A stretch of DNA of 64,000 nucleotides from a virus, in IMG/VR virus record IMGVR_UViG_3300024308_000302, positions 226,158 to 290,157 of that record. The stretch is one strand, 5' to 3'. The translations under genes were made by a program, and so were the position numbers. The notes beneath the pieces are model-generated. The model saw nothing but the letters and a program-made list of their open reading frames with translations, searched no databases and was not told where the DNA came from. Below are positions 1-64,000 of this stretch, in pieces; positions within the stretch are counted from its first letter, which is position 1; every line of letters begins with the position of its first letter.

Positions 1-86
1 AATTCAGTTAACATTATAGCTTCAAAAGAAGCTTTGTCTGAAAATTTTGCATTAATCTTATACGGCTGTTCAAAAATTCCAATCAT
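1..86 (-). CDS. hypothetical protein, N-terminal part (runs off window)
   Basis: A minus-strand reading frame opens with ATG at 86, preceded by a GGAG ribosome-binding site, and stays open for at least 28 codons to the window edge. The N terminus reads MIGIFEQPYKINAKFSDKAS. It lies 12 bp downstream of the stop of the preceding gene, so both are probably co-transcribed. The visible part carries no recognisable motif. It is incomplete and no function is assigned. Confidence 0.6.
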   Translation of the reverse strand, partial: MIGIFEQPYKINAKFSDKASFEAIMLTE

Positions 87-98
87 AATAGTCTCCGT

Positions 99-860
99 TC
101 AAATACAAATCATTTGTAACAACTCAATTTTTTGCTCAATACTCATATCATCAAAATCACTACATTTACTACCATGTGTAGAAATAATAAGCTCATCAAT
201 AACAGATTCAATATTATAATTGAAATCTTTGTCCACGTCTACAATTTTGTTTGCGGCCCAAAAATCTTCTTCAAATAAAGTTTCATTTTTAACTAAATAA
301 GCCTTTTTATTTTTTAAATTAAATGCAACCTTAAATTCTTGCTCTTTTTTAGAAAAAATTGTAATAAATGGAATACAAACAATATCATTTTGTTTATTAA
401 ACTTAAAAGATATATAAATACGACAGTTCGCCTTAAAACCATCAATAAAAGAATTAATAATAAAAAAATCATAAAGAACAAATTCAGTAGTCTTATTGAA
501 AGAATTATTATACAAAACACAATCAGAGTTGAACTTTTCAAGAGACTGAAAAGTTTGTTTAAATATATTATGTTGATTTAATGAATTTAAAAAAAGATCT
601 ATAGTTTGAAAAGAATGTTTATAATTATTCATATCAAAAAGATTTCTTATTTCAGATTCATTATCATTAGGGCCAGACACCCCAATTATGTACCCAGAAT
701 TATGAGAAATTGTCATAGATAAATCTTCTCTACCAGAAGAATTAAAAGCCCTTAAAATACAATGCGAAGGGCCATTATTCAAAGAAAGTTCACTATCAGG
801 GTAATGCCTTGAAAAAAATAAGTTAGCTTGTGCTAAAATAGAAGATTGATTATTTGGCAT
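99..860 (-). CDS. C-terminal MxxI family protein (253 aa)
   Basis: Unknown function. This is one of about fifteen diverged paralogues in the window that share a C-terminal ending with Met at position -4 and a hydrophobic last residue. Here the end is ELLQMICI. The last ~40 residues look helical (NIESVIDELIIS...), as in the other members, while the middle is mixed beta/alpha and not alignable by eye. The ATG is preceded by AGGTG. There is no signal peptide or membrane segment, so it is probably cytoplasmic. It is the first gene of a short minus-strand unit. Confidence 0.8.
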   Translation of the reverse strand: MPNNQSSILAQANLFFSRHYPDSELSLNNGPSHCILRAFNSSGREDLSMTISHNSGYIIGVSGPNDNESEIRNLFDMNNYKHSFQTIDLFLNSLNQHNIFKQTFQSLEKFNSDCVLYNNSFNKTTEFVLYDFFIINSFIDGFKANCRIYISFKFNKQNDIVCIPFITIFSKKEQEFKVAFNLKNKKAYLVKNETLFEEDFWAANKIVDVDKDFNYNIESVIDELIISTHGSKCSDFDDMSIEQKIELLQMICI

Positions 861-938
861 AATAACACCTATAAAATAAAGACTGTTATTTTAGCACAAA
901 CGAGTAAAAAAAGTAAAGCTAAAAAAGGCCAAAGCCTT

Positions 939-1466
939 TTATTTGTTTGTTAGGTATTTACCTATGAATGTAATAACAAGTTGAGTACCAACTTCTGTTT
1001 GTATTTCACCTAAACCATCATATGGAGAAACACTACCAGTAATCTCAGTAGCTGATATCTGAACAACACATGTATAAGGCCCAGTGCCTGTACAATTTTG
1101 ATATGGAATTGATATATTGCCATACACTAATCCCATACCACTTACTTCCTCAAGAGTCACAGAATCTATAACAATTTTGTTTGTAGTAGTCAATGTATAC
1201 GTCACTGTATTTTTATCAACTAATCCTGCTGGTGTTTGAGCAGTGATGATAGCATTGGTTGATGGAGTGTCACCAAAAGAACCACCTGTATCCACATAAG
1301 TAGGAGTCTCAGGGTCAGTAGGCGTCTCTGAATTACTTAATATAAATTGTATTGAATTAACTGGAAGAGAACCACCATTAACCTGCTCAAGTGGGACTTG
1401 AACTTGATAATCGGCATAGACACAACTTGAAGCAAGCAAAGCAATAGAAGTAATTAACTTTTTCAT
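939..1466 (-). CDS. predicted exported protein (175 aa)
   Basis: Residues 1-18 form a classic signal peptide (MKKLITSIALLASSCVYA), with likely cleavage before DYQV, so the product should be exported to the periplasm or beyond. The mature protein is Thr/Ser/Val/Pro-rich and beta-like, with a short Pro/Thr-rich linker (TPTDPETPT). The mature start DYQVQVPLE resembles that of the exported protein at 32423 (AYTVKFPLE), suggesting a shared N-terminal module. Two cysteines near the C-terminal third (NCTGTGPYTC) could form a disulfide. Good RBS AAGGA. The role is unknown: surface modification or superinfection exclusion are guesses. Confidence 0.8.
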   Translation of the reverse strand: MKKLITSIALLASSCVYADYQVQVPLEQVNGGSLPVNSIQFILSNSETPTDPETPTYVDTGGSFGDTPSTNAIITAQTPAGLVDKNTVTYTLTTTNKIVIDSVTLEEVSGMGLVYGNISIPYQNCTGTGPYTCVVQISATEITGSVSPYDGLGEIQTEVGTQLVITFIGKYLTNK

Positions 1467-1611
1467 ATGATCCTTTTTTATTGTAATAAATATATTTTTT
1501 CATATATCATAATAATGTCAATACGATAAGTATTAAATTTAAATTAAATAGAAATAGCGATTTGATCGCAATTTCAAAAAAATATAATATTTAATAAAAA
1601 ATAAACAAAAA

Positions 1612-1633
1612 AAGCCCTAAGAAGGGCTTTTGG
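1612..1633 (-). terminator. hairpin terminator
   Basis: AAGCCC-TTCTTA-GGGCTT hairpin followed on the minus strand by a T run, downstream of the 44-aa gene. Confidence 0.75.
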
Positions 1634-1650
1634 TTGAGTGTGTAATGTAG

Positions 1651-1785
1651 TTACAGTTCTTTTCCTTTATTCTGAGTAGCTTCAGCTTGTTCCCAAGCAG
1701 CTTCTTTTTCCTTTTCATTCTGCTCTTTCAATTGAGCGTAAGCAAGTTCGATTTCTTGTTCTTTAGTCAGTGCAGCTTTAGTCAT
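1651..1785 (-). CDS. small charged helical protein (44 aa)
   Basis: A short frame encoding 44 residues, starting MTKAALTKEQEIELAYAQLK and rich in Glu, Lys, Ala and Gln with no turns, so a single amphipathic helix is expected. Start ATG with GGAG eight bases upstream. A near-consensus promoter (TTTACA-N17-TATACT) lies at 1822-1850 and a hairpin terminator follows, so it is a complete monocistronic unit. Function unknown. Confidence 0.7.
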   Translation of the reverse strand: MTKAALTKEQEIELAYAQLKEQNEKEKEAAWEQAEATQNKGKEL

Positions 1786-1821
1786 TGTGTTTCTCCGTTA
1801 CTTCGTTGTTTATGTGGAGCA

Positions 1822-1850
1822 AGTATAGCTCAAAATGAAGATGTTGTAAA
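1822..1850 (-). promoter_or_regulatory. sigma70-like promoter
   Basis: Minus-strand TTTACA, 17-bp spacer, TATACT, about 35 bp upstream of the 44-aa gene. Confidence 0.6.
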
Positions 1851-1950
1851 CAAAAAAAATAAAAAAAATCAAAAATATGAGAAGTTTTCAAAAGTAAGAT
1901 TGACTTATAATAAGTTCGATGCAAAAATGACATTTTTAAAAGGAGTTTGT

Positions 1951-2709
1951 ATGGACACAATGTCTATTTTAAGTAGTATTTTTTTTCTAATCGTTATTTT
2001 CTTATTTTACCAAGAAGCGGCTCTAGTCATTGGTATTGTATTAGGTGTATTTTTGTTTTTATACAATTTTTTATGGGACATTCCAAAATCATTGATGGAA
2101 TTTATATTAGAAAATGGGCTGTCAGAACATGTAGATTATTTTTATGATGCCAGAATACCAATAGTATCAATTAGCTTATTATTAATAGTAATTTGGTCGA
2201 TACCAGTAGGGATGACGGAAAAGTTTGGCACAAAAACAGCAAAAATAATAGCTGTCATTTTTGGCGTTGTTCCATTTGTAGGATTGTTGACATATATACA
2301 CAGCGATACACAAGAAGGCTATTTTAAAAATGTATTTAACAGTAAATATGAAGATCTATCGTCAGCAAATATGTATTTCAATAATTCAAAAGTTGGTAAG
2401 GAATTGAGAAATGCAATTGATACTAAAAATTATACTGTAATAAATAAATATTATCCTAAAAATAGCAGTCTTGAAGATTATGTTAACAAAAAAGTAAATG
2501 CTTTGTCTGTCGAGGAATATATTAACAAAAAAGCATTGATTACAAGTATAAATGTTCCAATTATAACAGAAAAGTTTAAATCAATCGCAAATGATAATTA
2601 CATAACTCTTGAAGAGTATGAACAATTTAAAAAAGAAGTGCTAGAAATTGCAAACTTTAACCCATTAAAGCTTAACTCTGAACAATTAAGATTCATATAC
2701 AGCATTTAA
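1951..2709 (+). CDS. inner-membrane protein with soluble C-terminal domain (252 aa)
   Basis: Unknown membrane protein. The ATG at 1951 was chosen because AGGAG lies seven bases upstream; longer upstream frames would run through the 44-aa gene on the other strand. Three or four hydrophobic segments fill the first ~110 residues (around 4-35, 66-87 and 97-116). A Lys/Glu/Asn-rich soluble C-terminal region of about 130 residues follows. It is isolated on the plus strand between minus-strand genes, with a possible TTGACT promoter at 1900 and a bidirectional terminator after the stop. This fits an independently expressed moron-type cassette. Confidence 0.8.
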   Translation: MDTMSILSSIFFLIVIFLFYQEAALVIGIVLGVFLFLYNFLWDIPKSLMEFILENGLSEHVDYFYDARIPIVSISLLLIVIWSIPVGMTEKFGTKTAKIIAVIFGVVPFVGLLTYIHSDTQEGYFKNVFNSKYEDLSSANMYFNNSKVGKELRNAIDTKNYTVINKYYPKNSSLEDYVNKKVNALSVEEYINKKALITSINVPIITEKFKSIANDNYITLEEYEQFKKEVLEIANFNPLKLNSEQLRFIYSI

Positions 2710-2718
2710 ACAAAAATA

Positions 2719-2734
2719 AACCGCTTAAGCGGTT
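2719..2734. terminator. bidirectional hairpin terminator
   Basis: AACCGCTTAAGCGGTT palindrome flanked by A and T runs. It serves the plus gene ending at 2709 and the minus gene ending at 2744. Confidence 0.8.
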
Positions 2735-2743
2735 TTTTATTTA

Positions 2744-3514
2744 TTAAATATACATCATTTTAAAAACAGTAATGTCATCATCTACCATATCATCAATCTT
2801 TTTGCCTAACACTGGTAAAGTATATTCAACTTCCATGAAGTCCTTCAGTTTAGAAGCAAATTTATTATCTGGTGTTTTTAACACTTTTCTTACAAAGTTG
2901 ATTCGTCTATATTCTACTTTTTCATTAAAAGTAAAAGAGTAATAGATAACATATTTAAATACATCAGAAAATATGACACTACCTCTTTTTTGTACAGAAT
3001 GACGTAATGTATTGTTTACATCCAACATATCACCAAGCAATTTATTGTAGAAGTCAACGACTTTCAAATCTACATCAGTATAGGTATTAACACTATATGA
3101 CTGTTTAAATGAATCTTTCAAATAAATATCACTAATGTCTATTTCTAAGTCTCGTGGCAATCCATTATTGTAGATTGTAAATGCAGCCGTTAGTAATAAA
3201 GTCTCACCAGTAGGCTCAATTGTCGCTTCATAGACAACAGAAAGAGAGTCAAGACCTGTAGACCAAATACTGGTATTTACAAATAATTCTTTGTAAAAAA
3301 TGTTATGACGATTATCAAATAGATCGTCTAGGTGTTCATATTTATCTACTGGAACAATATTTTTGAGTTGTTCTTTATTAAGTGTTGATAGGTTTTCAAT
3401 AAATATATTTTCTTTTTTCAGGCGAACAATTGCATTATCAAATATTTCTTTTTTCGTTTTAGAAATATATGTACCTAATGTATTAAAATTAGTAAATTTT
3501 TGATTTTTAGTCAT
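2744..3514 (-). CDS. C-terminal MxxI family protein (256 aa)
   Basis: Unknown function. The C terminus is TVFKMMYI, with Met at -4 as in the other family members. The N-terminal third is Lys/Asn-rich and helical (TKKEIFDNAIVRLKKENIF). The centre contains alternating hydrophobic strands, including a Thr/Glu-rich stretch near residues 90-125. There is no signal peptide. It lies 22 bp downstream of another member of the same family (3536-4357), so the two are probably co-expressed. The start ATG has only a weak GAGAG site. Confidence 0.8.
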   Translation of the reverse strand: MTKNQKFTNFNTLGTYISKTKKEIFDNAIVRLKKENIFIENLSTLNKEQLKNIVPVDKYEHLDDLFDNRHNIFYKELFVNTSIWSTGLDSLSVVYEATIEPTGETLLLTAAFTIYNNGLPRDLEIDISDIYLKDSFKQSYSVNTYTDVDLKVVDFYNKLLGDMLDVNNTLRHSVQKRGSVIFSDVFKYVIYYSFTFNEKVEYRRINFVRKVLKTPDNKFASKLKDFMEVEYTLPVLGKKIDDMVDDDITVFKMMYI

Positions 3515-3535
3515 AATAACTCTCGAATATAAATA

Positions 3536-4357
3536 TTAAATGTCCATCATTTCTTGTAATGTAAATTCATTTTTCAAATCAGAAATATTTGAAATGTTCA
3601 TTTTTTTAAGTTTAAGGACAGATACAATTGCAGTTTCAATTAATTCATTATCTGCTGACATGAACTCATCATATGTCAACATAAGTTCTTGTCCATACAT
3701 ATAGAAATATAAAGCATATTTTTCAGGTACATGAATATCATTTGCTGGATTAAAAAGAAATTTAATAGAAAATGTATTATTACTGAGCTTAAAAATAGAT
3801 GAAGAATATTCAACTTCAAATAAATCAATAATTTTTTTTGATTCTTCTGGATAAAATTTGTTACTAACAACTGTATTGAATAAACTATCATTTAAAATTA
3901 AAAGAGAATCAATTTTTTTGATTGCTGATAAAATACAATTAAAATTTGCTTTTGAATAATGGTTTTTAATGTCGCCATAAATAAAACCAATATAATGTCT
4001 ACAAAATTCATTAAAAAGATATTCTCCTGAAAGTTTTCCTTTTCGTGAGTCATAAAATGTAACATTAAAAAAATCATAATCTGTATGCTCATTATTAATT
4101 TGTGGCAATAGTTTGCCATCTGTCTCAAAAAGAATATTTAAAGATGGGTCAAGATTGCCAGAAATTTCAAAAATAATTGTTACAGGAAAATCAACTTTGT
4201 TACTCACAAGCGATTCAGACTTAAGAAGAGTCAAAAATTCAGCTAGAATATCTAAATCAATAGTAAATTTTTTCTTAGACTCTGTATTTTTTTTACCAAG
4301 TGCTACATAATTGATTTTATCAATATTAAACAGTGTTGTTTTTTCGATATATTTCAT
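3536..4357 (-). CDS. C-terminal MxxI family protein (273 aa)
   Basis: Family member ending TLQEMMDI. The ATG at 4357 gives MKYIEKTTLFNIDKINYVAL; a TTG 36 bp further upstream is possible, and neither has a clear Shine-Dalgarno, so the start is uncertain. The body alternates short strands and helices with many Phe, Asp and Asn. The last ~40 residues (ELIETAIVSVLKLKKMNIS...) match the helical C-terminal block of the family. It overlaps nothing and precedes the member at 2744. Function unknown. Confidence 0.75.
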   Translation of the reverse strand: MKYIEKTTLFNIDKINYVALGKKNTESKKKFTIDLDILAEFLTLLKSESLVSNKVDFPVTIIFEISGNLDPSLNILFETDGKLLPQINNEHTDYDFFNVTFYDSRKGKLSGEYLFNEFCRHYIGFIYGDIKNHYSKANFNCILSAIKKIDSLLILNDSLFNTVVSNKFYPEESKKIIDLFEVEYSSSIFKLSNNTFSIKFLFNPANDIHVPEKYALYFYMYGQELMLTYDEFMSADNELIETAIVSVLKLKKMNISNISDLKNEFTLQEMMDI

Positions 4358-4417
4358 AAATAGTCCACAGATAATTTCTTCGTATATTACCAAAAAAGAA
4401 TTAATAAATCAATAAAA

Positions 4418-4435
4418 AAGATGCCTAAGCATCTT
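4418..4435 (-). terminator. hairpin terminator
   Basis: AAGATGC-TTAG-GCATCTT stem-loop flanked by A/T runs, overlapping the end of the 498-aa gene. Confidence 0.65.
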
Positions 4436-5932
4436 TTATATTTTATTTTTTATCTTATTTTTAATTGTCTTCCCATCGTCAGTGCTCTTATAAAGTTCAA
4501 ATGCTTCATCGTAAGATTTAGCTTCTGTAATAGCAATAGCCTTTAAGAAGTCTCCATTTTGATATAGAGATAACAAATTTGGATAATTGTTTTTTATCAA
4601 GTTCGCTAACTCATCTGGTTTAATATATGTCAATAAACTACTGTTTGCAGTATGATCTAAATGAAGGACAATTTTATGTTCTTGAAGGTAATCTAAAACA
4701 GGAGCAATATAGGCAAGTTTTTCTTCTGCTGTAGCAGTATAGGATAAAGCTGAATCAATTACAAAACAAACTTTCAAATTATCTCGTTGTTCAATACATA
4801 AATTATGGTAATACATTTTAAAGAAACTATTATCACCAGAAATGTGAATGTAGTTATAATCACTCTCTAAATATCTTTTAGATAAAGAATGATAACCATA
4901 AGTTAGACTTGGTTCGGCTGACAAAATAGAAATCTTGGGATCTATTAAATCAAAATCAGCAGTCGTTTCAGACAAAGGAATACCAGAAGCTCTTATAGTG
5001 TTATCATCAATAACAATTTCCATCATAGAGTCTGAAACGGATTTAAACCATTCAGGACGATTATTTTCAATAAAACTAATAAAATCATTAAGAACTGGTG
5101 TATTTAGCATATCTTCTTCACTTTTAGCATTTGCCATTACACCAAGAACTACAGATTCTTTTGCCTGAAACAAATAGAAGTAATCATCAAATTCTTTATA
5201 GTAGTCATCCATAAGCTCTATATAAGTTTGATCAGCATCTATAACAGTAATGTTAAATTTATGCTCAAATTTATGTGGTCTTAAATTAGCATCTAAAGGA
5301 ATTTCTTTGTCCAACAAATCAATAATATTCTTAACGTAGAAGCTAACAGATTGAGCACTGACATCATTACTATTCATTACATCCTTAAAGCAATTAAAAG
5401 TATGACACAATTTAACAATAGGTAAATTTTGAATAGTATATGAAAAGTCAGTAAGATGATTTTTTTCACTAAATGCTAAATTGAATTTAGATATAAAATC
5501 TTTAAAACCATCACTATCATCTAATATATCATTAATAATTTTAACCACTTGTTTATCTGAATTATTTAAAATCGGAATTGCATTAAAATCGTCGTTACGT
5601 GTTGGCTTTATTGAATTTAAAGTATCAGCAAGAGCTAAAGAATATTCATAGGCTTCATTTTCGTCTTCTGTTGGTTGCTTGGAATTTAACTTGGACTCAA
5701 TAAATTTACCGTGTTCATTTTCTGTTAAAATTCTTTTTGATCTGTAACTTATGGCTAAAGGATTATCTTCTAAATCAGTTTTGGATAAACTGAGATCATA
5801 AAAGTCCTTTAATAATGTTGTTTTATAGAATTTTAAAGTTGACAATTCATTGAAATAGTTGTCATTAATAGAATTAGACAATTTAAATTCTTCACGCAAT
5901 TTTATAAAATCTTCTGCTTTTGCTTTTTTCAT
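4436..5932 (-). CDS. hypothetical protein (498 aa)
   Basis: Large unknown soluble protein. The N-terminal ~120 residues are charged and helical (AEDFIKLREEFKLSNSINDN). The C-terminal half contains well-formed alternating hydrophobic strands such as NLKVCFVIDSALSY and HKIVLHLDHTAN, suggesting an alpha/beta domain, possibly Rossmann-like. Its ATG overlaps the stop of the upstream 612-aa gene (ATGA), implying translational coupling and perhaps a common complex. No family recognised. Confidence 0.8.
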   Translation of the reverse strand: MKKAKAEDFIKLREEFKLSNSINDNYFNELSTLKFYKTTLLKDFYDLSLSKTDLEDNPLAISYRSKRILTENEHGKFIESKLNSKQPTEDENEAYEYSLALADTLNSIKPTRNDDFNAIPILNNSDKQVVKIINDILDDSDGFKDFISKFNLAFSEKNHLTDFSYTIQNLPIVKLCHTFNCFKDVMNSNDVSAQSVSFYVKNIIDLLDKEIPLDANLRPHKFEHKFNITVIDADQTYIELMDDYYKEFDDYFYLFQAKESVVLGVMANAKSEEDMLNTPVLNDFISFIENNRPEWFKSVSDSMMEIVIDDNTIRASGIPLSETTADFDLIDPKISILSAEPSLTYGYHSLSKRYLESDYNYIHISGDNSFFKMYYHNLCIEQRDNLKVCFVIDSALSYTATAEEKLAYIAPVLDYLQEHKIVLHLDHTANSSLLTYIKPDELANLIKNNYPNLLSLYQNGDFLKAIAITEAKSYDEAFELYKSTDDGKTIKNKIKNKI

Positions 5933-7767
5933 GATAATCTCTGTTTTAATTTAACTTTGTTTTCTTTAATGACACCATTTTCTTTTAAGTAACTTTCAAG
6001 TGAATCAATGGTACTTTCTGTCATTGAGTGTTCTTCTCTGTTTGCATAAAGAGCTGCTTTTTGTGCAATTTCAATTTGTTTAGTAATATCTGAACCATAT
6101 AACTCATCATCATTTTTTAAGTGTTGAGCATAAGAAGAACCAGATTGATCAAGTGTAAAACCAATCATGGAATAAATGTCAGTAGAGCGTTTATTAAAGT
6201 CACATAGAATGTATTGTCGATTATTAACGTCCGTTACATACTGATCAAAATAATCCTCATCACGAACTATACACCAAGATTTTGAGCCGAAAGCAACACA
6301 TTGTTCATAATCTTTAACTTCAAAAACATAAATGCCATTATCAGCATATAACTTATTCAAACCAAATGATTCTAATTTTAAATCAATAACTTCTGGCGTA
6401 AATTGATCGAAATAATTCAATAATCCAGTTAGCATATTAATGACATCTTCATTGTTTTTCATGGCTGCAATTTTCTTACCAACAAAAGTTTGAAGTTGTG
6501 ATGAAGTAACTTTATTATCATACAATGATTTAAAATGTGGTTCGGTTTCTTCATTGAAGTGATGTTTATATTTTGAACTCAAAATAGTATAAGCAAATTG
6601 TTTTATTTTGTTTTTATATACAATATTATTAATTTTATCATCAATACCTTCAAAATTTTTATCTTTCAAAGAGTTTAAATCAAAATTATATTGTTTCAAA
6701 ACCGGGTAGTGCTCTAACAATGAATGAACTGTCTTGATAGCGTTTTCAACACCATCTTCATGTATCTTGTTTTTAAAGAATGGAATATGAGATGGTTTCT
6801 TTCTTAGAATAAATGAAACTGCATCACTATGAACATCACGATTAAATTGTTCTAATTCTTTGTTATTAGTGATTGTGTTATAAACTCCATTCTTTAAATA
6901 AGCAATGCTATTATCATTAAAAACTAAAACCTTATTTATTTTTTGAGAGGATGTAAGTTCAAGTGTAGCAAAGACTTCCTCAGAAATATTTTTAGTATGT
7001 ATAAACTTTTCTAAAGAGTTATCACTAGGAATTTTTGATTCTTGTTCTATGAATTGAACAGCCTGAGATATCAAATATGTAGGATCTAATTTGGTGATTT
7101 CGTTTTTTACTGTCTGAATATAATTATTATTAGCAGATTCATACTTATGATACGAATCATAAAAATCTTTAATATCTGGTATTGCATCAACTAATTTATT
7201 AATTGATTTTATAATGTACCCCTTATCTTCTTCATGTAAAAAAGATTTAGACAATTGTTCATTTAAAACATAATATGAGAATAAGAATTTATTAATCAAG
7301 ACATAGTTCTTTTGAAGATCAGCAGCAAAATCTTCAACTATTTCGCGTTTAGTAATCAAATCATCAGTTATAGATTCATCAAAATGATCAAACTCTTCCA
7401 TCTTTTCTAAATACAAGTTATACCATGCTTTATTTAACTCTTTATTATTTTTAACAACATCACGTACTTGCATTTTTTTAGTGTAATCTGGAGCAACTTT
7501 GCTATAATGATCAACAGCATCAGCAGTTGATTCAAATTTGATATGATCAGTCTCTTTTATTATATTTAAGATATTATCTAATCTATTTATGGTTTCAGAT
7601 AAAGGAACTGCGTGTTCATTGACAGAGTTTACTTTATTCTCTTTGAAGAAAGGTATAAATGTTAATTCGTTATATTTTAATTTAGCAGAACTGTAACTCC
7701 AAAGAGAACCACCAACTCTTAATTCATTAAGGCTATCAATTTTACTTAAAATTTCTTCAAGATTCAT
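5929..7767 (-). CDS. hypothetical protein with SWCI motif (612 aa)
   Basis: Large unknown protein with a long helical, Lys/Glu/Asp-rich N-terminal part. The C-terminal domain of about 120 residues contains the stretch EQCVAFGSKSWCIVRDEDYF, then strands YILCDFNKR and YSMIGFTLD. A G-S-x-x-WCI pattern followed by an aromatic-rich beta region recurs, to my knowledge, in other large-phage proteins of unknown function; no activity is claimed. The start at 7767 (MNLEEILSKIDSLNELRVGG) is chosen over a TTG at 7815; neither has a strong RBS. It is coupled by a 4-bp overlap to the 498-aa gene. Confidence 0.75.
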   Translation of the reverse strand: MNLEEILSKIDSLNELRVGGSLWSYSSAKLKYNELTFIPFFKENKVNSVNEHAVPLSETINRLDNILNIIKETDHIKFESTADAVDHYSKVAPDYTKKMQVRDVVKNNKELNKAWYNLYLEKMEEFDHFDESITDDLITKREIVEDFAADLQKNYVLINKFLFSYYVLNEQLSKSFLHEEDKGYIIKSINKLVDAIPDIKDFYDSYHKYESANNNYIQTVKNEITKLDPTYLISQAVQFIEQESKIPSDNSLEKFIHTKNISEEVFATLELTSSQKINKVLVFNDNSIAYLKNGVYNTITNNKELEQFNRDVHSDAVSFILRKKPSHIPFFKNKIHEDGVENAIKTVHSLLEHYPVLKQYNFDLNSLKDKNFEGIDDKINNIVYKNKIKQFAYTILSSKYKHHFNEETEPHFKSLYDNKVTSSQLQTFVGKKIAAMKNNEDVINMLTGLLNYFDQFTPEVIDLKLESFGLNKLYADNGIYVFEVKDYEQCVAFGSKSWCIVRDEDYFDQYVTDVNNRQYILCDFNKRSTDIYSMIGFTLDQSGSSYAQHLKNDDELYGSDITKQIEIAQKAALYANREEHSMTESTIDSLESYLKENGVIKENKVKLKQRLS

Positions 7768-7845
7768 GTTTAAATTATTATTTGATTGTATTTTTATATT
7801 GTAACATATAAACAAGAAAAAAATAGACTAAAAAAAACAATAAAA

Positions 7846-7863
7846 AAGAGGCCGAAGCCCCTT
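7846..7863 (-). terminator. hairpin terminator
   Basis: Imperfect GGGGCTTCGGCCTC-type stem-loop preceded by A residues, just after the gene ending at 7883. Confidence 0.65.
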
Positions 7864-7882
7864 AAAAGTTAGATTAATGTTA

Positions 7883-8569
7883 TTAACTCAAAGACAAGAT
7901 ACTATTTTTATAGATATCAAAAGGATTTGAAGAATCTGATGATTCTGCACAAATACCACAAGATTCCCATTTTTTACCAATCATAGAGAGGAATGTGTTG
8001 ATAAATTTCACTTCTGCCAGATAAGGTAAATCTGATTCATTAAATACATTAGGAACAATACTCCCAGAACGATTTGTTCCTAGCTTTGTTCTATAGGGTT
8101 CATCTTCAAAAGTTGGCAATCCTTTAGTTTCACTGTGAATATACTCAACGAATCTATCCGAGAAATCATTGAAATTTAGTTTCATATTAGAAAAGCTAGA
8201 ACGTGCCTTGAAGTCGCTCACAATTGAGTCATAAACATTTTGATGACAAGCAAAGAAACTCAATACATAATCTTTATCATCATATTCTACTTCTTTTTCT
8301 GATCCACGAAGATTTAGGAAGTCACTCCAAGTAACATGACGACCAATCAACTCAGAAATCATGCTTAGCATAAAATCTTCACGGTTTTTATCTTGTGGAT
8401 CAATATAGAATAGATCTTCTTGAAATACGCCACGAACAGAAACAGGAAATGGACGAACATTGACATTAGAAACAGAAGTATCTGTATATTTTTTGCTGAT
8501 AAGAATAGGAATCAAAACCGCTTTTGGGTTTTGATAAAAAGGCATGCCAGTAATAGAACATGTGAACAT
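7883..8569 (-). CDS. hypothetical protein (228 aa)
   Basis: Unknown soluble protein. The N terminus MFTCSITGMPFYQNPKAVLI begins with a C-x3-G-x-P pattern. A Cys pair (ESCGICAES) near residue 210 suggests that one Cys from each end could share a metal, but this is speculative. Clear RBS AGAGGT before the ATG. It sits 24 bp downstream of the gene at 8594, and both are probably in one transcript ended by the terminator at 7846. Confidence 0.75.
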   Translation of the reverse strand: MFTCSITGMPFYQNPKAVLIPILISKKYTDTSVSNVNVRPFPVSVRGVFQEDLFYIDPQDKNREDFMLSMISELIGRHVTWSDFLNLRGSEKEVEYDDKDYVLSFFACHQNVYDSIVSDFKARSSFSNMKLNFNDFSDRFVEYIHSETKGLPTFEDEPYRTKLGTNRSGSIVPNVFNESDLPYLAEVKFINTFLSMIGKKWESCGICAESSDSSNPFDIYKNSILSLS

Positions 8570-8593
8570 AAATATTACCTCTTTAGTTAAGAA

Positions 8594-9283
8594 TTAATTG
8601 GCATCAGGTGTAATAACCTTGCCTACATATCGTTTACCAGTTGAATAATCAGCATAAAGCTCAAATACAACATAGGTATCGTGGTCTTTCAAATTATCCA
8701 GAATAAAACTTTTATCATTATGGTTTGGAACAAGAGGCCCAACCATTTCTTGAAGTGTTTCATTAGGCAAAATTGGAAGTAAATGGCTGTTAAAGTTATC
8801 TCTCTTAGTACATCCATAACCTTTATAGAGATTTTTACTATCAATAATGAATGTATTTAGATCTTCATCTGCTTTAAATTTCAGATAAACAAACTTGTCT
8901 TTGATAAGTTGATCACCATCATATAGAAAGTTTGAAGCAAAAGATTGAGCATCTACTTTTTTGCGGAAAGTATATTCATTAAAAAGATCAACAAGTGCTT
9001 GGCTATCAAATTCCGAAAATCCTCTTTGAACCAAATACTCTATTTTTTTTGAAAAAGAAGTATGAAAGTCAAAAGTTTCAAAATAATTATAACAAAGATC
9101 AAGATGAATTCTAAAACGATCTTTAATAATAAAGTCACTAGCAAAACACAAAATGGTAGATTCTGGTGTAGGCGAATGAAGGAATGCAACAGCAATGCTG
9201 CTATCTTGTTTACCTAAAATAACATTCAGCTTGGTAAGGAATTCGTTTTGTTTTTCATGAACTTCTGAAATATTTAGGCTCAT
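8594..9283 (-). CDS. hypothetical protein, paralogue of the gene at 44007 (229 aa)
   Basis: Function unknown, but clearly related to the 242-aa product at 44007-44735. Both have a block F-x-x-[KR]-L-x-x-I-L-x-[KR]-x-DSSIA near residues 14-32 and a block F-S-x-x-D-x-x-AL-x-x-LF-x-E with FAS near residues 100-135. Start ATG with GGAGC upstream. No signal peptide or membrane helix. Expressed with the gene at 7883. Confidence 0.8.
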   Translation of the reverse strand: MSLNISEVHEKQNEFLTKLNVILGKQDSSIAVAFLHSPTPESTILCFASDFIIKDRFRIHLDLCYNYFETFDFHTSFSKKIEYLVQRGFSEFDSQALVDLFNEYTFRKKVDAQSFASNFLYDGDQLIKDKFVYLKFKADEDLNTFIIDSKNLYKGYGCTKRDNFNSHLLPILPNETLQEMVGPLVPNHNDKSFILDNLKDHDTYVVFELYADYSTGKRYVGKVITPDAN

Positions 9284-9361
9284 TTAAAAGCTCCATCAAA
9301 ATGTGTGGTGTATTGAATGACATCAGAGATTATATCAAAAATGATGGAAAGAATCAAACAA

Positions 9362-9383
9362 AAAAAGAAGCATACGCCTCTTT
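9362..9383 (-). terminator. hairpin terminator
   Basis: AGAGGC-GTAT-GCTTCT followed by a T run on the minus strand, in the 194-bp gap between 9283 and 9478. Nothing else is evident in that gap. Confidence 0.6.
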
Positions 9384-9477
9384 CTGATTGCTATATAATG
9401 TCATTTTAAGGTTTCATATTATTGATATTTTTCTTTTGTAAGCATAGAAGACTAAGTAAATTTAAATAAATTTTAAA

Positions 9478-9939
9478 TTAAAGTACAAATAGTTGTTTAA
9501 ATTCTTCTTTAGTTAGCGTTCCATCAATATAGGCTTGTGTTACATTATAATAAGATCCATTTTTATATTTTTCTAATATTCTTTTACCACCAATATATTT
9601 AACAACTGTACTTATGTATAATAGTTTTTCAGGTATTTCTTCTGGTTCCTGTATATGCTCTTTTTTATGTTCATTTATAAAATAATCATACCTTTTACTG
9701 CTTTCTTCATCATCATAAAAATGAGTATGAAGGTAAAATTCTTCAATATTGTCAAACAGTTTAATAGAATCTGGATTAGAATCATGAATAAATAAATAAA
9801 CGCCACTTTTTTTACTGATAATACTATTACCTGAAAGATCTCGGGCTAAAACTTCAGAATTTCCATCAAGAAGAAATAACTCTGAGTTAAATTTTATATT
9901 ATCCTGATTAATATTAATAGTAAAATACTTTGATTTCAA
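9478..9939 (-). CDS. hypothetical protein, possible immunity protein (153 aa)
   Basis: Starts with TTG at 9939, supported by AGGAG nine bases upstream; no ATG lies nearby. The coding start abuts the TAA of the WHH-type nuclease tail, the usual order for toxin then immunity gene. Residues ~25-75 (GNSEVLARDLSG, VYLFIHD, FDNIEEFY) resemble the C-terminal part of SUKH (SMI1/KNR4) immunity proteins, which often end the core with a D-[SN]-[FI]-EEF element. That match is by eye only. It could equally be an unrelated phage protein. Confidence 0.65.
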   Translation of the reverse strand: MKSKYFTININQDNIKFNSELFLLDGNSEVLARDLSGNSIISKKSGVYLFIHDSNPDSIKLFDNIEEFYLHTHFYDDEESSKRYDYFINEHKKEHIQEPEEIPEKLLYISTVVKYIGGKRILEKYKNGSYYNVTQAYIDGTLTKEEFKQLFVL

Positions 9940-9940
9940 T

Positions 9941-10135
9941 TTAATTTACTCCTGAGTTTCTTAAAAATGAAGCTCCACCTTGATGACGTACACTATCATG
10001 TACAATTCTTTTAACTAAAGACATTGATTTTCCATCAGGCTCATGATGAAAGATAAGGTCATTTTTATTTACAAAGTCTATATTATCAATCCCTGAATAA
10101 AGACTTTGTATAAAATCGATGAAGTTTATAAATTT
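9941..10135 (-). pseudogene. WHH-like nuclease C-terminal fragment, no start codon
   Basis: A minus-strand frame free of stops ends at 9941 and contains HHEPDGKSMSLV, then VHDSVRHQGGASF and a short tail. This matches the HNH/Endo VII WHH nuclease pattern (H-H-x-x-DG-x-x-M-x-LV, then H-x-x-V-x-H-x-GG). The frame has no ATG, GTG or TTG before an upstream stop near 10170, and it overlaps the end of the 123-aa gene in another frame. It is therefore probably a frameshifted or truncated remnant of a toxin-type nuclease. The first Trp of 'WHH' is Phe here. Confidence 0.55.
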
Positions 10136-10457
10136 CAGTAGCCCTTTCTTCTGTAATTGGAATAAGATTTAATAATTTAGACTTTTCTGAGTTATGTTCA
10201 AAAACATTATAAAACCAAGAACCAACAGCAGCAGTATAGGTATTCCCCGGAGCACATGAAACTCTTTTAAATTTTGGAATTGGATTGCCAAAACCATCAA
10301 CAGTAGTAACAGTTGAAATATAAAGAGCTGAATTATCTCCTTTATCACTATCAATATAAAACTTTGAACCCAAATAAGGATTGTCTTTATACAATTTAAT
10401 AACTTCAAGTAATACAAACAATAAAAATAGAGAGCAAATAATAAGAATAATATTCAT
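10086..10457 (-). CDS. membrane-anchored hypothetical protein (123 aa)
   Basis: Residues 3-22 form a hydrophobic N-terminal anchor (IILIICSLFLLFVLLEVI). A soluble domain of about 95 residues follows (YKDNPYLGSKFYI ... FKRVSCAPG). RBS AGGAT six bases before the ATG. The last codons overlap, in another frame, the WHH-like nuclease fragment, so the original gene may have continued into that domain before a frameshift. Function unknown. Confidence 0.7.
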   Translation of the reverse strand: MNIILIICSLFLLFVLLEVIKLYKDNPYLGSKFYIDSDKGDNSALYISTVTTVDGFGNPIPKFKRVSCAPGNTYTAAVGSWFYNVFEHNSEKSKLLNLIPITEERATEIYKLHRFYTKSLFRD

Positions 10458-10730
10458 ATAGAAATCCTATAATAAAAAACAATAAATAGCAGTCTATCAT
10501 TATACTACTTATAAATTTCCTTCACATTATAACAAAAAATGGTAGATTTGTAAACAATTATAAAGAATATCACCTGTAAAATATTTGAAGGCAACTAGAA
10601 GCTTAGCCAAAGTAATAAAAAAGATGATTATATAAAGAACACTTTTGTTAAATGTAAAATTTTAATTTAACTTATTGATTGAATATAAAAAGTAGATATG
10701 ATTAAATAATTAAAGACAAAGGTAAAAGAA
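10458..10730. other. intergenic region between divergent genes
   Basis: About 270 bp of very AT-rich sequence between divergently transcribed genes. It must hold promoters in both directions, but no hexamer pair is good enough to name. No RNA gene or small frame is seen. Confidence 0.4.
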
Positions 10731-11042
10731 ATGGAATATATAAACGCTAACGGAATAAATAATAACTCAAATCAACCACAACCAGAAAATGAAGAAGTAG
10801 ATAAATGTATTAAATATTTAAAAAATATAATAGAAAATGATGTATATAACAAAACCACTAGCAGCTATGCTCTTAAACATTTAATAGACAAAGAAGAGAC
10901 ATATGTCTCAAATGGTGCATTTATAGAAGCATTGCGTATATTAAAAATGAGTTATGAAAGATGTTCTGAAGAGTCGCCAAATGTTTGGGTAAAATTTGAT
11001 ATAAAAGATTTAGAAAGAGCAATAAAAGAATACAAAAGTTGA
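10731..11042 (+). CDS. hypothetical protein (103 aa)
   Basis: Small soluble protein. It has a Gln/Asn/Pro-rich start (NANGINNNSNQPQPENEE), then helical segments with conserved-looking CIKYLKNIIENDVYN and ALRILKMSYERC. AAAGGT precedes the ATG. It stands alone on the plus strand and converges on the terminator at 11048 shared with the PD-(D/E)XK-like gene. Function unknown. Confidence 0.7.
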   Translation: MEYINANGINNNSNQPQPENEEVDKCIKYLKNIIENDVYNKTTSSYALKHLIDKEETYVSNGAFIEALRILKMSYERCSEESPNVWVKFDIKDLERAIKEYKS

Positions 11043-11047
11043 TAAAA

Positions 11048-11065
11048 AAGAGGCTTCGGCCTCTT
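11048..11065. terminator. bidirectional hairpin terminator
   Basis: AAGAGGC-TTCG-GCCTCTT with A and T runs on both sides, between convergent units. Same core sequence as the terminators beside each RNA-ligase tail copy. Confidence 0.8.
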
Positions 11066-11082
11066 TTTATCATCACTCTACA

Positions 11083-11142
11083 TTATTTTTTCTTCTTGCT
11101 ACGCTCATCAAACTTCTCAAATGTAGCATTTGCATATATAGA
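11083..11142 (-). pseudogene. relic of RNA ligase C terminus (tail copy 1, diverged)
   Basis: A minus-strand frame ending at 11083 reads ATFEKFDERSKKKK-stop. The RNA ligase at 15959 ends CFGKFDSRNKNKK-stop; 8 of the last 12 residues match, with the stop at the same place. It lies between the PD-(D/E)XK-like gene (11160) and a terminator, exactly as the true ligase end lies beside its own terminator. No start codon belongs to it. Interpreted as the stranded 3' end of an RNA ligase gene. Confidence 0.55.
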
Positions 11143-11159
11143 AAGATAATTTAAAAAAA

Positions 11160-11741
11160 TTATGCAATTAGATCATATTTTAATTTATGATCATTGATTT
11201 TCTGTTTAAACATTTCAGTCATTTCATCTAATGTTAAAAGATGAAGATGTTCTTCTAGCTCATACCAACATCTAAAATCTTTTAAATAAGAGATAATCAT
11301 TTCTTTATCACAAGGACCAAGAAGAATATAATAAATTTTATACTTTTCACGACATGAAAACTTCTCAGTAATATACTCAGAATATTTTTTTAATTCTACT
11401 ACAAGTCTACCAATAAGTTCTTCATTTGCTTTTTTAACATTCACCGTTTTTTCTGAAATAGATTTAACTTCAATATTTAAATAATAATCCGCAAAATCGG
11501 CAATTTTAAATGCTTCTGACGACCTGAAATTACTTTCTCTCTTGTGTAACCGCACTTGGCTGTCTAAAACAAATGGAAATCTGTTGAAATATTCAGCTTT
11601 TACAGTCTCACCTTTTTTTAAAGCCATCTGATATAATTTTACTAATTTATCACGTTGATTAATAAAACAACCAATTTCTTTAAGCCTTTTTTCAACAATC
11701 TTCTCTGCTTTCTTTCCATTTATATACGAAACTTTAGACAT
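11160..11741 (-). CDS. PD-(D/E)XK-like nuclease candidate (193 aa)
   Basis: Residues ~80-95 read KIADFADYYLNIEVKSIS: acidic residues followed by a hydrophobic strand and E-V-K (E91, K93). This is the core of PD-(D/E)XK endonucleases and Holliday-junction resolvases. The preceding helix (GKKAEKIVEKRLKEIGCFIN) fits the first helix of that fold. The C-terminal half has strands and helices without further motif. It stands directly upstream of an RNA-ligase relic, so it may be a free-standing homing-type endonuclease that mobilised itself. RBS AAAGG. The assignment is structural inference. Confidence 0.6.
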   Translation of the reverse strand: MSKVSYINGKKAEKIVEKRLKEIGCFINQRDKLVKLYQMALKKGETVKAEYFNRFPFVLDSQVRLHKRESNFRSSEAFKIADFADYYLNIEVKSISEKTVNVKKANEELIGRLVVELKKYSEYITEKFSCREKYKIYYILLGPCDKEMIISYLKDFRCWYELEEHLHLLTLDEMTEMFKQKINDHKLKYDLIA

Positions 11742-11910
11742 TAGAATATAAACCTTTATATCTTGAATTTGAAAGTATTATAGCATGAAGACTGTTTTCA
11801 TGCTACTATTTTTTGTTGTTGGCTGAAATAAGATAGTCCATAGATTTAGTATTGAGTTGATTTTTTTTATTTTGATAATAAAATTTTAATAATTAATAAA
11901 AGAATAAAAG

Positions 11911-13041
11911 ATGACAGAAATTAAGAATATAAGAATATTATTAGAATACTATTTTAATAATTTTAAAGATGAATACGCAATAGCTACTTCAGTATTAATG
12001 TATGTAGATACAAGTAGCGAATTTGCAATAAAAAAAGAAATTGAGAAAAGAGTTGATCTTTTTGACAATAAAGATATAGACATTAAAGATAAATGTGAAA
12101 AAGTTTTTAATATTTTAGAAGATATAAAAGAAAATATTGGATTAAATTTTGGTAAAAACGAACAAATATTATATAATGAAAATAAATTTACATCAAGCTT
12201 CAAATTGCTTTCTGATTTTTGCAAAGGTGCTTCAATAATAAATTCTGCATATTCCAAGGAATATATAGATATGACAGGAAAAGGATATAAAAGAATGTTG
12301 TCACAATTATTGACAAAAATCAATAACAACTTAATTGAAGTCATTATTGAAAAAAAGAATAATAATCTTGATAGTATAGTAAAATCAGAAACTGATTATA
12401 TAAGTAATATGAAAAGTAATAAAACAAATAATGGCATAAAATTGCTTAATTATCATGCTTCAATAGAAAGGGATAGAAAAGAGTATATAGAAAATGAAAT
12501 AAAAAAAATAAATAATGATAATAAAATAATTGGTGAAGCAATAGGTTGTTTTTTGTTAAACTATCATAAAACATACGAATTTGAAATAGATCATTATACC
12601 GAATTAATAAAACACTTAAGAAAAAATATAGAGCCAAAAGAAAGAACTGAATTTGAAGGTGTGATACAAGCATCAGATTATGCTATTAGCTATTGGGCTA
12701 CTAATTTTGACAAAATAAAAAGTGAAGAACAAAAAATAAATGATGAATTTGAAAGTTGGAATTTAAAAAGCTTTCTTAGCTCTGTAGTTGCAGGAAAATT
12801 ATTGACACAGAAAAATATTGACGAATTAACTTTTATAAGTGAGTTAAGGTTTATTAACAACAATAACGGGCAAGAAATGAACAGTATTGAAGTTAAAAAA
12901 ATATTTGATAAAGCAATGGAAGAAAAACAAAAAATTAAACAAAAAGTAAAAGTAAAGGAACCAGAAATACTAAAAGAAATAGAAAAAAAAGAAGAAAAAA
13001 TAGGTTTTATAAAAAGAGGCATAAATTGGTTTTATAAATAA
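11911..13041 (+). CDS. hypothetical helical protein (376 aa)
   Basis: Almost entirely helical, Lys/Glu/Asn/Ile-rich protein with no signal peptide. Coiled-coil-like segments occur around residues 180-215 and 315-365, and the C terminus is basic (GFIKRGINWFYK). The start at 11911 has only a weak purine-rich upstream tract (AATAAAAG). It is on the plus strand inside the mosaic island and converges on the terminator at 13044. Base composition is extremely AT-rich, unlike the nearby RNA ligase. Function unknown. Confidence 0.7.
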   Translation: MTEIKNIRILLEYYFNNFKDEYAIATSVLMYVDTSSEFAIKKEIEKRVDLFDNKDIDIKDKCEKVFNILEDIKENIGLNFGKNEQILYNENKFTSSFKLLSDFCKGASIINSAYSKEYIDMTGKGYKRMLSQLLTKINNNLIEVIIEKKNNNLDSIVKSETDYISNMKSNKTNNGIKLLNYHASIERDRKEYIENEIKKINNDNKIIGEAIGCFLLNYHKTYEFEIDHYTELIKHLRKNIEPKERTEFEGVIQASDYAISYWATNFDKIKSEEQKINDEFESWNLKSFLSSVVAGKLLTQKNIDELTFISELRFINNNNGQEMNSIEVKKIFDKAMEEKQKIKQKVKVKEPEILKEIEKKEEKIGFIKRGINWFYK

Positions 13042-13043
13042 AG

Positions 13044-13061
13044 AAGAGGCAGAAGCCTCTT
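13044..13061. terminator. bidirectional hairpin terminator
   Basis: AAGAGGC-AGAA-GCCTCTT stem-loop right after the 376-aa gene, inside repeat copy A. Confidence 0.75.
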
Positions 13062-13138
13062 ATGTTTTTGGCAGTTTCTCCGAATATTCACGCTTCTTCT
13101 AAGAAGTGGTGACACCCAAATAACCGTCCAAGGTTACA

Positions 13139-13200
13139 TCATTTTTTGTGCTTGTTGCGACTGTCAAACTTACCAAAGCATGGAAGCCCGAAATCCTTTC
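13139..13200 (-). pseudogene. RNA ligase 3'-end fragment (tail copy A, near-identical)
   Basis: Encodes KDFGLPCFGKFDSRNKHKK-stop, differing from the intact ligase end by one residue (His for Asn). The frame has a stop immediately upstream of the repeat boundary, so it cannot be expressed as part of a ligase. Its near identity to the intact gene marks it as a recent duplication. Confidence 0.85.
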
Positions 13201-13203
13201 ATA

Positions 13204-13471
13204 TGTAGAAAGATCATGTAAAGTTTTATTTATCATACTCATTAAAATATTGAATTTACTTACTGTACAGAATATCTTAAAACTAAGATGTATCTGATAT
13301 ACAACATATTTTTATAAATATATTTTTGAAATTAATTAATGAAGATTATAATTATAAAAAAAGGAAAATAAAATCAATGAAATGCACTATTGATTTTCAA
13401 AAAAATAAAAAGTATCATAGTAAAAACACTAATTTTTTTTAGATAAGTATAGAAATAATTAAGGAGATATT
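13204..13471. other. intergenic AT-rich stretch at left end of the island
   Basis: About 270 bp with no gene. The first bases continue as CATATGTAGAAAGAT across the repeat boundary; a near-identical 15-mer is present at the end of ligase relic 1 (11133-11147). A short inverted repeat (ATCTTAAAACTAAGAT) lies near 13270-13290. Confidence 0.4.
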
Positions 13472-13660
13472 ATGACAACTAAAGCAGAAATATATAACGA
13501 AAAAGATGAGTTAATAAATACTTTTGAAGGTGTTAATTTAATTCCAATAAAAGATGGAAGTTCAATATTCGCAAATAGTTCATCGCAAAGACCAGTATTA
13601 TATTATAATTTAAAACCGGGCCATTATATTAAGAATATATTAACATCAATAACTAAATAA
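13472..13660 (+). CDS. small hypothetical protein (62 aa)
   Basis: Starts MTTKAEIYNEKDELINTFEG with strong AAGGAG seven bases before the ATG. Predicted beta-rich and soluble. It is inside the putative mobile island on the plus strand, convergent with the HEPN gene across the terminator at 13683. It could be an antitoxin-like partner of the HEPN protein, but there is no direct sequence evidence for that. Confidence 0.65.
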   Translation: MTTKAEIYNEKDELINTFEGVNLIPIKDGSSIFANSSSQRPVLYYNLKPGHYIKNILTSITK

Positions 13661-13682
13661 ACAAGATAAAAATAGAATAAAA

Positions 13683-13700
13683 AAGAGGCTACTGCCTCTT
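13683..13700. terminator. bidirectional hairpin terminator
   Basis: AAGAGGC-TACT-GCCTCTT followed by an eight-T run on the plus strand. Confidence 0.8.
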
Positions 13701-13720
13701 TTTTTTACCATCATACTATA

Positions 13721-13792
13721 TCAATTTTTCTTCTTATAACGTTCATAAAAATTGAAGAATGAAGCAAAACTAAAATCTTTAAATATGTCAAA
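13721..13792 (-). pseudogene. relic of RNA ligase C terminus (tail copy 2, diverged)
   Basis: A minus-strand frame ending at 13721 reads KDFSFASFFNFYERYKKKN-stop, against KDFGLPCFGKFDSRNKNKK-stop in the intact ligase. Eight of 19 residues are identical, including the leading KDF, and the stop aligns. It lies between the HEPN gene end (13806) and a terminator. It has no start codon. The divergence suggests it came from a different ligase lineage and arrived with the island. Confidence 0.5.
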
Positions 13793-13805
13793 AGTAATTA
13801 AACTT

Positions 13806-15443
13806 TTAAATAACATCAATAACAAGATTAATTGCAAAAGAATTATTAAGAAGATCTGATTTTAAGTCAGGATAACCAGCATAAATATTATTTGTTATAG
13901 CCACTCTAATTGGTTCATATAAATTATCTTCTAAATATGTTTTTAAATTATCATCTTGTATCGAATCTATGATTTCGTCAAATAAATCATTAAAATCTTC
14001 TAAGCAATAATTTAAGATCTCGCTTTTACTAATAGTTGAAAGAAAAGGAATATTGAAATTTTTCAAATTTAAAGAATTTCCACCTTTGGACAAATAAATA
14101 TAAACACAATTTTTAAAAGAATAAAATAATTTATAGTATAAAATATAATTGACTAATTTTTTTCGATAAACAGCTTTCATTTTATTACTGATAACTTTTC
14201 TTTTGGCTGCTTTATATTTATTAGTAGAGAAAAAGAGTTCCAAGAAACTTGGGTTATCTTTCAAAGAATCAGAATAGGCATTAAATAAATCATAAATAAT
14301 ATCTATGTTATTTATTTTTTTGAGCATATTTTTAGGACAATAATATATGCCAATTTTATTTGACGACAAAGAATCGCAATTATTGTTGATATTTTTAAGA
14401 TGCCATTTTTTGTTTTGTTTTTTTAATTCATTAAAATAAGTATTTTTTGCTTTAATTTCTTTATTTTTTTCTTTCATTGTTTTTAAAATGGTGCTCTCTT
14501 TATATATTGGTGGATTACACAGTATACAAACGTTATTTCTGGCATATGATTTTCTTATGCCTTTTATTGAACAATTAACACAATTAATAGTTTTTAACTT
14601 TAAAAATTTTCTACAAATGTAACAAGAAAAAGAATCTGATGATCTTGATAATTTTATCAGGGTTTTATAATCATGATAATGCTCTCCAAAAAAATTAACA
14701 CAATTTGGACATTTAACTTTATCGATTACAACAGGTATTCTGAAAATAACATCATTATATGAAGAATGATTAAAAAGAATAATAAAGTGTTTTAAATCAT
14801 CATAAAGAAAATAAGTAGGCAATTTATTTATGCTTAAATGTTTATTTATTGTATACAAAGGCATTAAAGAAACAGCAGCTACAAAATAATTAGAACGTGC
14901 CAAATTGGTAAGATTATTAATCATATCTTTCCTAAAATATAAAAAATAATCTATTAAAAATTGTTTTTTCTTACTCAAAACAAAATAACAAACAATATAG
15001 TCATTTAAAATTTTATTTAAATCATTTTTAATATTTTCTACATTGAAAAGGTATGAAGTGTGGCTGTCAGCATTTCGCTTTGAATTAATATCATAAAATA
15101 ACAAATTGAAATCATTATAATTAATTGGATTTTTTTCGAAAAAATCATTACCATGTAGACTCTTAACAATATCAATTAGAATCGATGCATTTACTGATCT
15201 TATGGTATTACCTGTTTCAGAAGAGATATTAGCGTTTACATCTTTTTCAACAACTAAGCCTCGTAATGTGAGTTCACAATAATCATGTAAAGATGAATAA
15301 AGCTCTGTATAAAATAAATTAATATTACGCTTCCCAATATAACCAGAATCTATAAATGCTGAAATATTGAAAAAATTCTCAAAGAAAATGGCATTAGCTT
15401 TATTATAGAAAAGATCTGGATCTGAATTAAACATTTTACTCAT
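13806..15443 (-). CDS. HEPN-like protein with four CxxC zinc motifs (545 aa)
   Basis: Start ATG at 15443 is fixed by a perfect AGGAGG. The N-terminal ~160 residues are helical and end in a run with KRNADSH. R123-x4-H128 matches the R-x4-6-H active-site signature of HEPN ribonucleases, and the helix pair around it fits that fold. A central region carries CPNC (245-248), CYIC (274-277), CVNC (288-291) and CILC (306-309), enough for two zinc sites. A basic Lys/Asn-rich segment and a helical C terminus follow. HEPN proteins typically cut RNA in conflict systems. It is the main cargo of the island at the RNA ligase end. Alternatively it is a zinc-finger DNA-binding endonuclease, in which case the HEPN match is chance. 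Confidence 0.6.
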   Translation of the reverse strand: MSKMFNSDPDLFYNKANAIFFENFFNISAFIDSGYIGKRNINLFYTELYSSLHDYCELTLRGLVVEKDVNANISSETGNTIRSVNASILIDIVKSLHGNDFFEKNPINYNDFNLLFYDINSKRNADSHTSYLFNVENIKNDLNKILNDYIVCYFVLSKKKQFLIDYFLYFRKDMINNLTNLARSNYFVAAVSLMPLYTINKHLSINKLPTYFLYDDLKHFIILFNHSSYNDVIFRIPVVIDKVKCPNCVNFFGEHYHDYKTLIKLSRSSDSFSCYICRKFLKLKTINCVNCSIKGIRKSYARNNVCILCNPPIYKESTILKTMKEKNKEIKAKNTYFNELKKQNKKWHLKNINNNCDSLSSNKIGIYYCPKNMLKKINNIDIIYDLFNAYSDSLKDNPSFLELFFSTNKYKAAKRKVISNKMKAVYRKKLVNYILYYKLFYSFKNCVYIYLSKGGNSLNLKNFNIPFLSTISKSEILNYCLEDFNDLFDEIIDSIQDDNLKTYLEDNLYEPIRVAITNNIYAGYPDLKSDLLNNSFAINLVIDVI

Positions 15444-15864
15444 AAAACCTCCTAAATTAAAATTTATATCCAATATTACATAATATATCATAAATAAAGT
15501 AGTCTTTAAAAAAATAGAGTCTTTTTGAACTATGAAAATAGGTAATAAAAATAAAACCAACTATTTTTATATCTTTATATCATATAAATTAATAAAAAAT
15601 ATACAAAAAAGACATATAACGTGTAATATATTATAAATAAAGTAAATTGTTAATACAAATATATTATTGAAAAATGAAAATATTTTTTACGTTTTTTATA
15701 AATCTAAACGAAGATTTATAAAGTTAATTTATATATAATAATGCTTATTTTATAAGCTTATTTCTTAAGTTTTTGAACAAATACATATAAAACAGCAATT
15801 TTAGAACATTTTTTATCAATATATGTAAAAATAAAAACGTGAAGTTTTTTTAATAGAAATAAAA
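15444..15864. other. 420-bp non-coding AT-rich region with inverted repeat
   Basis: No gene is seen. The region upstream of the HEPN gene is extremely AT-rich. It contains a perfect 11-bp inverted repeat (TTTATAAATCT / AGATTTATAAA, 6-nt loop) at 15695-15722, a possible operator or element-end hairpin. Confidence 0.5.
15695..15722. repeat. perfect 11-bp inverted repeat
   Basis: Arms TTTATAAATCT and AGATTTATAAA separated by AAACGA. About 250 bp upstream of the HEPN gene start and not followed by a T run, so more likely a protein-binding or element-end site than a terminator. Confidence 0.6.
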
Positions 15865-16020
15865 AAGAGGCCGAAGCCTCTTATGTTTTTGGCAGTTTCT
15901 CCGAATATTCACGCTTCTTCTAAGAAGTGGTGACACCCAAATAACCGTCCAAGGTACATCATTTTTTGTTCTTGTTGCGACTGTCAAACTTACCAAAGCA
16001 TGGAAGCCCGAAATCCTTTC
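15865..16020. repeat. 156-bp direct repeat, copy B (intact ligase end)
   Basis: Contains the terminator AAGAGGC-CGAA-GCCTCTT at 15865-15882, a spacer and the last ~20 codons of the functional RNA ligase gene. Near-identical to 13044-13200. Confidence 0.9.
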
Positions 16021-16612
16021 TCCTTAATTTAGCATAACGCCCATCAGGATGGTGGAAAACAAGTCCTTCTTCGTTTTCAAACTTGTCTTCGAAAAGTTTT
16101 TTCAAACCTTCAAAAGAGAAGTCAGTCACTTCAAACGCAACACTACCATGTTCCCAGAGTTCGTGGCGAGTAAGGTTGTAGGGGTTGCCATTAACCTTTG
16201 GGCCAACAAGTTCGTAGGTTTTGCCATCCTTCAACTCTCCAGAATTTGCAAGAGCCTCAAGGTGAAACTTGTCCTCTGGACCTTCACCAACAGGAACCCA
16301 GTGTGGGAAATGCAGGCTATGAGCAGCAGGCTTAGCTTCACAAGGAATAGCACCTGCTGGAACCTCATTGAACATATGGTCTTCTGGTACAAACTTATCG
16401 CCCAATTTACGAGCCAATTTCGAGAAATTCGATTTCAGCTTGCGGTCAAAGCGTTTAAACAGTTTGCCATCCTTGAAGTAGGCAGACGAACCATCAAACT
16501 TGATAGTAGCCTTGCCTTCACCACGAACAACCCATTCCGCACCCGGAGTAACAACATCGGTAGCAAGATCAGTATTACGGTCAATCACGAACAGAGTTTT
16601 GATTTTTTTCAT
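15959..16612 (-). CDS. ATP-dependent RNA ligase, DUF5565/Rnl5-like (217 aa)
   Basis: Nucleotidyltransferase that would seal RNA ends through a lysyl-AMP intermediate. Motif I is K38-F-D-G41. Motif III lies around Y-E-L-V-G (133-137), motif IV is EGLVF (182-186) and motif V AKLRRKDF (194-201). The length (217 aa) fits the compact ligase domain of the DUF5565 family known from phages and eukaryotes. RBS AGGAG. A promoter (TTGCAC-N17-TATACT) at 16693-16721 gives a ~75-nt leader. Its GC content is visibly higher than that of its neighbours. Its 3' end is duplicated three times downstream. Likely role: repair of nuclease-damaged RNA such as tRNA during infection. Confidence 0.88.
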   Translation of the reverse strand: MKKIKTLFVIDRNTDLATDVVTPGAEWVVRGEGKATIKFDGSSAYFKDGKLFKRFDRKLKSNFSKLARKLGDKFVPEDHMFNEVPAGAIPCEAKPAAHSLHFPHWVPVGEGPEDKFHLEALANSGELKDGKTYELVGPKVNGNPYNLTRHELWEHGSVAFEVTDFSFEGLKKLFEDKFENEEGLVFHHPDGRYAKLRRKDFGLPCFGKFDSRNKNKK

Positions 16613-16692
16613 GTTAAATCTCCTAAATAGATTAAAGTAGTTTTCGAATCCAACCGCCTCTATTTAAGGGTTTCCCCTCTGTTTGTGAAGCT

Positions 16693-16721
16693 AGTATAGC
16701 AAAACACGACCTATTGTGCAA
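16693..16721 (-). promoter_or_regulatory. sigma70-like promoter of the RNA ligase
   Basis: Minus-strand TTGCAC, 17-bp spacer ending TTTTGC, TATACT (extended -10 TGC). Confidence 0.7.
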
Positions 16722-16754
16722 GATTTTTTTTAACCAATGATATCGAAATTACTA

Positions 16755-17402
16755 TCAAATAATTAACATCCTGAGTGTAATTAGATTATTTTCAAATTCA
16801 CTAGTATTAATACGATAAGCACCATCAAAGTACCATTCTGGAAACAATTCCTTTGTAATTTCTTTATCATCATTGAGAAATACTTCAAGAAGCCTAAATT
16901 CATCATCTAATGGACAAAGCATATTACGATGCTTAGTAACGTTCAAAACAATATCTTGACTTGATTTTGATTTAAGATAATGAAGCGATTGATATTCAAA
17001 GTTGCTATCATATGAAATTGAGATTTTGTAACCTAACATGCCAGATTTAGAGCATCTTTTTACAATCGTATAAGATAAATCGACATTTGATATAATACCA
17101 TTATTGTCAGTAGTAACTATACAATTACTTCCAAAAACAATATTACTATTAAGCTGTTTTAAAAAATGAGAAATAGGCAATATCGGACTTAAACCAGTTA
17201 GCTCGATTTTTTGATTGTTGTAGGCATAAAACTTATCAAAATTTTTGATATTCTGTTGTTCGCTCATAAAAGAACTGTCAAATTTATTGAATACCAATCG
17301 TGCAATATTGCTTACAAAAGATTGAGCTTGTTTCTTTTTTTTCATAGCTGCATCATAGTTTTCTTGATAAACACTATAATTTGATTTTAAGGTAGGCGTC
17401 AT
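16755..17402 (-). CDS. C-terminal MxxI family protein (215 aa)
   Basis: Shortest member of the family, ending ITLRMLII with Met at -4. The N-terminal ~50 residues are helical and Lys/Gln-rich (YDAAMKKKKQAQSFVSNIAR). A beta-rich middle follows with CIVTTDNNGIISNVDLSYT. RBS AGGT before the ATG. Located just downstream of the small zinc-motif gene at 17417. Function unknown. Confidence 0.78.
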   Translation of the reverse strand: MTPTLKSNYSVYQENYDAAMKKKKQAQSFVSNIARLVFNKFDSSFMSEQQNIKNFDKFYAYNNQKIELTGLSPILPISHFLKQLNSNIVFGSNCIVTTDNNGIISNVDLSYTIVKRCSKSGMLGYKISISYDSNFEYQSLHYLKSKSSQDIVLNVTKHRNMLCPLDDEFRLLEVFLNDDKEITKELFPEWYFDGAYRINTSEFENNLITLRMLII

Positions 17403-17416
17403 AATTAATTACCTTT

Positions 17417-17623
17417 TTAAATAAAAAGTCGAGTAAAATCAACAATAACATCTCTATTATTGTTGCATTGTTTACCACAGCATTTACATTTACGATTTGA
17501 CTTTTGAATGTCTTCCAAAACAGCCAAAGCTCGCTTGTTAGCAGCGATAGCTCTTGATTCAGCTTCTTTTGCTCTAGCTAAAGCATAATCAGCACGAGCA
17601 AACAAATCAGTCAGGTTGGACAA
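17417..17623 (-). CDS. small coiled-coil protein with Cys cluster (68 aa)
   Basis: A helical Ala/Arg/Glu-rich segment (ARADYALARAKEAESRAIAA) is followed by a CKCCGKQC cluster that could bind one metal. The TTG at 17623 is preferred because AAAGGAG lies nine bases upstream; an in-frame ATG at 17644 has no RBS. It overlaps the 3' end of the upstream gene (17607), suggesting translational coupling. Function unknown. Confidence 0.6.
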   Translation of the reverse strand: MSNLTDLFARADYALARAKEAESRAIAANKRALAVLEDIQKSNRKCKCCGKQCNNNRDVIVDFTRLFI

Positions 17624-18188
17624 TGATTTTAACTCCTTTACCATTCGTATATTCAGGCAAGCTGCTCCAAACATAAAGGTTATCTACAAAATGTGGTGGT
17701 TCAACACGTTCAATTTCAAGAGCTTCTGCCATTTTTGTTGCACGAGTAATAGCTTCTTCTGAAGTTAAGAAACTTGCAATGATTACTGTATTTTCGACTT
17801 CATATTTGATAATTGCACCATTATCTTCTGGATCAAAAGATGGCCTATAACCACTGACACCACGTTTAACGTTTTGAATGATAATCGAATAGGATTGATC
17901 ATTACTGGGGTCATAATCAAGGTACTTAAGTTCATAACAAATAGCAAAATTACCTTTGCCAAAGTCTTCAAAATTCTTCCATCCCATAACAGAACGACCT
18001 GTAGCCCCACTGGTCCAATCTTTTTTCGTAATATAGACTAAAGTTCCTTTGGACAATCCATAAACATCCTGATTGAGAACTGTTTTAATAATGCAATCTT
18101 TTAATTGTTTAGTCTCATCCAAATTGTCTGTTTTTTTTGGGGTGCTCTCACCAAAAATTAAATCACCAAACTTTTTAAGACCATCCAT
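17607..18188 (-). CDS. hypothetical protein, paralogue of the gene at 48472 (193 aa)
   Basis: Related over most of its length to the 186-aa product at 48472-49032. Shared features are V/I-Y-I-[TN]-[KR]-KDW, the motif SYSI-[IV]-I, a segment S-x-L-[TS]-S-[NE]-EA followed by RAT-[KA]-MA-[ED]-AL, and the end [IV]-x-[IV]-x-PD. The N-terminal ~30 residues are variable and charged. RBS AAGGAG. Likely cytoplasmic; function unknown. Confidence 0.82.
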   Translation of the reverse strand: MDGLKKFGDLIFGESTPKKTDNLDETKQLKDCIIKTVLNQDVYGLSKGTLVYITKKDWTSGATGRSVMGWKNFEDFGKGNFAICYELKYLDYDPSNDQSYSIIIQNVKRGVSGYRPSFDPEDNGAIIKYEVENTVIIASFLTSEEAITRATKMAEALEIERVEPPHFVDNLYVWSSLPEYTNGKGVKIIVQPD

Positions 18189-18296
18189 AATGTTCTCCTT
18201 AGATTTAGGTGTATTATATCAAATTTTTGAAAATTACTCAAGCGATAAACATCATTTCAAAAAGTCAAGGTATAATCATTCAGGATTTTGGTGTCC

Positions 18297-19247
18297 TTAA
18301 CCTTTAAATTTGTTACAAACTTGAATCTTTTGTTTTTCATTTTTACGCTGGAAATTCAACTTATAGAAAACCATCTGGTTGAGCACATCAAGCGTATACG
18401 CGGCATCATTGCCAGCAACATGCAGTCTCAAATAAGGAATATCAAATGTACGAAGGGCTGTTCGAAGAGAAGCTGTCTCATTTTTAACATGATCACTGTT
18501 CAAGAAATGAAACTCATTTTTTGAAACATAAGAAGTATCAATGAAATTCATATTCTCAATAAACTCTTCTTCAAGGCCAAGCTGTTTCAGAATACTAATT
18601 TCAGTACAAAGATTATGGCCAACCAAATAATCACAATCAGAAAAATGCTCTTTGAAAATATCCAAAATAGCAGTTTTGTCGATATTGGAGGTTTCACCAT
18701 AGTTAAAACGGTCTTTAGACTCATTTGAGAAAGAATAGTTGTATGACATTCTTTGGCCATTTACTTGAATAGAAACACCCATTTCAAGCGGTTCAAAGTA
18801 ATCACCAATGGTTACAAATTCAAAATCAAGAGCCATTAATTTCTTATCAGCAATATTTGTAGGCAATGGCCGATTGAATGACTCAATTAAATTTGATTTC
18901 TTTTTTTTCTTAGTAACACAAGCTTCCTGACGCAATAGCTCAAGTTCACGCAAATCATTTAAAGAGTTCACAAAAAAGCAGGCGTCTACTTCTGTAACTG
19001 TACTTTTCTCATAAGGTGCTGTTTTTTTCTTGATTCGAAAACGTTTATAAAGCTCGTTTTGAAATAATTGAAAAGATTCAACATCAATATAGAGCAATGA
19101 ATTTTGAGTGTAGATTTTAGAGAAAATTTTAAGGTCAATAAGGTTTTCAGAGGTAAAAAACTTTTTAACAGCAGCAATTTTTTCAGATTCTTCCAATGGA
19201 ATTCGGTTAAATGTTACGCCACGAATTTTGTCAATATTGTAGTACAT
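18297..19247 (-). CDS. DEDDh-type 3'-5' exonuclease-like protein (316 aa)
   Basis: The C-terminal ~180 residues form an RNase H-fold exonuclease domain. Motif I is LDFEF (D141, E143), motif II LVGHNLCTEISIL (residues 208-220, with Glu216 where Asp is usual), and motif III H276-x4-D281 (HVAGNDAAYT). This resembles DEDDh nucleases and the fungal Gfd2/YDR514C-like subgroup. The N-terminal ~130 residues are an unassigned helical extension with a Lys-rich linker (KKKKKS). It would act on DNA or RNA 3' ends; which one cannot be told. RBS GAGGT. Confidence 0.8.
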   Translation of the reverse strand: MYYNIDKIRGVTFNRIPLEESEKIAAVKKFFTSENLIDLKIFSKIYTQNSLLYIDVESFQLFQNELYKRFRIKKKTAPYEKSTVTEVDACFFVNSLNDLRELELLRQEACVTKKKKKSNLIESFNRPLPTNIADKKLMALDFEFVTIGDYFEPLEMGVSIQVNGQRMSYNYSFSNESKDRFNYGETSNIDKTAILDIFKEHFSDCDYLVGHNLCTEISILKQLGLEEEFIENMNFIDTSYVSKNEFHFLNSDHVKNETASLRTALRTFDIPYLRLHVAGNDAAYTLDVLNQMVFYKLNFQRKNEKQKIQVCNKFKG

Positions 19248-19330
19248 GACAACCTCATATTCTTTAAAAGATAGCTGATTGTATCATGATCCAAAATAAA
19301 AATGAACCCCCATACGTCGAGAAAATAAAA

Positions 19331-19346
19331 ACCACCCGAAGGTGGT
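19331..19346 (-). terminator. hairpin terminator
   Basis: ACCACC-TTCG-GGTGGT stem-loop with a T run, immediately after the gene ending at 19359. Confidence 0.75.
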
Positions 19347-19358
19347 ATAATATAACAT

Positions 19359-20402
19359 TTAAAATCTTGCCATTTTTAAAATTTCAAAATCTTTAATATT
19401 GATTTCTTCTGCTGCAATATCCAAATTTTTCTTAAAAATCTCAGCAATATCATCCCTAAGAGCCTTATGAATATTATCAACACCATCAAAAGAGATTGTT
19501 TTAAAATTATGTGATGATCTAATATCAATTTTTCTATAAGAAATAAAATGATTTTCAGTAGTAACAACAAAAAATCTATGAAAATCCGATGGAGTATCTT
19601 CAATATTTATAGTATAACAATCATAATGGTCTTTAAATTTATTAGGATCAATCTCTAAAGTAATAAATCCTTTCAATGAATTAAATTCTTGTTTACTACC
19701 TGTCAAATTTATATAAAAAGCCAATGGATAAAATACTGAAACAATATCATCTAATTTAGACTTTGAAAAAAATGGACTTAAAGCTTTTCTTATTGATTTT
19801 GGATGCAAATCAAATTTAATCGAATTTGAACCATCATTTGTTTCAATATATTTACTTTTTAATTCATCTTCACTCATGTAAACAAAAGAATTATCAGGAA
19901 TTTTTGATGTAATAATATCTACATAATCCAAAGCCAATTTATCAATAAATTCTTTTAAAGTAATATTTTTTGGCATAATATCTTGTAATTTTCTTAAAAG
20001 TTCTGAATAGCACTTATCATAAGCAGAACCAGCCAACATTTCACTAAAGGTATATCTATTATTAAAGAGATCAATATAAATATTTTCAAGGGTCTGATTT
20101 TTTCTAATAGCAAATTTAAGATCCCCAAAGAAAAAAACTAATTTATCTATATAAAACCCAACACAAACTTTATCTGCTTTTTTTTGAAGATCCCCATAAA
20201 GAACAGATGAACGAAGATCTGACAAATTTTTTAATTGATCAAATTTTCGATAATCAATTTTAAACATTTCATCAAGAAATATAAAAGTATTTGCATCTGC
20301 TTCGAACATATAGACATCAGAATTTATACTGGAAGATTTCATTTTTGAGAAATCATAAAGTTCATGAAGACGTTCTTTTTTTTGAGTCATAAGATCTGTC
20401 AC
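19359..20402 (-). CDS. C-terminal MxxI family protein (347 aa), tandem paralogue
   Basis: Ends EILKMARF. The GTG start at 20402 is chosen because GGAGG lies seven bases upstream and the resulting N terminus (VTDLMTQKKERLHELYDF) aligns residue-for-residue with the adjacent paralogue (MIDVMQLMETRLRELYDF). Shared features are the F-x-E element, F-[KT]-[IL]-DYRK-[FL]-DQ-[LI]-KNL, a central AYxxxY block (SAYDKCYSELL), a block LHPKSIRKALSPFF, and the C-terminal helical block I-x-x-A-L-x-x-DIAxIFKxxLxI. Function unknown; soluble. Confidence 0.82.
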   Translation of the reverse strand: MTDLMTQKKERLHELYDFSKMKSSSINSDVYMFEADANTFIFLDEMFKIDYRKFDQLKNLSDLRSSVLYGDLQKKADKVCVGFYIDKLVFFFGDLKFAIRKNQTLENIYIDLFNNRYTFSEMLAGSAYDKCYSELLRKLQDIMPKNITLKEFIDKLALDYVDIITSKIPDNSFVYMSEDELKSKYIETNDGSNSIKFDLHPKSIRKALSPFFSKSKLDDIVSVFYPLAFYINLTGSKQEFNSLKGFITLEIDPNKFKDHYDCYTINIEDTPSDFHRFFVVTTENHFISYRKIDIRSSHNFKTISFDGVDNIHKALRDDIAEIFKKNLDIAAEEINIKDFEILKMARF

Positions 20403-20506
20403 AAGTGTACCTCCAAATATCCAAATATAAAATGAATTTAAACTTTGAGCTATGATTATATCAATATAGGGAAAAATTTGCAATATTTATTCAGAGAATA
20501 AAAAAT

Positions 20507-20522
20507 ACCACTCGAAAGTGGC
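20507..20522 (-). terminator. hairpin terminator
   Basis: GCCACT-TTCG-AGTGG stem-loop followed by TATTTTTTATT on the minus strand, between the two tandem family genes. Confidence 0.7.
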
Positions 20523-20552
20523 ATCTTATGTAAATTATGTAACTGAAGAACA

Positions 20553-21644
20553 TTAGAAACTAATCATAGTAATCAGTTCAATATCTTGATTACTAATATC
20601 TTGCTGTTCAATGTTTAATTTCTCCTTAAACACATTGGCAATATCCTTTTTAAGTTCATTGTATACAGCATCAATACCTTTAATTTTAGTTACCTCATAA
20701 CTTTGAGTAGCAATATTGATGCGATCTCTATGATTAGTATTATAAGAAATAAAATAATCATCAGTAGTAATACCAATAGATCGATATTTCATAATATTGG
20801 AGAAATGCATAGTTTCAGGCATATCAATACCCATAAAGTAACAATCATGATGTCTACTAAATTTATTTATACCATTCAAAGGTCCAATATAACCATGAAG
20901 TTCCTCAAACTTACCAGATGGATTATCAACAAGAGATAAAAACGCAAAATGAGAAAGCACAAATACTATATGATTTAATTTGTCTGTCGGGAAAAACGGT
21001 TTCAATGCTTGTCTAATTTCTGCTGGTTTCAACCCAAATTTTCTAATAGCAGTAGCCATATTAGAATCATCATAATCATCAGAAACATTAGAATATTTTT
21101 CAATAAATTCTTCATTATCAACATATACAAAAGCATTATCAGTAATAGAAGCATTAATAATGTCTTTGGGAGAAGATTTATTTTTAAAATTAAATTCGGC
21201 TAATGTGATATCAGATGGTAATAGGGAATTCAATTCTTCCAGTTTTTTTTGATAGTATTCTTCATAAGCTGAATTATCAATAAAAGAATTAAATGAAAAG
21301 AAAGTTTCATGTATACCAATTTTTGCATTTTCAATTTTTTGGCCACGATTAATATGAAACTTAATGTTACAGTTAAATTTTAATGTACCAGAATCAATAG
21401 CAACAATACAAGAAACTGATTTATCTATATCATGATTCCTAATATGCATTATAAGATTATTTAAATTTTTAATTTGATCAAGTTTCCTATAATCCAACGT
21501 AAAGAACTCATTTAAAAAAATAATAGATCGCTCATCATTCTCAAAAAAATAAAAAGTTGTACTACCAATACATTTAGTTTTTGCTGAATCAAAATCATAC
21601 AGTTCACGAAGACGTGTTTCCATGAGTTGCATTACATCAATCAT
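20553..21644 (-). CDS. C-terminal MxxI family protein (363 aa), tandem paralogue
   Basis: Ends ELITMISF. Best-conserved partner of the 347-aa protein downstream; both carry F-[KT]-[IL]-DYRKxDQ-[LI]-KNL near residues 55-70, a [LF]-x-P-x-x-I-R-[QK]-AL-x-PFF block and the C-terminal helix AVYNELKKDIANVFKEKLNI. Similar blocks occur in the products at 45185 and 62936. RBS GAGGA. Own terminator before the next gene. No membrane segment or enzyme motif visible. Confidence 0.82.
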   Translation of the reverse strand: MIDVMQLMETRLRELYDFDSAKTKCIGSTTFYFFENDERSIIFLNEFFTLDYRKLDQIKNLNNLIMHIRNHDIDKSVSCIVAIDSGTLKFNCNIKFHINRGQKIENAKIGIHETFFSFNSFIDNSAYEEYYQKKLEELNSLLPSDITLAEFNFKNKSSPKDIINASITDNAFVYVDNEEFIEKYSNVSDDYDDSNMATAIRKFGLKPAEIRQALKPFFPTDKLNHIVFVLSHFAFLSLVDNPSGKFEELHGYIGPLNGINKFSRHHDCYFMGIDMPETMHFSNIMKYRSIGITTDDYFISYNTNHRDRINIATQSYEVTKIKGIDAVYNELKKDIANVFKEKLNIEQQDISNQDIELITMISF

Positions 21645-21716
21645 ATAAAATCCTCAAGTTGATTAATTAAAAATCAAAAATATAAAATATGTAGAAAAAC
21701 ATTGTATAATATAAAA

Positions 21717-21734
21717 AAGAGGCCGAAGCCTCTT
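21717..21734 (-). terminator. hairpin terminator
   Basis: AAGAGGC-TTCG-GCCTCTT, sequence-identical to the terminator after the RNA ligase. Confidence 0.75.
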
Positions 21735-21747
21735 GAAAATTATTTAA

Positions 21748-22233
21748 TTAACGGGTTAAGGTGTAATGATTAATAGAATCCATTACATCTTCTGAAACCA
21801 AAGTTTCCCGACAATCACCAGAACCATCCAGCACACCAGTCGCAATAATAATGTCAGATGGTGCAAGTTTAACACCAACAAGGGTTCGATATTGTACTGC
21901 TTGTTCAAAAATATCAACACCAGCAGAATTAGCAAGGTTGATTTCATCAAAAATCAAAACGATCTTTTTTTGTCCTTCAACACGAATCTGATTAAGATCC
22001 AAAATCCACTTCGGAAGTGCAGGTTCCTGCCCAAGAACTGGCAAACTCATAAAATCAATGACATCAACAATAGGAGTCCGAATAATGCAAACATGATAAT
22101 CTGGGTCACTGAATTTTTCCAACAGCCTACTCTGTGTTCCATGCCCAACTTTACCCCAAACAACAAAACTTTTGGATAGGTCCAGTTCATTAACACCAAC
22201 CACTTGCACTTCACGAGTTTTTTGAGTAGTCAC
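21748..22233 (-). CDS. MoxR/AAA_5-like ATPase remnant (161 aa)
   Basis: Resembles the N-terminal half of MoxR-type AAA+ ATPases. The P-loop region is FVVWGKVGHGTQSRLL (residues 23-38), and a good Walker B follows, KIVLIFDEINL (D96, E97), then a sensor-like strand IIIATGVLDG. The Walker A Lys is absent (H-G-T-Q where G-K-[ST] is expected), and the lid domain is missing, so ATP hydrolysis is doubtful. GTG start with GAGG upstream. A vWA protein, the usual MoxR partner, is encoded at 53366. It may be a regulatory or inhibitory truncated paralogue. Confidence 0.6.
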   Translation of the reverse strand: MTTQKTREVQVVGVNELDLSKSFVVWGKVGHGTQSRLLEKFSDPDYHVCIIRTPIVDVIDFMSLPVLGQEPALPKWILDLNQIRVEGQKKIVLIFDEINLANSAGVDIFEQAVQYRTLVGVKLAPSDIIIATGVLDGSGDCRETLVSEDVMDSINHYTLTR

Positions 22234-22302
22234 TTTATAAATTCCTCTGTTTTAATGATGAATTAAGTATAACATAAAATGGAAATGAGAGCAATCAACT
22301 TA

Positions 22303-22527
22303 TTAAATCAAAGAATCTGTTTCAAGAATAAATATGTTTTTTGTATCTGCTACTGGAGTATCCAAGCCTCTGCTGTCAGATAGTTGTTCTTCATTTTGTG
22401 GAATATAAAACATCGAATCATCCTCTTTAAGAGAAAAATCGATAGGCTCAGGTTTAGGGAACACACTTCTTCGTATTTTTTCTATGTTAAACGCTAAAAC
22501 TGATGTGTCTATGATAGTAGAATTCAT
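22303..22527 (-). CDS. small hypothetical protein (74 aa)
   Basis: Acidic small protein (MNSTIIDTSVLAFNIEKIRR) with a Pro-rich FPKPEPIDFSLKEDDS segment and no Cys or membrane helix. Good GGAG before the ATG. It sits between the ATPase remnant and the 138-aa gene in the same orientation. No function recognised. Confidence 0.65.
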   Translation of the reverse strand: MNSTIIDTSVLAFNIEKIRRSVFPKPEPIDFSLKEDDSMFYIPQNEEQLSDSRGLDTPVADTKNIFILETDSLI

Positions 22528-22560
22528 GTCAAAACTCCGTTTTTGATATATGCCATTTTA

Positions 22561-22977
22561 TTATATCATATTATTGATAACTTCAACAAATGCACCTTTA
22601 TTATTAAAAAGATACAAAGTATCAACAATTTTGTTATTGCGTGGGTCCATCACAATAGAAACCATTTTTTCCTTAGAAATGTTTGAAGCAACTTCTTCTT
22701 TAACAACAGCTAAAAATTCAGGAAAATTACCAATATCACCAGCACAATCAGGTGTAATTCTTTTGCTCGGATGAATCATGAAAATACGTGGTTCACCAGA
22801 AGTCCAACCAACAGCAAGAACACTACCAGTGTCTTGATTTCTAAAAAATGGAATCAGATACATATAAGAATTAAAGCCATGTTTTTTATTGCCCATCGCA
22901 CAAGCCAGAGCTTCAAAGTTTTGAAGACAATCTACAATATCAACAACACTATCAAGAGAAATATTGTATTTGAACAT
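22561..22977 (-). CDS. hypothetical protein, half-length paralogue of the gene at 23335 (138 aa)
   Basis: Matches the C-terminal half of the 309-aa protein encoded 360 bp away. Both have [YF]-LIP-[FL]-FR-x-x-D-x-x-S-[VI]-LA, a MVSI block, and LF-[ND]-[ND]-x-G-x-F-[VI]-[ED]-V close to the end. The ATG at 22977 lies eight bases from AGGA; two other in-frame ATGs precede it. Function unknown; the pair probably arose by duplication and truncation. Confidence 0.72.
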   Translation of the reverse strand: MFKYNISLDSVVDIVDCLQNFEALACAMGNKKHGFNSYMYLIPFFRNQDTGSVLAVGWTSGEPRIFMIHPSKRITPDCAGDIGNFPEFLAVVKEEVASNISKEKMVSIVMDPRNNKIVDTLYLFNNKGAFVEVINNMI

Positions 22978-23049
22978 AATCATCATCCTATAATGTAATG
23001 TCCAATTATACCATAAAACAGACCGAATATCTACTATATTATCTAAAAT

Positions 23050-23077
23050 TTGATATTTTTTAAAAAAGGTATATCAT
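23050..23077 (+). promoter_or_regulatory. promoter for the 66-aa membrane protein
   Basis: TTGATA, 16-bp spacer, TATCAT, about 25 bp upstream of the start codon. Confidence 0.5.
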
Positions 23078-23104
23078 ATATAAACAAAATTATTGGAGAA
23101 TATG

Positions 23105-23305
23105 ATGGACTTCGAATTATTAATAAGCATAAATTGGATGTCAATAGTCGGCATATTGATGGTTATGGCTTCCATCTATTTATTAGGTAGCTATATAGAA
23201 AAAGTTAGAATTAAAAACAAAGACCCAAAAGGATTATCTGAAATATTAATATTCATATTGTTAATTGGTGGTATTGCTTTATTTTTCATACCAATAATGA
23301 ATTAA
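23105..23305 (+). CDS. small membrane protein (66 aa)
   Basis: Two hydrophobic helices (about residues 5-28, MSIVGILMVMASIYLLGSY, and 46-64, EILIFILLIGGIALFFIPI) flank a basic loop EKVRIKNKDPKG. The second of two adjacent ATGs is preferred because GGAG is then seven bases away. It forms a self-contained plus-strand cassette with promoter and terminator among minus-strand genes. Inner-membrane location expected; role unknown. Confidence 0.75.
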   Translation: MDFELLISINWMSIVGILMVMASIYLLGSYIEKVRIKNKDPKGLSEILIFILLIGGIALFFIPIMN

Positions 23306-23326
23306 AAGGCTGATTAAGTCAGCCTT
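23306..23326. terminator. bidirectional hairpin terminator
   Basis: AAGGCTGA-TTAAG-TCAGCCTT between convergent genes. Confidence 0.75.
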
Positions 23327-23334
23327 TCATGATT

Positions 23335-24264
23335 TCAAACTTTAGTAACATCAATAAATGGCCCATTATCATCAAACAATTTTACAACCCCCTTACGTCT
23401 ATGTGTATAATAGCCATCAGTTTTACCATAATAAGAATTGTTTTTATAGTATTCCATAGCATTATGAATAGATACCATATTAGGATGAGTTAAATTTTTA
23501 ATAATAATATCCTTTTTATTTTCTATGAACTCAATAAAATTCATATCAAAATAAGAAATCTCAAAATCTTTTTCATAAGATTTTTCAGGTTTTCTCATTC
23601 TATAGAGAACAAGTTCCAATTTAAAAAAGTCATAACTTGCTAAAATGACAGATTTATCTTTTTTTCGAAAAAGTGGAATTAAAAATCGATGACAATAATC
23701 AGTACAAGGATCATAAGCAGGACGTTCACGTTTAGTGGCAAGATAATCAATCGCATAAGCTTTTTGTGAAAGCATCTTAATGCAATTAATAATACTTGCA
23801 GTATCAGTTAATTGAATTGACTCATTAAAACTAGAATAAAGGGAGCTATGAAATGAATTCAAAAGAGCTTTAGCATCAGCATCAATCACTTTTCTGGTGG
23901 TATATTGATCCAACACAATTTCAGCTTTACCATAGACTTGTGAAACATCCCAACCAGAATATTGCTCGCCCTCTAAATAATAGTAAAATTCTGCTGGATT
24001 TGAATTGATATTACTTTTAATACGAGCAATTAGGTCATGAGATAAATAAACAGGAGCACAACTTTTATAATTAAAGAACGAAACAACAGTCTCCCCCTTA
24101 GACTCCTCTATTGTGGCCCTGTAACCTTCACCCGGATATTCGGCGGTTGTTTCAATATGCCGACATTCTTTTAAATATTTATTAATAGAATCAATAAGAT
24201 CATTATAACTAGATAATTGTTTATTTAATTTCATATTATAACGATTATATACACTATGCCCCAT
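23335..24264 (-). CDS. hypothetical protein (309 aa)
   Basis: Unknown soluble protein whose C-terminal ~135 residues are paralogous to the 138-aa product at 22561. The N-terminal half is independent: a helix (NDLIDSINKYLKEC), then strands with YPGEGYRATIEESKGET. Cysteines (CTDYC) sit near residue 190 just before FLIPLFRKKD. GGAGG precedes the ATG. No enzyme motif recognised. Confidence 0.78.
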   Translation of the reverse strand: MGHSVYNRYNMKLNKQLSSYNDLIDSINKYLKECRHIETTAEYPGEGYRATIEESKGETVVSFFNYKSCAPVYLSHDLIARIKSNINSNPAEFYYYLEGEQYSGWDVSQVYGKAEIVLDQYTTRKVIDADAKALLNSFHSSLYSSFNESIQLTDTASIINCIKMLSQKAYAIDYLATKRERPAYDPCTDYCHRFLIPLFRKKDKSVILASYDFFKLELVLYRMRKPEKSYEKDFEISYFDMNFIEFIENKKDIIIKNLTHPNMVSIHNAMEYYKNNSYYGKTDGYYTHRRKGVVKLFDDNGPFIDVTKV

Positions 24265-24325
24265 TATAATAATCCTCCAAAATTTGAAGATATTGTATCA
24301 AATAGTATTACAATTATCAACAAAA

Positions 24326-24345
24326 AAAGCCACAGAAGTGGCTTT
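24326..24345 (-). terminator. hairpin terminator
   Basis: AAAGCCAC-TTCT-GTGGCTTT with T run, after the gene ending at 24371. Confidence 0.75.
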
Positions 24346-24370
24346 TATATACTACAACTATGAAAGATTA

Positions 24371-24802
24371 TTAAGCAATTTTCTTTTTGTAAACAGCTTT
24401 TGCCGAAGTAGAGTCAAATTCAAAGAAACCATATGGGAAATCTTTCAGATAACCTTCTGCTTCATAGGTTGAAATGAATTCAACTTGCTTGTTATCTGGA
24501 GACAAACCATAAATAGTAACCAGAGATGGGTCAATAAGACCATCATGAACCAGAAGACCAATAAGATTTAGTGGAATATCAGAGTGAGTCGAAATGTGCA
24601 AATCCCAATGCGGTTGGCAATAACGAAGCTCTTCTGCAACTTTATCTGCTACTTTACGCGGATGAAGCCGCTCTTCAATCAGATGACGATGAATAGCATC
24701 AACAGAGTAACGAACTACACCATTATCAAAACCAAGCTCTCCACCACAGGAAAATTTAAGGTCTTGAATGTTTTCACCAATGTAGATAAAGATTTTTTTC
24801 AT
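24371..24802 (-). CDS. small protein resembling an ABC-type ATPase C-terminal region (143 aa)
   Basis: Residues ~70-130 (HISTHSDIPLNLIGLLVHDG, then a strand, and a GxxxDFPxGFFEFD ending) resemble the H-loop and C-terminal part of AAA_21/DUF3696-type ATPases, which read [ST]-x-HS-[ED]-x-x-x-N-x-I. The P-loop and Walker B parts are missing, and the N terminus MKKIFIYIGENIQDLKF is a short Rossmann-like strand-helix of its own. Hence a stand-alone derived domain, not an active ATPase. RBS AGGA; promoter-linked gene cluster. Confidence 0.6.
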   Translation of the reverse strand: MKKIFIYIGENIQDLKFSCGGELGFDNGVVRYSVDAIHRHLIEERLHPRKVADKVAEELRYCQPHWDLHISTHSDIPLNLIGLLVHDGLIDPSLVTIYGLSPDNKQVEFISTYEAEGYLKDFPYGFFEFDSTSAKAVYKKKIA

Positions 24803-24835
24803 TCTGATGCTTCCTGACTGGATTAGATTGAGTAA

Positions 24836-24864
24836 ATTATAGCAAAATTCAAAAGAAGTAGCAA
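24836..24864 (-). promoter_or_regulatory. sigma70-like promoter
   Basis: Minus-strand TTGCTA, 17-bp spacer, TATAAT with TGC extension, upstream of the gene starting at 24802. Confidence 0.72.
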
Positions 24865-24866
24865 CA

Positions 24867-25277
24867 TTAAGCGACTACTTTTTTAACCTCTTTAAGCTTG
24901 ATGTTATTGAAGGTAAGCCAACTGCCAACCAGTGGCAGAAAATCGGAACTATCACCTTTTTTTGCATTCTTTTTAAGTGTAATGTGTGGCTTGTGAGGCA
25001 AGTCTTCTTCAATGCCATATGATTTCACAAAATCATTGATAGCGAAACTCCAATCGCTATTATCGAGTTCAGCAACAATATAGATGGTATCACCAACTGG
25101 CCATTCAGAAATTTTTGCAATGCGAGCCATGTTAGAATCAAATTCTGGGAATTTAAGACCAAGAATAGCATCACTACGGTCAAAGAAGATGGTCATATGC
25201 AAAGTTTCTTTAGACACAAAAGGCTTCATGATTTTATTGGAAGCATTGTCAAGATAAGCTGCAATATATGATGCCAT
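24867..25277 (-). CDS. 2H phosphoesterase, Acb1-like (136 aa)
   Basis: Two H-x-T motifs define the 2H phosphoesterase superfamily: H27-M-T29 in ETLHMTIFF and H98-I-T100 in HKPHITLKK. Length, motif spacing and flanking sequence (a short YIAAYLD strand at the start, a PHKPHITL second motif after an acidic segment) resemble phage T4 gp57B/Acb1, an enzyme that degrades cyclic-nucleotide CBASS signals. Alternatives are a 2'-5' RNA ligase-like enzyme or cyclic phosphodiesterase acting on tRNA fragments. RBS GAGGA and its own strong promoter. The catalytic residues appear intact. Confidence 0.8.
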   Translation of the reverse strand: MASYIAAYLDNASNKIMKPFVSKETLHMTIFFDRSDAILGLKFPEFDSNMARIAKISEWPVGDTIYIVAELDNSDWSFAINDFVKSYGIEEDLPHKPHITLKKNAKKGDSSDFLPLVGSWLTFNNIKLKEVKKVVA

Positions 25278-25305
25278 TGTTAAGTCCTCAATTAGTGTTT
25301 AGACA

Positions 25306-25334
25306 ATTATAGCAAAAAATGAAAGATAACACAA
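25306..25334 (-). promoter_or_regulatory. sigma70-like promoter of the 2H phosphoesterase
   Basis: Minus-strand TTGTGT, 17-bp spacer, TATAAT with TGC extension, about 30 bp upstream of the start codon. Confidence 0.7.
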
Positions 25335-25343
25335 TGGAAACAC

Positions 25344-26423
25344 TTAAATATCCATCATCTGTGCCAATAATACAATGTCTTCTGTCAAAACATCATATTC
25401 AATATTGTTTTCTTTCAAAATATTAAAAAGAAACGGAGAAGGATGTTTTAAAATAAGATGCATCATATTGTTTTTGAAGAAATCTAATTGAGCTAAAAAT
25501 ATCGAATCTGGAATTTTAGACAACATATCAACAAAGGTTATTTTAATACCATTTTTTAACACCTCAAATTGAAGATGAACAACATTAAAATTACTGTCAG
25601 GATTTAAAGAATTAATTTCAGTATCATATAGCCAAGAAATAAACTTGAAAGTATTCTTATAAGATTTTATAAATTTATTCCAAATAAGCTCAGAAAATAT
25701 AGATGACAAATTTCTATCATAGAAATAGGCATTAACAACCAATTTTTTATTAGAATAATTAAAATAACATGACGAATGGGGAATAGTTAATAAACTAATA
25801 CTTTTATAATCAACAAGTCTGTTTTCAATCATAAATTTAGTTAAACATGATCCTATATTGAGTCTATTTATATAATGACTAGCATAAGATTCAAGTGCAA
25901 TAGGTACACCAGCCAATGCATAAAATGAAAATTTATCACCATTATCAAAATGAATACTATATTTTTCAATAAAGCCAGCCACAATTTTTTTAGAAATGGT
26001 AACATCCATATAAACGATACCGTTTCTAAAAGCATCTTCTTGTGTTACCATCTCGAATTTGTGAATATCTTTAAATTTATACAGTTCAGAAAGAGATGCT
26101 AAATGAAAAAAACCAAAATTTGCAAGTAAAAAATCCATTTTTTCAGATACTGAGTCATAATTAGAAACATCAATAGACAAGGAAAACTGCATACTCGCCC
26201 AAGCAGCTTCTACTCTACGAGGATCAGTAAGAATAACTTCAATAAGTGCTGATGACTCTTCTAATTCAACAGTAAACTTATTCCCATATATGTTTTCTAC
26301 TATAAAAGTATTATCACAACGGTCATGAGAATATCGCAGTCCAGATGAAAATTCTTTTTTATGGATAAAAACAGATTTATTAATAAAGTCAGATAATTGT
26401 AGTCTTTTTTTGATCTTAATCAT
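25344..26423 (-). CDS. C-terminal MxxI family protein (359 aa)
   Basis: Ends LLAQMMDI. Tandem partner of the 371-aa gene upstream; the two share length, an opening basic segment, a block of strand-rich sequence around residues 30-90, a helix with FLLANFGFFHLASLSELYKF (compare FFHISSFHSLKIF) and a C-terminal HPSPFLFNILKENN (compare YPSETMINFFIDNG). RBS AAGGT. No signal peptide, membrane helix or known catalytic motif. Confidence 0.8.
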   Translation of the reverse strand: MIKIKKRLQLSDFINKSVFIHKKEFSSGLRYSHDRCDNTFIVENIYGNKFTVELEESSALIEVILTDPRRVEAAWASMQFSLSIDVSNYDSVSEKMDFLLANFGFFHLASLSELYKFKDIHKFEMVTQEDAFRNGIVYMDVTISKKIVAGFIEKYSIHFDNGDKFSFYALAGVPIALESYASHYINRLNIGSCLTKFMIENRLVDYKSISLLTIPHSSCYFNYSNKKLVVNAYFYDRNLSSIFSELIWNKFIKSYKNTFKFISWLYDTEINSLNPDSNFNVVHLQFEVLKNGIKITFVDMLSKIPDSIFLAQLDFFKNNMMHLILKHPSPFLFNILKENNIEYDVLTEDIVLLAQMMDI

Positions 26424-26435
26424 CTTGAGTACCTT

Positions 26436-27551
26436 TCAAACAGTATACATATCAAAAATAGAAACTGAATCTTCACCGAATGTTTCATTTCTATTTGCAA
26501 TAACACCATTATCAATAAAGAAATTAATCATAGTTTCTGATGGATACTTCAATGCCAATGCCATAAAATTAGAAGTTAATCTTTTTTCATCTGATTCAAA
26601 TAACAATTTCAAAAAGTCAACAGGTGATTCAGACCTTTTAATATTAATTTCAACAGAATCTTTATTAATGACACACTCAAGTTCAACAAAAGTTGGTTGA
26701 TAAGGCTGAGCTAAAAATCGACTTCTCTCTAAGCCAATATGATAAGAATAACTAACACCAAACAAAGAACATAGTTGATAAATCAACTTCGACCTATAGA
26801 CGATATGGTTAACCACGCCAGTAGGAAAAATATTTACAACATCGTCATAATTCATGACTGTTCTTAATGTAATAGAACCATTTTTCTTATACACTAAGAA
26901 ACTGGTATCAAACATAGAAATCTTTTTCACGTTTGCAATATTAATAAATTTTTTATAATGCTCAATAAATGAAGCTCTATTGTATAGAGTCTCAAAACGT
27001 CTACTTAAAGTGCTGTTAGCATATATATAATCAAAATCTAAGACTTCAAAACAAATGCCTGCCAAAGAATAATATTTTGTTGTAGGAATGCCAAGTCCTG
27101 AAATCTCCCACTTATCGAAAAGTGAAATACCCTTCAATTTTTTAAAATCCAAATGAAATTCAACATCATAATTGTCATGCAGAAAAACTTGGCCAGTTTG
27201 GAATATGTCTGAAAACTTAACAAATCCTATTTTTTTAAAAATTTTAAGCGAATGAAATGATGAAATATGAAAAAAGATAATGGATTCAGTCAAGAATTGA
27301 AGTGCATCTTCATCTTTTTCATAAGGATCTAAAGTAACAGAAAAATAATTTTTATGACCTAAACCCACTGCAACATAAGCTTTAGAGGTATTTTTATCCA
27401 GTTTCACAAAGATCTTATTACTATATGAATTAGTAAAATGGTATTCGCCATACTTGGCAACACACTTAATCTTATTCATAAATCTTTTGTCTGCTTTCTT
27501 AATGATAATTGGTCGCTCAAAAAGCTTATTATAAGATGGTTTATTAAACAT
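26436..27551 (-). CDS. C-terminal MxxI family protein (371 aa)
   Basis: Longest member, ending SIFDMYTV. It precedes the related 359-aa gene by 12 bp in the same orientation. The N-terminal ~20 residues are basic (KLFERPIIIKKADKRFMNKI). The helical block IIFFHISSFHSLKIFKKIGF aligns with the partner. RBS AGGT before ATG; the transcript probably ends at the terminator after the downstream partner region. Function unknown. Confidence 0.8.
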   Translation of the reverse strand: MFNKPSYNKLFERPIIIKKADKRFMNKIKCVAKYGEYHFTNSYSNKIFVKLDKNTSKAYVAVGLGHKNYFSVTLDPYEKDEDALQFLTESIIFFHISSFHSLKIFKKIGFVKFSDIFQTGQVFLHDNYDVEFHLDFKKLKGISLFDKWEISGLGIPTTKYYSLAGICFEVLDFDYIYANSTLSRRFETLYNRASFIEHYKKFINIANVKKISMFDTSFLVYKKNGSITLRTVMNYDDVVNIFPTGVVNHIVYRSKLIYQLCSLFGVSYSYHIGLERSRFLAQPYQPTFVELECVINKDSVEINIKRSESPVDFLKLLFESDEKRLTSNFMALALKYPSETMINFFIDNGVIANRNETFGEDSVSIFDMYTV

Positions 27552-27611
27552 AAAAAATACCTATGAAAATATTGATCAATTATATCAAATCACCTAAAAA
27601 TAATCAATAAA

Positions 27612-27633
27612 AAAGACAACCTAAGTTGTCTTT
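27612..27633 (-). terminator. hairpin terminator
   Basis: AAAGACAAC-TTAG-GTTGTCTTT, downstream of the 93-aa gene. The remaining ~95 bp to 27728 hold only a tiny frame of 13 codons, not called. Confidence 0.7.
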
Positions 27634-27727
27634 AGTGAGTTATATCTTTATGATATGTGTCACGATTTTTTTTGTATTAATAACAAAAAAGCTCATAACG
27701 AGTTTTTTCGTTATCCATACATGTTCC

Positions 27728-28009
27728 TTACTCTTCTACATCAACATTTTGAATATCAATTTCACTTACAATACGGCGAAGAGCAGCATTTTCATGAAAA
27801 CGAGAACGAGAGTTCAGGAATTTTTTGGCACCCCGACGATCTTTTGCAATGCCACGTTTACCATTTGTGTGATCACCACACGTTACATGGGCAGAAACAG
27901 ACCGATCAGAAAGACCCAATGTAACTGTTTCGCCAAAAACAGTGTAACGATTGAAAACAACATTAGGATCTCGGTCTTCTTTAAAGCCACGCTGATGATT
28001 AGTTTTCAT
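27728..28009 (-). CDS. small basic protein (93 aa)
   Basis: Strongly basic, Arg/His-rich protein with a central DHTNGKRGIAKDRRGAKKFL segment that could contact nucleic acid. One Cys (HVTCGDHT). The C terminus is acidic (IDIQNVDVEE). GAGGA before ATG. Composition suggests RNA or DNA binding; no family named. Confidence 0.75.
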   Translation of the reverse strand: MKTNHQRGFKEDRDPNVVFNRYTVFGETVTLGLSDRSVSAHVTCGDHTNGKRGIAKDRRGAKKFLNSRSRFHENAALRRIVSEIDIQNVDVEE

Positions 28010-28062
28010 TAGTGTATCCTCTGATTTTAGTAAGTCTATTATACCTCAAGCAGAAACTTTAT

Positions 28063-28524
28063 TCAATAATGAAATCGAATAAGAGCCAGTTCTTCCTGTG
28101 TAAGCTTAGATTTGATTGAAGAAATAAGTGATTGCAGATGGTCTGCTTCGGTTTGAGCATCAAGTCTAGCTTTAGCAACGGTTTCTTTCATTTCTTGTTC
28201 AAAATCTTCAAAAATGAAACGCATTGGAATATGAGAATAATACTCAAGTTTCAGCTTGGGTTCAATCTCATGAGAAATATAAAGACCAATTTTTTCCTTA
28301 TATTTATCATAGTCAAAATAGCCACGGAATTTGTCATTGTAGGTATCATAATCATACCAATCAAAGCGTTCTTTCGTTTCACGCTCAAGAGTTTGCAATA
28401 CGTACAGAATACGAGCTTCAAGTTTTACCAAAATTGGATACGTTGAAGAATTTGTATGACGATGTGCAGGTAGTTCTTTGAGTTGTTCAAGATCTTCTTT
28501 CTGCAGTGCTGGTGCGTAAGTCAT
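28063..28524 (-). CDS. hypothetical helical protein (153 aa)
   Basis: Predominantly helical, with a Tyr/Asp-rich centre (RFDWYDYDTYNDKFRGYFDY) and a C-terminal coiled-coil-like helix (EADHLQSLISSIKSKLTQEE). GGAGC before the ATG. Likely soluble; no recognisable family. Confidence 0.75.
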   Translation of the reverse strand: MTYAPALQKEDLEQLKELPAHRHTNSSTYPILVKLEARILYVLQTLERETKERFDWYDYDTYNDKFRGYFDYDKYKEKIGLYISHEIEPKLKLEYYSHIPMRFIFEDFEQEMKETVAKARLDAQTEADHLQSLISSIKSKLTQEELALIRFHY

Positions 28525-28607
28525 TTTGAAGCTCCATTGTCTTGTAAAGGAAAGATACTATAACACAATACGGTAAAAAAGAAAACAAAAACATCAAAAA
28601 ATAAATG

Positions 28608-28636
28608 TAGAAAATTAAATGAAAATAGTTTATAAT
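28608..28636 (+). promoter_or_regulatory. putative promoter
   Basis: TAGAAA, 17-bp spacer, TATAAT, 26 bp before the 409-aa gene. The -35 is weak. Confidence 0.45.
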
Positions 28637-28662
28637 AATGGTAATTTTTGGGAGATCAAGAC

Positions 28663-29892
28663 ATGAGAGAAGTGGATATTAAAGGTTTTGGAAAAAATAT
28701 TATACAAACTCTATTTAGCTTTTTTGATGAAGCTGGTGCCAAAAACATTTTTGAAAAAGTTAAAACCCATTATAGAAGCCGAGAGTCATATGATGGATAT
28801 TGGTATGAAATGAAAATAGATAAAAGGAATTACATCACATTCAGCAAAACAAACAATATAGATACTATTAAATTTCTGGTATCACCAATGCTATCACCAG
28901 AATATAGTGAAAAGCTTACACCTAAAGATTTAAAAGATTTCTTGAATGTCATGTCATCTCAAGTACATATTTATAATGTTTCAATGTTAAAGAAAATGAC
29001 GCAAGATTTTAAAATTGATACATTTAATGAAGCTTACCGTATATTAGATAATGAATTACAAAAATACTACCCAAACATGATTGCTGATATTGCTATTGTT
29101 TTTGCTGCTTCTGAAAAATTTAAAAAGACTGTATTATTAAATGATGGTGACAACCATTATCACAAATATAAAATTAATGAAAAACAAGTTGTAGTATTCA
29201 GTAATACATCCTCTGTTGAAGAATATTTTACGATATATGAAAAAGATTTAAAAACAAACACTGTCAGAATTATCACTGACAAAGTAGACACAGTAACAAA
29301 AAAACATAATATTAGAACAATCGTTATTGGAAAGTATAAAAAAATTATTGAAGAATATTTAGAAAGTCATCCACCCATCTGTGTAATTGAAAATAATCAG
29401 ATAAAGTATCTTGATGACATCAATGAAATTTTTGATTTAAATAGTCATTCAAAAGAATTGGGACATAAATACAAATTACAAAAAGAACTACCATACAATC
29501 CAGAAAATATGAAAGAGATGTTTCAGTATTTAGATTTTGATAACATGTATACTTTGTTAACTCATGGTATGTGGTCAACTAAAGGAAGATGGCAACATAA
29601 TGAAAAAGATGAATACTACTTTGTGTTTGAATCTGAAATCGAATATTTCAAGTCACATGAAAAAATGGTTTATGAAGAGGAAACTGCCCTCAAGTATGTA
29701 AGTATTACAATAAAAGAAGCTGCAATGTTGTCTTTACCAGAAGGAAAGCTCAAAACTGAATGGGAGAATTTAATTGTTGAGTCTTACCTATATATTAAAA
29801 ATAATAAAGAAAAACTACCAGTTTGTGCAATTACTGATAGTGAATTTATGAAAGTTGAAAGATATCTAAAGGCAAACGACTATATCAAGTAA
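28663..29892 (+). CDS. hypothetical protein (409 aa)
   Basis: Unknown soluble protein. The ATG at 28663 lies eight bases after GGGAG; a TTG 15 bp earlier is disfavoured. It has the flavour of the minus-strand MxxI family in composition and strand/helix alternation (Lys, Asn, Tyr-rich), and contains NVSMLKKMTQDFKIDTFNEA and a His/Trp-rich THGMWSTKGRWQHNEKDEYY stretch. It lacks the family C terminus (it ends YLKANDYIK). Isolated plus-strand cassette with promoter and terminator. Confidence 0.75.
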   Translation: MREVDIKGFGKNIIQTLFSFFDEAGAKNIFEKVKTHYRSRESYDGYWYEMKIDKRNYITFSKTNNIDTIKFLVSPMLSPEYSEKLTPKDLKDFLNVMSSQVHIYNVSMLKKMTQDFKIDTFNEAYRILDNELQKYYPNMIADIAIVFAASEKFKKTVLLNDGDNHYHKYKINEKQVVVFSNTSSVEEYFTIYEKDLKTNTVRIITDKVDTVTKKHNIRTIVIGKYKKIIEEYLESHPPICVIENNQIKYLDDINEIFDLNSHSKELGHKYKLQKELPYNPENMKEMFQYLDFDNMYTLLTHGMWSTKGRWQHNEKDEYYFVFESEIEYFKSHEKMVYEEETALKYVSITIKEAAMLSLPEGKLKTEWENLIVESYLYIKNNKEKLPVCAITDSEFMKVERYLKANDYIK

Positions 29893-29896
29893 AAGA

Positions 29897-29920
29897 AAAG
29901 AGCCATGAGGCTCTTTTTTA
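29897..29920 (+). terminator. hairpin terminator
   Basis: AAAGAGCC-ATGA-GGCTCTTT followed by T run. Confidence 0.8.
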
Positions 29921-29941
29921 TTTGTTTCAAAATCTAAAGTG

Positions 29942-30037
29942 TCAAGCTTGATTATCCTGTCGAACCTCAGCAATAGCACTCGGATTGAAAGAAGCAAAAG
30001 CCAGTGCAGATACAAATACATTAATCATCTTTTTCAT
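29942..30037 (-). CDS. tiny exported peptide (31 aa)
   Basis: MKKMINVFVSALAFASFNPS followed by AIAEVRQDNQA: a complete Sec signal peptide (cleavage after AIA likely) leaving a mature peptide of about nine residues, EVRQDNQA-like. RBS GAGG seven bases upstream and a near-consensus promoter at 30065-30093 argue that it is a real gene. Two other tiny frames with similar design occur at 44834 and 46352. Role unknown. Confidence 0.6.
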   Translation of the reverse strand: MKKMINVFVSALAFASFNPSAIAEVRQDNQA

Positions 30038-30064
30038 GGTTTAATCCTCTATTAAGAAGACATG

Positions 30065-30093
30065 ATTATACCAACATAATAGAACAGAAACAA
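30065..30093 (-). promoter_or_regulatory. sigma70-like promoter of the 31-aa peptide gene
   Basis: Minus-strand TTGTTT, 17-bp spacer, TATAAT. Confidence 0.65.
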
Positions 30094-30115
30094 CCATTAT
30101 TTTTAGAATTTAAAA

Positions 30116-31027
30116 TTAAGATTTTTCTAATATTTGAACATTGAATTTATCTTGTATTTTATCCATTAAATCAATTTGTTGTTGTGTAAAATATTTTCTT
30201 GGACGTAATTGACGATTTTTATTGATATCCATGTAAGCAAAGGCATGCGTACCTGACTTATTATAAGAAAGTCTATCCAAATTAGTCATGACTTCACTAC
30301 TTGGACGGAAGCATAATAGCAATTCTGTGGCTTCTGCTTGTGATAAATCATAAGAATCAATATAATTCAAGATAAATGTAACTTTCCTTGATTGCTCCAT
30401 CAAATATTGATCAATTTGTGATTGTACAGAATCTCCACCAAACCCAATAAAGCCATTGATAGCCATATTGATAGCCGATCTTTCTATTTGTGTCTTCTTT
30501 GATGCTTTTTGAAGCAACATCATCTCATAAACTTCATCGAGAAGTTTATTAATGCTTTGTTTAACTTGTTGCTTTAAATTTTCTTTTTCAAAGTCTGGAG
30601 AGTATTGTTTTAAAATAGCCGCTACAGAATCATCAATACTGCCATTTTGTGATGCAACAAATCGTTTAAGAAGGTTAGCATCAAAAGGGACTTCTCTATT
30701 TTGAAGTTGTTGAATTAACTCTTTATAATGAGTACATATGGCTGGATTATGAGATGTTCCGAGATACATCTTTGGGAAATAATGAGATGATTTGAATTCG
30801 AAATTCAATGCTTCTAATTTATCAAATATAGAATTCCATTGTTGCTTTACTGGAATAAGTGATGGTTCATTTGCAACTTTATTTAAAATCAATGTAAGAA
30901 AATCAATACCCTGCCAATCAGTAGCAGTATGCCATGATTTTAATCTTTTTTTGATAGTCTTAAGAAATACATCAGGCTCACTTGTTAAAAATAAAACAAT
31001 ATCATTATTGATAATTTCAGTTCTCAT
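30116..31027 (-). CDS. hypothetical protein (303 aa)
   Basis: Soluble, mainly helical protein. A Gln/Lys-rich helical centre (ENLKQQVKQSINKLLDEVYE) is followed by a Gly-rich turn (NGFIGFGGDSVQSQ) and a helical C terminus ending QDKFNVQILEKS. No catalytic motif recognised. GGAG precedes the ATG. It lies downstream of the tRNA pair, beyond their terminator. Confidence 0.75.
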   Translation of the reverse strand: MRTEIINNDIVLFLTSEPDVFLKTIKKRLKSWHTATDWQGIDFLTLILNKVANEPSLIPVKQQWNSIFDKLEALNFEFKSSHYFPKMYLGTSHNPAICTHYKELIQQLQNREVPFDANLLKRFVASQNGSIDDSVAAILKQYSPDFEKENLKQQVKQSINKLLDEVYEMMLLQKASKKTQIERSAINMAINGFIGFGGDSVQSQIDQYLMEQSRKVTFILNYIDSYDLSQAEATELLLCFRPSSEVMTNLDRLSYNKSGTHAFAYMDINKNRQLRPRKYFTQQQIDLMDKIQDKFNVQILEKS

Positions 31028-31082
31028 ATTGTAATCTCCAAAATAAAAATATAGTACAAAAAATAAAATTATAAAACAAAAA

Positions 31083-31100
31083 AACCTTCGTGAGAAGGTT
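31083..31100 (-). terminator. terminator of the tRNA-Pro/tRNA-Met unit
   Basis: AACCTTC-TCAC-GAAGGTT followed by a T-rich run on the minus strand. Confidence 0.75.
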
Positions 31101-31107
31101 CTTTAAA

Positions 31108-31186
31108 TGGATGCGAGAGTGGGATTCGAACCCACGATCTCCAGCTTATGAGGCTGGCGAGAACGGCCTGACTTCTCTATCTCGCT
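31108..31186 (-). tRNA. tRNA-Met (CAU), initiator-like
   Basis: Folds as a 79-nt tRNA with encoded CCA. The acceptor stem is AGCGAGA/TCTCGCA, in which bases 1 and 72 are A and A and cannot pair. The D stem is GAGA/TCTC, so pair 11-24 is A-U. The anticodon stem is CCAGC/GCTGG with loop CTCATAA (anticodon CAU), and the T arm is GTGGG-TTCGAAT-CCCAC. An unpaired 1-72 and R11-Y24 are hallmarks of bacterial initiator tRNA, though the three G-C pairs of the anticodon stem are absent. Co-transcribed with tRNA-Pro. Confidence 0.9.
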
Positions 31187-31199
31187 ACAAAGCGTAATT

Positions 31200-31276
31200 T
31201 GGTCGGAGTGGCAAGATTCGAACTTGCGGCATCTTGCTCCCAAAGCAAGCGGTCTACCGGGCTGACCTACACTCCG
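31200..31276 (-). tRNA. tRNA-Pro (UGG)
   Basis: A 77-nt cloverleaf with encoded CCA. Acceptor CGGAGTG/CACTCCG, anticodon arm CTTGC-TTTGGGA-GCAAG (anticodon UGG), T arm GCAAG-TTCGAAT-CTTGC, discriminator A. Very close to bacterial tRNA-Pro. First gene after the promoter at 31290-31318; 13 bp separate it from the tRNA-Met gene. Confidence 0.95.
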
Positions 31277-31289
31277 TTTCGATATGTAA

Positions 31290-31318
31290 ATAATACGATA
31301 TTTATAAATTGTTGTCAA
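31290..31318 (-). promoter_or_regulatory. promoter of the tRNA unit
   Basis: Minus-strand TTGACA (perfect -35), 17-bp spacer, TATTAT, 14 bp before the tRNA-Pro 5' end. Its -35 box lies 10 bp from the -35 of the divergent promoter of the PD-(D/E)XK gene. Confidence 0.75.
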
Positions 31319-31328
31319 TATTTTTTTT

Positions 31329-31355
31329 TTGACATTTATTTAAAATTGGTAGAAT
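31329..31355 (+). promoter_or_regulatory. promoter of the PD-(D/E)XK gene
   Basis: TTGACA, 15-bp spacer, TAGAAT, about 23 bp upstream of the start codon. The spacer is short. Confidence 0.55.
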
Positions 31356-31377
31356 GTTAAAAAACAAATAGTTATTT

Positions 31378-32115
31378 ATGAAAAAATGGCAAATATTTGA
31401 ACAAGATTGTTTAAATCACCTTATAAAAAATAATAATGACACAACAAAAAAGTATACATCAAAAGGTTCTTCGGATTCTACCCTTTCTGATATCCAAGTA
31501 ATAGTTAATGATAACATCTCATATTATATAGAAGCTAAAATGCCAAAATCACAATGTGGGCAATTTGTATTATTGAAAAATGAATATAATGATTTCTATT
31601 ATAGCGAAAAAAATAAATTGAATATTAATGATTTTTCAAAAAAAATAATTGATTATATAAACAAGAACAAACTTAATGAAATTAATCAAAAGAATATTCC
31701 ATTAAATTTAGATCAAGATTTAATTATTGATTATATTATTGAACATTATAAAGAAAAACAAGTTAAATATATAATAAGCCGAAAAAAAGATAAATATGAT
31801 TTAATTCCATTAATACATTCAGAATTAAAAGAAAAGTTTGAATTTAGTGGAACATTGAGAATGAAAAAGAGTGGTTCCAGAGATTTAACCAAAGCACTTG
31901 AAGAGAACTTAATAGATTACATAAAAGATTGTTACATCAGTAAAGAAATTATTGATACAAAGACAATGTATAATTTAAATAAAGAAGGTGACTTCATAAT
32001 CAATGTAGATGGGTATGATTTATATTTCAAACAACAAGAGAATAAAAAATACATTGTAAGAGTCTTATCAAATACAAAAAATTATTGTGTTATATTTTCA
32101 CTTAATTTAAAATAA
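31378..32115 (+). CDS. PD-(D/E)XK restriction-like endonuclease (245 aa)
   Basis: Residues 28-65 contain GSSDSTLSDIQV, then the strand ISYYIEAKMPKSQCGQFVLL. D38, E52 and K54 give the catalytic D...ExK, followed by a Gln-rich helix start (Q59, Q62) typical of several restriction and homing endonucleases. The N-terminal helix (WQIFEQDCLNHLIK) and the early Gly-Ser-Ser-Asp turn fit the fold. The C-terminal ~130 residues may form the DNA-recognition part. It is divergent from the tRNA unit, a common location for phage homing endonucleases. Restriction of competitor DNA is the alternative. Confidence 0.78.
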   Translation: MKKWQIFEQDCLNHLIKNNNDTTKKYTSKGSSDSTLSDIQVIVNDNISYYIEAKMPKSQCGQFVLLKNEYNDFYYSEKNKLNINDFSKKIIDYINKNKLNEINQKNIPLNLDQDLIIDYIIEHYKEKQVKYIISRKKDKYDLIPLIHSELKEKFEFSGTLRMKKSGSRDLTKALEENLIDYIKDCYISKEIIDTKTMYNLNKEGDFIINVDGYDLYFKQQENKKYIVRVLSNTKNYCVIFSLNLK

Positions 32116-32118
32116 AAA

Positions 32119-32138
32119 AAGAGCCAATTAAGGCTCTT
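32119..32138. terminator. bidirectional hairpin terminator
   Basis: AAGAGCC-AATTAA-GGCTCTT between convergent genes; it overlaps the stop codon of the 51-aa gene. Confidence 0.75.
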
Positions 32139-32283
32139 CTCCATCTGTAAATACAATATGTGGTTTATCTTTCAATTCTTTAGATCCAAGAGGATAGATT
32201 TCGATTGGTTTAGATTCAAGAATACATTGTAAAACATGGTCTACTTCTTCTTGAGTAAGCTGGCCTGATTGATCTCGAAACAT
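32128..32283 (-). CDS. small acidic protein (51 aa)
   Basis: MFRDQSGQLTQEEVDHVLQC followed by a Lys/Pro-rich strand and an acidic end (FTDGEEP). A strong AGGAGG sits seven bases before the ATG. The stop lies inside the terminator hairpin. Soluble; function unknown. Confidence 0.65.
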   Translation of the reverse strand: MFRDQSGQLTQEEVDHVLQCILESKPIEIYPLGSKELKDKPHIVFTDGEEP

Positions 32284-32370
32284 TAGGTATCCTCCTGATT
32301 ATTAAGGTGTCATTATACAATATAATCGTAATTTGTACAAGATTTTTTTAAAGCCCAACAAGTTAAAGAT

Positions 32371-32399
32371 TTGAACACTAATAAAATGAGTGTTATATT
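32371..32399 (+). promoter_or_regulatory. promoter of the exported Ig-like protein
   Basis: TTGAAC, 17-bp spacer, TATATT, 24 bp upstream of the start. Confidence 0.55.
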
Positions 32400-32422
32400 A
32401 TAATAAAACAATAATAAAAAAT

Positions 32423-33460
32423 ATGAAGTTCAATAAAATAGCAATAGCTATTGGTCTTTTATCAATCTATGGAGTATCGAATGCTGCATATACAGTAAAG
32501 TTTCCATTAGAATACAATTCAATAAATATAATTGACCAATCAGGCAATAATGGTGGAACACCAACAGAGCCAGAAGTACCAATAGAAGAAAAACCACTTG
32601 CTGAAATGACTACTGTACATGCTCCAACAGAAGTATTTATAAACCATCCATTTGAAATGGCAATATCAGGGATAAATGCCTCAAAATACAAAATAAGAAG
32701 CAATAGTAATGCGTCAGGAATAACAACTAATGGTGTGGAATTTACCAATACTTCTAATTATGAGATAACTCCAACACAGCCGGGTTCATATGAATATTCA
32801 GTAACTGCGATAAATGAAGATGGAAAAGAATCATCAAGTATAAACGTATACGTCCAAGCAGAAGGATTACCAACTGTCAGTGATATAAAAATTAATAATA
32901 CAGAAAAATTCTTGCATACAGCGAAAGGAAGTTCATTGAGCCTATCAGCAAATGTATCTAATGGCTCACACCTTGTTGAAAATGTACCAGACAATGCAAC
33001 AACTGATCCGGGTGAATACACTTATACAATCTATTCTGAAAAAACATTAAATGGAGTTACCGAAAAATCAGTTACAAATAATTTCGTTGTAGCAACTGGT
33101 ACAATGTTTAAAATGACAATAGGTAGATACAATAATGGTACTAATGATCTTGCTGGTTATATGGATACAACGAAGTTCCCAACATATACAACCAATGCTG
33201 TAGGTTCATTATCTATTGACAATATCGATCAGAATAAGATTTTACATGTTTATCAAAGCGTAAATGGTGGGTCTGTAATGTTTGGTTTTGATCCAAATTC
33301 ACCAAACGGTTTCTTTGCTGGAGGAAAAATATGGCTTCAAAATGTTCTGTGTGGACAAACAACCACATCATATACATCTACAGTTGATACCTATCTATTC
33401 GCTGGTTGTAGTTTAAGAATAGGGCCAAATATAGGACAAGAAATTAAGATTTACTATTAA
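32423..33460 (+). CDS. exported protein with Ig/PKD-like domain (345 aa)
   Basis: Signal peptide MKFNKIAIAIGLLSIYGVSNA with cleavage before AYTV. The mature start YTVKFPLE matches the 175-aa exported protein at 939 (YQVQVPLE). After a Pro/Glu linker (GGTPTEPEVPIEEKP), residues ~65-150 form a beta-sandwich-like repeat ending PGSYEYSVTAINEDGK-, typical of bacterial Ig/PKD domains. A second such segment (DPGEYTYTIYSEKT) follows around 205. The C-terminal ~110 residues have two Cys. Likely periplasmic or surface-exposed, perhaps adhesion or exclusion. The RBS is weak. Confidence 0.8.
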   Translation: MKFNKIAIAIGLLSIYGVSNAAYTVKFPLEYNSINIIDQSGNNGGTPTEPEVPIEEKPLAEMTTVHAPTEVFINHPFEMAISGINASKYKIRSNSNASGITTNGVEFTNTSNYEITPTQPGSYEYSVTAINEDGKESSSINVYVQAEGLPTVSDIKINNTEKFLHTAKGSSLSLSANVSNGSHLVENVPDNATTDPGEYTYTIYSEKTLNGVTEKSVTNNFVVATGTMFKMTIGRYNNGTNDLAGYMDTTKFPTYTTNAVGSLSIDNIDQNKILHVYQSVNGGSVMFGFDPNSPNGFFAGGKIWLQNVLCGQTTTSYTSTVDTYLFAGCSLRIGPNIGQEIKIYY

Positions 33461-33471
33461 TTGAAAATAAA

Positions 33472-33497
33472 AAACTCTGCTCGAAAGAACAGAGTTT
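33472..33497. terminator. bidirectional hairpin terminator
   Basis: AAACTCTG-loop-CAGAGTTT between convergent genes. Confidence 0.75.
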
Positions 33498-33501
33498 CTT
33501 T

Positions 33502-34335
33502 TTAATCATCTTCATCTGTTTCTTTAGTATAACTACGGCGAGAAATACCAGTGATAAGCATTAGTTCATCTGGTTCATCATTCATAGTATAAACACTAAC
33601 ACCATCAAGATTACCAGTATTCACATAGCCACTTTGTTCATAAATGACATTCATCATCTCACTCCATTTTTCACCACTAATAGTTGAATAATTGAAGTCT
33701 TCAAGCCATCGACCTGAACGTAAAATCCATCCAATAAATTCTGTCTTCCAAAAAACAAGAACTTGAACATTACCATATTTATCATTTGAATCAATATCTT
33801 CCCAAACAATACGTAATTCTAAACATTCAGGCTGATTAGCATTATCATTAAAGAAATCAGATAATGTTTTTTGTTTTGAACCATATTTATTGTATTTTAC
33901 GTTTTCCAAACTAAAGAATTCAAAAAATGCTTCTTCAAGATAAGAAAAATCAGCATCAGAAAGTTTAGGCTGATTAATAGCTTCTTCCCATGAAACTTTT
34001 CTAACATAGATAGGCTTAACATCAGATGTCTGCACAATCAGAGTTTTTTCAATAAAATAAATTTCTTGTGTCGGAGCAAAATGCATGTGATTTGTAATCT
34101 GTTTATAAACCAAAGAAGAACCGATTTGGTCAGAACCTTGTTGATCACATTCATTTGCAAAACCTACTAATACTTTATATGCATCATCAATGTAATAAGG
34201 ATGAAAAACAAGCAATTTATAGGACGCAAGGTTACGGTTGAAACGTTTTTGATCTTCATGCGAAGTTGTTTCAACTGTTTTTTTCAAATTATGAACAAAA
34301 AATTCTTCAATTGATTGAATATGACTAGAAGACAT
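33502..34335 (-). CDS. hypothetical protein (277 aa)
   Basis: Soluble, mixed alpha/beta, Phe/Tyr/Trp-rich, with the strand KYGNVQVLVFWKTEFIGWIL and an acidic C terminus (KETDEDD). The start overlaps the stop of the upstream zinc-ribbon gene (TAATG), so the two are translationally coupled. No family recognised. Confidence 0.75.
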   Translation of the reverse strand: MSSSHIQSIEEFFVHNLKKTVETTSHEDQKRFNRNLASYKLLVFHPYYIDDAYKVLVGFANECDQQGSDQIGSSLVYKQITNHMHFAPTQEIYFIEKTLIVQTSDVKPIYVRKVSWEEAINQPKLSDADFSYLEEAFFEFFSLENVKYNKYGSKQKTLSDFFNDNANQPECLELRIVWEDIDSNDKYGNVQVLVFWKTEFIGWILRSGRWLEDFNYSTISGEKWSEMMNVIYEQSGYVNTGNLDGVSVYTMNDEPDELMLITGISRRSYTKETDEDD

Positions 34336-34598
34336 TAAATATCTTCCATCTGGTTAAATACTGCTTGATCAAAGTTACCCAAGCGTTCACGATAAACCTT
34401 TTCACACAAGGCAGCAAATAGACGTTTAGGCATATTGATAGATGTCACTTCTGCTTTCATATTACAACCCGGACACATGAAATGTGCAGATGGCGGATAA
34501 GTTTTGGAATCTTTGAAATCTTTCATATTGCTGGTGCGTACAACAGCATTACAATGATTACATTGTACTTCCATTACTTCTTGGCTGACAAGTTCCAT
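34335..34598 (-). CDS. zinc-ribbon protein (87 aa)
   Basis: Two Cys pairs, CNHC and CPGC, separated by ~27 residues form a zinc-ribbon or rubredoxin-knuckle arrangement, followed by a helical C-terminal tail (PKRLFAALCEKVYRERL). The ATG at 34598 is favoured by AGAGGTG. Coupled to the 277-aa gene downstream. It ends FNQMEDI, which happens to fit the Met-at-minus-4 ending of the large family, although the rest is unrelated. Likely nucleic-acid or protein-binding adaptor. Confidence 0.75.
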   Translation of the reverse strand: MELVSQEVMEVQCNHCNAVVRTSNMKDFKDSKTYPPSAHFMCPGCNMKAEVTSINMPKRLFAALCEKVYRERLGNFDQAVFNQMEDI

Positions 34599-34677
34599 GA
34601 TTAACACCTCTGATAAATTTCAAGCATTATACCAAAACTAAAAAAAAATAGCTATTCATTTAAAAAGATGACCTCGA

Positions 34678-35220
34678 TTAGTCATCAGAATTTCGACCAC
34701 TACCAGAAGAACGAGAATCAGAGTCTGAACCTGAATCTGAGACACTTGACCAAAAAATATCAGTATTCACATCACCACTGCGACGCTTAGTAGAATCAGC
34801 AGATGACCTTGAGCCAGATTTTGGTGTAATATCAGTGGCATAACGATTAGGATTGTTTAATACTTCAAGAGGAAACTTTTCATGAAACTCTTTTTTCTTT
34901 TGACGAATAAGCTCTTCGTCAGCTTGACGTTTTTCAAGATTTTCACGAAGATCTCTGATAGCTTTATAAAAGAATTTATAAGTTGAATTATCAAGATATT
35001 TATCATTAAATGAAATTTTACCACTAGCAGCATCATGAACAATTACGTATGGATCTATTTTGTAATAAGTATGAGTCGGGCCATCAATAGTTAATTTGGT
35101 TCCATCAAATTTAAAGTTAAATTCAATAGTAGAAAACATCTGATAAGTTTTACCTTCTTTCAAACTTCTGCAAATACTATGCAAATTGTCAGTAAAGTCA
35201 TTTCTAAAAAATTTGAACAT
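34678..35220 (-). CDS. hypothetical protein with Ser/Asp-rich tail (180 aa)
   Basis: MFKFFRNDFTDNLHSICRSL begins a ~125-residue folded part with charged helices (ENLEKRQADEELIRQKKKEF). The last ~45 residues are low complexity, dominated by Ser, Asp, Gly and Arg (SVSDSGSDSDSRSSGSG), and probably disordered. AGGAG before the ATG at 35220. Such tails can bind nucleic acid or be phosphorylated; function unknown. Confidence 0.75.
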   Translation of the reverse strand: MFKFFRNDFTDNLHSICRSLKEGKTYQMFSTIEFNFKFDGTKLTIDGPTHTYYKIDPYVIVHDAASGKISFNDKYLDNSTYKFFYKAIRDLRENLEKRQADEELIRQKKKEFHEKFPLEVLNNPNRYATDITPKSGSRSSADSTKRRSGDVNTDIFWSSVSDSGSDSDSRSSGSGRNSDD

Positions 35221-35244
35221 GAGATAATCTCCTATTTTGCAAAG

Positions 35245-35273
35245 ATTATACGCAACAAAATAGAAATTACAAG
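35245..35273 (-). promoter_or_regulatory. putative promoter
   Basis: Minus-strand TATAAT with a CTTGTA-like -35 at 17 bp, upstream of the 180-aa gene. Confidence 0.45.
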
Positions 35274-35281
35274 AAATAAAA

Positions 35282-35299
35282 AATCCGCCGAAGCGGATT
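35282..35299 (-). terminator. hairpin terminator
   Basis: AATCCGC-TTCG-GCGGATT followed by T run on the minus strand, overlapping the stop of the 190-aa gene. Confidence 0.75.
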
Positions 35300-35870
35300 A
35301 AGAAAACAGACCAAACAAGCCAGCTACAGCACTCGCTCCACCAATAATGTCCCAAGCATCAATCTCTGAAGATTCATTTTTAGAACGGGTGTAGGATTGG
35401 CGACGTGGCTTTGAAAAGCCCATAAGACTTGGAGAAACAACAATAGAGATCCAGATACTATTATCACTATTTTTTGGATCTTTAAAGTAACCAATAAGAA
35501 CAAATTCTTGATTATAATTACTTGCTCCATTCAGGAAAGTGATAGGGTTTTCTGTGTCATTATCAACGATTTGACGTTTCAGAGAGTCAGGAAGAGCTTT
35601 GAACCCACAAGAAAAGAATAGCTCTAGATAATCAATGTATTTTTTATTGATAAGGGATGTTGGAATACTTTCAGCATAGGCATACATAGCAACAATATTA
35701 TTACTATTACCACCAATAACAAAATCAATATCACCCTTTTTCAAGCGAAAAGGATTCTTCAAAAACTTATTACTATCAAGTTTTTCATAAGAATAACCAG
35801 CTTCTATCATTTTGTCATAAACAGTACGAGAAGCAAGGCCAGTAGTAACACCAGAAATCCGAATGCACAT
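35298..35870 (-). CDS. hypothetical protein with glycine-rich hydrophobic C terminus (190 aa)
   Basis: MCIRISGVTTGLASRTVYDK start chosen for GGAG seven bases upstream. The core is alpha/beta with DIDFVIGGNSNNIVAMYAYA. The last ~20 residues, DIIGGASAVAGLFGLFS, are hydrophobic, Gly/Ala-rich and could insert in or associate with membrane. A basic Arg/Ser segment (KPRRQSYTRSKNES) precedes them. Function unknown. Confidence 0.75.
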   Translation of the reverse strand: MCIRISGVTTGLASRTVYDKMIEAGYSYEKLDSNKFLKNPFRLKKGDIDFVIGGNSNNIVAMYAYAESIPTSLINKKYIDYLELFFSCGFKALPDSLKRQIVDNDTENPITFLNGASNYNQEFVLIGYFKDPKNSDNSIWISIVVSPSLMGFSKPRRQSYTRSKNESSEIDAWDIIGGASAVAGLFGLFS

Positions 35871-35962
35871 GATTACACTCCAAATATTATCTAATTCAGA
35901 TGTTGATAATAACAAAAAAATGAATAAATATCAAGAAAAGCTTTTAAAATAAATAATAAAAA

Positions 35963-35979
35963 GGAGATCAAAGATCTCC
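35963..35979 (-). terminator. hairpin terminator
   Basis: GGAGATC-TTT-GATCTCC followed by T residues; overlaps the end of the 61-aa gene. Confidence 0.7.
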
Positions 35980-36153
35980 ATAATTATAAACAACTAAGCC
36001 TTCTGTGATTGGTAGAATTTCGAGTTCACCACCTTCGCTGTAGTTTTGCAAGCCTCGCATTTGAGAACGTGCATCTTCTTCATTTCGAGCAATAACAACA
36101 ATCATTCCAGCCCAACCACAATCCAGCACATACAACATCAATTCGTTATTCAT
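35968..36153 (-). CDS. small hypothetical protein (61 aa)
   Basis: MNNELMLYVLDCGWAGMIVV followed by ARNEEDARSQ and a short beta segment. Compact alpha/beta miniprotein with one Cys; the alternating start could be a central strand. AGAGGA RBS. First of three or four small genes on the minus strand here, possibly one transcript. Function unknown. Confidence 0.7.
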   Translation of the reverse strand: MNNELMLYVLDCGWAGMIVVIARNEEDARSQMRGLQNYSEGGELEILPITEGLVVYNYGDL

Positions 36154-36209
36154 AGTAATATCCTCTTAGTTAATCTACTGATCAGATACTTGAATAACTA
36201 TTTTACAGC

Positions 36210-36452
36210 TTACTTTACCAAGAAACGTTTACCTAACAGAACTTCAATAGCTTCTTCTTTAGGAATATCCATTTCGAAATTATTGGCTGCAGCCATTTTT
36301 TCAAATTGTGCAACAGAATCGTTATGCAAATCTTCAATGCTTTTGTATGGGCCTGAAAAAGTGTTTGCAACACCATTATTTTCAATAGCCTTCTCATAAT
36401 CACTTAGCCAAAGGCGAGCGACAATGACATACTCTGAAACCTTCTGATTCAT
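36210..36452 (-). CDS. small hypothetical protein (80 aa)
   Basis: MNQKVSEYVIVARLWLSDYE then a Gly/Ser loop, a helix and a basic C terminus (EAIEVLLGKRFLVK). GAGGA RBS. It follows the 66-aa gene by 3 bp, so the two are co-translated. No family recognised. Confidence 0.7.
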   Translation of the reverse strand: MNQKVSEYVIVARLWLSDYEKAIENNGVANTFSGPYKSIEDLHNDSVAQFEKMAAANNFEMDIPKEEAIEVLLGKRFLVK

Positions 36453-36455
36453 ATC

Positions 36456-36656
36456 TTATTCCTCTTCATCAATCAATGAAACATCAAAATCACCACCACG
36501 AAGAATTGAAAACATATGAGCTACAGAAGAAGCATGATTAGCCTCAATTAAACCTTCTTCTTTAGCGATACTCAATAGAGTGTCATACAACTCATCGTCA
36601 TTTAATTTAGAACTCACCAAATAAGTCTTTGATGATGCATCATATTGATAAGACAT
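36456..36656 (-). CDS. small acidic protein (66 aa)
   Basis: Starts MSYQYDASSKTYLVSSKLND at the ATG six bases after AAGGTG; a more distal ATG at 36671 lacks an RBS. Ends FDVSLIDEEE. Its stop lies 3 bp before the start of the 80-aa gene. Predicted soluble; function unknown. Confidence 0.68.
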   Translation of the reverse strand: MSYQYDASSKTYLVSSKLNDDELYDTLLSIAKEEGLIEANHASSVAHMFSILRGGDFDVSLIDEEE

Positions 36657-36729
36657 AACAATCACCTTCATTCAAAATAGATGCATATGATAGCAAAATT
36701 ATGATAAAACTACAAGTGTTTTATAAAAA

Positions 36730-36747
36730 AGCCACCATGTGGTGGCT
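36730..36747 (-). terminator. hairpin terminator
   Basis: AGCCACC-ACAT-GGTGGCT followed by a T run on the minus strand. Confidence 0.75.
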
Positions 36748-36751
36748 AATA

Positions 36752-37042
36752 TTATTTGTACAGAGAAGATACAGAAAATTGGTCATCTACAGCATTTGAA
36801 TTCTTGACTGCATAATACAAACGAACACAATCACTGAATGGACTTACTGTATGCTCTTTAGAGATAATGAACTCAAAAAGACTTTGTTCATCAAACTCTG
36901 GATTTAGATTTCCATCCTGATCGAACAATACTCGATGGAATGCAACTTGTTCTTCATCCTGAACATTGTGGTAATGCGGATCATAATGTTGAAGAATGAA
37001 ATTTCCACTTTCGTTAAATACTTCATTAAAAAGCTTATTCAT
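36752..37042 (-). CDS. hypothetical protein (96 aa)
   Basis: MNKLFNEVFNESGNFILQHY start at 37042 fixed by AAGGAG; reading further upstream would run into the tRNA-Leu gene. His/Asp-rich N-terminal part (HYDPHYHNVQDEEQVAFH) and a helical C-terminal half. It probably shares the tRNA-Leu transcript. Function unknown. Confidence 0.72.
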   Translation of the reverse strand: MNKLFNEVFNESGNFILQHYDPHYHNVQDEEQVAFHRVLFDQDGNLNPEFDEQSLFEFIISKEHTVSPFSDCVRLYYAVKNSNAVDDQFSVSSLYK

Positions 37043-37087
37043 GTTTTTTCTCCTTTGGATTTTCTGTCCATTAGATTTAGCTGAATA

Positions 37088-37171
37088 TGGTGCCCGGAGC
37101 CGGACTCGAACCGGCACGACTTTCGTCGGAAGATTTTAAGTCTTCTGTGTCTACCATTTCACCATCCGGGC
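37088..37171 (-). tRNA. tRNA-Leu (UAA)
   Basis: An 84-nt type II tRNA with encoded CCA. Acceptor GCCCGGA/TCCGGGC, anticodon arm GAAGA-CTTAAAA-TCTTC (anticodon UAA), a long variable arm CGACGAAAGTCG, T arm GCCGG-TTCGAGT-CCGGC. UUA is the expected preferred Leu codon in such AT-rich DNA, so the gene should help translation of phage genes in a less AT-rich host. Confidence 0.95.
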
Positions 37172-37223
37172 GATGTATGCCAGTGATTATACAGAAGGCA
37201 TACCAATTAGTAAAGCATTTTTA

Positions 37224-37679
37224 TCAAGAATTTTCCCACAACGATTTATCAACAAACATAGTGCCATTGTGAACATCAACCAGACCAACAAAGCTAAGAC
37301 CTACAGCAGACTGGTCAAACAAAACTCGACTGACTTTCAGAGTGTCACCACGAGAAACATTTTGAACACGAATTGATTCTACTTGAGATTCATTGCCGAT
37401 GCCAGTAAAAACAACTTCTTGACCAACACTAAAATTGTGACGGAACCAATATTCCGCTTCAACAAAAAGCTCTGCATTATACTGACCAACAAGTTCGTTA
37501 AAAGTAAGTTCCATTTTATCAGTGATAATAACGTCCTTCACTGTAAGTCGATCTCCATATTTGACAAGATCATCAACCTCAATACGCTGGCATTCATCCA
37601 AATGCTTGCTTGATGAAGTGTAAATAACACTCATACCAGAGGTAATAAGAGGTGCGTTAAGTAAAAGATCTTTGTTCAT
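37224..37679 (-). CDS. hypothetical beta-rich protein (151 aa)
   Basis: Two repeated beta-barrel-like segments, each with a G-D/G-Q turn followed by L-x-V: KYGDRLTVKDVIIT (~40-55) and SRGDTLKVSRVLFD (~108-123). An SH3-like or KOW-like fold is plausible from the pattern only. GGAGC RBS. Soluble; role unknown. Confidence 0.72.
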   Translation of the reverse strand: MNKDLLLNAPLITSGMSVIYTSSSKHLDECQRIEVDDLVKYGDRLTVKDVIITDKMELTFNELVGQYNAELFVEAEYWFRHNFSVGQEVVFTGIGNESQVESIRVQNVSRGDTLKVSRVLFDQSAVGLSFVGLVDVHNGTMFVDKSLWENS

Positions 37680-37817
37680 AATTGCTCCATGTGTAAATTT
37701 CTAAGATGATTCATTTTAACAAAAAAAAATAATTTAGACAACCTTTATATCAAATATATGGACATAAATAGGCATATTTAAAGAAAAAAGAGAAATAAAT
37801 ATACATATTAGAAAAAA

Positions 37818-37839
37818 AACAATCGCTCCTGCGGTTGTT
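37818..37839 (-). terminator. hairpin terminator
   Basis: AACAACCGC-AGGA-GCGATTGTT followed by a T run on the minus strand, right after the lipoprotein gene. Confidence 0.75.
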
Positions 37840-38296
37840 ATTTATTTTCATATTCTTTTTTTAGTTTTAAATAGAGTTCGTGTTTTTCTTTTTCCTTCTG
37901 CTTCATATCTGCTCTAATTTTGTCAGCAGCCGCAAGGATTTCTTCTTGTGTAAGATCTTGGTTAATAGTGATATCGACAGTATCAAGGCTATATTTGCCA
38001 GAGTTTAGAGTATGATTATTACTTGTTACACCATTAACGTTATAAATATAATGATTTTTCAGATCATAATATCTACAGGTATCACAAAGAAACTTTATAT
38101 GAGTTCGAAATACTTTAGATCCATCAGAAGTCTCACCAACTAAAACAGGATTTTTAAAGCTATTTGCATTATATTCATTGATTGATTGAACAAGTTGATC
38201 TCGTTCTTTTTTCTCTTGTGCAATTTCTTGCTCCCTATCATATTGACATGCTGTCAGAGTTAAAACAGCCAACATAGAAAAAATAATCTTTTTCAT
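37838..38296 (-). CDS. predicted lipoprotein (152 aa)
   Basis: MKKIIFSMLAVLTLTAC is a lipoprotein signal peptide with lipobox L-T-A-C17. The mature protein starts with a charged helix (QEIAQEKKERDQLVQSI), has a C-x2-C pair (FLCDTCRYYD) and a Lys/Glu-rich C-terminal helix. It should be anchored in the periplasmic leaflet of a membrane. Phage lipoproteins often block superinfection or act in lysis; neither is shown here. GGAG RBS. It follows the split membrane-anchored gene in the same direction. Confidence 0.8.
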   Translation of the reverse strand: MKKIIFSMLAVLTLTACQYDREQEIAQEKKERDQLVQSINEYNANSFKNPVLVGETSDGSKVFRTHIKFLCDTCRYYDLKNHYIYNVNGVTSNNHTLNSGKYSLDTVDITINQDLTQEEILAAADKIRADMKQKEKEKHELYLKLKKEYENK

Positions 38297-38345
38297 AAAA
38301 TCTCCATAAGTATATTCAACTAATTATATTGAAAAAATAAAAAAA

Positions 38346-38533
38346 TCAATCATCATAAGAACATTTCCAACCACCCCATCCAGGGTCCATGCCGGGCATG
38401 GTAGGTCCACAACTGATATCAGAGCCTTTTTTTCGTTGTTCTTCAAGATATCGCCTGCTTTCTTCTGCACGTTTAGCACATTCTTTAGGATTGTTAATAC
38501 ACCATTCTTTTTTTGCACTATCTATATATATGA
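38346..38533 (-). pseudogene. C-terminal part of a gene split by the TnpB element
   Basis: A minus-strand frame free of stops reads IYIDSAKKEWCINNPKECAK, then a charged helix and a Gly/Trp-rich end (PGMDPGWGGWKCSYDD). It has four Cys and no start codon, and abuts the right end of the TnpB element. Joined to the 5' fragment at 40354-40446, it restores a single frame of about 88 residues with an N-terminal membrane anchor and periplasmic-type Cys-rich tail. Confidence 0.7.
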
Positions 38534-38690
38534 ACTACTCCGCCCTGAAGGACGAAGTTTCTTGGTTCGGAACCAAGTCTTCTCGCTGACGTTCATTGTC
38601 AACTTCAAATAAAGCTATCAGCTTCATTCGCACGGTTTCTCTTTTCATCTTTCTTGGCACGTATTGGCCATTTTTTAACTCATGAAAAGC
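38533..38690 (-). ncRNA. putative omega RNA (reRNA) of TnpB
   Basis: TnpB systems make a guide RNA from the 3' end of tnpB and the element's right end. Here the last ~50 codons of tnpB and the hairpin CGTCC-TTCA-GGGCG end at about 38533. The flanking host sequence (minus strand, beginning about TATATATAGATAGTGC) would form the guide. Extent is by analogy; no transcript evidence. Confidence 0.4.
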
Positions 38691-40232
38691 TAATCGAAGA
38701 ACTTCTTCGAATATTCTGTTTCTTATATTCTTGCAAGCATTATTATCTGCATCATCTATATGACCACATGCATTACAAGTAAAACTTCTTCCTTTTCTAA
38801 CTGTATGCTCCACGCATTTACAGTTAGAACAAGTTTTAGAAGTATAGCTTGGTGTGGTCAGATGAACTCTGATGCCTTTGTTATTGGCTTGCTCTTTAAA
38901 CCAATCTTTGATACTTGAAAGTCTCAATAATCTAATTAACTTTGAATATTTTACATTCAAAGTTTCATCTTTAATAAAAGAAGCTTTACATTGAGACAAA
39001 TTCAAATCTTCAAGTACAATATCGGTAATGCCATTTTTAATTAAGTCTTTTAATATTGTCGATATTAAAGACTTGAAATGGAATTCAACACCTAATAATA
39101 GTTTATTGAATTTCTTTTGTTCTATTGTTGATAATTGTTTGAATCCTTTGTTCTCAAAGGATTTTAATTTTTCTACAATTGCTTCTATATAACTTCTATC
39201 ATAATCTTTAAGTTCTTCACGATCATGAAAAGCAATTGTACAAAAATTAGAAGCAACATTTAAATCAATACCACAAATTTGTTTTTTATTTATAACACTA
39301 TCTTTTTCTAATGGTTTAAAATATTCTTTATCATCTTCATAAGTCAAACCAATATCAAGATGATTTTTGCTATTCAAACGGACAGTATGAATAGCATTAA
39401 GGTTAAAATTGTTTATATTTTGGTGATATTTAGAATTGAAGGCTAAAGGAACATGAATGTGTTCCTTACCAATTCTAAAATTATACCAATATTTATACTC
39501 ATTTGATTCATCAATATAAATATGAGAATGTTTAGTTTGACCAATTTGTGGTATTTTCATGTAAGAGCCAGTTGAATATACAATTGGCTCTTTCATATAT
39601 GACAATATTCTTTGTTTTCTATTTATAAGTAATTGTCTAACTCTATTCCAATAAGGTTTTTTCCTTAATGCTTCAATGCTGTTATTGAAATCAATAACAG
39701 ATTGAAGTTTGAGAGGATCTTTAACTTCTAAAGACTTTAATGAAGAATCAAGGCTTGATTCTTCAATAAACATCAACCAGTTCATTATTTTAGTTAAAGA
39801 AGAATTTCTTGAAATAAAGGTGGTGTCTTTGACATCTCCTTTTTTATGTAAAATTTGACCATCTTTTGAAGTTACATTACGTTTATAGTAAGTAATTTTA
39901 AATTCTTTTTGGAGAATAAACTTATTGTTCGAAATAAGTTTATCCATCCAATTAGAATAGAAGTCCATAGATTGATGAAATATTTTTTGAATTTCCCAAG
40001 AATAGAGATTAGGGGTTTTAAATTGCTTAAAACGAGAAGCCAGAACTTTTTTAGAATCTTCATTACAAAGCATTGCTTTGTGATTGAAGATATAGTATGA
40101 AATATTGTTTTTAAAGTTTTTAACAAAATCAAAATGTTGGATCAGGGTATTTTTCTTCTTATGATTGAGAATCGACGAAGAAGAAATACGTTTAGTTTTG
40201 ATATTTTTTTTATCAGAAGATCCAAAAGCCAT
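38535..40232 (-). CDS. tnpB: TnpB RNA-guided endonuclease (565 aa)
   Basis: RuvC-like nuclease guided by an RNA from its own element end. RuvC-I is CGIDLNVASNF (D323) and RuvC-II is DIVLEDLNLS (E408). The zinc ribbon has CSNC (468-471) and CNAC (486-489), and RuvC-III is the DDADNNACKNI segment (~493-503), so all catalytic positions are present. At 565 aa it is longer than the common ~400-aa TnpB, with an extended N-terminal part. The ATG at 40232 has AAGG upstream. Its last codons form the right-end hairpin. It interrupts a membrane-protein gene and could cut uninterrupted alleles, promoting element retention. Confidence 0.88.
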   Translation of the reverse strand: MAFGSSDKKNIKTKRISSSSILNHKKKNTLIQHFDFVKNFKNNISYYIFNHKAMLCNEDSKKVLASRFKQFKTPNLYSWEIQKIFHQSMDFYSNWMDKLISNNKFILQKEFKITYYKRNVTSKDGQILHKKGDVKDTTFISRNSSLTKIMNWLMFIEESSLDSSLKSLEVKDPLKLQSVIDFNNSIEALRKKPYWNRVRQLLINRKQRILSYMKEPIVYSTGSYMKIPQIGQTKHSHIYIDESNEYKYWYNFRIGKEHIHVPLAFNSKYHQNINNFNLNAIHTVRLNSKNHLDIGLTYEDDKEYFKPLEKDSVINKKQICGIDLNVASNFCTIAFHDREELKDYDRSYIEAIVEKLKSFENKGFKQLSTIEQKKFNKLLLGVEFHFKSLISTILKDLIKNGITDIVLEDLNLSQCKASFIKDETLNVKYSKLIRLLRLSSIKDWFKEQANNKGIRVHLTTPSYTSKTCSNCKCVEHTVRKGRSFTCNACGHIDDADNNACKNIRNRIFEEVLRLAFHELKNGQYVPRKMKRETVRMKLIALFEVDNERQREDLVPNQETSSFRAE

Positions 40233-40353
40233 AAGATTCCTTAAAATATATGCTTGCAAATTATAGACCAAGAGAAATAAAAAAGCAAGCAAAAAATGTA
40301 AGAAATCAAAAAAGAAGTAAATTTTTATCCCCGACCTGAAGGAAGAGGTTTTA

Positions 40354-40446
40354 AATTTTATAATTTGATTTCAATAGGATAAAAAGAGCAATAAAACCAC
40401 AAATAAATAAAACAATTAGAACCGATGTAACGATTTTGTTAGTCAT
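40354..40446 (-). pseudogene. N-terminal part of a gene split by the TnpB element
   Basis: Starts MTNKIVTSVLIVLFICGFIA with one membrane helix through LFILLKSNY. Its ATG overlaps the stop of the upstream gene (ATGACTAA). The reading frame then enters the element's left end and hits TAA. The downstream part lies at 38346-38533. The truncated ~30-aa membrane peptide may still be made. Confidence 0.7.
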
Positions 40447-41194
40447 TTGCCATATCCACATTGACATTTGAAGTCAAAGAAAAATTGATAATTTTTTCAA
40501 GTTTTTCACAATTATCAATTTGTGCAAGATAATTTTCTAACTTATAAAAAACAGCTTCTTGCACTGCAAAATTCATTTTTTGTTCTTGAAGATCTTTGTC
40601 AATAATGCTTCTAATTTTCTCTTTGAAAAAGGCAAGACGTTGAGTATTAAAAGTTTCTTCTTTTACTTTTTTATTTGCAAAAAAACATTTAATTTTTGAA
40701 ATAAAATTTTGATGATTGTTTTCAATTGAGGGATATTTAATTTTAATTTTACCAGAGTCAGAAAACCAATTCCATGAAATATTAGTAATTTTCCATTCTT
40801 CTTTGAAAAAAGCATCCATGTATTCTTTTTTAATAATGTCATCAAAGAAATAATCAACAACTTTTTCATCAGTATCATAATAAAGATTAAGAGGGCCTTC
40901 AAAATTATGAGAAATTCCCAAGAACTCTGTTTTAAATGCAATACCAAAAAAGATTGCAATTTCTGGGCTGTTAAAAGGAAGATTACAAGAATGAGTTTTA
41001 TTAAACGGATTCGAAAATGCCTCAAAGCTTTTATCAATAAGTTTTAATGGAGATTCAGTCCAAGAAAAAGAAGGATATTGTTTTGATGGATCTTTTTGCA
41101 AAGATCTAAAGGCTTTTTGAGCATTAGCAATAGCATTTTCTTGCAAACAAATGAGATCTTTTTTAGCTGGTGAAACATATTCATGTTTAAACAT
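40439..41194 (-). CDS. hypothetical protein (251 aa)
   Basis: MFKHEYVSPAKKDLICLQEN start with AAGGA upstream, at 41194. Helical N- and C-terminal thirds flank a Phe/Trp-rich centre (SWTESPLKLIDKSFEAFSNP; FKTEFLGISHNFEGPLNLYY). The size and aromatic composition recall the MxxI family, but the C terminus (NVNVDMAND) lacks the motif. It overlaps the split-gene start by 8 bp and follows the 203-aa gene directly. Function unknown. Confidence 0.75.
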   Translation of the reverse strand: MFKHEYVSPAKKDLICLQENAIANAQKAFRSLQKDPSKQYPSFSWTESPLKLIDKSFEAFSNPFNKTHSCNLPFNSPEIAIFFGIAFKTEFLGISHNFEGPLNLYYDTDEKVVDYFFDDIIKKEYMDAFFKEEWKITNISWNWFSDSGKIKIKYPSIENNHQNFISKIKCFFANKKVKEETFNTQRLAFFKEKIRSIIDKDLQEQKMNFAVQEAVFYKLENYLAQIDNCEKLEKIINFSLTSNVNVDMAND

Positions 41195-41208
41195 GTTTGC
41201 GATCCTTA

Positions 41209-41820
41209 TCAATGAGAGGAATAAAGTTCAGATTTCAAATCAGTAATATTATTCCAGAAGGCATCAATATTACTCATGATTGCAATACGGTTAGAATCAG
41301 AAACTGATTTTTTTTCAAAAATTTCATTTGCTTTAGTCTTAGACATATCAGAAAGAGCTGAAACAGTATAATTTTCAACAAACAAATCTTTCCAAGTGTT
41401 ATCAATGTTCGCAACTTTAGAATTTTCATGATAGAAATCAACAGTTTTTGACAAGAGGAACCTGTCAGTAGTGATAGATGTAACAACATCAATAATTTCT
41501 TTATCAGAGTAGACACGAACTGGAAGTTCACCAACATAAGCTTCTTTCAAGTTTTCAAATTCAATATGAACAGCTTGTTCAGCAATAGCTTGAAGCTCTT
41601 CCATATTTTTTGGTTTTCTTGAGTCGCTTGGGTAATAAATAAAGAGGTCAGACGCCGCCCGATCAAGCAACACTGGTTTATCCCAAGAAACCATAAATGC
41701 TTGCATTTTAACATCCAATAGCATTTTAAAAGTGCTCTGAGCCACTGCAATACCAACACTTTGAGCAATAAGTTTGTTCTTATAACCTTTTGCTTTTGGA
41801 ATAACAATATGTGATTGCAT
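41209..41820 (-). CDS. hypothetical protein (203 aa)
   Basis: MQSHIVIPKAKGYKNKLIAQ start with GGAG upstream. Mostly helical, with conserved-looking FKMLLDVKMQAFMVSWDKPV and a Lys/Thr-rich helix (LSDMSKTKANEIFEKKS). A strong promoter (41850-41878) precedes it. It heads the unit that continues into the 251-aa gene and the split gene. Function unknown. Confidence 0.75.
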   Translation of the reverse strand: MQSHIVIPKAKGYKNKLIAQSVGIAVAQSTFKMLLDVKMQAFMVSWDKPVLLDRAASDLFIYYPSDSRKPKNMEELQAIAEQAVHIEFENLKEAYVGELPVRVYSDKEIIDVVTSITTDRFLLSKTVDFYHENSKVANIDNTWKDLFVENYTVSALSDMSKTKANEIFEKKSVSDSNRIAIMSNIDAFWNNITDLKSELYSSH

Positions 41821-41849
41821 GTCTATTCTCCACTGTTTTAACTTGAGCA

Positions 41850-41878
41850 ATTATAGCACAAAACTGAGGCTCAAGCAA
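41850..41878 (-). promoter_or_regulatory. sigma70-like promoter
   Basis: Minus-strand TTGCTT, 17-bp spacer, TATAAT with TGC extension, before the 203-aa gene. Confidence 0.72.
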
Positions 41879-41943
41879 GAAAAGGTGTCATCTACCATCA
41901 AAATTGAATATTAGATATGTTCTCAAACAGGCTTGATTTCAGT

Positions 41944-42345
41944 CTATTGTTTTTCAAAGTAAGACAATGGTAAACAAATCACATTGTTTCCAGCAACACA
42001 TATATACCAATCAGAAAGGATTTTACGAGAAATATTGTAATACAATGTACAGCGTGGTTCATCAACAGCCAGTAACCTGACTGGGCGAGTGCCATAAATC
42101 TTAAAGTGTTCTGACAGTATCTTAATTGTAGTGGATAGCACTGGAATGGGTTTTCCAAAACCAGTTAAGTCATCATTCTTCTCAAGTCCATTAGATCCAG
42201 CAATAATAGATACAGTCAAGAAACGTTGATCAACAGAATCATCTTGAATATAAACCTCATATTCAAATGCTGAATCAGAAAAGATGGCATGCAAGCCATC
42301 TTTGTCTGATTTTTTTAAGCTGTAATCAAGAGTTTTATTAAACAC
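41944..42345 (-). CDS. hypothetical protein (133 aa)
   Basis: GTG start at 42345 with GGTGGA upstream. Beta-rich protein (VYIQDDSVDQRFLTVSIIAG; PVRLLAVDEPRCTLYYNISR) without signal peptide. Third in a row after the phosphatase and deoxyribosyltransferase-like genes (26-bp gap), so possibly functionally linked to them. No family recognised. Confidence 0.7.
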   Translation of the reverse strand: MFNKTLDYSLKKSDKDGLHAIFSDSAFEYEVYIQDDSVDQRFLTVSIIAGSNGLEKNDDLTGFGKPIPVLSTTIKILSEHFKIYGTRPVRLLAVDEPRCTLYYNISRKILSDWYICVAGNNVICLPLSYFEKQ

Positions 42346-42370
42346 AAAAATCCACCGTTAAAAAAATTGT

Positions 42371-42805
42371 TCAGATTGAATTTCTATCAGCACCAATTAG
42401 TGCTTCATTCATGCTGTTAACAACAGAGACTAAAGGATGCTTAATCCAAGATCCAATTGGTCGATAAGTACCCTGTTCAATTTGAACCCCCGGAGCGACA
42501 ATGAAAATCGGAATACCAGATCCAAGAGCAATACCAACTTCAACAAGTGTGCCTTTCAATGGAAAATCATCAGGTTCAACATATACAATCAAACGCTCTG
42601 CTGATTGAATTTCAAGAACAAATTTTAACCAAAGTTCACTCATAAGTTGGTCACATTCAGAAGCTGATTGGAATTCAACTGTTTTATCAATGCTGTCAAT
42701 CCATGTGGAAACAACATGATAACCATCAACATCTCTCAACTTACGCCAAGCTGCTGGACGTTCTGGCAAACTTGCTCGGCTGGCAATGTAAACACCTTTT
42801 CTCAT
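42371..42805 (-). CDS. nucleoside 2-deoxyribosyltransferase-like protein (144 aa)
   Basis: Pattern of the nucleoside deoxyribosyltransferase/SLOG-like fold: the opening strand VYIASRA (5-11), a WRKLRDVDGYHVVSTWID helix-strand, a central strand SAERLIVYVEPDD, and the motif PLKGTLVEVGIALGSGIPI (82-100) with Glu89 at the position of the catalytic or nucleotide-binding acid. Members cleave or transfer N-glycosidic bonds of nucleosides, or bind nucleotides. Its ATG overlaps the stop of the dual-specificity phosphatase gene (ATGA), so they are coupled. It may act in nucleotide scavenging or signal-nucleotide removal; the exact substrate is unknown. Confidence 0.72.
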   Translation of the reverse strand: MRKGVYIASRASLPERPAAWRKLRDVDGYHVVSTWIDSIDKTVEFQSASECDQLMSELWLKFVLEIQSAERLIVYVEPDDFPLKGTLVEVGIALGSGIPIFIVAPGVQIEQGTYRPIGSWIKHPLVSVVNSMNEALIGADRNSI

Positions 42806-43230
42806 TGTAGATTGCTCCTAATCTTGTATCGTTTAACAAGTGTATCATAAACATGAGTATTCATCAATGAGAAATTACCTTTACAAAAAGTATCAAGTTC
42901 CAGTTCATATCCAAGATAGTCTATCATAAAAAGAACAACTGCGGGTGAACGGGAAACACCAGCAGAACAATGGACAATAACCAAAGAAGGATCGCTAAGA
43001 TTTTCAAGCCAATTTAAAATAGAATCAGCTTGATCATCACTAAAAATAACATAATCATGAAATGGATCATCAGTAATAGGTTCTGTAATATCGTGAAAAT
43101 ACAAACGAAGGACATTAGTATGACAATCATCTAACGCCATAAAAGTTTTGCCTTCACTAATGCTGATAATGTTATGTGGCGTATTCAGATCGAATGCCGC
43201 CCAACATGTATAAAATCGTGCTTTTTTCAT
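42802..43230 (-). CDS. dual-specificity/tyrosine phosphatase-like protein (142 aa)
   Basis: The P-loop IVHCSAGVSRSP contains H87-C88-x5-R94-S, the signature of cysteine-dependent phosphatases. Asp47 in FHDITEP is a plausible general acid. The length (142 aa) matches compact dual-specificity phosphatases, which may act on phosphoproteins or on nucleotide and RNA 5' phosphates. ATG at 43230 just beyond the stop of the 79-aa gene suggests coupling. It overlaps the deoxyribosyltransferase-like gene by 4 bp. All key residues are present. Confidence 0.85.
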   Translation of the reverse strand: MKKARFYTCWAAFDLNTPHNIISISEGKTFMALDDCHTNVLRLYFHDITEPITDDPFHDYVIFSDDQADSILNWLENLSDPSLVIVHCSAGVSRSPAVVLFMIDYLGYELELDTFCKGNFSLMNTHVYDTLVKRYKIRSNLQ

Positions 43231-43235
43231 TGGCG

Positions 43236-43475
43236 TTAGCAAATTTTAAACTCTGTAAGTTCGTGTGTTTTCATGAAATCTCTCATGACATGTTTGAACT
43301 TATCACAATATTCATAGTCAGGGTCATCAATTTGATCTTCTTCAAAATCGTAAACTCTAATTTCATATTGTGGTCGTACACTGTCCATAAAATCGCATGC
43401 ATCATTATGATCATAACCAAGACTGACAGCATGAGCCAACAAATCAGAATACTTAAACAAATCAACTTTAGCCAT
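43236..43475 (-). CDS. small hypothetical protein (79 aa)
   Basis: MAKVDLFKYSDLLAHAVSLG; acidic, Asp/Tyr-rich centre (YEIRVYDFEEDQIDDPDYEY) and a Cys-ending helix (ELTEFKIC). TAGGAG RBS. First gene of the four-gene unit with the phosphatase. Function unknown. Confidence 0.7.
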   Translation of the reverse strand: MAKVDLFKYSDLLAHAVSLGYDHNDACDFMDSVRPQYEIRVYDFEEDQIDDPDYEYCDKFKHVMRDFMKTHELTEFKIC

Positions 43476-43535
43476 GATAAACTCCTAAAAGAAATATATT
43501 ATACTAAAATTAGCGAATAAAATCAAACCATTTCT

Positions 43536-43898
43536 TTATCTGTTCAATTTACTATCCAAGACATTTAACATTTTTTCAATAACAGCATTAAAATAATCAA
43601 TGATAAATGGAGTCACTTTAATGTCATGTAATTCTTTGATAAATTCTGAGGACAGTTTTTCAACAGTGACAATATCAAATGGCATGATTTTTACACTATC
43701 GTCAATTGAAGGAAATGAAATGGATGTGGAATTGAAATGCAAGATAGCATGGGAGAATACAGATGATACAAATAGTACAACAGAATGCTGAGTGCTTGAA
43801 AAATTCAATTTGTCTACAAGATGATACTTGCAAAGTGAAATACGGCGTTCTTCTGACTTACAAACACTGATTGCTTCAACAGCTACTTTATTGGTCAT
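43536..43898 (-). CDS. hypothetical protein (120 aa)
   Basis: MTNKVAVEAISVCKSEERRI; beta-rich middle (STQHSVVLFVSSVFSHAILH) and a helical C terminus. The hydrophobic middle is a buried strand pair rather than a membrane helix. GAGGA RBS. No family recognised. Confidence 0.7.
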   Translation of the reverse strand: MTNKVAVEAISVCKSEERRISLCKYHLVDKLNFSSTQHSVVLFVSSVFSHAILHFNSTSISFPSIDDSVKIMPFDIVTVEKLSSEFIKELHDIKVTPFIIDYFNAVIEKMLNVLDSKLNR

Positions 43899-43972
43899 AT
43901 CAAATCCTCATTGGATTGAAAAAAGACTGCAATAAAAATATAGCAAAATATCAAACAAAATGCAACAAAAAA

Positions 43973-43988
43973 AGAGGCCGAAGCCTCT
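43973..43988 (-). terminator. hairpin terminator
   Basis: AGAGGC-TTCG-GCCTCTT stem-loop with T run, after the gene ending at 44007; same core as those at 15865 and 21717. Confidence 0.75.
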
Positions 43989-44006
43989 CATGGTTTCAAT
44001 GTTAAA

Positions 44007-44735
44007 TTAAGATTTTTCAAGTAGATATTTGATATCGACAACTGTTAATGTTGAGTCAATTAACTCATATCCAACATCAACAAAACAATCATAAGTTTCA
44101 AAATCTTTGTAATACTCAACGATAAGAGGACTAATAGCAAACTTATTATAATCAGACATTGCATCTTTCAATGAATTATAATTACGTTGCATTAAAAGAT
44201 TCATATCACATTTGAAAAAACCAGATTTATTAGCTAAATCTTTATTTAAACTAGAAATACTTTCTAAAAGTGTTGTTCGTGGCACTAGTGCATAATGTTT
44301 AGACACTTTCTTATCATTAACAATAAGTCTATTTCTATTTTCGTCAAATGTATATTTCAAGACCAGTACGGAAAGTGGTTTTTCTCTATATTCTGGAGTA
44401 AAGAATTTTGAAGCAAAAAACAATCCTTCATATCTGTTTGTTAAAGCAAATTCACTAAATAACTCATTAAGAGCAATAATATCTGAATCACTAAAAGATT
44501 TTGTGCTTCTCTCTCTAAATGGAAGGTCATATGCGTGGAAACCGAAAGTTAAATAGTCCCCGCTTGAAGCATCAAAGGGTTCAATAATTACAGTATACCG
44601 CTGATCAGCAGTCATAGCAATATAGCAAAAAGCAATACTACTGTCACCTCTATTAAGAATAGCTTTCAAACGACCAATAAATTCGTGATTTTTTGACAAA
44701 TCTGCATTAAATGTAACAACTTTTTCTTGTTCCAT
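44007..44735 (-). CDS. hypothetical protein, paralogue of the gene at 8594 (242 aa)
   Basis: GGAGG fixes the ATG at 44735 (MEQEKVVTFNADLSKNHEFI). Shares DSSIA (residues ~28-32) and the FSDSDIIALNELFSEF block with the 229-aa product at 8594. The C terminus is helical and ends KYLLEKS. Soluble; function unknown. Confidence 0.8.
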   Translation of the reverse strand: MEQEKVVTFNADLSKNHEFIGRLKAILNRGDSSIAFCYIAMTADQRYTVIIEPFDASSGDYLTFGFHAYDLPFRERSTKSFSDSDIIALNELFSEFALTNRYEGLFFASKFFTPEYREKPLSVLVLKYTFDENRNRLIVNDKKVSKHYALVPRTTLLESISSLNKDLANKSGFFKCDMNLLMQRNYNSLKDAMSDYNKFAISPLIVEYYKDFETYDCFVDVGYELIDSTLTVVDIKYLLEKS

Positions 44736-44814
44736 AAAGCCTCCAATAAATTTTTCTAATAATAGCATAATAACTAAAAATTACAACTAAAAATTAAAAT
44801 AAAGAATAAAAAAA

Positions 44815-44828
44815 GGGGCCGAAGCCCC
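44815..44828 (-). terminator. hairpin terminator
   Basis: GGGGC-TTCG-GCCCC followed by a T run on the minus strand, after the 49-aa gene. Confidence 0.8.
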
Positions 44829-44833
44829 CATTC

Positions 44834-44983
44834 TTATTTCTGGGTATGGGTGAATTTGTGAATCAACATTGACCAGCGACGAACCTTCGATTGCGAAGGT
44901 GAACGGTCATGAAGGTGATGATGGTCACCAGAACCAGAACCCAAAATCAGGAACAGCAAAAGAATACGTTTAATTTTCAACAT
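44834..44983 (-). CDS. small peptide with hydrophobic N terminus (49 aa)
   Basis: MLKIKRILLLFLILGSGSGD then a His-rich stretch (HHHLHD) and a basic tail. The first 17 residues look like a signal peptide or membrane anchor. GAGGA RBS, a near-consensus promoter at 45076-45104 and a terminator directly after the stop support a real monocistronic gene. Function unknown; the His cluster could bind metal. Confidence 0.6.
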   Translation of the reverse strand: MLKIKRILLLFLILGSGSGDHHHLHDRSPSQSKVRRWSMLIHKFTHTQK

Positions 44984-45075
44984 ATGTGTTTATCCTCAAA
45001 ATTTTCAATAAATGGCAGATTACAAAGGTAATCAAAATAGACAGAAGCGTTATTGCTTTGTTTCTTATGGTGTCT

Positions 45076-45104
45076 ATTGTAACGAACGGTAGCACCTGTA
45101 GCAA
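45076..45104 (-). promoter_or_regulatory. sigma70-like promoter of the 49-aa gene
   Basis: Minus-strand TTGCTA, 17-bp spacer, TACAAT; gives a leader of about 85 nt. The rest of the 200-bp gap to 45185 holds only a terminator. Confidence 0.65.
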
Positions 45105-45164
45105 GTTTTTTTTGAGGAATTTGATGAATTTTTTGTTATGAGGTGTTTGGTAACAAAAAGAAAA

Positions 45165-45180
45165 AGGCCCATGAGGGCCT
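45165..45180 (-). terminator. hairpin terminator
   Basis: AGGCCC-TCAT-GGGCCT with T run, right after the gene ending at 45185. Confidence 0.75.
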
Positions 45181-45184
45181 GCTT

Positions 45185-46243
45185 TTAAATAGACATCATC
45201 TTATACAACAACAATGAATGATCAGTGAGTTCACTTGAAGGAATATTTAGTCTTTTAGTAAATCTACTTTTCACTTTTTCAAAAAGATGATTATAAATAT
45301 TTTCATAACCACTCAAAGAAACCAGATCTTGAGTATGATGATTAACTTCCATATAACCAATATCTGGATTTGTAAGCGAAAAATACAAACCAATAGTGCA
45401 TGGAACATCATCGTAGTATACAACCATTATAGAATATAAGTTATCTTCTACTTTGAAATGTTTAGTTGGTCGAATCAAGTTAAAGAATAGTTCATATCTT
45501 TGCATATTATACAATAAACACGAATCAAATCTTAATAGTCCCTCAATAATCTTAACTTGACTTACGAGTTGCTTGCTAAAAACCAATGGAAGTGAATCAA
45601 AAAGTCTTTTTGGTTCAACTCCAAAATTAAAGAAATACATTGCGAAATCATCTGGAGTAATATGCATCAAATCTTTATTTACAAGTCTTTCCTTTTGGAT
45701 ATCAATTACCGTTTTTTTTGACAAAGAGAGTAACTTTTTAAAAGTCATATCATTTTCAAGAAATTCACGAGTTTTAACTAAAATACCAGAATACAGATTT
45801 TCAAAAGAAACATAATCTATCAAACAGTCAGACTTAAAAAAAGAATTTTGATAGAGGATAAATTCAACAACATGATCATCTGATTCTCTTGAAAATGAAA
45901 AACTCAGTGTATCGCCCAAATAGAACTTAACAGTAGCTCTTGGAACGTGGCTATATTGGCTAATTGGAATGGCAATTTGTAATGATTTATTTGCATCCTT
46001 TTTTTCTTTTTCCAAATCGCTGACATAGTAATAGAAATCAATAAGTGTTGAAAGTTGTTTAATTTTTTTAAGATTATAATTGCAACTATGAAATTCAAAA
46101 AATGAAGCAATAAATTTATAATCTCGATCACTACGAGGAAGTGTATAAATTGTAAAATTATTTTTTACAGTGATATCTGCAACATCATCCAAGTTGTAAA
46201 AAGATTGCAATCTATCTAAGCAATCATCATAAAAAGTAGGCAT
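45185..46243 (-). CDS. C-terminal MxxI family protein (352 aa)
   Basis: Ends LLYKMMSI. The start MPTFYDDCLDRLQSFYNLDD closely matches that of the gene at 62936 (MPSFYDEFVDAIQKKY). Shares the block F-x-H-x-x-K-x-x-QL-x-x-L-x-x-[FL]-xY-x-x with the other long members and the C-terminal helix NIYNHLFEKVKSRFTKRLNI. AAGGA RBS. A ribosome could also start nowhere else nearby. Soluble; function unknown. Confidence 0.82.
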   Translation of the reverse strand: MPTFYDDCLDRLQSFYNLDDVADITVKNNFTIYTLPRSDRDYKFIASFFEFHSCNYNLKKIKQLSTLIDFYYYVSDLEKEKKDANKSLQIAIPISQYSHVPRATVKFYLGDTLSFSFSRESDDHVVEFILYQNSFFKSDCLIDYVSFENLYSGILVKTREFLENDMTFKKLLSLSKKTVIDIQKERLVNKDLMHITPDDFAMYFFNFGVEPKRLFDSLPLVFSKQLVSQVKIIEGLLRFDSCLLYNMQRYELFFNLIRPTKHFKVEDNLYSIMVVYYDDVPCTIGLYFSLTNPDIGYMEVNHHTQDLVSLSGYENIYNHLFEKVKSRFTKRLNIPSSELTDHSLLLYKMMSI

Positions 46244-46313
46244 TATTAATATCCTTCAAAATATTTTTAAGCATATGTGATAATAACATACACCTAAAAA
46301 AAAGTATACAAAA

Positions 46314-46331
46314 AAACAGCCAAAGCTGTTT
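46314..46331 (-). terminator. hairpin terminator
   Basis: AAACAGC-TTTG-GCTGTTT with T run, after the 42-aa peptide gene. Confidence 0.75.
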
Positions 46332-46351
46332 TATTATCTTACAAAGAGTAA

Positions 46352-46480
46352 CTATTTTTGTTTTTGCATGTTATCTTTTGTTTTCAGCATCTGAATACTT
46401 TTCATTTCTTCTGATGGAGATACAGCCATAACACCAGTAGAAATTACAAACAACGTCAAAAAAATAGCCATATATTTCAT
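46352..46480 (-). CDS. tiny exported peptide (42 aa)
   Basis: MKYMAIFLTLFVISTGVMA is a Sec signal peptide, with cleavage after VMA, leaving a ~23-residue Lys/Gln/Met-rich peptide (VSPSEEMKSIQMLKTKDNMQ). The start is preceded by GAG in TAACCGAGATTTAATC, a weak RBS. It follows the 161-aa gene by 25 bp and ends at a terminator. Function unknown; similar in design to the 31-aa peptide at 29942. Confidence 0.6.
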   Translation of the reverse strand: MKYMAIFLTLFVISTGVMAVSPSEEMKSIQMLKTKDNMQKQK

Positions 46481-46505
46481 GATTAAATCTCGGTTAAAGC
46501 CTCTA

Positions 46506-46991
46506 TCAAGAGGCCAGTGAAAGAAATGATACTTGAGAAGCAACAAAGATTTCATCTTCTGTTGGAACAAAAGTGCCTTTAGCAGAATCAGTAAATGGAA
46601 CGTTTTGACCACGAAGTTTTTCTACCACATTAGCTCGATTGAATTGATTAGCACGAATATGATTGTTTACAGCAACAACACGTTCACTAGCTACGAAAGT
46701 AACAAGAGTGCATGCACCATTCAAAGCCTCCATGCTTTCATTAAACTTTGCAGATGGAAGATCAGGCATCTTTGTAAGAGTTTCGTGCAAAGCTTCCAGA
46801 TCTGCATGAGAACCACCTTGAAGCATGACTTCTACTTCACTTTTGAAAGCCCAATCCAAAAACAGTTTACTGGCAATTGGTGAAAATACACCAGCACGTT
46901 CTTTTTTCCAAAGATTGTTGATGCCATGAGTAGACTGAGGAAGCAGGTTGCTACCACGAATGTACATGTTGAAAATAGTGTATCGTTTCAT
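46506..46991 (-). CDS. hypothetical protein (161 aa)
   Basis: MKRYTIFNMYIRGSNLLPQS start at 46991 with AGGAG upstream. Helical and strand segments (LEALHETLTKMPDLPSAKFN; ACTLVTFVASERVVAVNNHI). No signal peptide. Function unknown. Confidence 0.72.
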   Translation of the reverse strand: MKRYTIFNMYIRGSNLLPQSTHGINNLWKKERAGVFSPIASKLFLDWAFKSEVEVMLQGGSHADLEALHETLTKMPDLPSAKFNESMEALNGACTLVTFVASERVVAVNNHIRANQFNRANVVEKLRGQNVPFTDSAKGTFVPTEDEIFVASQVSFLSLAS

Positions 46992-47103
46992 ATATATAGA
47001 ACTCCTAAAATTTAACAAATGAGCGGGATTATACTACAAAAATTGATGATGTGCAATATTTTTTATAGCATTTTTTCAAATCTTTAAACAAAAAATTAAT
47101 AGC

Positions 47104-47131
47104 TTGACTTAAATTGTAATTAGCTTAAAAT
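47104..47131 (+). promoter_or_regulatory. promoter of the plus-strand lipoprotein gene
   Basis: TTGACT, 16-bp spacer, TAAAAT, 29 bp upstream of the start codon. Confidence 0.65.
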
Positions 47132-47157
47132 TTTTAATATTAATAAAAAGTGAAGCA

Positions 47158-47676
47158 ATGTTTAAAAATTTTAGCAAAACAATATTAAGTGGCGTTTTAA
47201 TAGCGTGTGCAGGGTGTGGGCCTCAACCATTTTCTCCAAACTTAGAGCCTAAAGGTCAAGATCTTTTCTTTCCTTCTGACCGTACTATGTTAGGATTCAA
47301 ATTATACCAAAAAATAGAAGACATTTCAAACACTTCCAAGTATACATTGTCAAAAAGTGAGAATGGAGTTAACTACTACACAGTAAATAGCCATAAAAAT
47401 GATCCAAGACATCTTGAATTTTTAATAGGCATGCAGAACGAAAGAGTTTACTCAATAGAAAGCAAATATGAATATCCAGATTTCAAAACATGCAATGAAT
47501 CCGCTGAACAAATATATAACGAAACAAAAGCCTATTTTCCACTTAAAAAACAACCAGACATAAGTGGTAAAGGTTATACCTATGATGGCATGTATAGTGA
47601 TTATATATTTATAACTGCCTGTACAGATTTACTAGATAAGGAAAAGATAATACACAGCAGTATATACACAAGATAA
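47158..47676 (+). CDS. predicted lipoprotein (172 aa)
   Basis: MFKNFSKTILSGVLIACAGC has a lipoprotein signal peptide with two candidate lipobox Cys (LIAC17 or CAGC20). The mature part is a compact alpha/beta domain with FLIGMQNERVYSIESKYEYP and two further Cys (KTCNES; TACTDLL) that may form a disulfide. Plus-strand, single-gene cassette with its own promoter; it ends one base before the convergent gene at 47677. Could be an exclusion or envelope-modifying protein; no family named. Confidence 0.8.
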   Translation: MFKNFSKTILSGVLIACAGCGPQPFSPNLEPKGQDLFFPSDRTMLGFKLYQKIEDISNTSKYTLSKSENGVNYYTVNSHKNDPRHLEFLIGMQNERVYSIESKYEYPDFKTCNESAEQIYNETKAYFPLKKQPDISGKGYTYDGMYSDYIFITACTDLLDKEKIIHSSIYTR

Positions 47677-48456
47677 TCAAATTAAAGACATTTTCATTAC
47701 ATTCAAGTTTTCATCAAATCCATCATCGAATATACCATTGTCATAAAGCTCTTTCATCTTGAAATAGAAATGAGAGAGTTTGTCATTAGTGTCAAGTTGA
47801 GTGTATTCAAAATAAGGATAAAATTCTAAAAAAATTGGAAATGCTGAATGAATAGTTGCTAAATTTTTACTAAGAAAATTATTAAATAAACAAAACTCAT
47901 CATCTGGTGTTTCATAAGAAGTCCTAATTGAATAATCGTTTGTACTCAAGTCAATATCCCCACGGATTGAATTATGTTTGCTATCCATGTAATAATAGAA
48001 AGTAAATTCATCATCATTATCTGTATAAAAATTTCTTTCTAACAAATAATCTTTGATTTCATTTTTAGAATCAAGATTAATGTCTACACGAATTAAATGT
48101 GCTAAATCAGGAAATTTTAACGAATTATCATATAAACCATATTCAGCAGTGAAAGTTATATATTCAAAATTACCATATGAGTCATAATTAAACTGGATAT
48201 TACCAGCACTTTTACCAATGCCATAAGTAGAAGTTGCCCTGAAATTATGGCCTATAAGACAACTAGTCAAACTAATGTTTTCAAAGTTAATTTCTGGATT
48301 AAACTTTTCGTTAAATTGATTAAAAAGGTGAATAATTCTATGTTTAAAATAGAATTGATGCTCTGACTTCATGAGCACCAATTTAACCTTTTGATCGTTT
48401 AAACAAGAAAAGTCAGGATTTAAAAAATCGAATATAACGGACTCATCAACTTTCAT
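47677..48456 (-). CDS. C-terminal MxxI family protein (259 aa)
   Basis: Ends NVMKMSLI. Short type of the family. The opening MKVDESVIFDFLNPDFSCLN is followed by a Phe/His/Asn-rich mixed region (FKHRIIHLFNQFNEKFNPEI) and a helix before the C terminus (FYFKMKELYDNGIFDDGFDE). AAGGT RBS. Co-directional with the gene at 48472 (15-bp gap). Function unknown. Confidence 0.8.
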   Translation of the reverse strand: MKVDESVIFDFLNPDFSCLNDQKVKLVLMKSEHQFYFKHRIIHLFNQFNEKFNPEINFENISLTSCLIGHNFRATSTYGIGKSAGNIQFNYDSYGNFEYITFTAEYGLYDNSLKFPDLAHLIRVDINLDSKNEIKDYLLERNFYTDNDDEFTFYYYMDSKHNSIRGDIDLSTNDYSIRTSYETPDDEFCLFNNFLSKNLATIHSAFPIFLEFYPYFEYTQLDTNDKLSHFYFKMKELYDNGIFDDGFDENLNVMKMSLI

Positions 48457-48471
48457 GTCAAAGACCTTAAT

Positions 48472-49032
48472 TTAATCAGGTCGAATAGAAATTCGAATGC
48501 CAGTACCAAAATCATTAAGCGTGTCCCATACATGAACATCAAGGTGTGCAGGTGTTTCTTGTTTAGGAATATGCAAGGCATCAGCCATAGCAGTAGCTCG
48601 TTTCAAGGCTTCATTTGATGATAAGTAACTTTCAATCACAATAGTGGATACTGTTGAGTATTTTACTCGTGCAACGTTATCTTCTGGATAGTCTTCATCT
48701 GGTAGAAAGCCATCCATTTCTTTTTTATGCTTTTCAATGACGATTGAATAAGAATTTTCACTTTTTGAATCGTAACGAATGTATTCACGATCAATCAAGA
48801 AGAAGTTACGGTCAGCAATATCAGAAAACTTGGCATAAGCACAAATTCGGTGATCTCCTGAAAACCAGTCTTTTCGATTAATATAAATAGAATCACCAAC
48901 ATTAAAGTCATAAATACCTTTTATGATGACTGCTCTTGCAAGCTTTCTGCTGCCATCATCTGGTTTTTCTTTATACATGGGATGATTCGGAAAAAGTTTT
49001 TTATGTAATTTATCAAGCATAGACTCAATCAT
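48472..49032 (-). CDS. hypothetical protein, paralogue of the gene at 17607 (186 aa)
   Basis: AAGGAG fixes the ATG at 49032. Aligns with the 193-aa protein over the region from GDSIYINRKDWFSG to the end ISIRPD, including SYSIVIEKHKK, VESYL-x-S-NEALKRATAMADAL and the late Trp (HVWDTL). It overlaps the upstream gene by 8 bp. Function unknown. Confidence 0.82.
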   Translation of the reverse strand: MIESMLDKLHKKLFPNHPMYKEKPDDGSRKLARAVIIKGIYDFNVGDSIYINRKDWFSGDHRICAYAKFSDIADRNFFLIDREYIRYDSKSENSYSIVIEKHKKEMDGFLPDEDYPEDNVARVKYSTVSTIVIESYLSSNEALKRATAMADALHIPKQETPAHLDVHVWDTLNDFGTGIRISIRPD

Positions 49033-49444
49033 TTTTATTCTCCTTATTATAGTCAGCAATGAAAGCAGCAAGAAGACGTTCATTGTCCATGCTTTGTTCA
49101 AATTGAAGTCCCGGATCATTACATGCCATGGAACACTCATCACCCGATTCCCAAGCGTCAGACATATCTGAAAGTTCTTGTTCTGCATCTTGCAATTCTT
49201 TAAGCCGATCTTCCAAAATAGACAGAGATTGAAGATCCGTTTTTACACTAAAACCGAGAGTTTTAAAAAGATCTTCTTGATGAGTAACAAGTGACTGTTC
49301 AGAATCACGAATAATACCATCAACTTGATGTCGAGTTTGTTCATCTGTAACATCTTTAAAATCTTTAACATAAAGATCAATAGTTTCTTGATGATGACGA
49401 ATCATGGTGATTTCGAAAAGGGCATCGCTGTAAGAGATAGTCAT
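49025..49444 (-). CDS. hypothetical helical protein (139 aa)
   Basis: MTISYSDALFEITMIRHHQE; almost wholly helical and acidic, with a coiled-coil-like middle (SILEDRLKELQDAEQELSDM) and a Cys/Met-rich ECSMACNDP loop. RBS GAGCG. Overlaps the next gene by 8 bp. Function unknown. Confidence 0.74.
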   Translation of the reverse strand: MTISYSDALFEITMIRHHQETIDLYVKDFKDVTDEQTRHQVDGIIRDSEQSLVTHQEDLFKTLGFSVKTDLQSLSILEDRLKELQDAEQELSDMSDAWESGDECSMACNDPGLQFEQSMDNERLLAAFIADYNKENKND

Positions 49445-49490
49445 AAAAATCGCTCTATATGAAATTTAAAGCATTATACCACAAACAAAA

Positions 49491-49508
49491 AAAGCCCGCA
49501 AAGGCTTT
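49491..49508 (-). terminator. hairpin terminator
   Basis: AAAGCC-TTTGCG-GGCTTT with T run, directly at the stop of the 192-aa exported protein gene. Confidence 0.7.
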
Positions 49509-50087
49509 TTAAATACCATCAATAAGTAGTCTTGCTGCAAGGTTGTCATAAACAAATGAAGCTTTCAAATAGACAATGTTATTACCTACTGGGTTTACAC
49601 CAAAGACACAGTGAAAATAAGAAGCCAATACGTCATTGTTCAAGGTGACTTTGCCAGACAGATTGTCATAATCAGTAGATTCACTCATTTTTGTTCTGAT
49701 AATAGGGAACTTTAAATCCGCTCCATACTTTTTATCAAAACGCACTTTAACATCTTTCATAACAGTCATGCAATTTTCACCAGAAGCTGGATAAGCTTGC
49801 TCAACTACAATCTTACGCACATTGTCTTCATGAAATTCAACAGTGACAGCATTGCGAATAGTAACCTTTTGGAAAAAAAGACCCGGATCATATTCAAAAC
49901 CATCTTCACCCTTGAAACAATTTTTACCATCACATTTAAAACCATTTTCCTGCAGGGTACTAACTGTAGAATTGAAAGAAGTTCCTTTGTAAGAAAAATC
50001 ACGAATGCCCGGTTCTTGAGTAGCAAAAGCATTAGCTACAAAGAATGAGAATGCAAAAGCAACAACTGCAAAAATAGATTTTTTCAC
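49509..50087 (-). CDS. exported protein (192 aa)
   Basis: GTG start at 50087, chosen because AAGGA lies seven bases upstream and the product then begins with a perfect signal peptide, (M)KKSIFAVVAFAFSFFVANAFA, cleaved before TQEPG. The mature domain has four Cys, two closely spaced (CDGKNC), and strand-rich sequence (VRKIVVEQAYPASGENC; FGVNPVGNNIVYLKASFVYD). Periplasmic location expected. It begins 10 bp after the upstream 64-aa gene. Function unknown. Confidence 0.78.
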   Translation of the reverse strand: MKKSIFAVVAFAFSFFVANAFATQEPGIRDFSYKGTSFNSTVSTLQENGFKCDGKNCFKGEDGFEYDPGLFFQKVTIRNAVTVEFHEDNVRKIVVEQAYPASGENCMTVMKDVKVRFDKKYGADLKFPIIRTKMSESTDYDNLSGKVTLNNDVLASYFHCVFGVNPVGNNIVYLKASFVYDNLAARLLIDGI

Positions 50088-50097
50088 AATATTTTCC

Positions 50098-50292
50098 TTA
50101 TTCAACAAAACCGCCATGAGATTTTTGACCATAACTTTTAGAAACTTTTCTAAGAGCTTCTGAACGTTCCATTTCAAGATTACGTTTTTGGCTATCAGTA
50201 GAAGCATTTTTGACAGCATTATCAAAACGTTTGTTAACATCATCAATATCTTGACGAATTCGTGAATGACCACCACCTTCAAAAAATGCCAT
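50098..50292 (-). CDS. small basic/helical protein (64 aa)
   Basis: MAFFEGGGHSRIRQDIDDVN then a long Arg/Lys/Glu helix (QKRNLEMERSEALRKVSKSY) and a Gly/His end. AGGAGC RBS. Immediately upstream of the exported-protein gene, so both probably share a promoter. Function unknown. Confidence 0.7.
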   Translation of the reverse strand: MAFFEGGGHSRIRQDIDDVNKRFDNAVKNASTDSQKRNLEMERSEALRKVSKSYGQKSHGGFVE

Positions 50293-50337
50293 AACATGCT
50301 CCTATTATCAATATGCATAGATTATAACAAAATACAC

Positions 50338-51000
50338 TCAAACAATCAATGATTTATTACTGTATGCTTGAATAATAACTGGAACTCTTTCCTTGATATC
50401 ATTGCTTAATGGCATATTCTGAATATATCTGTAAATTTCTTGCGTGTTTTTTGCATATTTCATGAAGTCATCTGAAATACTTTTTGCAAGAACAGCAAAT
50501 TTATCCTGCTGTCTATTATAAAAAACAAAATCTATTTTCTCATTCATTTGAACATAATCTAAACCAAGATTTTGGTAAACAGTTGCAAGATATTGAATGT
50601 CATCATTATAAATATGACGTTTTCTAATAACAAGGCAGTCAGCCATTTCTTTCAAATCAGGCGGAAGAACCTTTATGATAGCTTGATAATAATTATGTTT
50701 GGCTTCATCCAATTGTGATTGTATTTCTGCATTATGAGCAATGGATGCCTTATTTTGAGCATGAATAACATTCAGCAACTTTGAAGTAGACGAAGTTACC
50801 AATGCCAAAAGTTCCTGACCTTCTGGTGATAAATGCTCACTGTTAACTTGTCTCAGCAATTCTAAAACGTTGTCTTTGGTGTAAGAATAATGTGGCTGAT
50901 AAGTCAATTCATTAACGATAGGTTTAAGTTTGGATTCAAAGAAAGCAACTTCACCTTCATAAATAAGATTAATAGCTTCAATTTGAGAATGATTTTTCAT
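50338..51000 (-). CDS. hypothetical helical protein (220 aa)
   Basis: MKNHSQIEAINLIYEGEVAF; predominantly helical, Gln/Lys/Leu-rich throughout (KASIAHNAEIQSQLDEAKHN) with no Cys cluster or membrane helix. RBS AAGGT. It follows the 76-aa membrane protein by 15 bp. Function unknown. Confidence 0.75.
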   Translation of the reverse strand: MKNHSQIEAINLIYEGEVAFFESKLKPIVNELTYQPHYSYTKDNVLELLRQVNSEHLSPEGQELLALVTSSTSKLLNVIHAQNKASIAHNAEIQSQLDEAKHNYYQAIIKVLPPDLKEMADCLVIRKRHIYNDDIQYLATVYQNLGLDYVQMNEKIDFVFYNRQQDKFAVLAKSISDDFMKYAKNTQEIYRYIQNMPLSNDIKERVPVIIQAYSNKSLIV

Positions 51001-51015
51001 TTATTTATAGATACC

Positions 51016-51246
51016 TTAATTTCTATTTAATCTGTTTTTTAACCAAAATTTACGGCAATTAAAATAATAATAAATAGCAAACATTAAAATAATAATACCA
51101 CCTAATGCATAGAGAAGTATAGGCAAAATGTCTCTTCTAGAAAACAATATATTCTTATAGATTAAATCGAATGTATTACAAAGAATAGTTCCAAATAATC
51201 CACAAAGATACCAACACAAAAGATTAACAACTAAAGCATTAGTCAT
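51016..51246 (-). CDS. small membrane protein (76 aa)
   Basis: Two hydrophobic helices: ALVVNLLCWYLCGLFGTILC (about 4-23) and ILPILLYALGGIIILMFAIY (about 41-60). The basic C-terminal tail RKFWLKNRLNRN suggests cytoplasmic ends. GGAG places the ATG at 51246. Function unknown. Confidence 0.74.
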   Translation of the reverse strand: MTNALVVNLLCWYLCGLFGTILCNTFDLIYKNILFSRRDILPILLYALGGIIILMFAIYYYFNCRKFWLKNRLNRN

Positions 51247-51261
51247 ATTATTCTCCAAGAA

Positions 51262-51285
51262 AAAGGCTAACTCAAGTTAGCCTTT
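51262..51285 (-). terminator. hairpin terminator
   Basis: AAAGGCTAAC-TTGA-GTTAGCCTTT, T-rich on the minus strand, after the 60-aa gene. Confidence 0.7.
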
Positions 51286-51290
51286 AGTGG

Positions 51291-51473
51291 TTACACGTTA
51301 ACAGCAGCTTGTTCAAGGCGATACATTGCCAAAGCATGTGCCCGCAGGAGCTTCATTCCTACTGGTGTTACCTTTACTTCTTTATGATGCGGGAAGTAAA
51401 CAGAAGGATTGTCCAGACGTTCCTGAACAAAATTGGCTACGTAATCGTTAAGACTAACAGTTTTTTTTGACAT
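51291..51473 (-). CDS. small hypothetical protein (60 aa)
   Basis: MSKKTVSLNDYVANFVQERL; two helices separated by YFPHHKEVKVTPVGMKLLRA. AGAGGTG RBS. Lies 33 bp downstream of the 224-aa gene. Function unknown. Confidence 0.7.
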   Translation of the reverse strand: MSKKTVSLNDYVANFVQERLDNPSVYFPHHKEVKVTPVGMKLLRAHALAMYRLEQAAVNV

Positions 51474-51506
51474 ATGACACCTCTTTTAGTTAATTAAATT
51501 TAGGAA

Positions 51507-52181
51507 TCAAGCAACTTTTTTATTGGCTGCTTGATTTTGTTTCTTTAGCGAGTAAGCCATTGAAGTACCAAGCTTAATCAGTTTGCCAGTTTCAGTGCGA
51601 GTAATAATACTGACAATGCTGTCTTGTTCAATTCGACGACGCTTACGTTCTGCTTCAATTTTTTGTTTAATATCTTTAGCTTTACTGATTTGAGAAACTT
51701 CACCAGCAAAATCAGCATTACGCAGAGTCAAACATGGAATCTCAAACTTTTCTTCACCTTGCTCAACCACAAACATCAATTTGAGATCACTGGTGGTTTT
51801 TGGAGCTTTCTTAACTTCTGGGAACAAATCAATCCAACTAATTCGGCGTTGAACAATTTTGTTGAATTCTACAACAGTTTTCTTTTTAATGGCCTCTTCA
51901 ACATGAGGATCAATAACAAAACGGTTATTATAGTCACTGTAAAGAACAGTAACAATTTCTTTATTACGTTCATCAAAGATGATAACCAAAGAATAATTAT
52001 CAGGAGTAGAATGAATAACACAATGAGAGCGGTGTTTATCCTGACCTACTGGAACATACAAGCCTTTTCGCAACAGAATAATAACATCACTGCGAGTAAG
52101 AGAGCTTCGTTCTTTCAATTGTGCCGTAGCATGTTCACTGAAAAAGAAGCCATCTTTTTTAGGGGCGGTAACAACAGTCAT
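51507..52181 (-). CDS. DUF4258/RelE-fold-like protein (224 aa)
   Basis: GGAGG gives the ATG at 52181. The N-terminal ~75 residues (FFFSEHATAQLKERS, then a helix SDVIILLRKGLYVP and strands NYSLVIIFDER and EIVTVLY) match the layout of DUF4258-like domains of the RelE fold: [FY]-x-x-HA-x-x-[RQ]-x-x-x-R, a helix, then strands. Such domains include RNase toxins and also inert relatives. The C-terminal half is basic with EAERKRRRIEQD. No antitoxin neighbour is evident, so toxin activity is not claimed. Confidence 0.55.
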   Translation of the reverse strand: MTVVTAPKKDGFFFSEHATAQLKERSSLTRSDVIILLRKGLYVPVGQDKHRSHCVIHSTPDNYSLVIIFDERNKEIVTVLYSDYNNRFVIDPHVEEAIKKKTVVEFNKIVQRRISWIDLFPEVKKAPKTTSDLKLMFVVEQGEEKFEIPCLTLRNADFAGEVSQISKAKDIKQKIEAERKRRRIEQDSIVSIITRTETGKLIKLGTSMAYSLKKQNQAANKKVA

Positions 52182-52238
52182 ACAGTCCTCCAATTTTATT
52201 CACTTCATCATATTAGGAGTCAATTCTAACACAAAATA

Positions 52239-52266
52239 TTGCAGTAAACAAGCTGAAGTGTATAAT
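52239..52266 (+). promoter_or_regulatory. promoter of the ASCH gene
   Basis: TTGCAG, 16-bp spacer, TATAAT, 18 bp before the start codon. Confidence 0.65.
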
Positions 52267-52284
52267 GGCCAAAAGGAGAAAATA

Positions 52285-52638
52285 ATGGAAAAACCACAAA
52301 AAGGCTTGATCATAAAAAAACAATGGCTTGATTTGATTCTATCAGGAAAAAAGATAATAGAAATTAGAAGTTCTCATACCAAAGTGAGAGGAAAGATTGC
52401 TTTAATAGAAAGTGGCAGTGGCCATATTATAGGTGAATGTGAAATTGTTGACAGCACCTACCTTGACACAGAAGAAAAATTGAATCAAGCAATGATTGAT
52501 GGTTGTGTTTCAAAAGACGTGGCACTCATTAGTTATTATAAGAAACCACATGCATGGCACATTAAAAATGCAATTAGATATGCATCACCAATTCCATATA
52601 ATCACCCTAAAGGTGCAGTTATATGGGTAAATATTTAA
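52285..52638 (+). CDS. ASCH-domain protein (117 aa)
   Basis: AAGGAG fixes the ATG at 52285. Residues ~6-60 carry the ASCH signature: LIIKKQWLDLILSGKKIIEI, then R-S, RGKIALIESGSGHIIGECEI. The remaining strands (KPHAWHIKNAIRY) close the small beta-barrel. ASCH domains bind RNA or modified nucleosides, and some hydrolyse N4-acetylcytidine. Plus-strand single-gene unit with promoter and terminator. No signal peptide. Confidence 0.82.
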   Translation: MEKPQKGLIIKKQWLDLILSGKKIIEIRSSHTKVRGKIALIESGSGHIIGECEIVDSTYLDTEEKLNQAMIDGCVSKDVALISYYKKPHAWHIKNAIRYASPIPYNHPKGAVIWVNI

Positions 52639-52648
52639 ACACTAAAAA

Positions 52649-52664
52649 AGGCCCCGAAGGGCCT
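52649..52664. terminator. bidirectional hairpin terminator
   Basis: AGGCCC-CGAA-GGGCCT between convergent genes. Confidence 0.8.
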
Positions 52665-52669
52665 CTTAT

Positions 52670-53218
52670 TCAAGCTACTACTTTTTCTGTCTGGCCGTAA
52701 AGCATGGCACCTTCAATGGATTTTTCAATCCATTTTTTGTTTTTGCGGATAATAATGTCATTAATCAGGTCAATGTCATCAGTTACAGTAGCCAGCAAGC
52801 GAGCCACATTAGTCAGAGCAGTAAAAATGGTGGCTACAGTATCATCATCGCTCATGAAGCCTTTGTAAGAACTGGCAGCAATCTTTTGGTTCTTCTGAAT
52901 AGCGTCAGACATTTTGCCAGTGCTAATCAAATATTTAGTCATCAGCATATCAGTGCTCATGTCTTTATCAGCAAAGTATGCCATGTTAACTACTTTTTCA
53001 GCTTCAAACAAGGAAGTGTGCTTAATAACATAAGCGATAGAAGACACTACAAGAATGTTATCTACAGCTTCTTCAATGGTTTCTTGAAGATCATTTTTTT
53101 CTACGTGAGCTTCCAACAGTTCACTTTGTTCTTCTGCAAGTTTAGTGACACGCTGGAAGATATCTTTCTTGTCGTAACTCATGGATTCTGCGATTTTAGT
53201 GATTTGCAGATTGATCAT
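52670..53218 (-). CDS. MazG-like NTP pyrophosphohydrolase-related protein (182 aa)
   Basis: Residues ~20-60 read FQRVTKLAEEQSELLEA, then ETIEEAVDNILVVSS, the E-E-x-x-E and E-x-x-D metal-binding pattern of all-alpha NTP pyrophosphatases. The second half (ALTNVARLLATVTDDIDLIN) is helical and could be the pairing half of the bundle. Such phage proteins hydrolyse (d)NTPs or alarmone-type signals. GGAG RBS. Gene is higher in GC than its neighbours. Confidence 0.72.
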   Translation of the reverse strand: MINLQITKIAESMSYDKKDIFQRVTKLAEEQSELLEAHVEKNDLQETIEEAVDNILVVSSIAYVIKHTSLFEAEKVVNMAYFADKDMSTDMLMTKYLISTGKMSDAIQKNQKIAASSYKGFMSDDDTVATIFTALTNVARLLATVTDDIDLINDIIIRKNKKWIEKSIEGAMLYGQTEKVVA

Positions 53219-53365
53219 GGTTTTTTGCTCCGATTTATGTGATTAATGAGTTTATACTAACAAAATTCTTTTTGTAGGTCAAATACAATCCAAATCATCA
53301 TTTGACGAAGAGAAGTATAACATATCCCAATAAAATTGACAAGAAAAAAGCCCATCTATGAGCTT

Positions 53366-53878
53366 TCAATCGTATCTTGTTGCAGTGACAATTTGCGTGT
53401 TGGCTATGTATTTTAAACTTTTTCTGATATTATCATTAAAATTATGGTAGTCATATTCATTGATAACTACAATGATATTTTGATTAACATCTTCCATAAT
53501 TTTTTCTGGGTAATTAACGGCCCCATCAGTCAAATTAATAATACAATCGGCATTAAAATTTGAAGATATATTATATTCATAAACAGCTTCTAAATTCGAG
53601 CCACCTCTACCATAATGAGAAGAGAAAACATGATCACTATAAAGTGGTAAGTCAAGAATATTTTTGTTATCGAATGAAAGCTCCTTAAACAAACATGTAT
53701 CCCAGCCAAATGCTTTTAAAACAACATCCTTATACATCAGTTGCCCAGTTAATTGGGAAAGATAAAAGCGATACATTTGCCTAAAAAATGGGTCAGAAGC
53801 AATAGATCCAGAAAAATCCAAACCAACAATAATTTTTACTGGTCCATCTTTTTGAATTGCGGGAAGATTTTCAAACAT
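53366..53878 (-). CDS. vWA-domain protein, DUF2201-like (170 aa)
   Basis: MIDAS metal site: VKIIVGLDFSGSIASDPFFR (D21-x-S23-x-S25), the Thr position served by GRGGSNL (90-96), and the acidic strand end NLTDGAV (TDG 117-119). Length fits a single vWA domain; it resembles the C-terminal vWA of DUF2201 proteins that pair with MoxR ATPases. A degenerate MoxR-like protein lies at 21748, 31 kb away. Possible chaperone or adaptor role. GAGGA RBS. Confidence 0.78.
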   Translation of the reverse strand: MFENLPAIQKDGPVKIIVGLDFSGSIASDPFFRQMYRFYLSQLTGQLMYKDVVLKAFGWDTCLFKELSFDNKNILDLPLYSDHVFSSHYGRGGSNLEAVYEYNISSNFNADCIINLTDGAVNYPEKIMEDVNQNIIVVINEYDYHNFNDNIRKSLKYIANTQIVTATRYD

Positions 53879-53903
53879 GATTTAATCCTCAAATGAAAAT
53901 AAG

Positions 53904-54362
53904 TTATTCATATTCAGCGATAATAGCCAAAGCAGTTTTTCGATGTTGATCTAAAGATGAAAGACGATCAGTCTTATGCTGATGGTAATATTTCAAGAAA
54001 CTATCTGGATCTGGGTATCGTTCATCTTTAACATTACGTTCACCATGCCTTGGTGCAGAAGGGTCATATTTAATCCAGAGTTGCCATGCAGTTGTTGAAC
54101 CGTCAATCAAATAGGAACGAGTTTTAACCCAAGTTTCAGGACAAGGGTTATTCAAAAAACACAAAAAGACATTTTTAACAGATTTGCTTACTCCACCAAA
54201 AAAGTTATGCATACCAGAAAGAACGCCTTTGTTATCTTTTTCGAATGATTGCAAAGCCGACTGATATTGATCGTCAAAATAGCGGTAGCATTCGACTGCT
54301 GCCGCATATTTTTCATCTTTAGGTTTAAGCTTTTTGGGAAAAGCAAGAATAGTTGCAGTCAT
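53904..54362 (-). CDS. hypothetical protein (152 aa)
   Basis: MTATILAFPKKLKPKDEKYA; helical protein with Trp/His-rich centre (TTAWQLWIKYDPSAPRHGER). The ATG lies 1 bp after the stop of the 56-aa gene, so translation is coupled; no strong RBS of its own. Function unknown. Confidence 0.72.
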   Translation of the reverse strand: MTATILAFPKKLKPKDEKYAAAVECYRYFDDQYQSALQSFEKDNKGVLSGMHNFFGGVSKSVKNVFLCFLNNPCPETWVKTRSYLIDGSTTAWQLWIKYDPSAPRHGERNVKDERYPDPDSFLKYYHQHKTDRLSSLDQHRKTALAIIAEYE

Positions 54363-54363
54363 C

Positions 54364-54534
54364 TTATTCGCTCATTTCACGGTTGATTTCAGCAGTGAAG
54401 AACTTTTTCAGACGACGACGAACAAGGCGAGTCAATTTTGATTTGGTTTTGCCGTGAAACTCGTTGCAGCAAGAGCATTTACGACCACCCGGACCAAGTT
54501 TTTCGAAACGGCAAGCAAAGTTTGGTGTGAACAT
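54364..54534 (-). CDS. small basic Cys-motif protein (56 aa)
   Basis: MFTPNFACRFEKLGPGGRKC then SCCNEFHGKTKSK and a very basic helix (LTRLVRRRLKKFFTAEI). The C-x-C-C cluster and Arg/Lys run suggest RNA or DNA binding. Strong promoter at 54567-54595. Directly coupled to the 152-aa gene. Not previously obvious because it is short; composition and promoter support it. Confidence 0.68.
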   Translation of the reverse strand: MFTPNFACRFEKLGPGGRKCSCCNEFHGKTKSKLTRLVRRRLKKFFTAEINREMSE

Positions 54535-54566
54535 AAGAACAATCCTTTTACTGTTTAATTGAAAGA

Positions 54567-54595
54567 ATTATAGCATGATGATGCTAACCATGCAA
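54567..54595 (-). promoter_or_regulatory. sigma70-like promoter
   Basis: Minus-strand TTGCAT, 17-bp spacer, TATAAT with TGC extension, 33 bp before the 56-aa gene. Confidence 0.75.
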
Positions 54596-54602
54596 CATTT
54601 TT

Positions 54603-55322
54603 TTAGATAGACATCATTTCTACCAAAAGTAATGAGGATTTTGTTTTCCTAACCAAATCATATTTTTCTTTAAGATATAGGTCATAAAAACATTTTTCAA
54701 AAGAAAAATGAGGATCTTTATTAATTGAAACATTCTTTTTTAAATGATCAGGTATATCATTAGAATCATTTTTATTAATCGGCATTAAATATTGCACATT
54801 GAACTTGTTGTTAGAAGTATTAAGATTCACCCAAATCAAGCGTCTGTTTAGCTCAAGATCCCACTTATATTTAATAACATTGTCTCTTAATCTTATAGTA
54901 ATAGAAAGTCCATCATAAAATAAAGCTTCAATGTTATTATTATACTCTTCACAACCTACATAATTTGTTGAGATCTCTTTTTCAAGTTTAAACTTTTTGA
55001 TATTTTCAAGAAAGGCATTTTTTATACTGCCATCATTATGAATGAAATGAGATGAAACGTCTGGTGTGATGTCAAAAATCTCCAACTCATTATCAAGACA
55101 ATATCGTACAATAAAGTCAAAGTTATATTGAGTAGTTATAGAAAATTCGAGAGCAGTAGGACCATTAGATGACGATGTACCATACTTAGGATTAACCCTA
55201 ATATCTAAAATGATTAAATCAGAATTAAAAACTAAAGATAATTTTGATTTAATCCAATACTTTTTATCATCATCACTGACAGTCCAAGATGCTTGGTTAA
55301 GTTTTTTTTGTATCTTATCCAT
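54603..55322 (-). CDS. C-terminal MxxI family protein (239 aa)
   Basis: Ends LLVEMMSI. Short type: KIQKKLNQASWTVSDDDKKY start, strand-rich centre (GPTALEFSITTQYNFDFIVR) and a helical end FEKCFYDLYLKEKYDLVRKT matching the family's C-terminal block. GAGGT RBS. Followed at once by the promoter of the 56-aa gene. Function unknown. Confidence 0.8.
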   Translation of the reverse strand: MDKIQKKLNQASWTVSDDDKKYWIKSKLSLVFNSDLIILDIRVNPKYGTSSSNGPTALEFSITTQYNFDFIVRYCLDNELEIFDITPDVSSHFIHNDGSIKNAFLENIKKFKLEKEISTNYVGCEEYNNNIEALFYDGLSITIRLRDNVIKYKWDLELNRRLIWVNLNTSNNKFNVQYLMPINKNDSNDIPDHLKKNVSINKDPHFSFEKCFYDLYLKEKYDLVRKTKSSLLLVEMMSI

Positions 55323-55345
55323 CTTGGATATACCTCATTATTAAA

Positions 55346-55534
55346 CTAATTAATATATTTAAAATAAATTGCACAAACAAATATTACAATACCAACTAAA
55401 CTTTGAATAATATTGGAAACTTTATACTCAGAACCAGTACGATCACCAGAACCTAAAAGATTCAATACACCGCCAATGAATAATGCAAAACCTATAAAAA
55501 GAACAGCAACAAAACCTATCCATTGAAAAAGCAT
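55346..55534 (-). CDS. small membrane protein (62 aa)
   Basis: Two membrane helices: IGFVAVLFIGFALFIGGVLN (about 6-25) and IIQSLVGIVIFVCAIYFKYI (about 42-61), joined by a polar loop GSGDRTGSEYK. GAGGT RBS. Lies 23 bp upstream of a family gene. Function unknown. Confidence 0.74.
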   Translation of the reverse strand: MLFQWIGFVAVLFIGFALFIGGVLNLLGSGDRTGSEYKVSNIIQSLVGIVIFVCAIYFKYIN

Positions 55535-55564
55535 AATAGAAACCTCAACTTAAAGAAAAGATGG

Positions 55565-55876
55565 TTAGCCAACAAACTTCCAATTGTCATCAACAACAAT
55601 AGTGCAATCACGACCACTTTTCTTGATCGCTTGTTCAAACAAATAGGACAATGTACCCGGACTTGAGAAATCTGGGAGATTCAACCCATGACAGCCGGGA
55701 TGAAAATCACCATAACGACCAAGCATAACAGATTTGCCATTCACCAAGACTTCTGCCATATGAAATGAACTGGTGACATGACTACGCTCAGTAACAACGT
55801 TACGATCTTTAAGTGGAATTTTGTGATCTTTCATAAACTGGATTACAGAGTTAGATTTATCAGTATCAATTTTCAT
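55565..55876 (-). CDS. hypothetical protein (103 aa)
   Basis: MKIDTDKSNSVIQFMKDHKI start with GGAG upstream. His/Gly-rich middle (GRYGDFHPGCHGLNLPDFSS) and a strand-ending C terminus (CTIVVDDNWKFVG). Soluble; no family recognised. Confidence 0.7.
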   Translation of the reverse strand: MKIDTDKSNSVIQFMKDHKIPLKDRNVVTERSHVTSSFHMAEVLVNGKSVMLGRYGDFHPGCHGLNLPDFSSPGTLSYLFEQAIKKSGRDCTIVVDDNWKFVG

Positions 55877-55935
55877 AGTATTCTCCATAAATTTTGTTAA
55901 TTATAGCATTTATTGAATAAAAAAACAACAATGTA

Positions 55936-56898
55936 TTAAAGCATAAGCATATCTATAAGCAACAAACGATTATTAAATTCAGAAGAATTAAAATCATAAG
56001 CAGAAGGAATACAGAACTCAGGAAAAGTTAATTTCAATTCTTCATCAGAGTCTAATACAAGGTGTAATTTTATTAATTGTCCAATATCAGTCAAGCAAAG
56101 ATCTTTAACAGGTAATTTAACTGATTTAGAAAAATTACTGTTACAGAAGAATGTACAAATATTATCAGTAATGGCACCACAGGTATCATACATATTAGTT
56201 ACTATTACAAAAATCTCCTTTTTACGAGAATCTGAAGTCTCATAATATAGAGATGGTGAAGTGGATTGAAATTTTACTTTTGTAAGATGCAAAGAATGAT
56301 CAAAAGCAAATGAAACTGTACTACTAATTTGCCCAAATGAAATATTTTCATTAATCATATTAATTTTTACTTGAATTGATTCCACATTTTTAGTTAAAAA
56401 ATTAGAAACATCATCATCAATATAAGGATAATACGATTTATTATCAATAACCTTATCTACACTATTTACGTCATAAGTGTAATCTTTTAAAAATTTATGA
56501 ATTTGTTTTTTCATCAAATAATGAGTTTCTTCACCTGAAATTTCATAACTATCCTTCGATTTATATACATTCAAATTAGGAGTTATAACAATATTCAATA
56601 ACTCATCACCAACATCATCTGAAAGTGAATAACTTAAATGTACATGACTGAATGAAAGATCATCATTAAAAATAGCCCAAAGGACAGTATGAGCATTGCT
56701 GAAGAAATTAAGTACAGGTTGAAAATCAACAGGTAGAGGAATATCAGGATTAATAATTTTCAATGAATGCTTATCCAGATAAACTGATTCTCGTTCATTA
56801 ATAAAGCAAGCAGCACTGGACAGGACTTTAAGAACAGCAATATCAGATGCTTTCAAATGTAATAAAATACGTTCAATTATTTCAAATGTTGCTTCCAT
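55936..56898 (-). CDS. C-terminal MxxI family protein (320 aa)
   Basis: Ends LLIDMLML, the most hydrophobic ending of the set. The N-terminal helix ATFEIIERILLHLKASDIAV is followed by Ser/Val/Asp-rich strands. GGGC a few bases before the ATG is a weak RBS. Function unknown. Confidence 0.78.
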   Translation of the reverse strand: MEATFEIIERILLHLKASDIAVLKVLSSAACFINERESVYLDKHSLKIINPDIPLPVDFQPVLNFFSNAHTVLWAIFNDDLSFSHVHLSYSLSDDVGDELLNIVITPNLNVYKSKDSYEISGEETHYLMKKQIHKFLKDYTYDVNSVDKVIDNKSYYPYIDDDVSNFLTKNVESIQVKINMINENISFGQISSTVSFAFDHSLHLTKVKFQSTSPSLYYETSDSRKKEIFVIVTNMYDTCGAITDNICTFFCNSNFSKSVKLPVKDLCLTDIGQLIKLHLVLDSDEELKLTFPEFCIPSAYDFNSSEFNNRLLLIDMLML

Positions 56899-56964
56899 TT
56901 ATTATGCCCATATATAAAATAAAGCTACATTCTATCAAATTGAATGTTAAATAACAAGAAACAT

Positions 56965-56992
56965 TTGAAAGATTTAAAAAAATATGTAAAAT
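56965..56992 (+). promoter_or_regulatory. promoter of the PH-domain gene
   Basis: TTGAAA, 16-bp spacer, TAAAAT, 27 bp upstream of the start. Confidence 0.62.
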
Positions 56993-57019
56993 AAAGATAG
57001 AAAATACAGGAGAACTTAA

Positions 57020-57427
57020 ATGAGTTACATTGATGACAATTTAATGGACGGGGAAAGAGTTGAATACAGAGCAGAATTAAGCAACTGGGCATTCTTTTCA
57101 AGTATAGCCATCAGCATTATATTAATACCAGTAATAGTTGGATTAATTGGGTTATTTATAATTCATATAGTGAAGAAAAGCACTGAAATAGCAGTAACAA
57201 ACAAACGTCTTATCTATAAGAAAGGTTTCATTCAAAGAGATACTGTTGAATTGAATATAAAAAAAATAGAATCAATGCAAGTTGAACAAACGATAATTGG
57301 AAGAATTTTCAATTATGGTACATTAATTGTATCTGGTACTGGTAGTTCACATGCACCAATAAAGTATATTAGAGATCCAATGAAGTTGAGAACTGAAATA
57401 TCATCAGTAATCGACAAAACAATATAA
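57020..57427 (+). CDS. bacterial PH (bPH2/YdbS-like) membrane protein (135 aa)
   Basis: Residues ~23-52 form a membrane hairpin (FFSSIAISIILIPVIVGLIG and following). The bPH2 core comes next: EIAVTNKRLIYKKGFIQRDT, the helix-strand motif INLxKIESMQVEQ-like (LNIKKIESMQVEQTIIGRIF) and YGTLIVSGTGSSHAPI, ending in an amphipathic helix. The fold is that of small bacterial PH proteins of the YdbS/YdbT type, membrane-associated, role unknown. GGAG RBS. Plus-strand cassette with promoter and terminator. Confidence 0.86.
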   Translation: MSYIDDNLMDGERVEYRAELSNWAFFSSIAISIILIPVIVGLIGLFIIHIVKKSTEIAVTNKRLIYKKGFIQRDTVELNIKKIESMQVEQTIIGRIFNYGTLIVSGTGSSHAPIKYIRDPMKLRTEISSVIDKTI

Positions 57428-57445
57428 AAGGCTCCGAAGAGCCTT
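57428..57445. terminator. bidirectional hairpin terminator
   Basis: AAGGCTC-CGAA-GAGCCTT between convergent genes. Confidence 0.8.
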
Positions 57446-57827
57446 ATTGTTTTTCACGCCGCAAATGTTGAATGAAGTTATCAAGCAAGATTTTGATTTC
57501 AGGGCCAGCAATAGTGTTAGCACTATGGACAAAGAATTTGAAGTTATCAGGGATAACATATTTTTCATCCAGAACGCTTTCAACAATCCAATGAGCAAAA
57601 TCAAGACCAGCTTTCAACAGGTTACCATTTGCATCCAGACCCAAATCGTTATCGAACGAAATGTAGTAAGGAAGGAACCCTTTTTCTTCAATGAGAGCAA
57701 CAGCTTGTTCCATTGTCCGACAAATATAGAAGTCTTCAATGAAGTTTTCATAAACGACAGCATTGCTTGGGTAAACCATGTTAACCGAACGCAGGTCGTC
57801 AAGGAAAATCGAGTAAGGCATTTTTTT
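57444..57827 (-). CDS. cREC (cyclic-phosphate processing receiver-like) protein (127 aa)
   Basis: Contains the conserved elements of the cREC family: SIFLDDLRSVN near the N terminus (D11, D12, R14), ISFDNDLGLD (D60, D62), the helix GLDFAHWIVESVLDE, and VHSANTIAGPEI (H102). The receiver-like fold has been linked to RNA-repair and RNA-ligase operons, where it is proposed to act on 2',3'-cyclic phosphates. A phage RNA ligase (15959) is present in the same genome, which agrees. Start at ATG 57827 (MKKMPYSIFL) has a weak RBS. Confidence 0.72.
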   Translation of the reverse strand, partial: KKMPYSIFLDDLRSVNMVYPSNAVVYENFIEDFYICRTMEQAVALIEEKGFLPYYISFDNDLGLDANGNLLKAGLDFAHWIVESVLDEKYVIPDNFKFFVHSANTIAGPEIKILLDNFIQHLRREKQ

Positions 57828-57987
57828 CATTTCTAAATAATCCAATTTACTTTAAGTGAGCCTGCATTATACATTATGAAATCATTAATGTCACGATATA
57901 TTTCAAGAAAAATAAAAATGTCTATGAAAAAGAAAAACCTTATAATCACAATTGATAAAAGGTTTTTTTAGATAAAAAATAAACAAA

Positions 57988-58614
57988 TTATTTAGGTTTA
58001 AACAATGGATCAGATGGGAATTTTTGGGTATTTATTGACTGATCTCTAAGGCTGGTTTCTGGACTAAGTTGACACCATGTAACACCTATACTATCTGGAT
58101 TTGCTTTATAAACTGTATAAGCATAGTCATATAGTTTTTCATTTGTTTTTAAATTAGTAAATGTGACTTCAAATGAATTATTGCCAGTTTTTTTACGAAC
58201 TAGAGAATATTCTGATTCAGGTGAATTAATTTTTGAGAATTTATAACAATTGGCATCATTACTTTTACCTTCATAGTTGCATGAAGAGTCTCCTTTTTTA
58301 AAACTTTCTATTTTATATAATGAATAACCATCATTATCTAATTTCAATTTTTTTTCAACAAAAGCGAAAGATGGGACATCAGAATCCTTTCCAAAAGCTT
58401 CATAACTTTCAATAACATCATAATTGTCTCTAAGCTCAGAATAATCATAATAGACACTTTTAATTTTATTGTCTTTAAAATCTTGTTTATATTGATCAAT
58501 TAACGCATGATTAACATGCAGATAGTTCTTATCTGATGGACAATTAACATCATCTTGGGCATTAGCATAACTTGTTAAAAGAATTGCTGGTATTAATATA
58601 AATAATGATTTCAT
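57988..58614 (-). CDS. exported protein (208 aa)
   Basis: MKSLFILIPAILLTSYANA is a Sec signal peptide, cleaved before QDDV. ATG at 58614 with AGGA upstream. The mature domain has four Cys in two pairs (DVNCPSDK; SSCNYEGKSNDANCYKF) plus a late Cys, and strand-rich Asp/Lys/Tyr sequence. Periplasmic location likely. Function unknown. Confidence 0.78.
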   Translation of the reverse strand: MKSLFILIPAILLTSYANAQDDVNCPSDKNYLHVNHALIDQYKQDFKDNKIKSVYYDYSELRDNYDVIESYEAFGKDSDVPSFAFVEKKLKLDNDGYSLYKIESFKKGDSSCNYEGKSNDANCYKFSKINSPESEYSLVRKKTGNNSFEVTFTNLKTNEKLYDYAYTVYKANPDSIGVTWCQLSPETSLRDQSINTQKFPSDPLFKPK

Positions 58615-58681
58615 TGTATGTCCTATTTGATTTAAATTTATTATAACCATCATAATCATCAACAAGAATAAGTCAAGACAT

Positions 58682-59719
58682 TTAATAATTTATCATATGA
58701 CACAACAAAACTTGATTAGTAGTTATATCTTCCATATTGATGTTTTCAAGATTTAATGTGTTAACTATTGTATCAAAAATCTTTGTTCTAAAAGTGTCAT
58801 AAACTACAGAGATATTATCAATAGACACAAAAACACCTTTATTATTACAGCTATAATTAAAGCCTGATTCTGATAAGTTAATTGATATAGTTTCATATTT
58901 ATTGTTTGAAAATTTAATAGTATATAGTGTAGAATCAACTAAAAATCTACTTACTTTTTCATTACGTTTTACGAAATAAGAAAAACAAGAATCACCGGAT
59001 ATATAATGATAGAATTGAATGACAGAAATTAGTTGAAGTATTTCATGAGCTTTATGATAACCAAGAACAGACAATAAGAATGACTTAAATTTACTGAAGG
59101 ATAGTTCAACAGTAGAATCATGAGCTATGAATGATATTGAATTTGAAGAAATATTTTGAACAAAATCATTCTTCCTGAAAATTTCAAAATAATCCTCAAA
59201 AATTGTATTGTAACAAACAAGCACATCTGAAAATTTAATTTCTTTAATCTTAGGATTTTTTAAATAATTTTTGATAACTTCCATATAAGTTTTATGAAGT
59301 AATGAATCATCCATAATTTGTTCTCTATTAAAATTTCTAAGTTCAATTGTAAATATGATTTCACCATTTTCTGGAATATATATTTTAGAATTCAAACTAC
59401 CAAGATAAATATAGAAATCATTATTAATACGTTGAATCATATATAAGTTCGAATAACTAGAACTACCATTTAAAAGTTTATGAAGGATTCGTATCGAGCT
59501 TAATTGAAGAAAATATCTATAATTGAAAGGAAATATCTCATTAATCCCTTTTAAGAAGGACACAATATCTGAATGACAATCCTTAATGAAATAAAGTTCT
59601 GAAGTAGGTTTTAATTTAACAATTCGCTGTTCATTATTATTTAACTGGCGATTAAAGTAATCAGAACCAAATAAAGATTCAACCATAAGAATGATTTGCT
59701 GATGATAATTTGTATTCAT
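58682..59719 (-). CDS. C-terminal MxxI family protein (345 aa)
   Basis: Ends LLCHMINY, with Met at -4. ATG at 59719 with AAGG upstream (MNTNYHQQIILMVESLFGSD). It has the long-type blocks: an early FPFNYRYFLQLSSIRILHKL (compare the DYRK-x-x-QIKNL block of the gene at 20553) and a C-terminal helix VVYDTFRTKIFDTIVNTLNL. No membrane helix in the mature frame. Function unknown. Confidence 0.8.
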   Translation of the reverse strand: MNTNYHQQIILMVESLFGSDYFNRQLNNNEQRIVKLKPTSELYFIKDCHSDIVSFLKGINEIFPFNYRYFLQLSSIRILHKLLNGSSSYSNLYMIQRINNDFYIYLGSLNSKIYIPENGEIIFTIELRNFNREQIMDDSLLHKTYMEVIKNYLKNPKIKEIKFSDVLVCYNTIFEDYFEIFRKNDFVQNISSNSISFIAHDSTVELSFSKFKSFLLSVLGYHKAHEILQLISVIQFYHYISGDSCFSYFVKRNEKVSRFLVDSTLYTIKFSNNKYETISINLSESGFNYSCNNKGVFVSIDNISVVYDTFRTKIFDTIVNTLNLENINMEDITTNQVLLCHMINY

Positions 59720-59809
59720 AATAAAAACCTTGAAAAGAGTGCAAATATTATACATATAAGTTGAACAAGAGTAAACAAAAAATTCCAAAAATAAGAGATA
59801 ATTCATAAA

Positions 59810-59837
59810 TTGACAAAAAAAATAAACAATATAAAAT
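59810..59837 (+). promoter_or_regulatory. promoter of the 99-aa membrane protein
   Basis: TTGACA (perfect -35), 16-bp spacer, TAAAAT, 23 bp upstream of the start. Confidence 0.62.
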
Positions 59838-59860
59838 TATATAAAATAGAGGATTAAAAT

Positions 59861-60160
59861 ATGAATGATAAAACAAAAAGAATATTAAAACATATGTTAA
59901 GTGCAATCATATTGATGATCTCATTATTATTTGGATTCGCATCCATAACATGTTTTGTAATAGGTGCTCCAGTAATGGGTGTATTTTATATTATGTTCTC
60001 AATATCAATTATTACACTACTATTTAAGAAATCTAAAATGAATAGAATAATTTTAGCAATATTTTTATTAGCCACATTAATTTTAGGTACATTCCTTAAT
60101 CAAATTGCACCACAAGAACCAGAAATAGTAGACCAATACTTAGAAAGCCATCAGATCTGA
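59861..60160 (+). CDS. small membrane protein (99 aa)
   Basis: Three hydrophobic segments (about 12-33 LSAIILMISLLFGFASITCF, 36-55 and 62-82 IILAIFLLATLILGTFLNQI) between basic ends. GAGGA RBS and own promoter and terminator. The C-terminal tail is acidic (PQEPEIVDQYLES). Plus-strand cassette; function unknown. Confidence 0.76.
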   Translation: MNDKTKRILKHMLSAIILMISLLFGFASITCFVIGAPVMGVFYIMFSISIITLLFKKSKMNRIILAIFLLATLILGTFLNQIAPQEPEIVDQYLESHQI

Positions 60161-60166
60161 TGGCTT
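60146..60166. terminator. bidirectional hairpin terminator
   Basis: AGCCATCAGATCTGATGGCT palindrome followed by T run; it overlaps the end of the 99-aa gene. Confidence 0.75.
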
Positions 60167-60168
60167 TT

Positions 60169-61206
60169 TTATTTATATTTCACGATGAAATAAACATTTA
60201 AATCTTGGAATGTTAAATAAAGAGGATCTATATCCAATGTTTTTGATATATCTTTAATTAATACTGTTTTAAGAAAATTATAAATTTCACAATAACCATG
60301 CAGATGAACACTTTTACCTTCATTATCGATATATGCCAATTTAAATAAAGATTCATCAGTATTAATAGCCAATCTATATGAGTTAATTTTGCTTTCAAAA
60401 GTTATTACATTGTACGAATTAAGTAATTTTGATTTATATCGATTAAAAATATAATCTATATTATTAAAAAATGGTCTTATAGATTTATTAAAAACAAAAC
60501 AATCAAGTATTTCTAAAAAATGAATTAAGGTTTTTAATTGGTTAATACCTTTTGAATTAACTTTAGATTTCTTTAAAATGTCAAGTATAGCATCAAAACC
60601 ATGATCTTTAATTAAAACAATTTCATATTCATGTGAAAGATATTTTGAAGCATTCTTATAAAGGTCTGTAATAGAGATATCAGCAAAAAGATTTTTCTTG
60701 AAAGAGTTTTGAATTACTGACTCTATATCAAGATTACAAAATTGAAGAACATTTTTATCATTAATAGTTAACAGGCGGGGATAATGAGAAATTTTTGAAT
60801 TCAAAAAATCCATATAAATGGTGTCATATTTTTCTTCAAACTCATCAACACAATATCTACATCCGTTAATAATAACAAAAATGTCATTCATGCCAATAAA
60901 TATTTCAAAACATGGTTTTATATTAATAGTGAGTTTATCTTCCCATATATCCAAGTAAATATATGGTTCAAAATGTTTTGATTCCATAAAGCTCAATATA
61001 TTCATGAGTGAAATAAATTGATTAATTTTATTAACATTAAGATTGGGAATTAAATTTAATAAATCATTAAATTTCTTATAGTCATATTTATAAATAATGG
61101 AAATCGTAGACAGAATGAGTCCATCAGATAGGCTATAACTAAAAGCACCATCTTTAGGATAGGACTTAATAATAAAATCATTAATAATAGAAAAGATAGA
61201 TTTCAC
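60169..61206 (-). CDS. MxxI family protein with variant C terminus (345 aa)
   Basis: GTG start at 61206 with GGGGAG five bases upstream; it overlaps the stop of the upstream gene (GTGA). The long-type block YKYDYKKFNDLLNLIPNLNV matches the DYRK-x-x-QIKNL region of its relatives, and EIYNFLKTVLIKDISKTLDI matches the C-terminal helix. It ends NVYFIVKYK: the usual Met is Ile and one extra residue follows, so the terminal signature is lost here. Function unknown. Confidence 0.78.
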   Translation of the reverse strand: MKSIFSIINDFIIKSYPKDGAFSYSLSDGLILSTISIIYKYDYKKFNDLLNLIPNLNVNKINQFISLMNILSFMESKHFEPYIYLDIWEDKLTINIKPCFEIFIGMNDIFVIINGCRYCVDEFEEKYDTIYMDFLNSKISHYPRLLTINDKNVLQFCNLDIESVIQNSFKKNLFADISITDLYKNASKYLSHEYEIVLIKDHGFDAILDILKKSKVNSKGINQLKTLIHFLEILDCFVFNKSIRPFFNNIDYIFNRYKSKLLNSYNVITFESKINSYRLAINTDESLFKLAYIDNEGKSVHLHGYCEIYNFLKTVLIKDISKTLDIDPLYLTFQDLNVYFIVKYK

Positions 61207-61679
61207 TTCAACTCCCCATTTAGAGAGTAAAGAATATAATCATGAATTAGCTTTTCTTTGTTACCCATTAAAAGACGTACACCTAAAAAATTAACATCAC
61301 TATAATCATGACCTAACCAATAACGTTTTTTATTAACATGTTGATTTAATCCTGCATGAGCAGAAAAAAACAAAGAAGCTTTTTCAACAATATCTAAAAT
61401 AACTTCGTCAGGAGGTCTTTTCTGTGTTCTAATACCAATAGAATGAGCGTGAAGATTGTTTTTACATAGATGATGATCAAACAAAGAAAGCGTGTTATAG
61501 CTGTAATATTCTAAATAATCGTACCACCATTTATCATAGGTAGTGTTCCTGAAAGGACATTCGATATAAAAGGAAGATAAAGAAGACTCAATTTCAAAAC
61601 CAGTAATAAATGAAAATAAATAATCCATGAATTCTGTACAGTTTCTATCTGTATCAATTGTTATAATGTATTTAGCCAT
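61203..61679 (-). CDS. hypothetical protein, paralogue of the gene at 62409 (158 aa)
   Basis: Both proteins share an N-terminal strand [YK]-x-x-I-x-IDT-[DN], a CxF-[IV]-TG block (residues ~18-30), the middle motif S-[IV]-x-I-x4-P-[PD]-D-x-[VL] followed by a helix, and an L-x-x-R-[LI] strand near the end. MAKYIITIDTDRNCTEFMDY start with AAGGT. Coupled to the downstream family gene by a 4-bp overlap. Function unknown. Confidence 0.78.
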   Translation of the reverse strand: MAKYIITIDTDRNCTEFMDYLFSFITGFEIESSLSSFYIECPFRNTTYDKWWYDYLEYYSYNTLSLFDHHLCKNNLHAHSIGIRTQKRPPDEVILDIVEKASLFFSAHAGLNQHVNKKRYWLGHDYSDVNFLGVRLLMGNKEKLIHDYILYSLNGELK

Positions 61680-61696
61680 GATATCAAGACCTTTAA

Positions 61697-62356
61697 TTAG
61701 GTGAACAGATGTTCACCAATTGCAAACTTTTGACTTGCACTATCAACATTATTCAAAGAAGGAAGATATTCAATGATGTAATCAGGAACTGATTCCTCGG
61801 AGAAAAATAGCGTGTAGTCAAAAAGCATAATGAAAGCAGACAAATTGTAAACAACAGAAGAAAGCGTACTAACATCTGTGAGCAATTCAGCACCTGAATT
61901 ATAGATGATAGCATGTGCATCTTTGTCAGCTACACCTTTTGAATCAAATGCAAAAATGTAGTTTTCATGTGCTTTTGGCTTATGAAGACAAACTGACAAC
62001 GACTTACAGTTTTGATGGTAAGCTTCTCGAATATCATAAATATTAGAATCAAAAGTGATTCGAACAGGAACATCAACATAATCCACACCAGCAATTCCAA
62101 TAAGTTTACCTACACGAACAGTAAAATATTTGGAATAGCTATCTTCAATCTCTTTCTGAATGTCCAAAAATGTCATTGCTTTGTTCACACAGTCATCAAG
62201 ACCTGACCCAACAATGACTTTATAATCATTCTTATTAAAAAAACGCAATTGACAAGAATCTGGAGAATTACTTGCAACTTTAGCTGAATCATGTTCAATA
62301 GTCGGAGCATAAATACTAAGCCAGTGATTTCTTTCTTCTTGTGTATATTTTTTCAT
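61697..62356 (-). CDS. hypothetical protein (219 aa)
   Basis: MKKYTQEERNHWLSIYAPTI; alternating strands (RFFNKNDYKVIVGSG; YFTVRVGKLIGIAGVDYVDV) and one helix-rich C-terminal half (VVYNLSAFIMLFDYTLFFSE). AGAGATC RBS. It lies between the two paralogues at 61203 and 62409. Soluble; function unknown. Confidence 0.75.
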   Translation of the reverse strand: MKKYTQEERNHWLSIYAPTIEHDSAKVASNSPDSCQLRFFNKNDYKVIVGSGLDDCVNKAMTFLDIQKEIEDSYSKYFTVRVGKLIGIAGVDYVDVPVRITFDSNIYDIREAYHQNCKSLSVCLHKPKAHENYIFAFDSKGVADKDAHAIIYNSGAELLTDVSTLSSVVYNLSAFIMLFDYTLFFSEESVPDYIIEYLPSLNNVDSASQKFAIGEHLFT

Positions 62357-62408
62357 TTTTGAAGATCTCTTAAATTGAAGTATGGATTATATCAAAAACC
62401 AATACAAA

Positions 62409-62876
62409 TTAGCAATCAAAAACATCAAAACGATGAACCAAAGACTGATCTTCTTCTTTAATAATACGCAAACTCAAAAGTTTGAAGTTATCAATATTCA
62501 AATCACTACGACCAATGCTTGACATAACTGTATGGTAGTTATCAACAAAATATTTAGAACGGTCAATAATTTCAGAAATAACCAAATCATCAGGGACTTC
62601 TTCAATATAAATCTGTACTGAATTATATTTATTGCCATGTTGAGCTTCGGATGGATAAATATCGACTGGACTATAGCATTCAGACCCCGGATTTTCTGGA
62701 TCTTCAATATGAATGATGTTTTCTTTAAACCAATCAAGATTTTGAATATCAGCAGAATATTTTTTTGAAATCTCTGCTCCAACACCAGAATCACCCCACT
62801 CACCCGTTACAAATGCACAAAAATTACGTTCAAAATTGCCAGCATAACTGTTAGTATCAATAATCAGGTAGTACAT
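62409..62876 (-). CDS. hypothetical protein, paralogue of the gene at 61203 (155 aa)
   Basis: MYYLIIDTNSYAGNFERNFC then AFVTGEWGDSG and the middle motif YIEEVPDDLVISEIIDRSKY. Matches the 158-aa protein at the same relative positions. GAGGA RBS. Function unknown. Confidence 0.78.
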   Translation of the reverse strand: MYYLIIDTNSYAGNFERNFCAFVTGEWGDSGVGAEISKKYSADIQNLDWFKENIIHIEDPENPGSECYSPVDIYPSEAQHGNKYNSVQIYIEEVPDDLVISEIIDRSKYFVDNYHTVMSSIGRSDLNIDNFKLLSLRIIKEEDQSLVHRFDVFDC

Positions 62877-62935
62877 AATAAGTCCTCTTTAAAAGTTAAT
62901 TATATAGCAAAAAAAGTAAAAATAAAAGAAATATT

Positions 62936-64000
62936 TTAAATTTTAAGCATTTGATATAGTTCAATAGATTTATTACAAAGGTCTTGATTTTCTATTCCAG
63001 TAACAGCAGAAATCTTATCCAACAAGGATTTTTTCAAGTGCTCATAAATATTATCAATACCACGAATACAAAGTGGTTCATAATCAAATTCTTCTGTCCT
63101 ACATTCATAAACCAAACAATCAGAATGGGTAGTAATATATAGGTCTTGCCATCCATTAATTTTTTGATTATGTGTGAAAGTTATATTGTATAAATAATGT
63201 TCATCTCGAAATTTATTTATTACATCTTGAAATCTGATTTCAATTTTAAATTTTTTTGAATAAAAATCTAAATCATCCAATTGTTCTTTAAAAACAAGAA
63301 TACTAAAAATTTCATTTAGTTTATTCAAATGATCATTACTTAAAAATGGGCTAAGGTATTTTTGAACTTTATAATTTGTGATATCAAATTCATGAGACTT
63401 AGATCCATTAATTAAATCCAAGTTAACAATAGAATCCGATTCGTTTTTTTTATGAAATAAATTATTAAATTCTGTAGCTGTATAATATGAAATCTTGTTA
63501 TCAACAATTATAGAATTAATAAACTCTTTTAAATCTAAGTTCATAGTATGAATGAAAGACTTAGCTGTGATATTGGCAGGCAATAAAGCATTAAGTGTAG
63601 TTAATCTTTCTTGATACGTTTTTTCATAAGCTGTTCCATCTATAAGTTCATTAAGAGAAAACTCATCAAAATGAAATCTAATTTTCAGATTACTTAAACT
63701 TGTTTTATTAAATACTGCAAACATAAGCCTTGGTCCATGACTAAACATAACATTCTTATTAGTGTAAATAATTTTAACTTTAAATGATTGTTTAGTCTCG
63801 CCCTTCTGAATATAATCAAGAAGCCACATAATAGATTCTAATTGTGCAATTTTATGACTGTCAAGATTGAAAAATAGAGAAACAATTTCTTCAAATCTAT
63901 GATCATATTCAAAATGATAAACACGCGGCAATACTTCTGAATCATCATGTTCATATTTTTTTTGAATTGCATCTACAAATTCATCATAAAAAGATGGCAT
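62936..64000 (-). CDS. C-terminal MxxI family protein (354 aa)
   Basis: Ends ELYQMLKI; starts MPSFYDEFVDAIQKKYEHDD with the ATG at the last base of the window, so the RBS is outside but the length and start match the gene at 45185. It has the full long-type architecture: F-x-LDSHK-x-AQLESIMWLLDY, the AYEKTYQERL centre, a YLSPFLSNDHLNKL block and the C-terminal helix NIYEHLKKSLLDKI. Function unknown. Confidence 0.82.
   Translation of the reverse strand: MPSFYDEFVDAIQKKYEHDDSEVLPRVYHFEYDHRFEEIVSLFFNLDSHKIAQLESIMWLLDYIQKGETKQSFKVKIIYTNKNVMFSHGPRLMFAVFNKTSLSNLKIRFHFDEFSLNELIDGTAYEKTYQERLTTLNALLPANITAKSFIHTMNLDLKEFINSIIVDNKISYYTATEFNNLFHKKNESDSIVNLDLINGSKSHEFDITNYKVQKYLSPFLSNDHLNKLNEIFSILVFKEQLDDLDFYSKKFKIEIRFQDVINKFRDEHYLYNITFTHNQKINGWQDLYITTHSDCLVYECRTEEFDYEPLCIRGIDNIYEHLKKSLLDKISAVTGIENQDLCNKSIELYQMLKI

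What the first reader, a model, noticed from the sequence alone, without database searches (positions are those of the whole stretch)
38346..40446. TnpB-only element splits a small membrane-protein gene whose frame can be restored
Left of the element a gene starts MTNKIVTSVLIVLFICGFIA...KSNY; right of it the same strand reads IYIDSAKKEWCINN...WKCSYDD. Removing 38533-~40356 rejoins them in frame as one ~88-residue Cys-rich, membrane-anchored protein. The insertion looks recent because the downstream half has no stop. This defines both the empty site and the TnpB target.
Basis: seen in the sequence. Interest (0 to 1): 0.7.

Follow-up and report, generated by a model that had tools for sequence, protein, structure and literature searches.

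The report
TnpB element splitting a phage gene
A small selfish DNA element that carries an RNA-guided DNA-cutting enzyme (TnpB) sits inside a tiny membrane-protein gene of a large bacterial virus; this is an ordinary kind of insertion, and the exact point where the gene would be rejoined could only be fixed at one of its two ends.

Summary
The element is real. A 565-aa TnpB (38535-40232, minus strand; Pfam Cas12f1-like_TNB, E 2e-15) lies between two subterminal hairpins that are 86% identical, with a strong omega-RNA-like fold at its 3' end. The sequence right of it (38346-38529) is a true coding frame (16.8 bits; median for genuine genes 15.2) without a start codon. Left of it, ATG 40446 overlaps the upstream gene by 8 nt and opens a single transmembrane segment. 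So a small gene was very probably split.

The right end is 38530 (TTCAT|), inferred from guide/cleavage-site pairing shared with comparator elements and checked on one empty site in mycobacteriophages. The left end stays open: six candidate cuts obey the rule, three restore the frame, the most TAM-like being TTTAT| at 40379 (83-aa product). 'KSNY' as part of the protein is therefore doubtful.

No relative with an intact gene was found, so empty site and target are predictions. A second TnpB element in the same record, with IS608-type ends, also splits an ORF in frame. Ordinary TnpB-only biology; the TnpB itself is unusually divergent.

The parts
40380..40446 (-). 5' part of the split gene (ATG 40446, transmembrane segment MTNKIVTSVLIVLFICGFIALF...); extends to 40360 if the left end lies there
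   Evidence: start overlaps the end of the upstream ORF by 8 nt (ATGACTAA)
40360..40379 (-). zone of the left cleavage site; rule-obeying candidates TTTAT| (last flank base 40379, in frame) and ATTAT| (40360, out of frame); further T-rich ones up to 40393
40329..40348 (-). left subterminal hairpin CCTCTTCC-TTCA-GGTCGGGG; guide tetranucleotide G_L AAAA at 40349-40352
   Evidence: 86% identical to the right hairpin
38535..40232 (-). TnpB, 565 aa, ATG 40232 with AAGGA five bases before; RuvC motifs GIDLN, VLEDL, DADNN and zinc ribbon CSNC/CNAC present; its TAG stop lies in the right end
38530..38680 (-). predicted omega RNA scaffold (overlaps the tnpB 3' end), multi-stem, closing stem AUGAA/UUCAU
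   Evidence: z -4.1, none of 200 shuffles as stable
38538..38557 (-). right subterminal hairpin CTTCGTCC-TTCA-GGGCGGAG; G_R GAAA at 38558-38561
38530..38533 (-). right cleavage site C_R TCAT; element ends at 38530
   Evidence: pairs with G_R as in Job42, pNOB8, Haladaptatus
38510..38529 (-). predicted guide ATATATAGATAGTGCAAAAA, first bases of the interrupted gene's 3' part
   Evidence: inference from TnpB biology (PMC8612924); 16-nt core exact only here in the record
38346..38529 (-). 3' part of the split gene, start-less coding frame ...YIDSAKKEWCINNPKECAKRAEESRRYLEEQRKKGSDISCGPTMPGMDPGWGGWKCSYDD*

Best explanation
An IS200/IS605-type, TnpB-only (non-autonomous) transposon inserted into a roughly 80-90-codon gene for a single-pass membrane protein with a Cys-rich tail, in a large phage. 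Shown: TnpB with the catalytic motifs present, similar hairpins at both ends, a right end at 38530 by guide/cleavage-site pairing, a start-less coding half to its right and a short membrane-anchored start to its left. Inferred: it was mobilised in trans by a Y1 TnpA of another element, by single-strand peel-and-paste; its 3' transcript gives an omega RNA whose guide begins at 38529, so TnpB cuts copies of the gene that lack the element (TAM plus ATATATAGATAGTGC...) and the break is repaired from an occupied copy. The gene product is lost while the element stays. The left cut is most likely TTTAT| (last flank base 40379), which restores an 83-codon gene, but this is not shown.
For: TnpB: PF07282 E 2.1e-15, NF040570 guided_TnpB 5e-16 though below its cut-off, zinc ribbon and third RuvC motif aligned with solved TnpB/Cas12 chains. 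Ends: LE and RE hairpins 86% identical; guide rule 3/3 at RE, varying together with comparators GAAG/TCAC, GAAT/TCAA, AATG/TTAC; the same rule gives the right end of a TnpB-only element in mycobacteriophage Job42, confirmed by the empty site in ShiLan. omega-RNA-like fold z -4.1. Downstream frame coding and start-less. No Y1 transposase found in the 290-kb record.
Against: No homologue of the intact gene and no close TnpB relative, so neither boundary is confirmed by an empty site of this element. The upstream 29 codons carry almost no coding signal (1.1 bits). No left cut at the usual distance (18-22 nt from the hairpin foot) obeys the rule fully, and the left hairpin is imperfect. The guide rule has exceptions (H. 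salinisoli 2 of 3; several pAt1 hairpins; Job42's left end 2 of 3 with a G-T wobble).
Confidence: 0.78

Rival explanations
1. One reading: precise excision of about 38533-40356/40360 restores an 88-90-residue protein reading KSNY-IYID.
For: Removing 38533-40360 does read through.
Against: The coordinates as written frameshift; the readable version leaves CAT of the right end behind, against the right end at 38530 inferred from guide pairing and comparators.
Confidence: 0.08
2. The element sits at ATTAT| (flank ends 40360); the halves are out of register by this cut, and the gene changed frame before or after insertion (for example one TA unit of the TATATATA tract was lost).
For: ATTAT is the nearest rule-obeying cut (11 nt from the hairpin foot); the join TTAT|ATATATAG makes a (TA)5 tract in which one more TA would restore the frame (from the sequence).
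Against: Needs an extra indel; 11 nt is shorter than in IS608 (19), Job42 (18) or the second element here (22).
Confidence: 0.25
3. The two halves never were one gene: a short membrane-peptide ORF on the left and a remnant of another gene on the right, with a deletion at the site.
For: Upstream half has weak coding signal; no homologue shows the union.
Against: The right half is start-less, coding, on the same strand and directly abuts the element; a simple insertion explains both.
Confidence: 0.15
4. A CRISPR type V effector, or an IStron whose RNA splices out, rather than a TnpB element.
For: Best solved-structure hit is UnCas12m4a and Cas12f2 is the second-best NCBIfam match; 565 aa is long for TnpB.
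Against: No repeat array nearby, no group I intron match in Rfam, tnpB stop inside a transposon-type right end.
Confidence: 0.03

Closest known systems
TnpB-only element of mycobacteriophages Job42 and ShiLan (Cheoctovirus)
   Same: Phage-borne, tnpB without tnpA, ending at an 8-bp hairpin with TTCA loop; right cleavage site pairs with the tetranucleotide before the hairpin; precise empty site
   Different: Found by its right end, not by protein similarity; ends TTAC|/TCAA|; at the Job42 site it lies beside the tape-measure gene
IS608 and ISDra2 (IS200/IS605 family)
   Same: Subterminal hairpins, guide/cleavage tetranucleotides, RNA from the right end with guide from the flank, T-rich target motif (PMC5934647, PMC8612924)
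   Different: No tnpA; TnpB 565 aa against 408; left cut not fixed
Sulfolobus islandicus IS605-type TnpB7 and the pNOB8 TnpB
   Same: S. islandicus right end closes with TTCAC followed by the guide (PMC11043419); pNOB8 has the same hairpin, GGAGTAGCTCAC and the tnpB stop in the right end
   Different: Archaeal hosts; TnpB7 target TTTAA; proteins not close

Membership tests
IS200/IS605 superfamily, TnpB-only (IS1341-type) element | tnpB with RuvC D/E/D and zinc ribbon | tested here: met
   first two RuvC motifs read from the sequence
IS200/IS605 superfamily, TnpB-only (IS1341-type) element | no tnpA in the element | tested here: met
   none found in the record either
IS200/IS605 superfamily, TnpB-only (IS1341-type) element | subterminal hairpins with guide tetranucleotides pairing with the cleavage sites | tested here: inconclusive
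   RE met at one position only, linker 4; LE rule met at six positions, so not diagnostic
IS200/IS605 superfamily, TnpB-only (IS1341-type) element | insertion without target duplication, precise empty site | tested here: inconclusive
   sought, but no relative without the element was found
IS200/IS605 superfamily, TnpB-only (IS1341-type) element | structured omega RNA at the tnpB 3' end with guide from the flank | tested here: inconclusive
   predicted structure strong (z -4.1); transcription and processing not testable here
IStron (IS with group I intron) | group I intron in the element | tested here: not met
   gathering thresholds
CRISPR-Cas type V | adjacent repeat-spacer array | tested here: not met
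   34-44 kb

The most novel reading that the evidence does not exclude
The divergent 565-aa TnpB acts between co-infecting phages as an RNA-guided homing nuclease: its guide targets intact alleles of a small phage membrane-protein gene, so that the element spreads among related giant phages by cutting and conversion, together with a second, unrelated TnpB element in another small gene of the same genome.
Probability: 0.2. Interest if true: 0.5.

Novelty: new member of a known kind. Interest (0 to 1): 0.25.

Why it matters
It adds a very divergent phage TnpB with a readable right end, guide and probable target gene, and shows that IS608-type guide/cleavage pairing can place the right end of a TnpB element where no relatives exist. 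It also shows why frame restoration alone should not be used to place such ends in AT-rich DNA.

Tried and rejected
Searches for the intact gene or its neighbours: viral contigs with the joined 90-aa peptide, the upstream neighbour, TnpB, the lipoprotein, the phosphatase, the second host gene and a degenerate W-C-x-N-N-P-x-E-C-A pattern: only one remote phosphatase without synteny and one spurious match. The tools state that very near records may be left out. TnpB in genome contigs: none. Right-end 19/20-mers: matches in viral contigs were coding coincidences (VNYSALK); two of three genome matches look like real ends without an intact TnpB. Alternative genetic code: stop usage looks standard. 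No paralogue of the split gene in the 290 kb. My first assumption that the right end closes at TTCA (38531) was dropped after the pairing test.

Full report
Setting. The window is the last 64 kb of a 290,157-base virus record. It has standard-looking stop usage, small genes and no large terminase detectable with PF03237, so it is probably a fragment of a larger phage. No relative with synteny was found.

The element. On the minus strand a 565-aa TnpB runs from ATG 40232 (AAGGA five bases before) to a TAG at 38535. Pfam gives Cas12f1-like_TNB at E 2.1e-15; NCBIfam guided_TnpB 5e-16, below its curated cut-off; the best solved relatives are UnCas12m4a and several Cas12f/TnpB chains, aligned over the C-terminal part only. 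The closest matches in 50,697 phage and 72,556 plasmid records are 22-44% identical over less than half of its length, and close-relative scans of viral and genome contigs found none. Two hairpins of the form 8+8 with a TTCA loop stand at both ends (40329-40348 and 38538-38557; the left one imperfect), 86% identical as direct repeats. The 3' 170 nt fold as RNA with z -4.1, closing with AUGAA/UUCAU. No Y1 TnpA was found in the record, no CRISPR array nearby, no group I intron.

Right end. In IS608 a tetranucleotide just 5' of each hairpin pairs with the cleavage site (G_R GAAT/C_R TCAA, G_L AAAG/C_L TTAC; PMC5934647). The same hairpin form with similar spacing occurs in mycobacteriophages Job42/ShiLan (GAAT/TCAA), pNOB8 and Haladaptatus halobius (GAAG/TCAC) and Haladaptatus QDMS2 (AATG/TTAC); the window has GAAA/TCAT, and the second element of this record GAAT/TCAA. 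The last position changes together with its partner in these; H. salinisoli fits at two of three positions, and some hairpins on plasmid pAt1 do not fit. Job42 carries its element where ShiLan has none; the alignment fits cuts after TTAC and TCAA (a one-base shift scores the same). The window element is therefore taken to end at 38530.

Left end and frame. The left guide is AAAA, predicting TTNT. In this AT-rich DNA six cuts within 45 nt satisfy it (last flank bases 40360, 40379, 40381, 40382, 40391, 40393), at 11, 30, 32, 33, 42 and 44 nt from the hairpin, against 19 nt in IS608 (own knowledge), 18 in Job42 and 22 in the second element. With the right end at 38530, cuts at 40379 and 40382 restore the frame and 40360 and 40381 do not; by the same arithmetic 40391 does and 40393 does not. 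TTTAT at 40379 is the most TAM-like and gives MTNKIVTSVLIVLFICGFIALFI-YIDSAKKEWCINN...KCSYDD, 83 residues. This is a preference, not a demonstration: with several candidates some in-frame cut is expected by chance.

The split gene. The 60 codons right of the element score 16.8 bits with the record's own codon usage, against a median of 15.2 for 60-codon windows of long ORFs and 10.9 for the 99th percentile of wrong frames; the other five frames are negative. There is no start codon in this frame near its beginning. On the left, the ORF starts 8 nt before the end of the upstream gene and codes one transmembrane segment, but 29 codons are too few to score (1.1 bits). One interrupted gene is the simplest reading. 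The product would be a single-pass membrane protein with four cysteines in its tail; no family matches it.

A second case. Near G000:C1:112.2-113.4 kb a 356-aa canonical TnpB (NF040570, 5e-58) has exact IS608-type tetranucleotides at both ends. Removing the 1185 nt between TTAC| and TCAA| joins MTLVTLND...REAFT to YLMCLFWKGHF... in frame; the downstream part contains a TGA followed by 51 codons that still score as coding (10.8 bits). So two unrelated TnpB-only elements appear to split small ORFs here, the second one older or decayed.

How it works. From established TnpB biology (PMC8612924): the element leaves by single-strand excision when a TnpA is available, and TnpB with an RNA from the right end cuts the resealed or empty site next to the TAM, so that repair from an occupied copy restores the element. 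The guide here would begin ATATATAGATAGTGC; its first 16 nt occur exactly once in the record. None of these activities was tested.

Verdict. Split gene and TnpB element: likely. Exact frame restoration and recency: open. Ordinary kind, with a divergent protein.

Noticed in passing
L004 (G000:C1:110738-113950): Second TnpB-only element with exact IS608-type ends (TTAC|, TCAA|; 1185 nt) splitting an ORF in frame; a TGA interrupts the downstream half, whose remaining 51 codons still look coding.
   Followed up: partly
window 99-860, 2744-3514, 3536-4357, 25344-26423, 45185-46243, 47677-48456, 54603-55322, 58682-59806, 62936-64000 and 25 further ORFs of the record: 34 of 209 ORFs of at least 150 aa end in M-x(0,1)-x-[ILVFY] at the very C terminus (LLYKMMSI, ITVFKMMYI, IELLQMICI); internal six-residue stretches of the same proteins match about 3 times (maximum 9 in 200 draws). 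Looks like a shared C-terminal tag on diverse proteins, perhaps for sorting or packaging, or traces of a large paralogous family.
   Followed up: partly
whole record G000:C1: 290 kb without a PF03237 match and with no stop-to-stop frame above 666 aa; probably the accessory part of a larger phage genome.
   Followed up: no
window 42371-43242: Adjacent genes resembling nucleoside 2-deoxyribosyltransferase (PF05014, below cut-off) and a dual-specificity phosphatase (phrog_5614, 7e-39).
   Followed up: partly
L040, L041, L044, L045: Mycobacteriophages Job42 and ShiLan carry the same TnpB element at different sites, so each can serve as empty-site control; Job42 at the ShiLan site keeps a 23-bp match to the element's first bases, unexplained.
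   Followed up: partly
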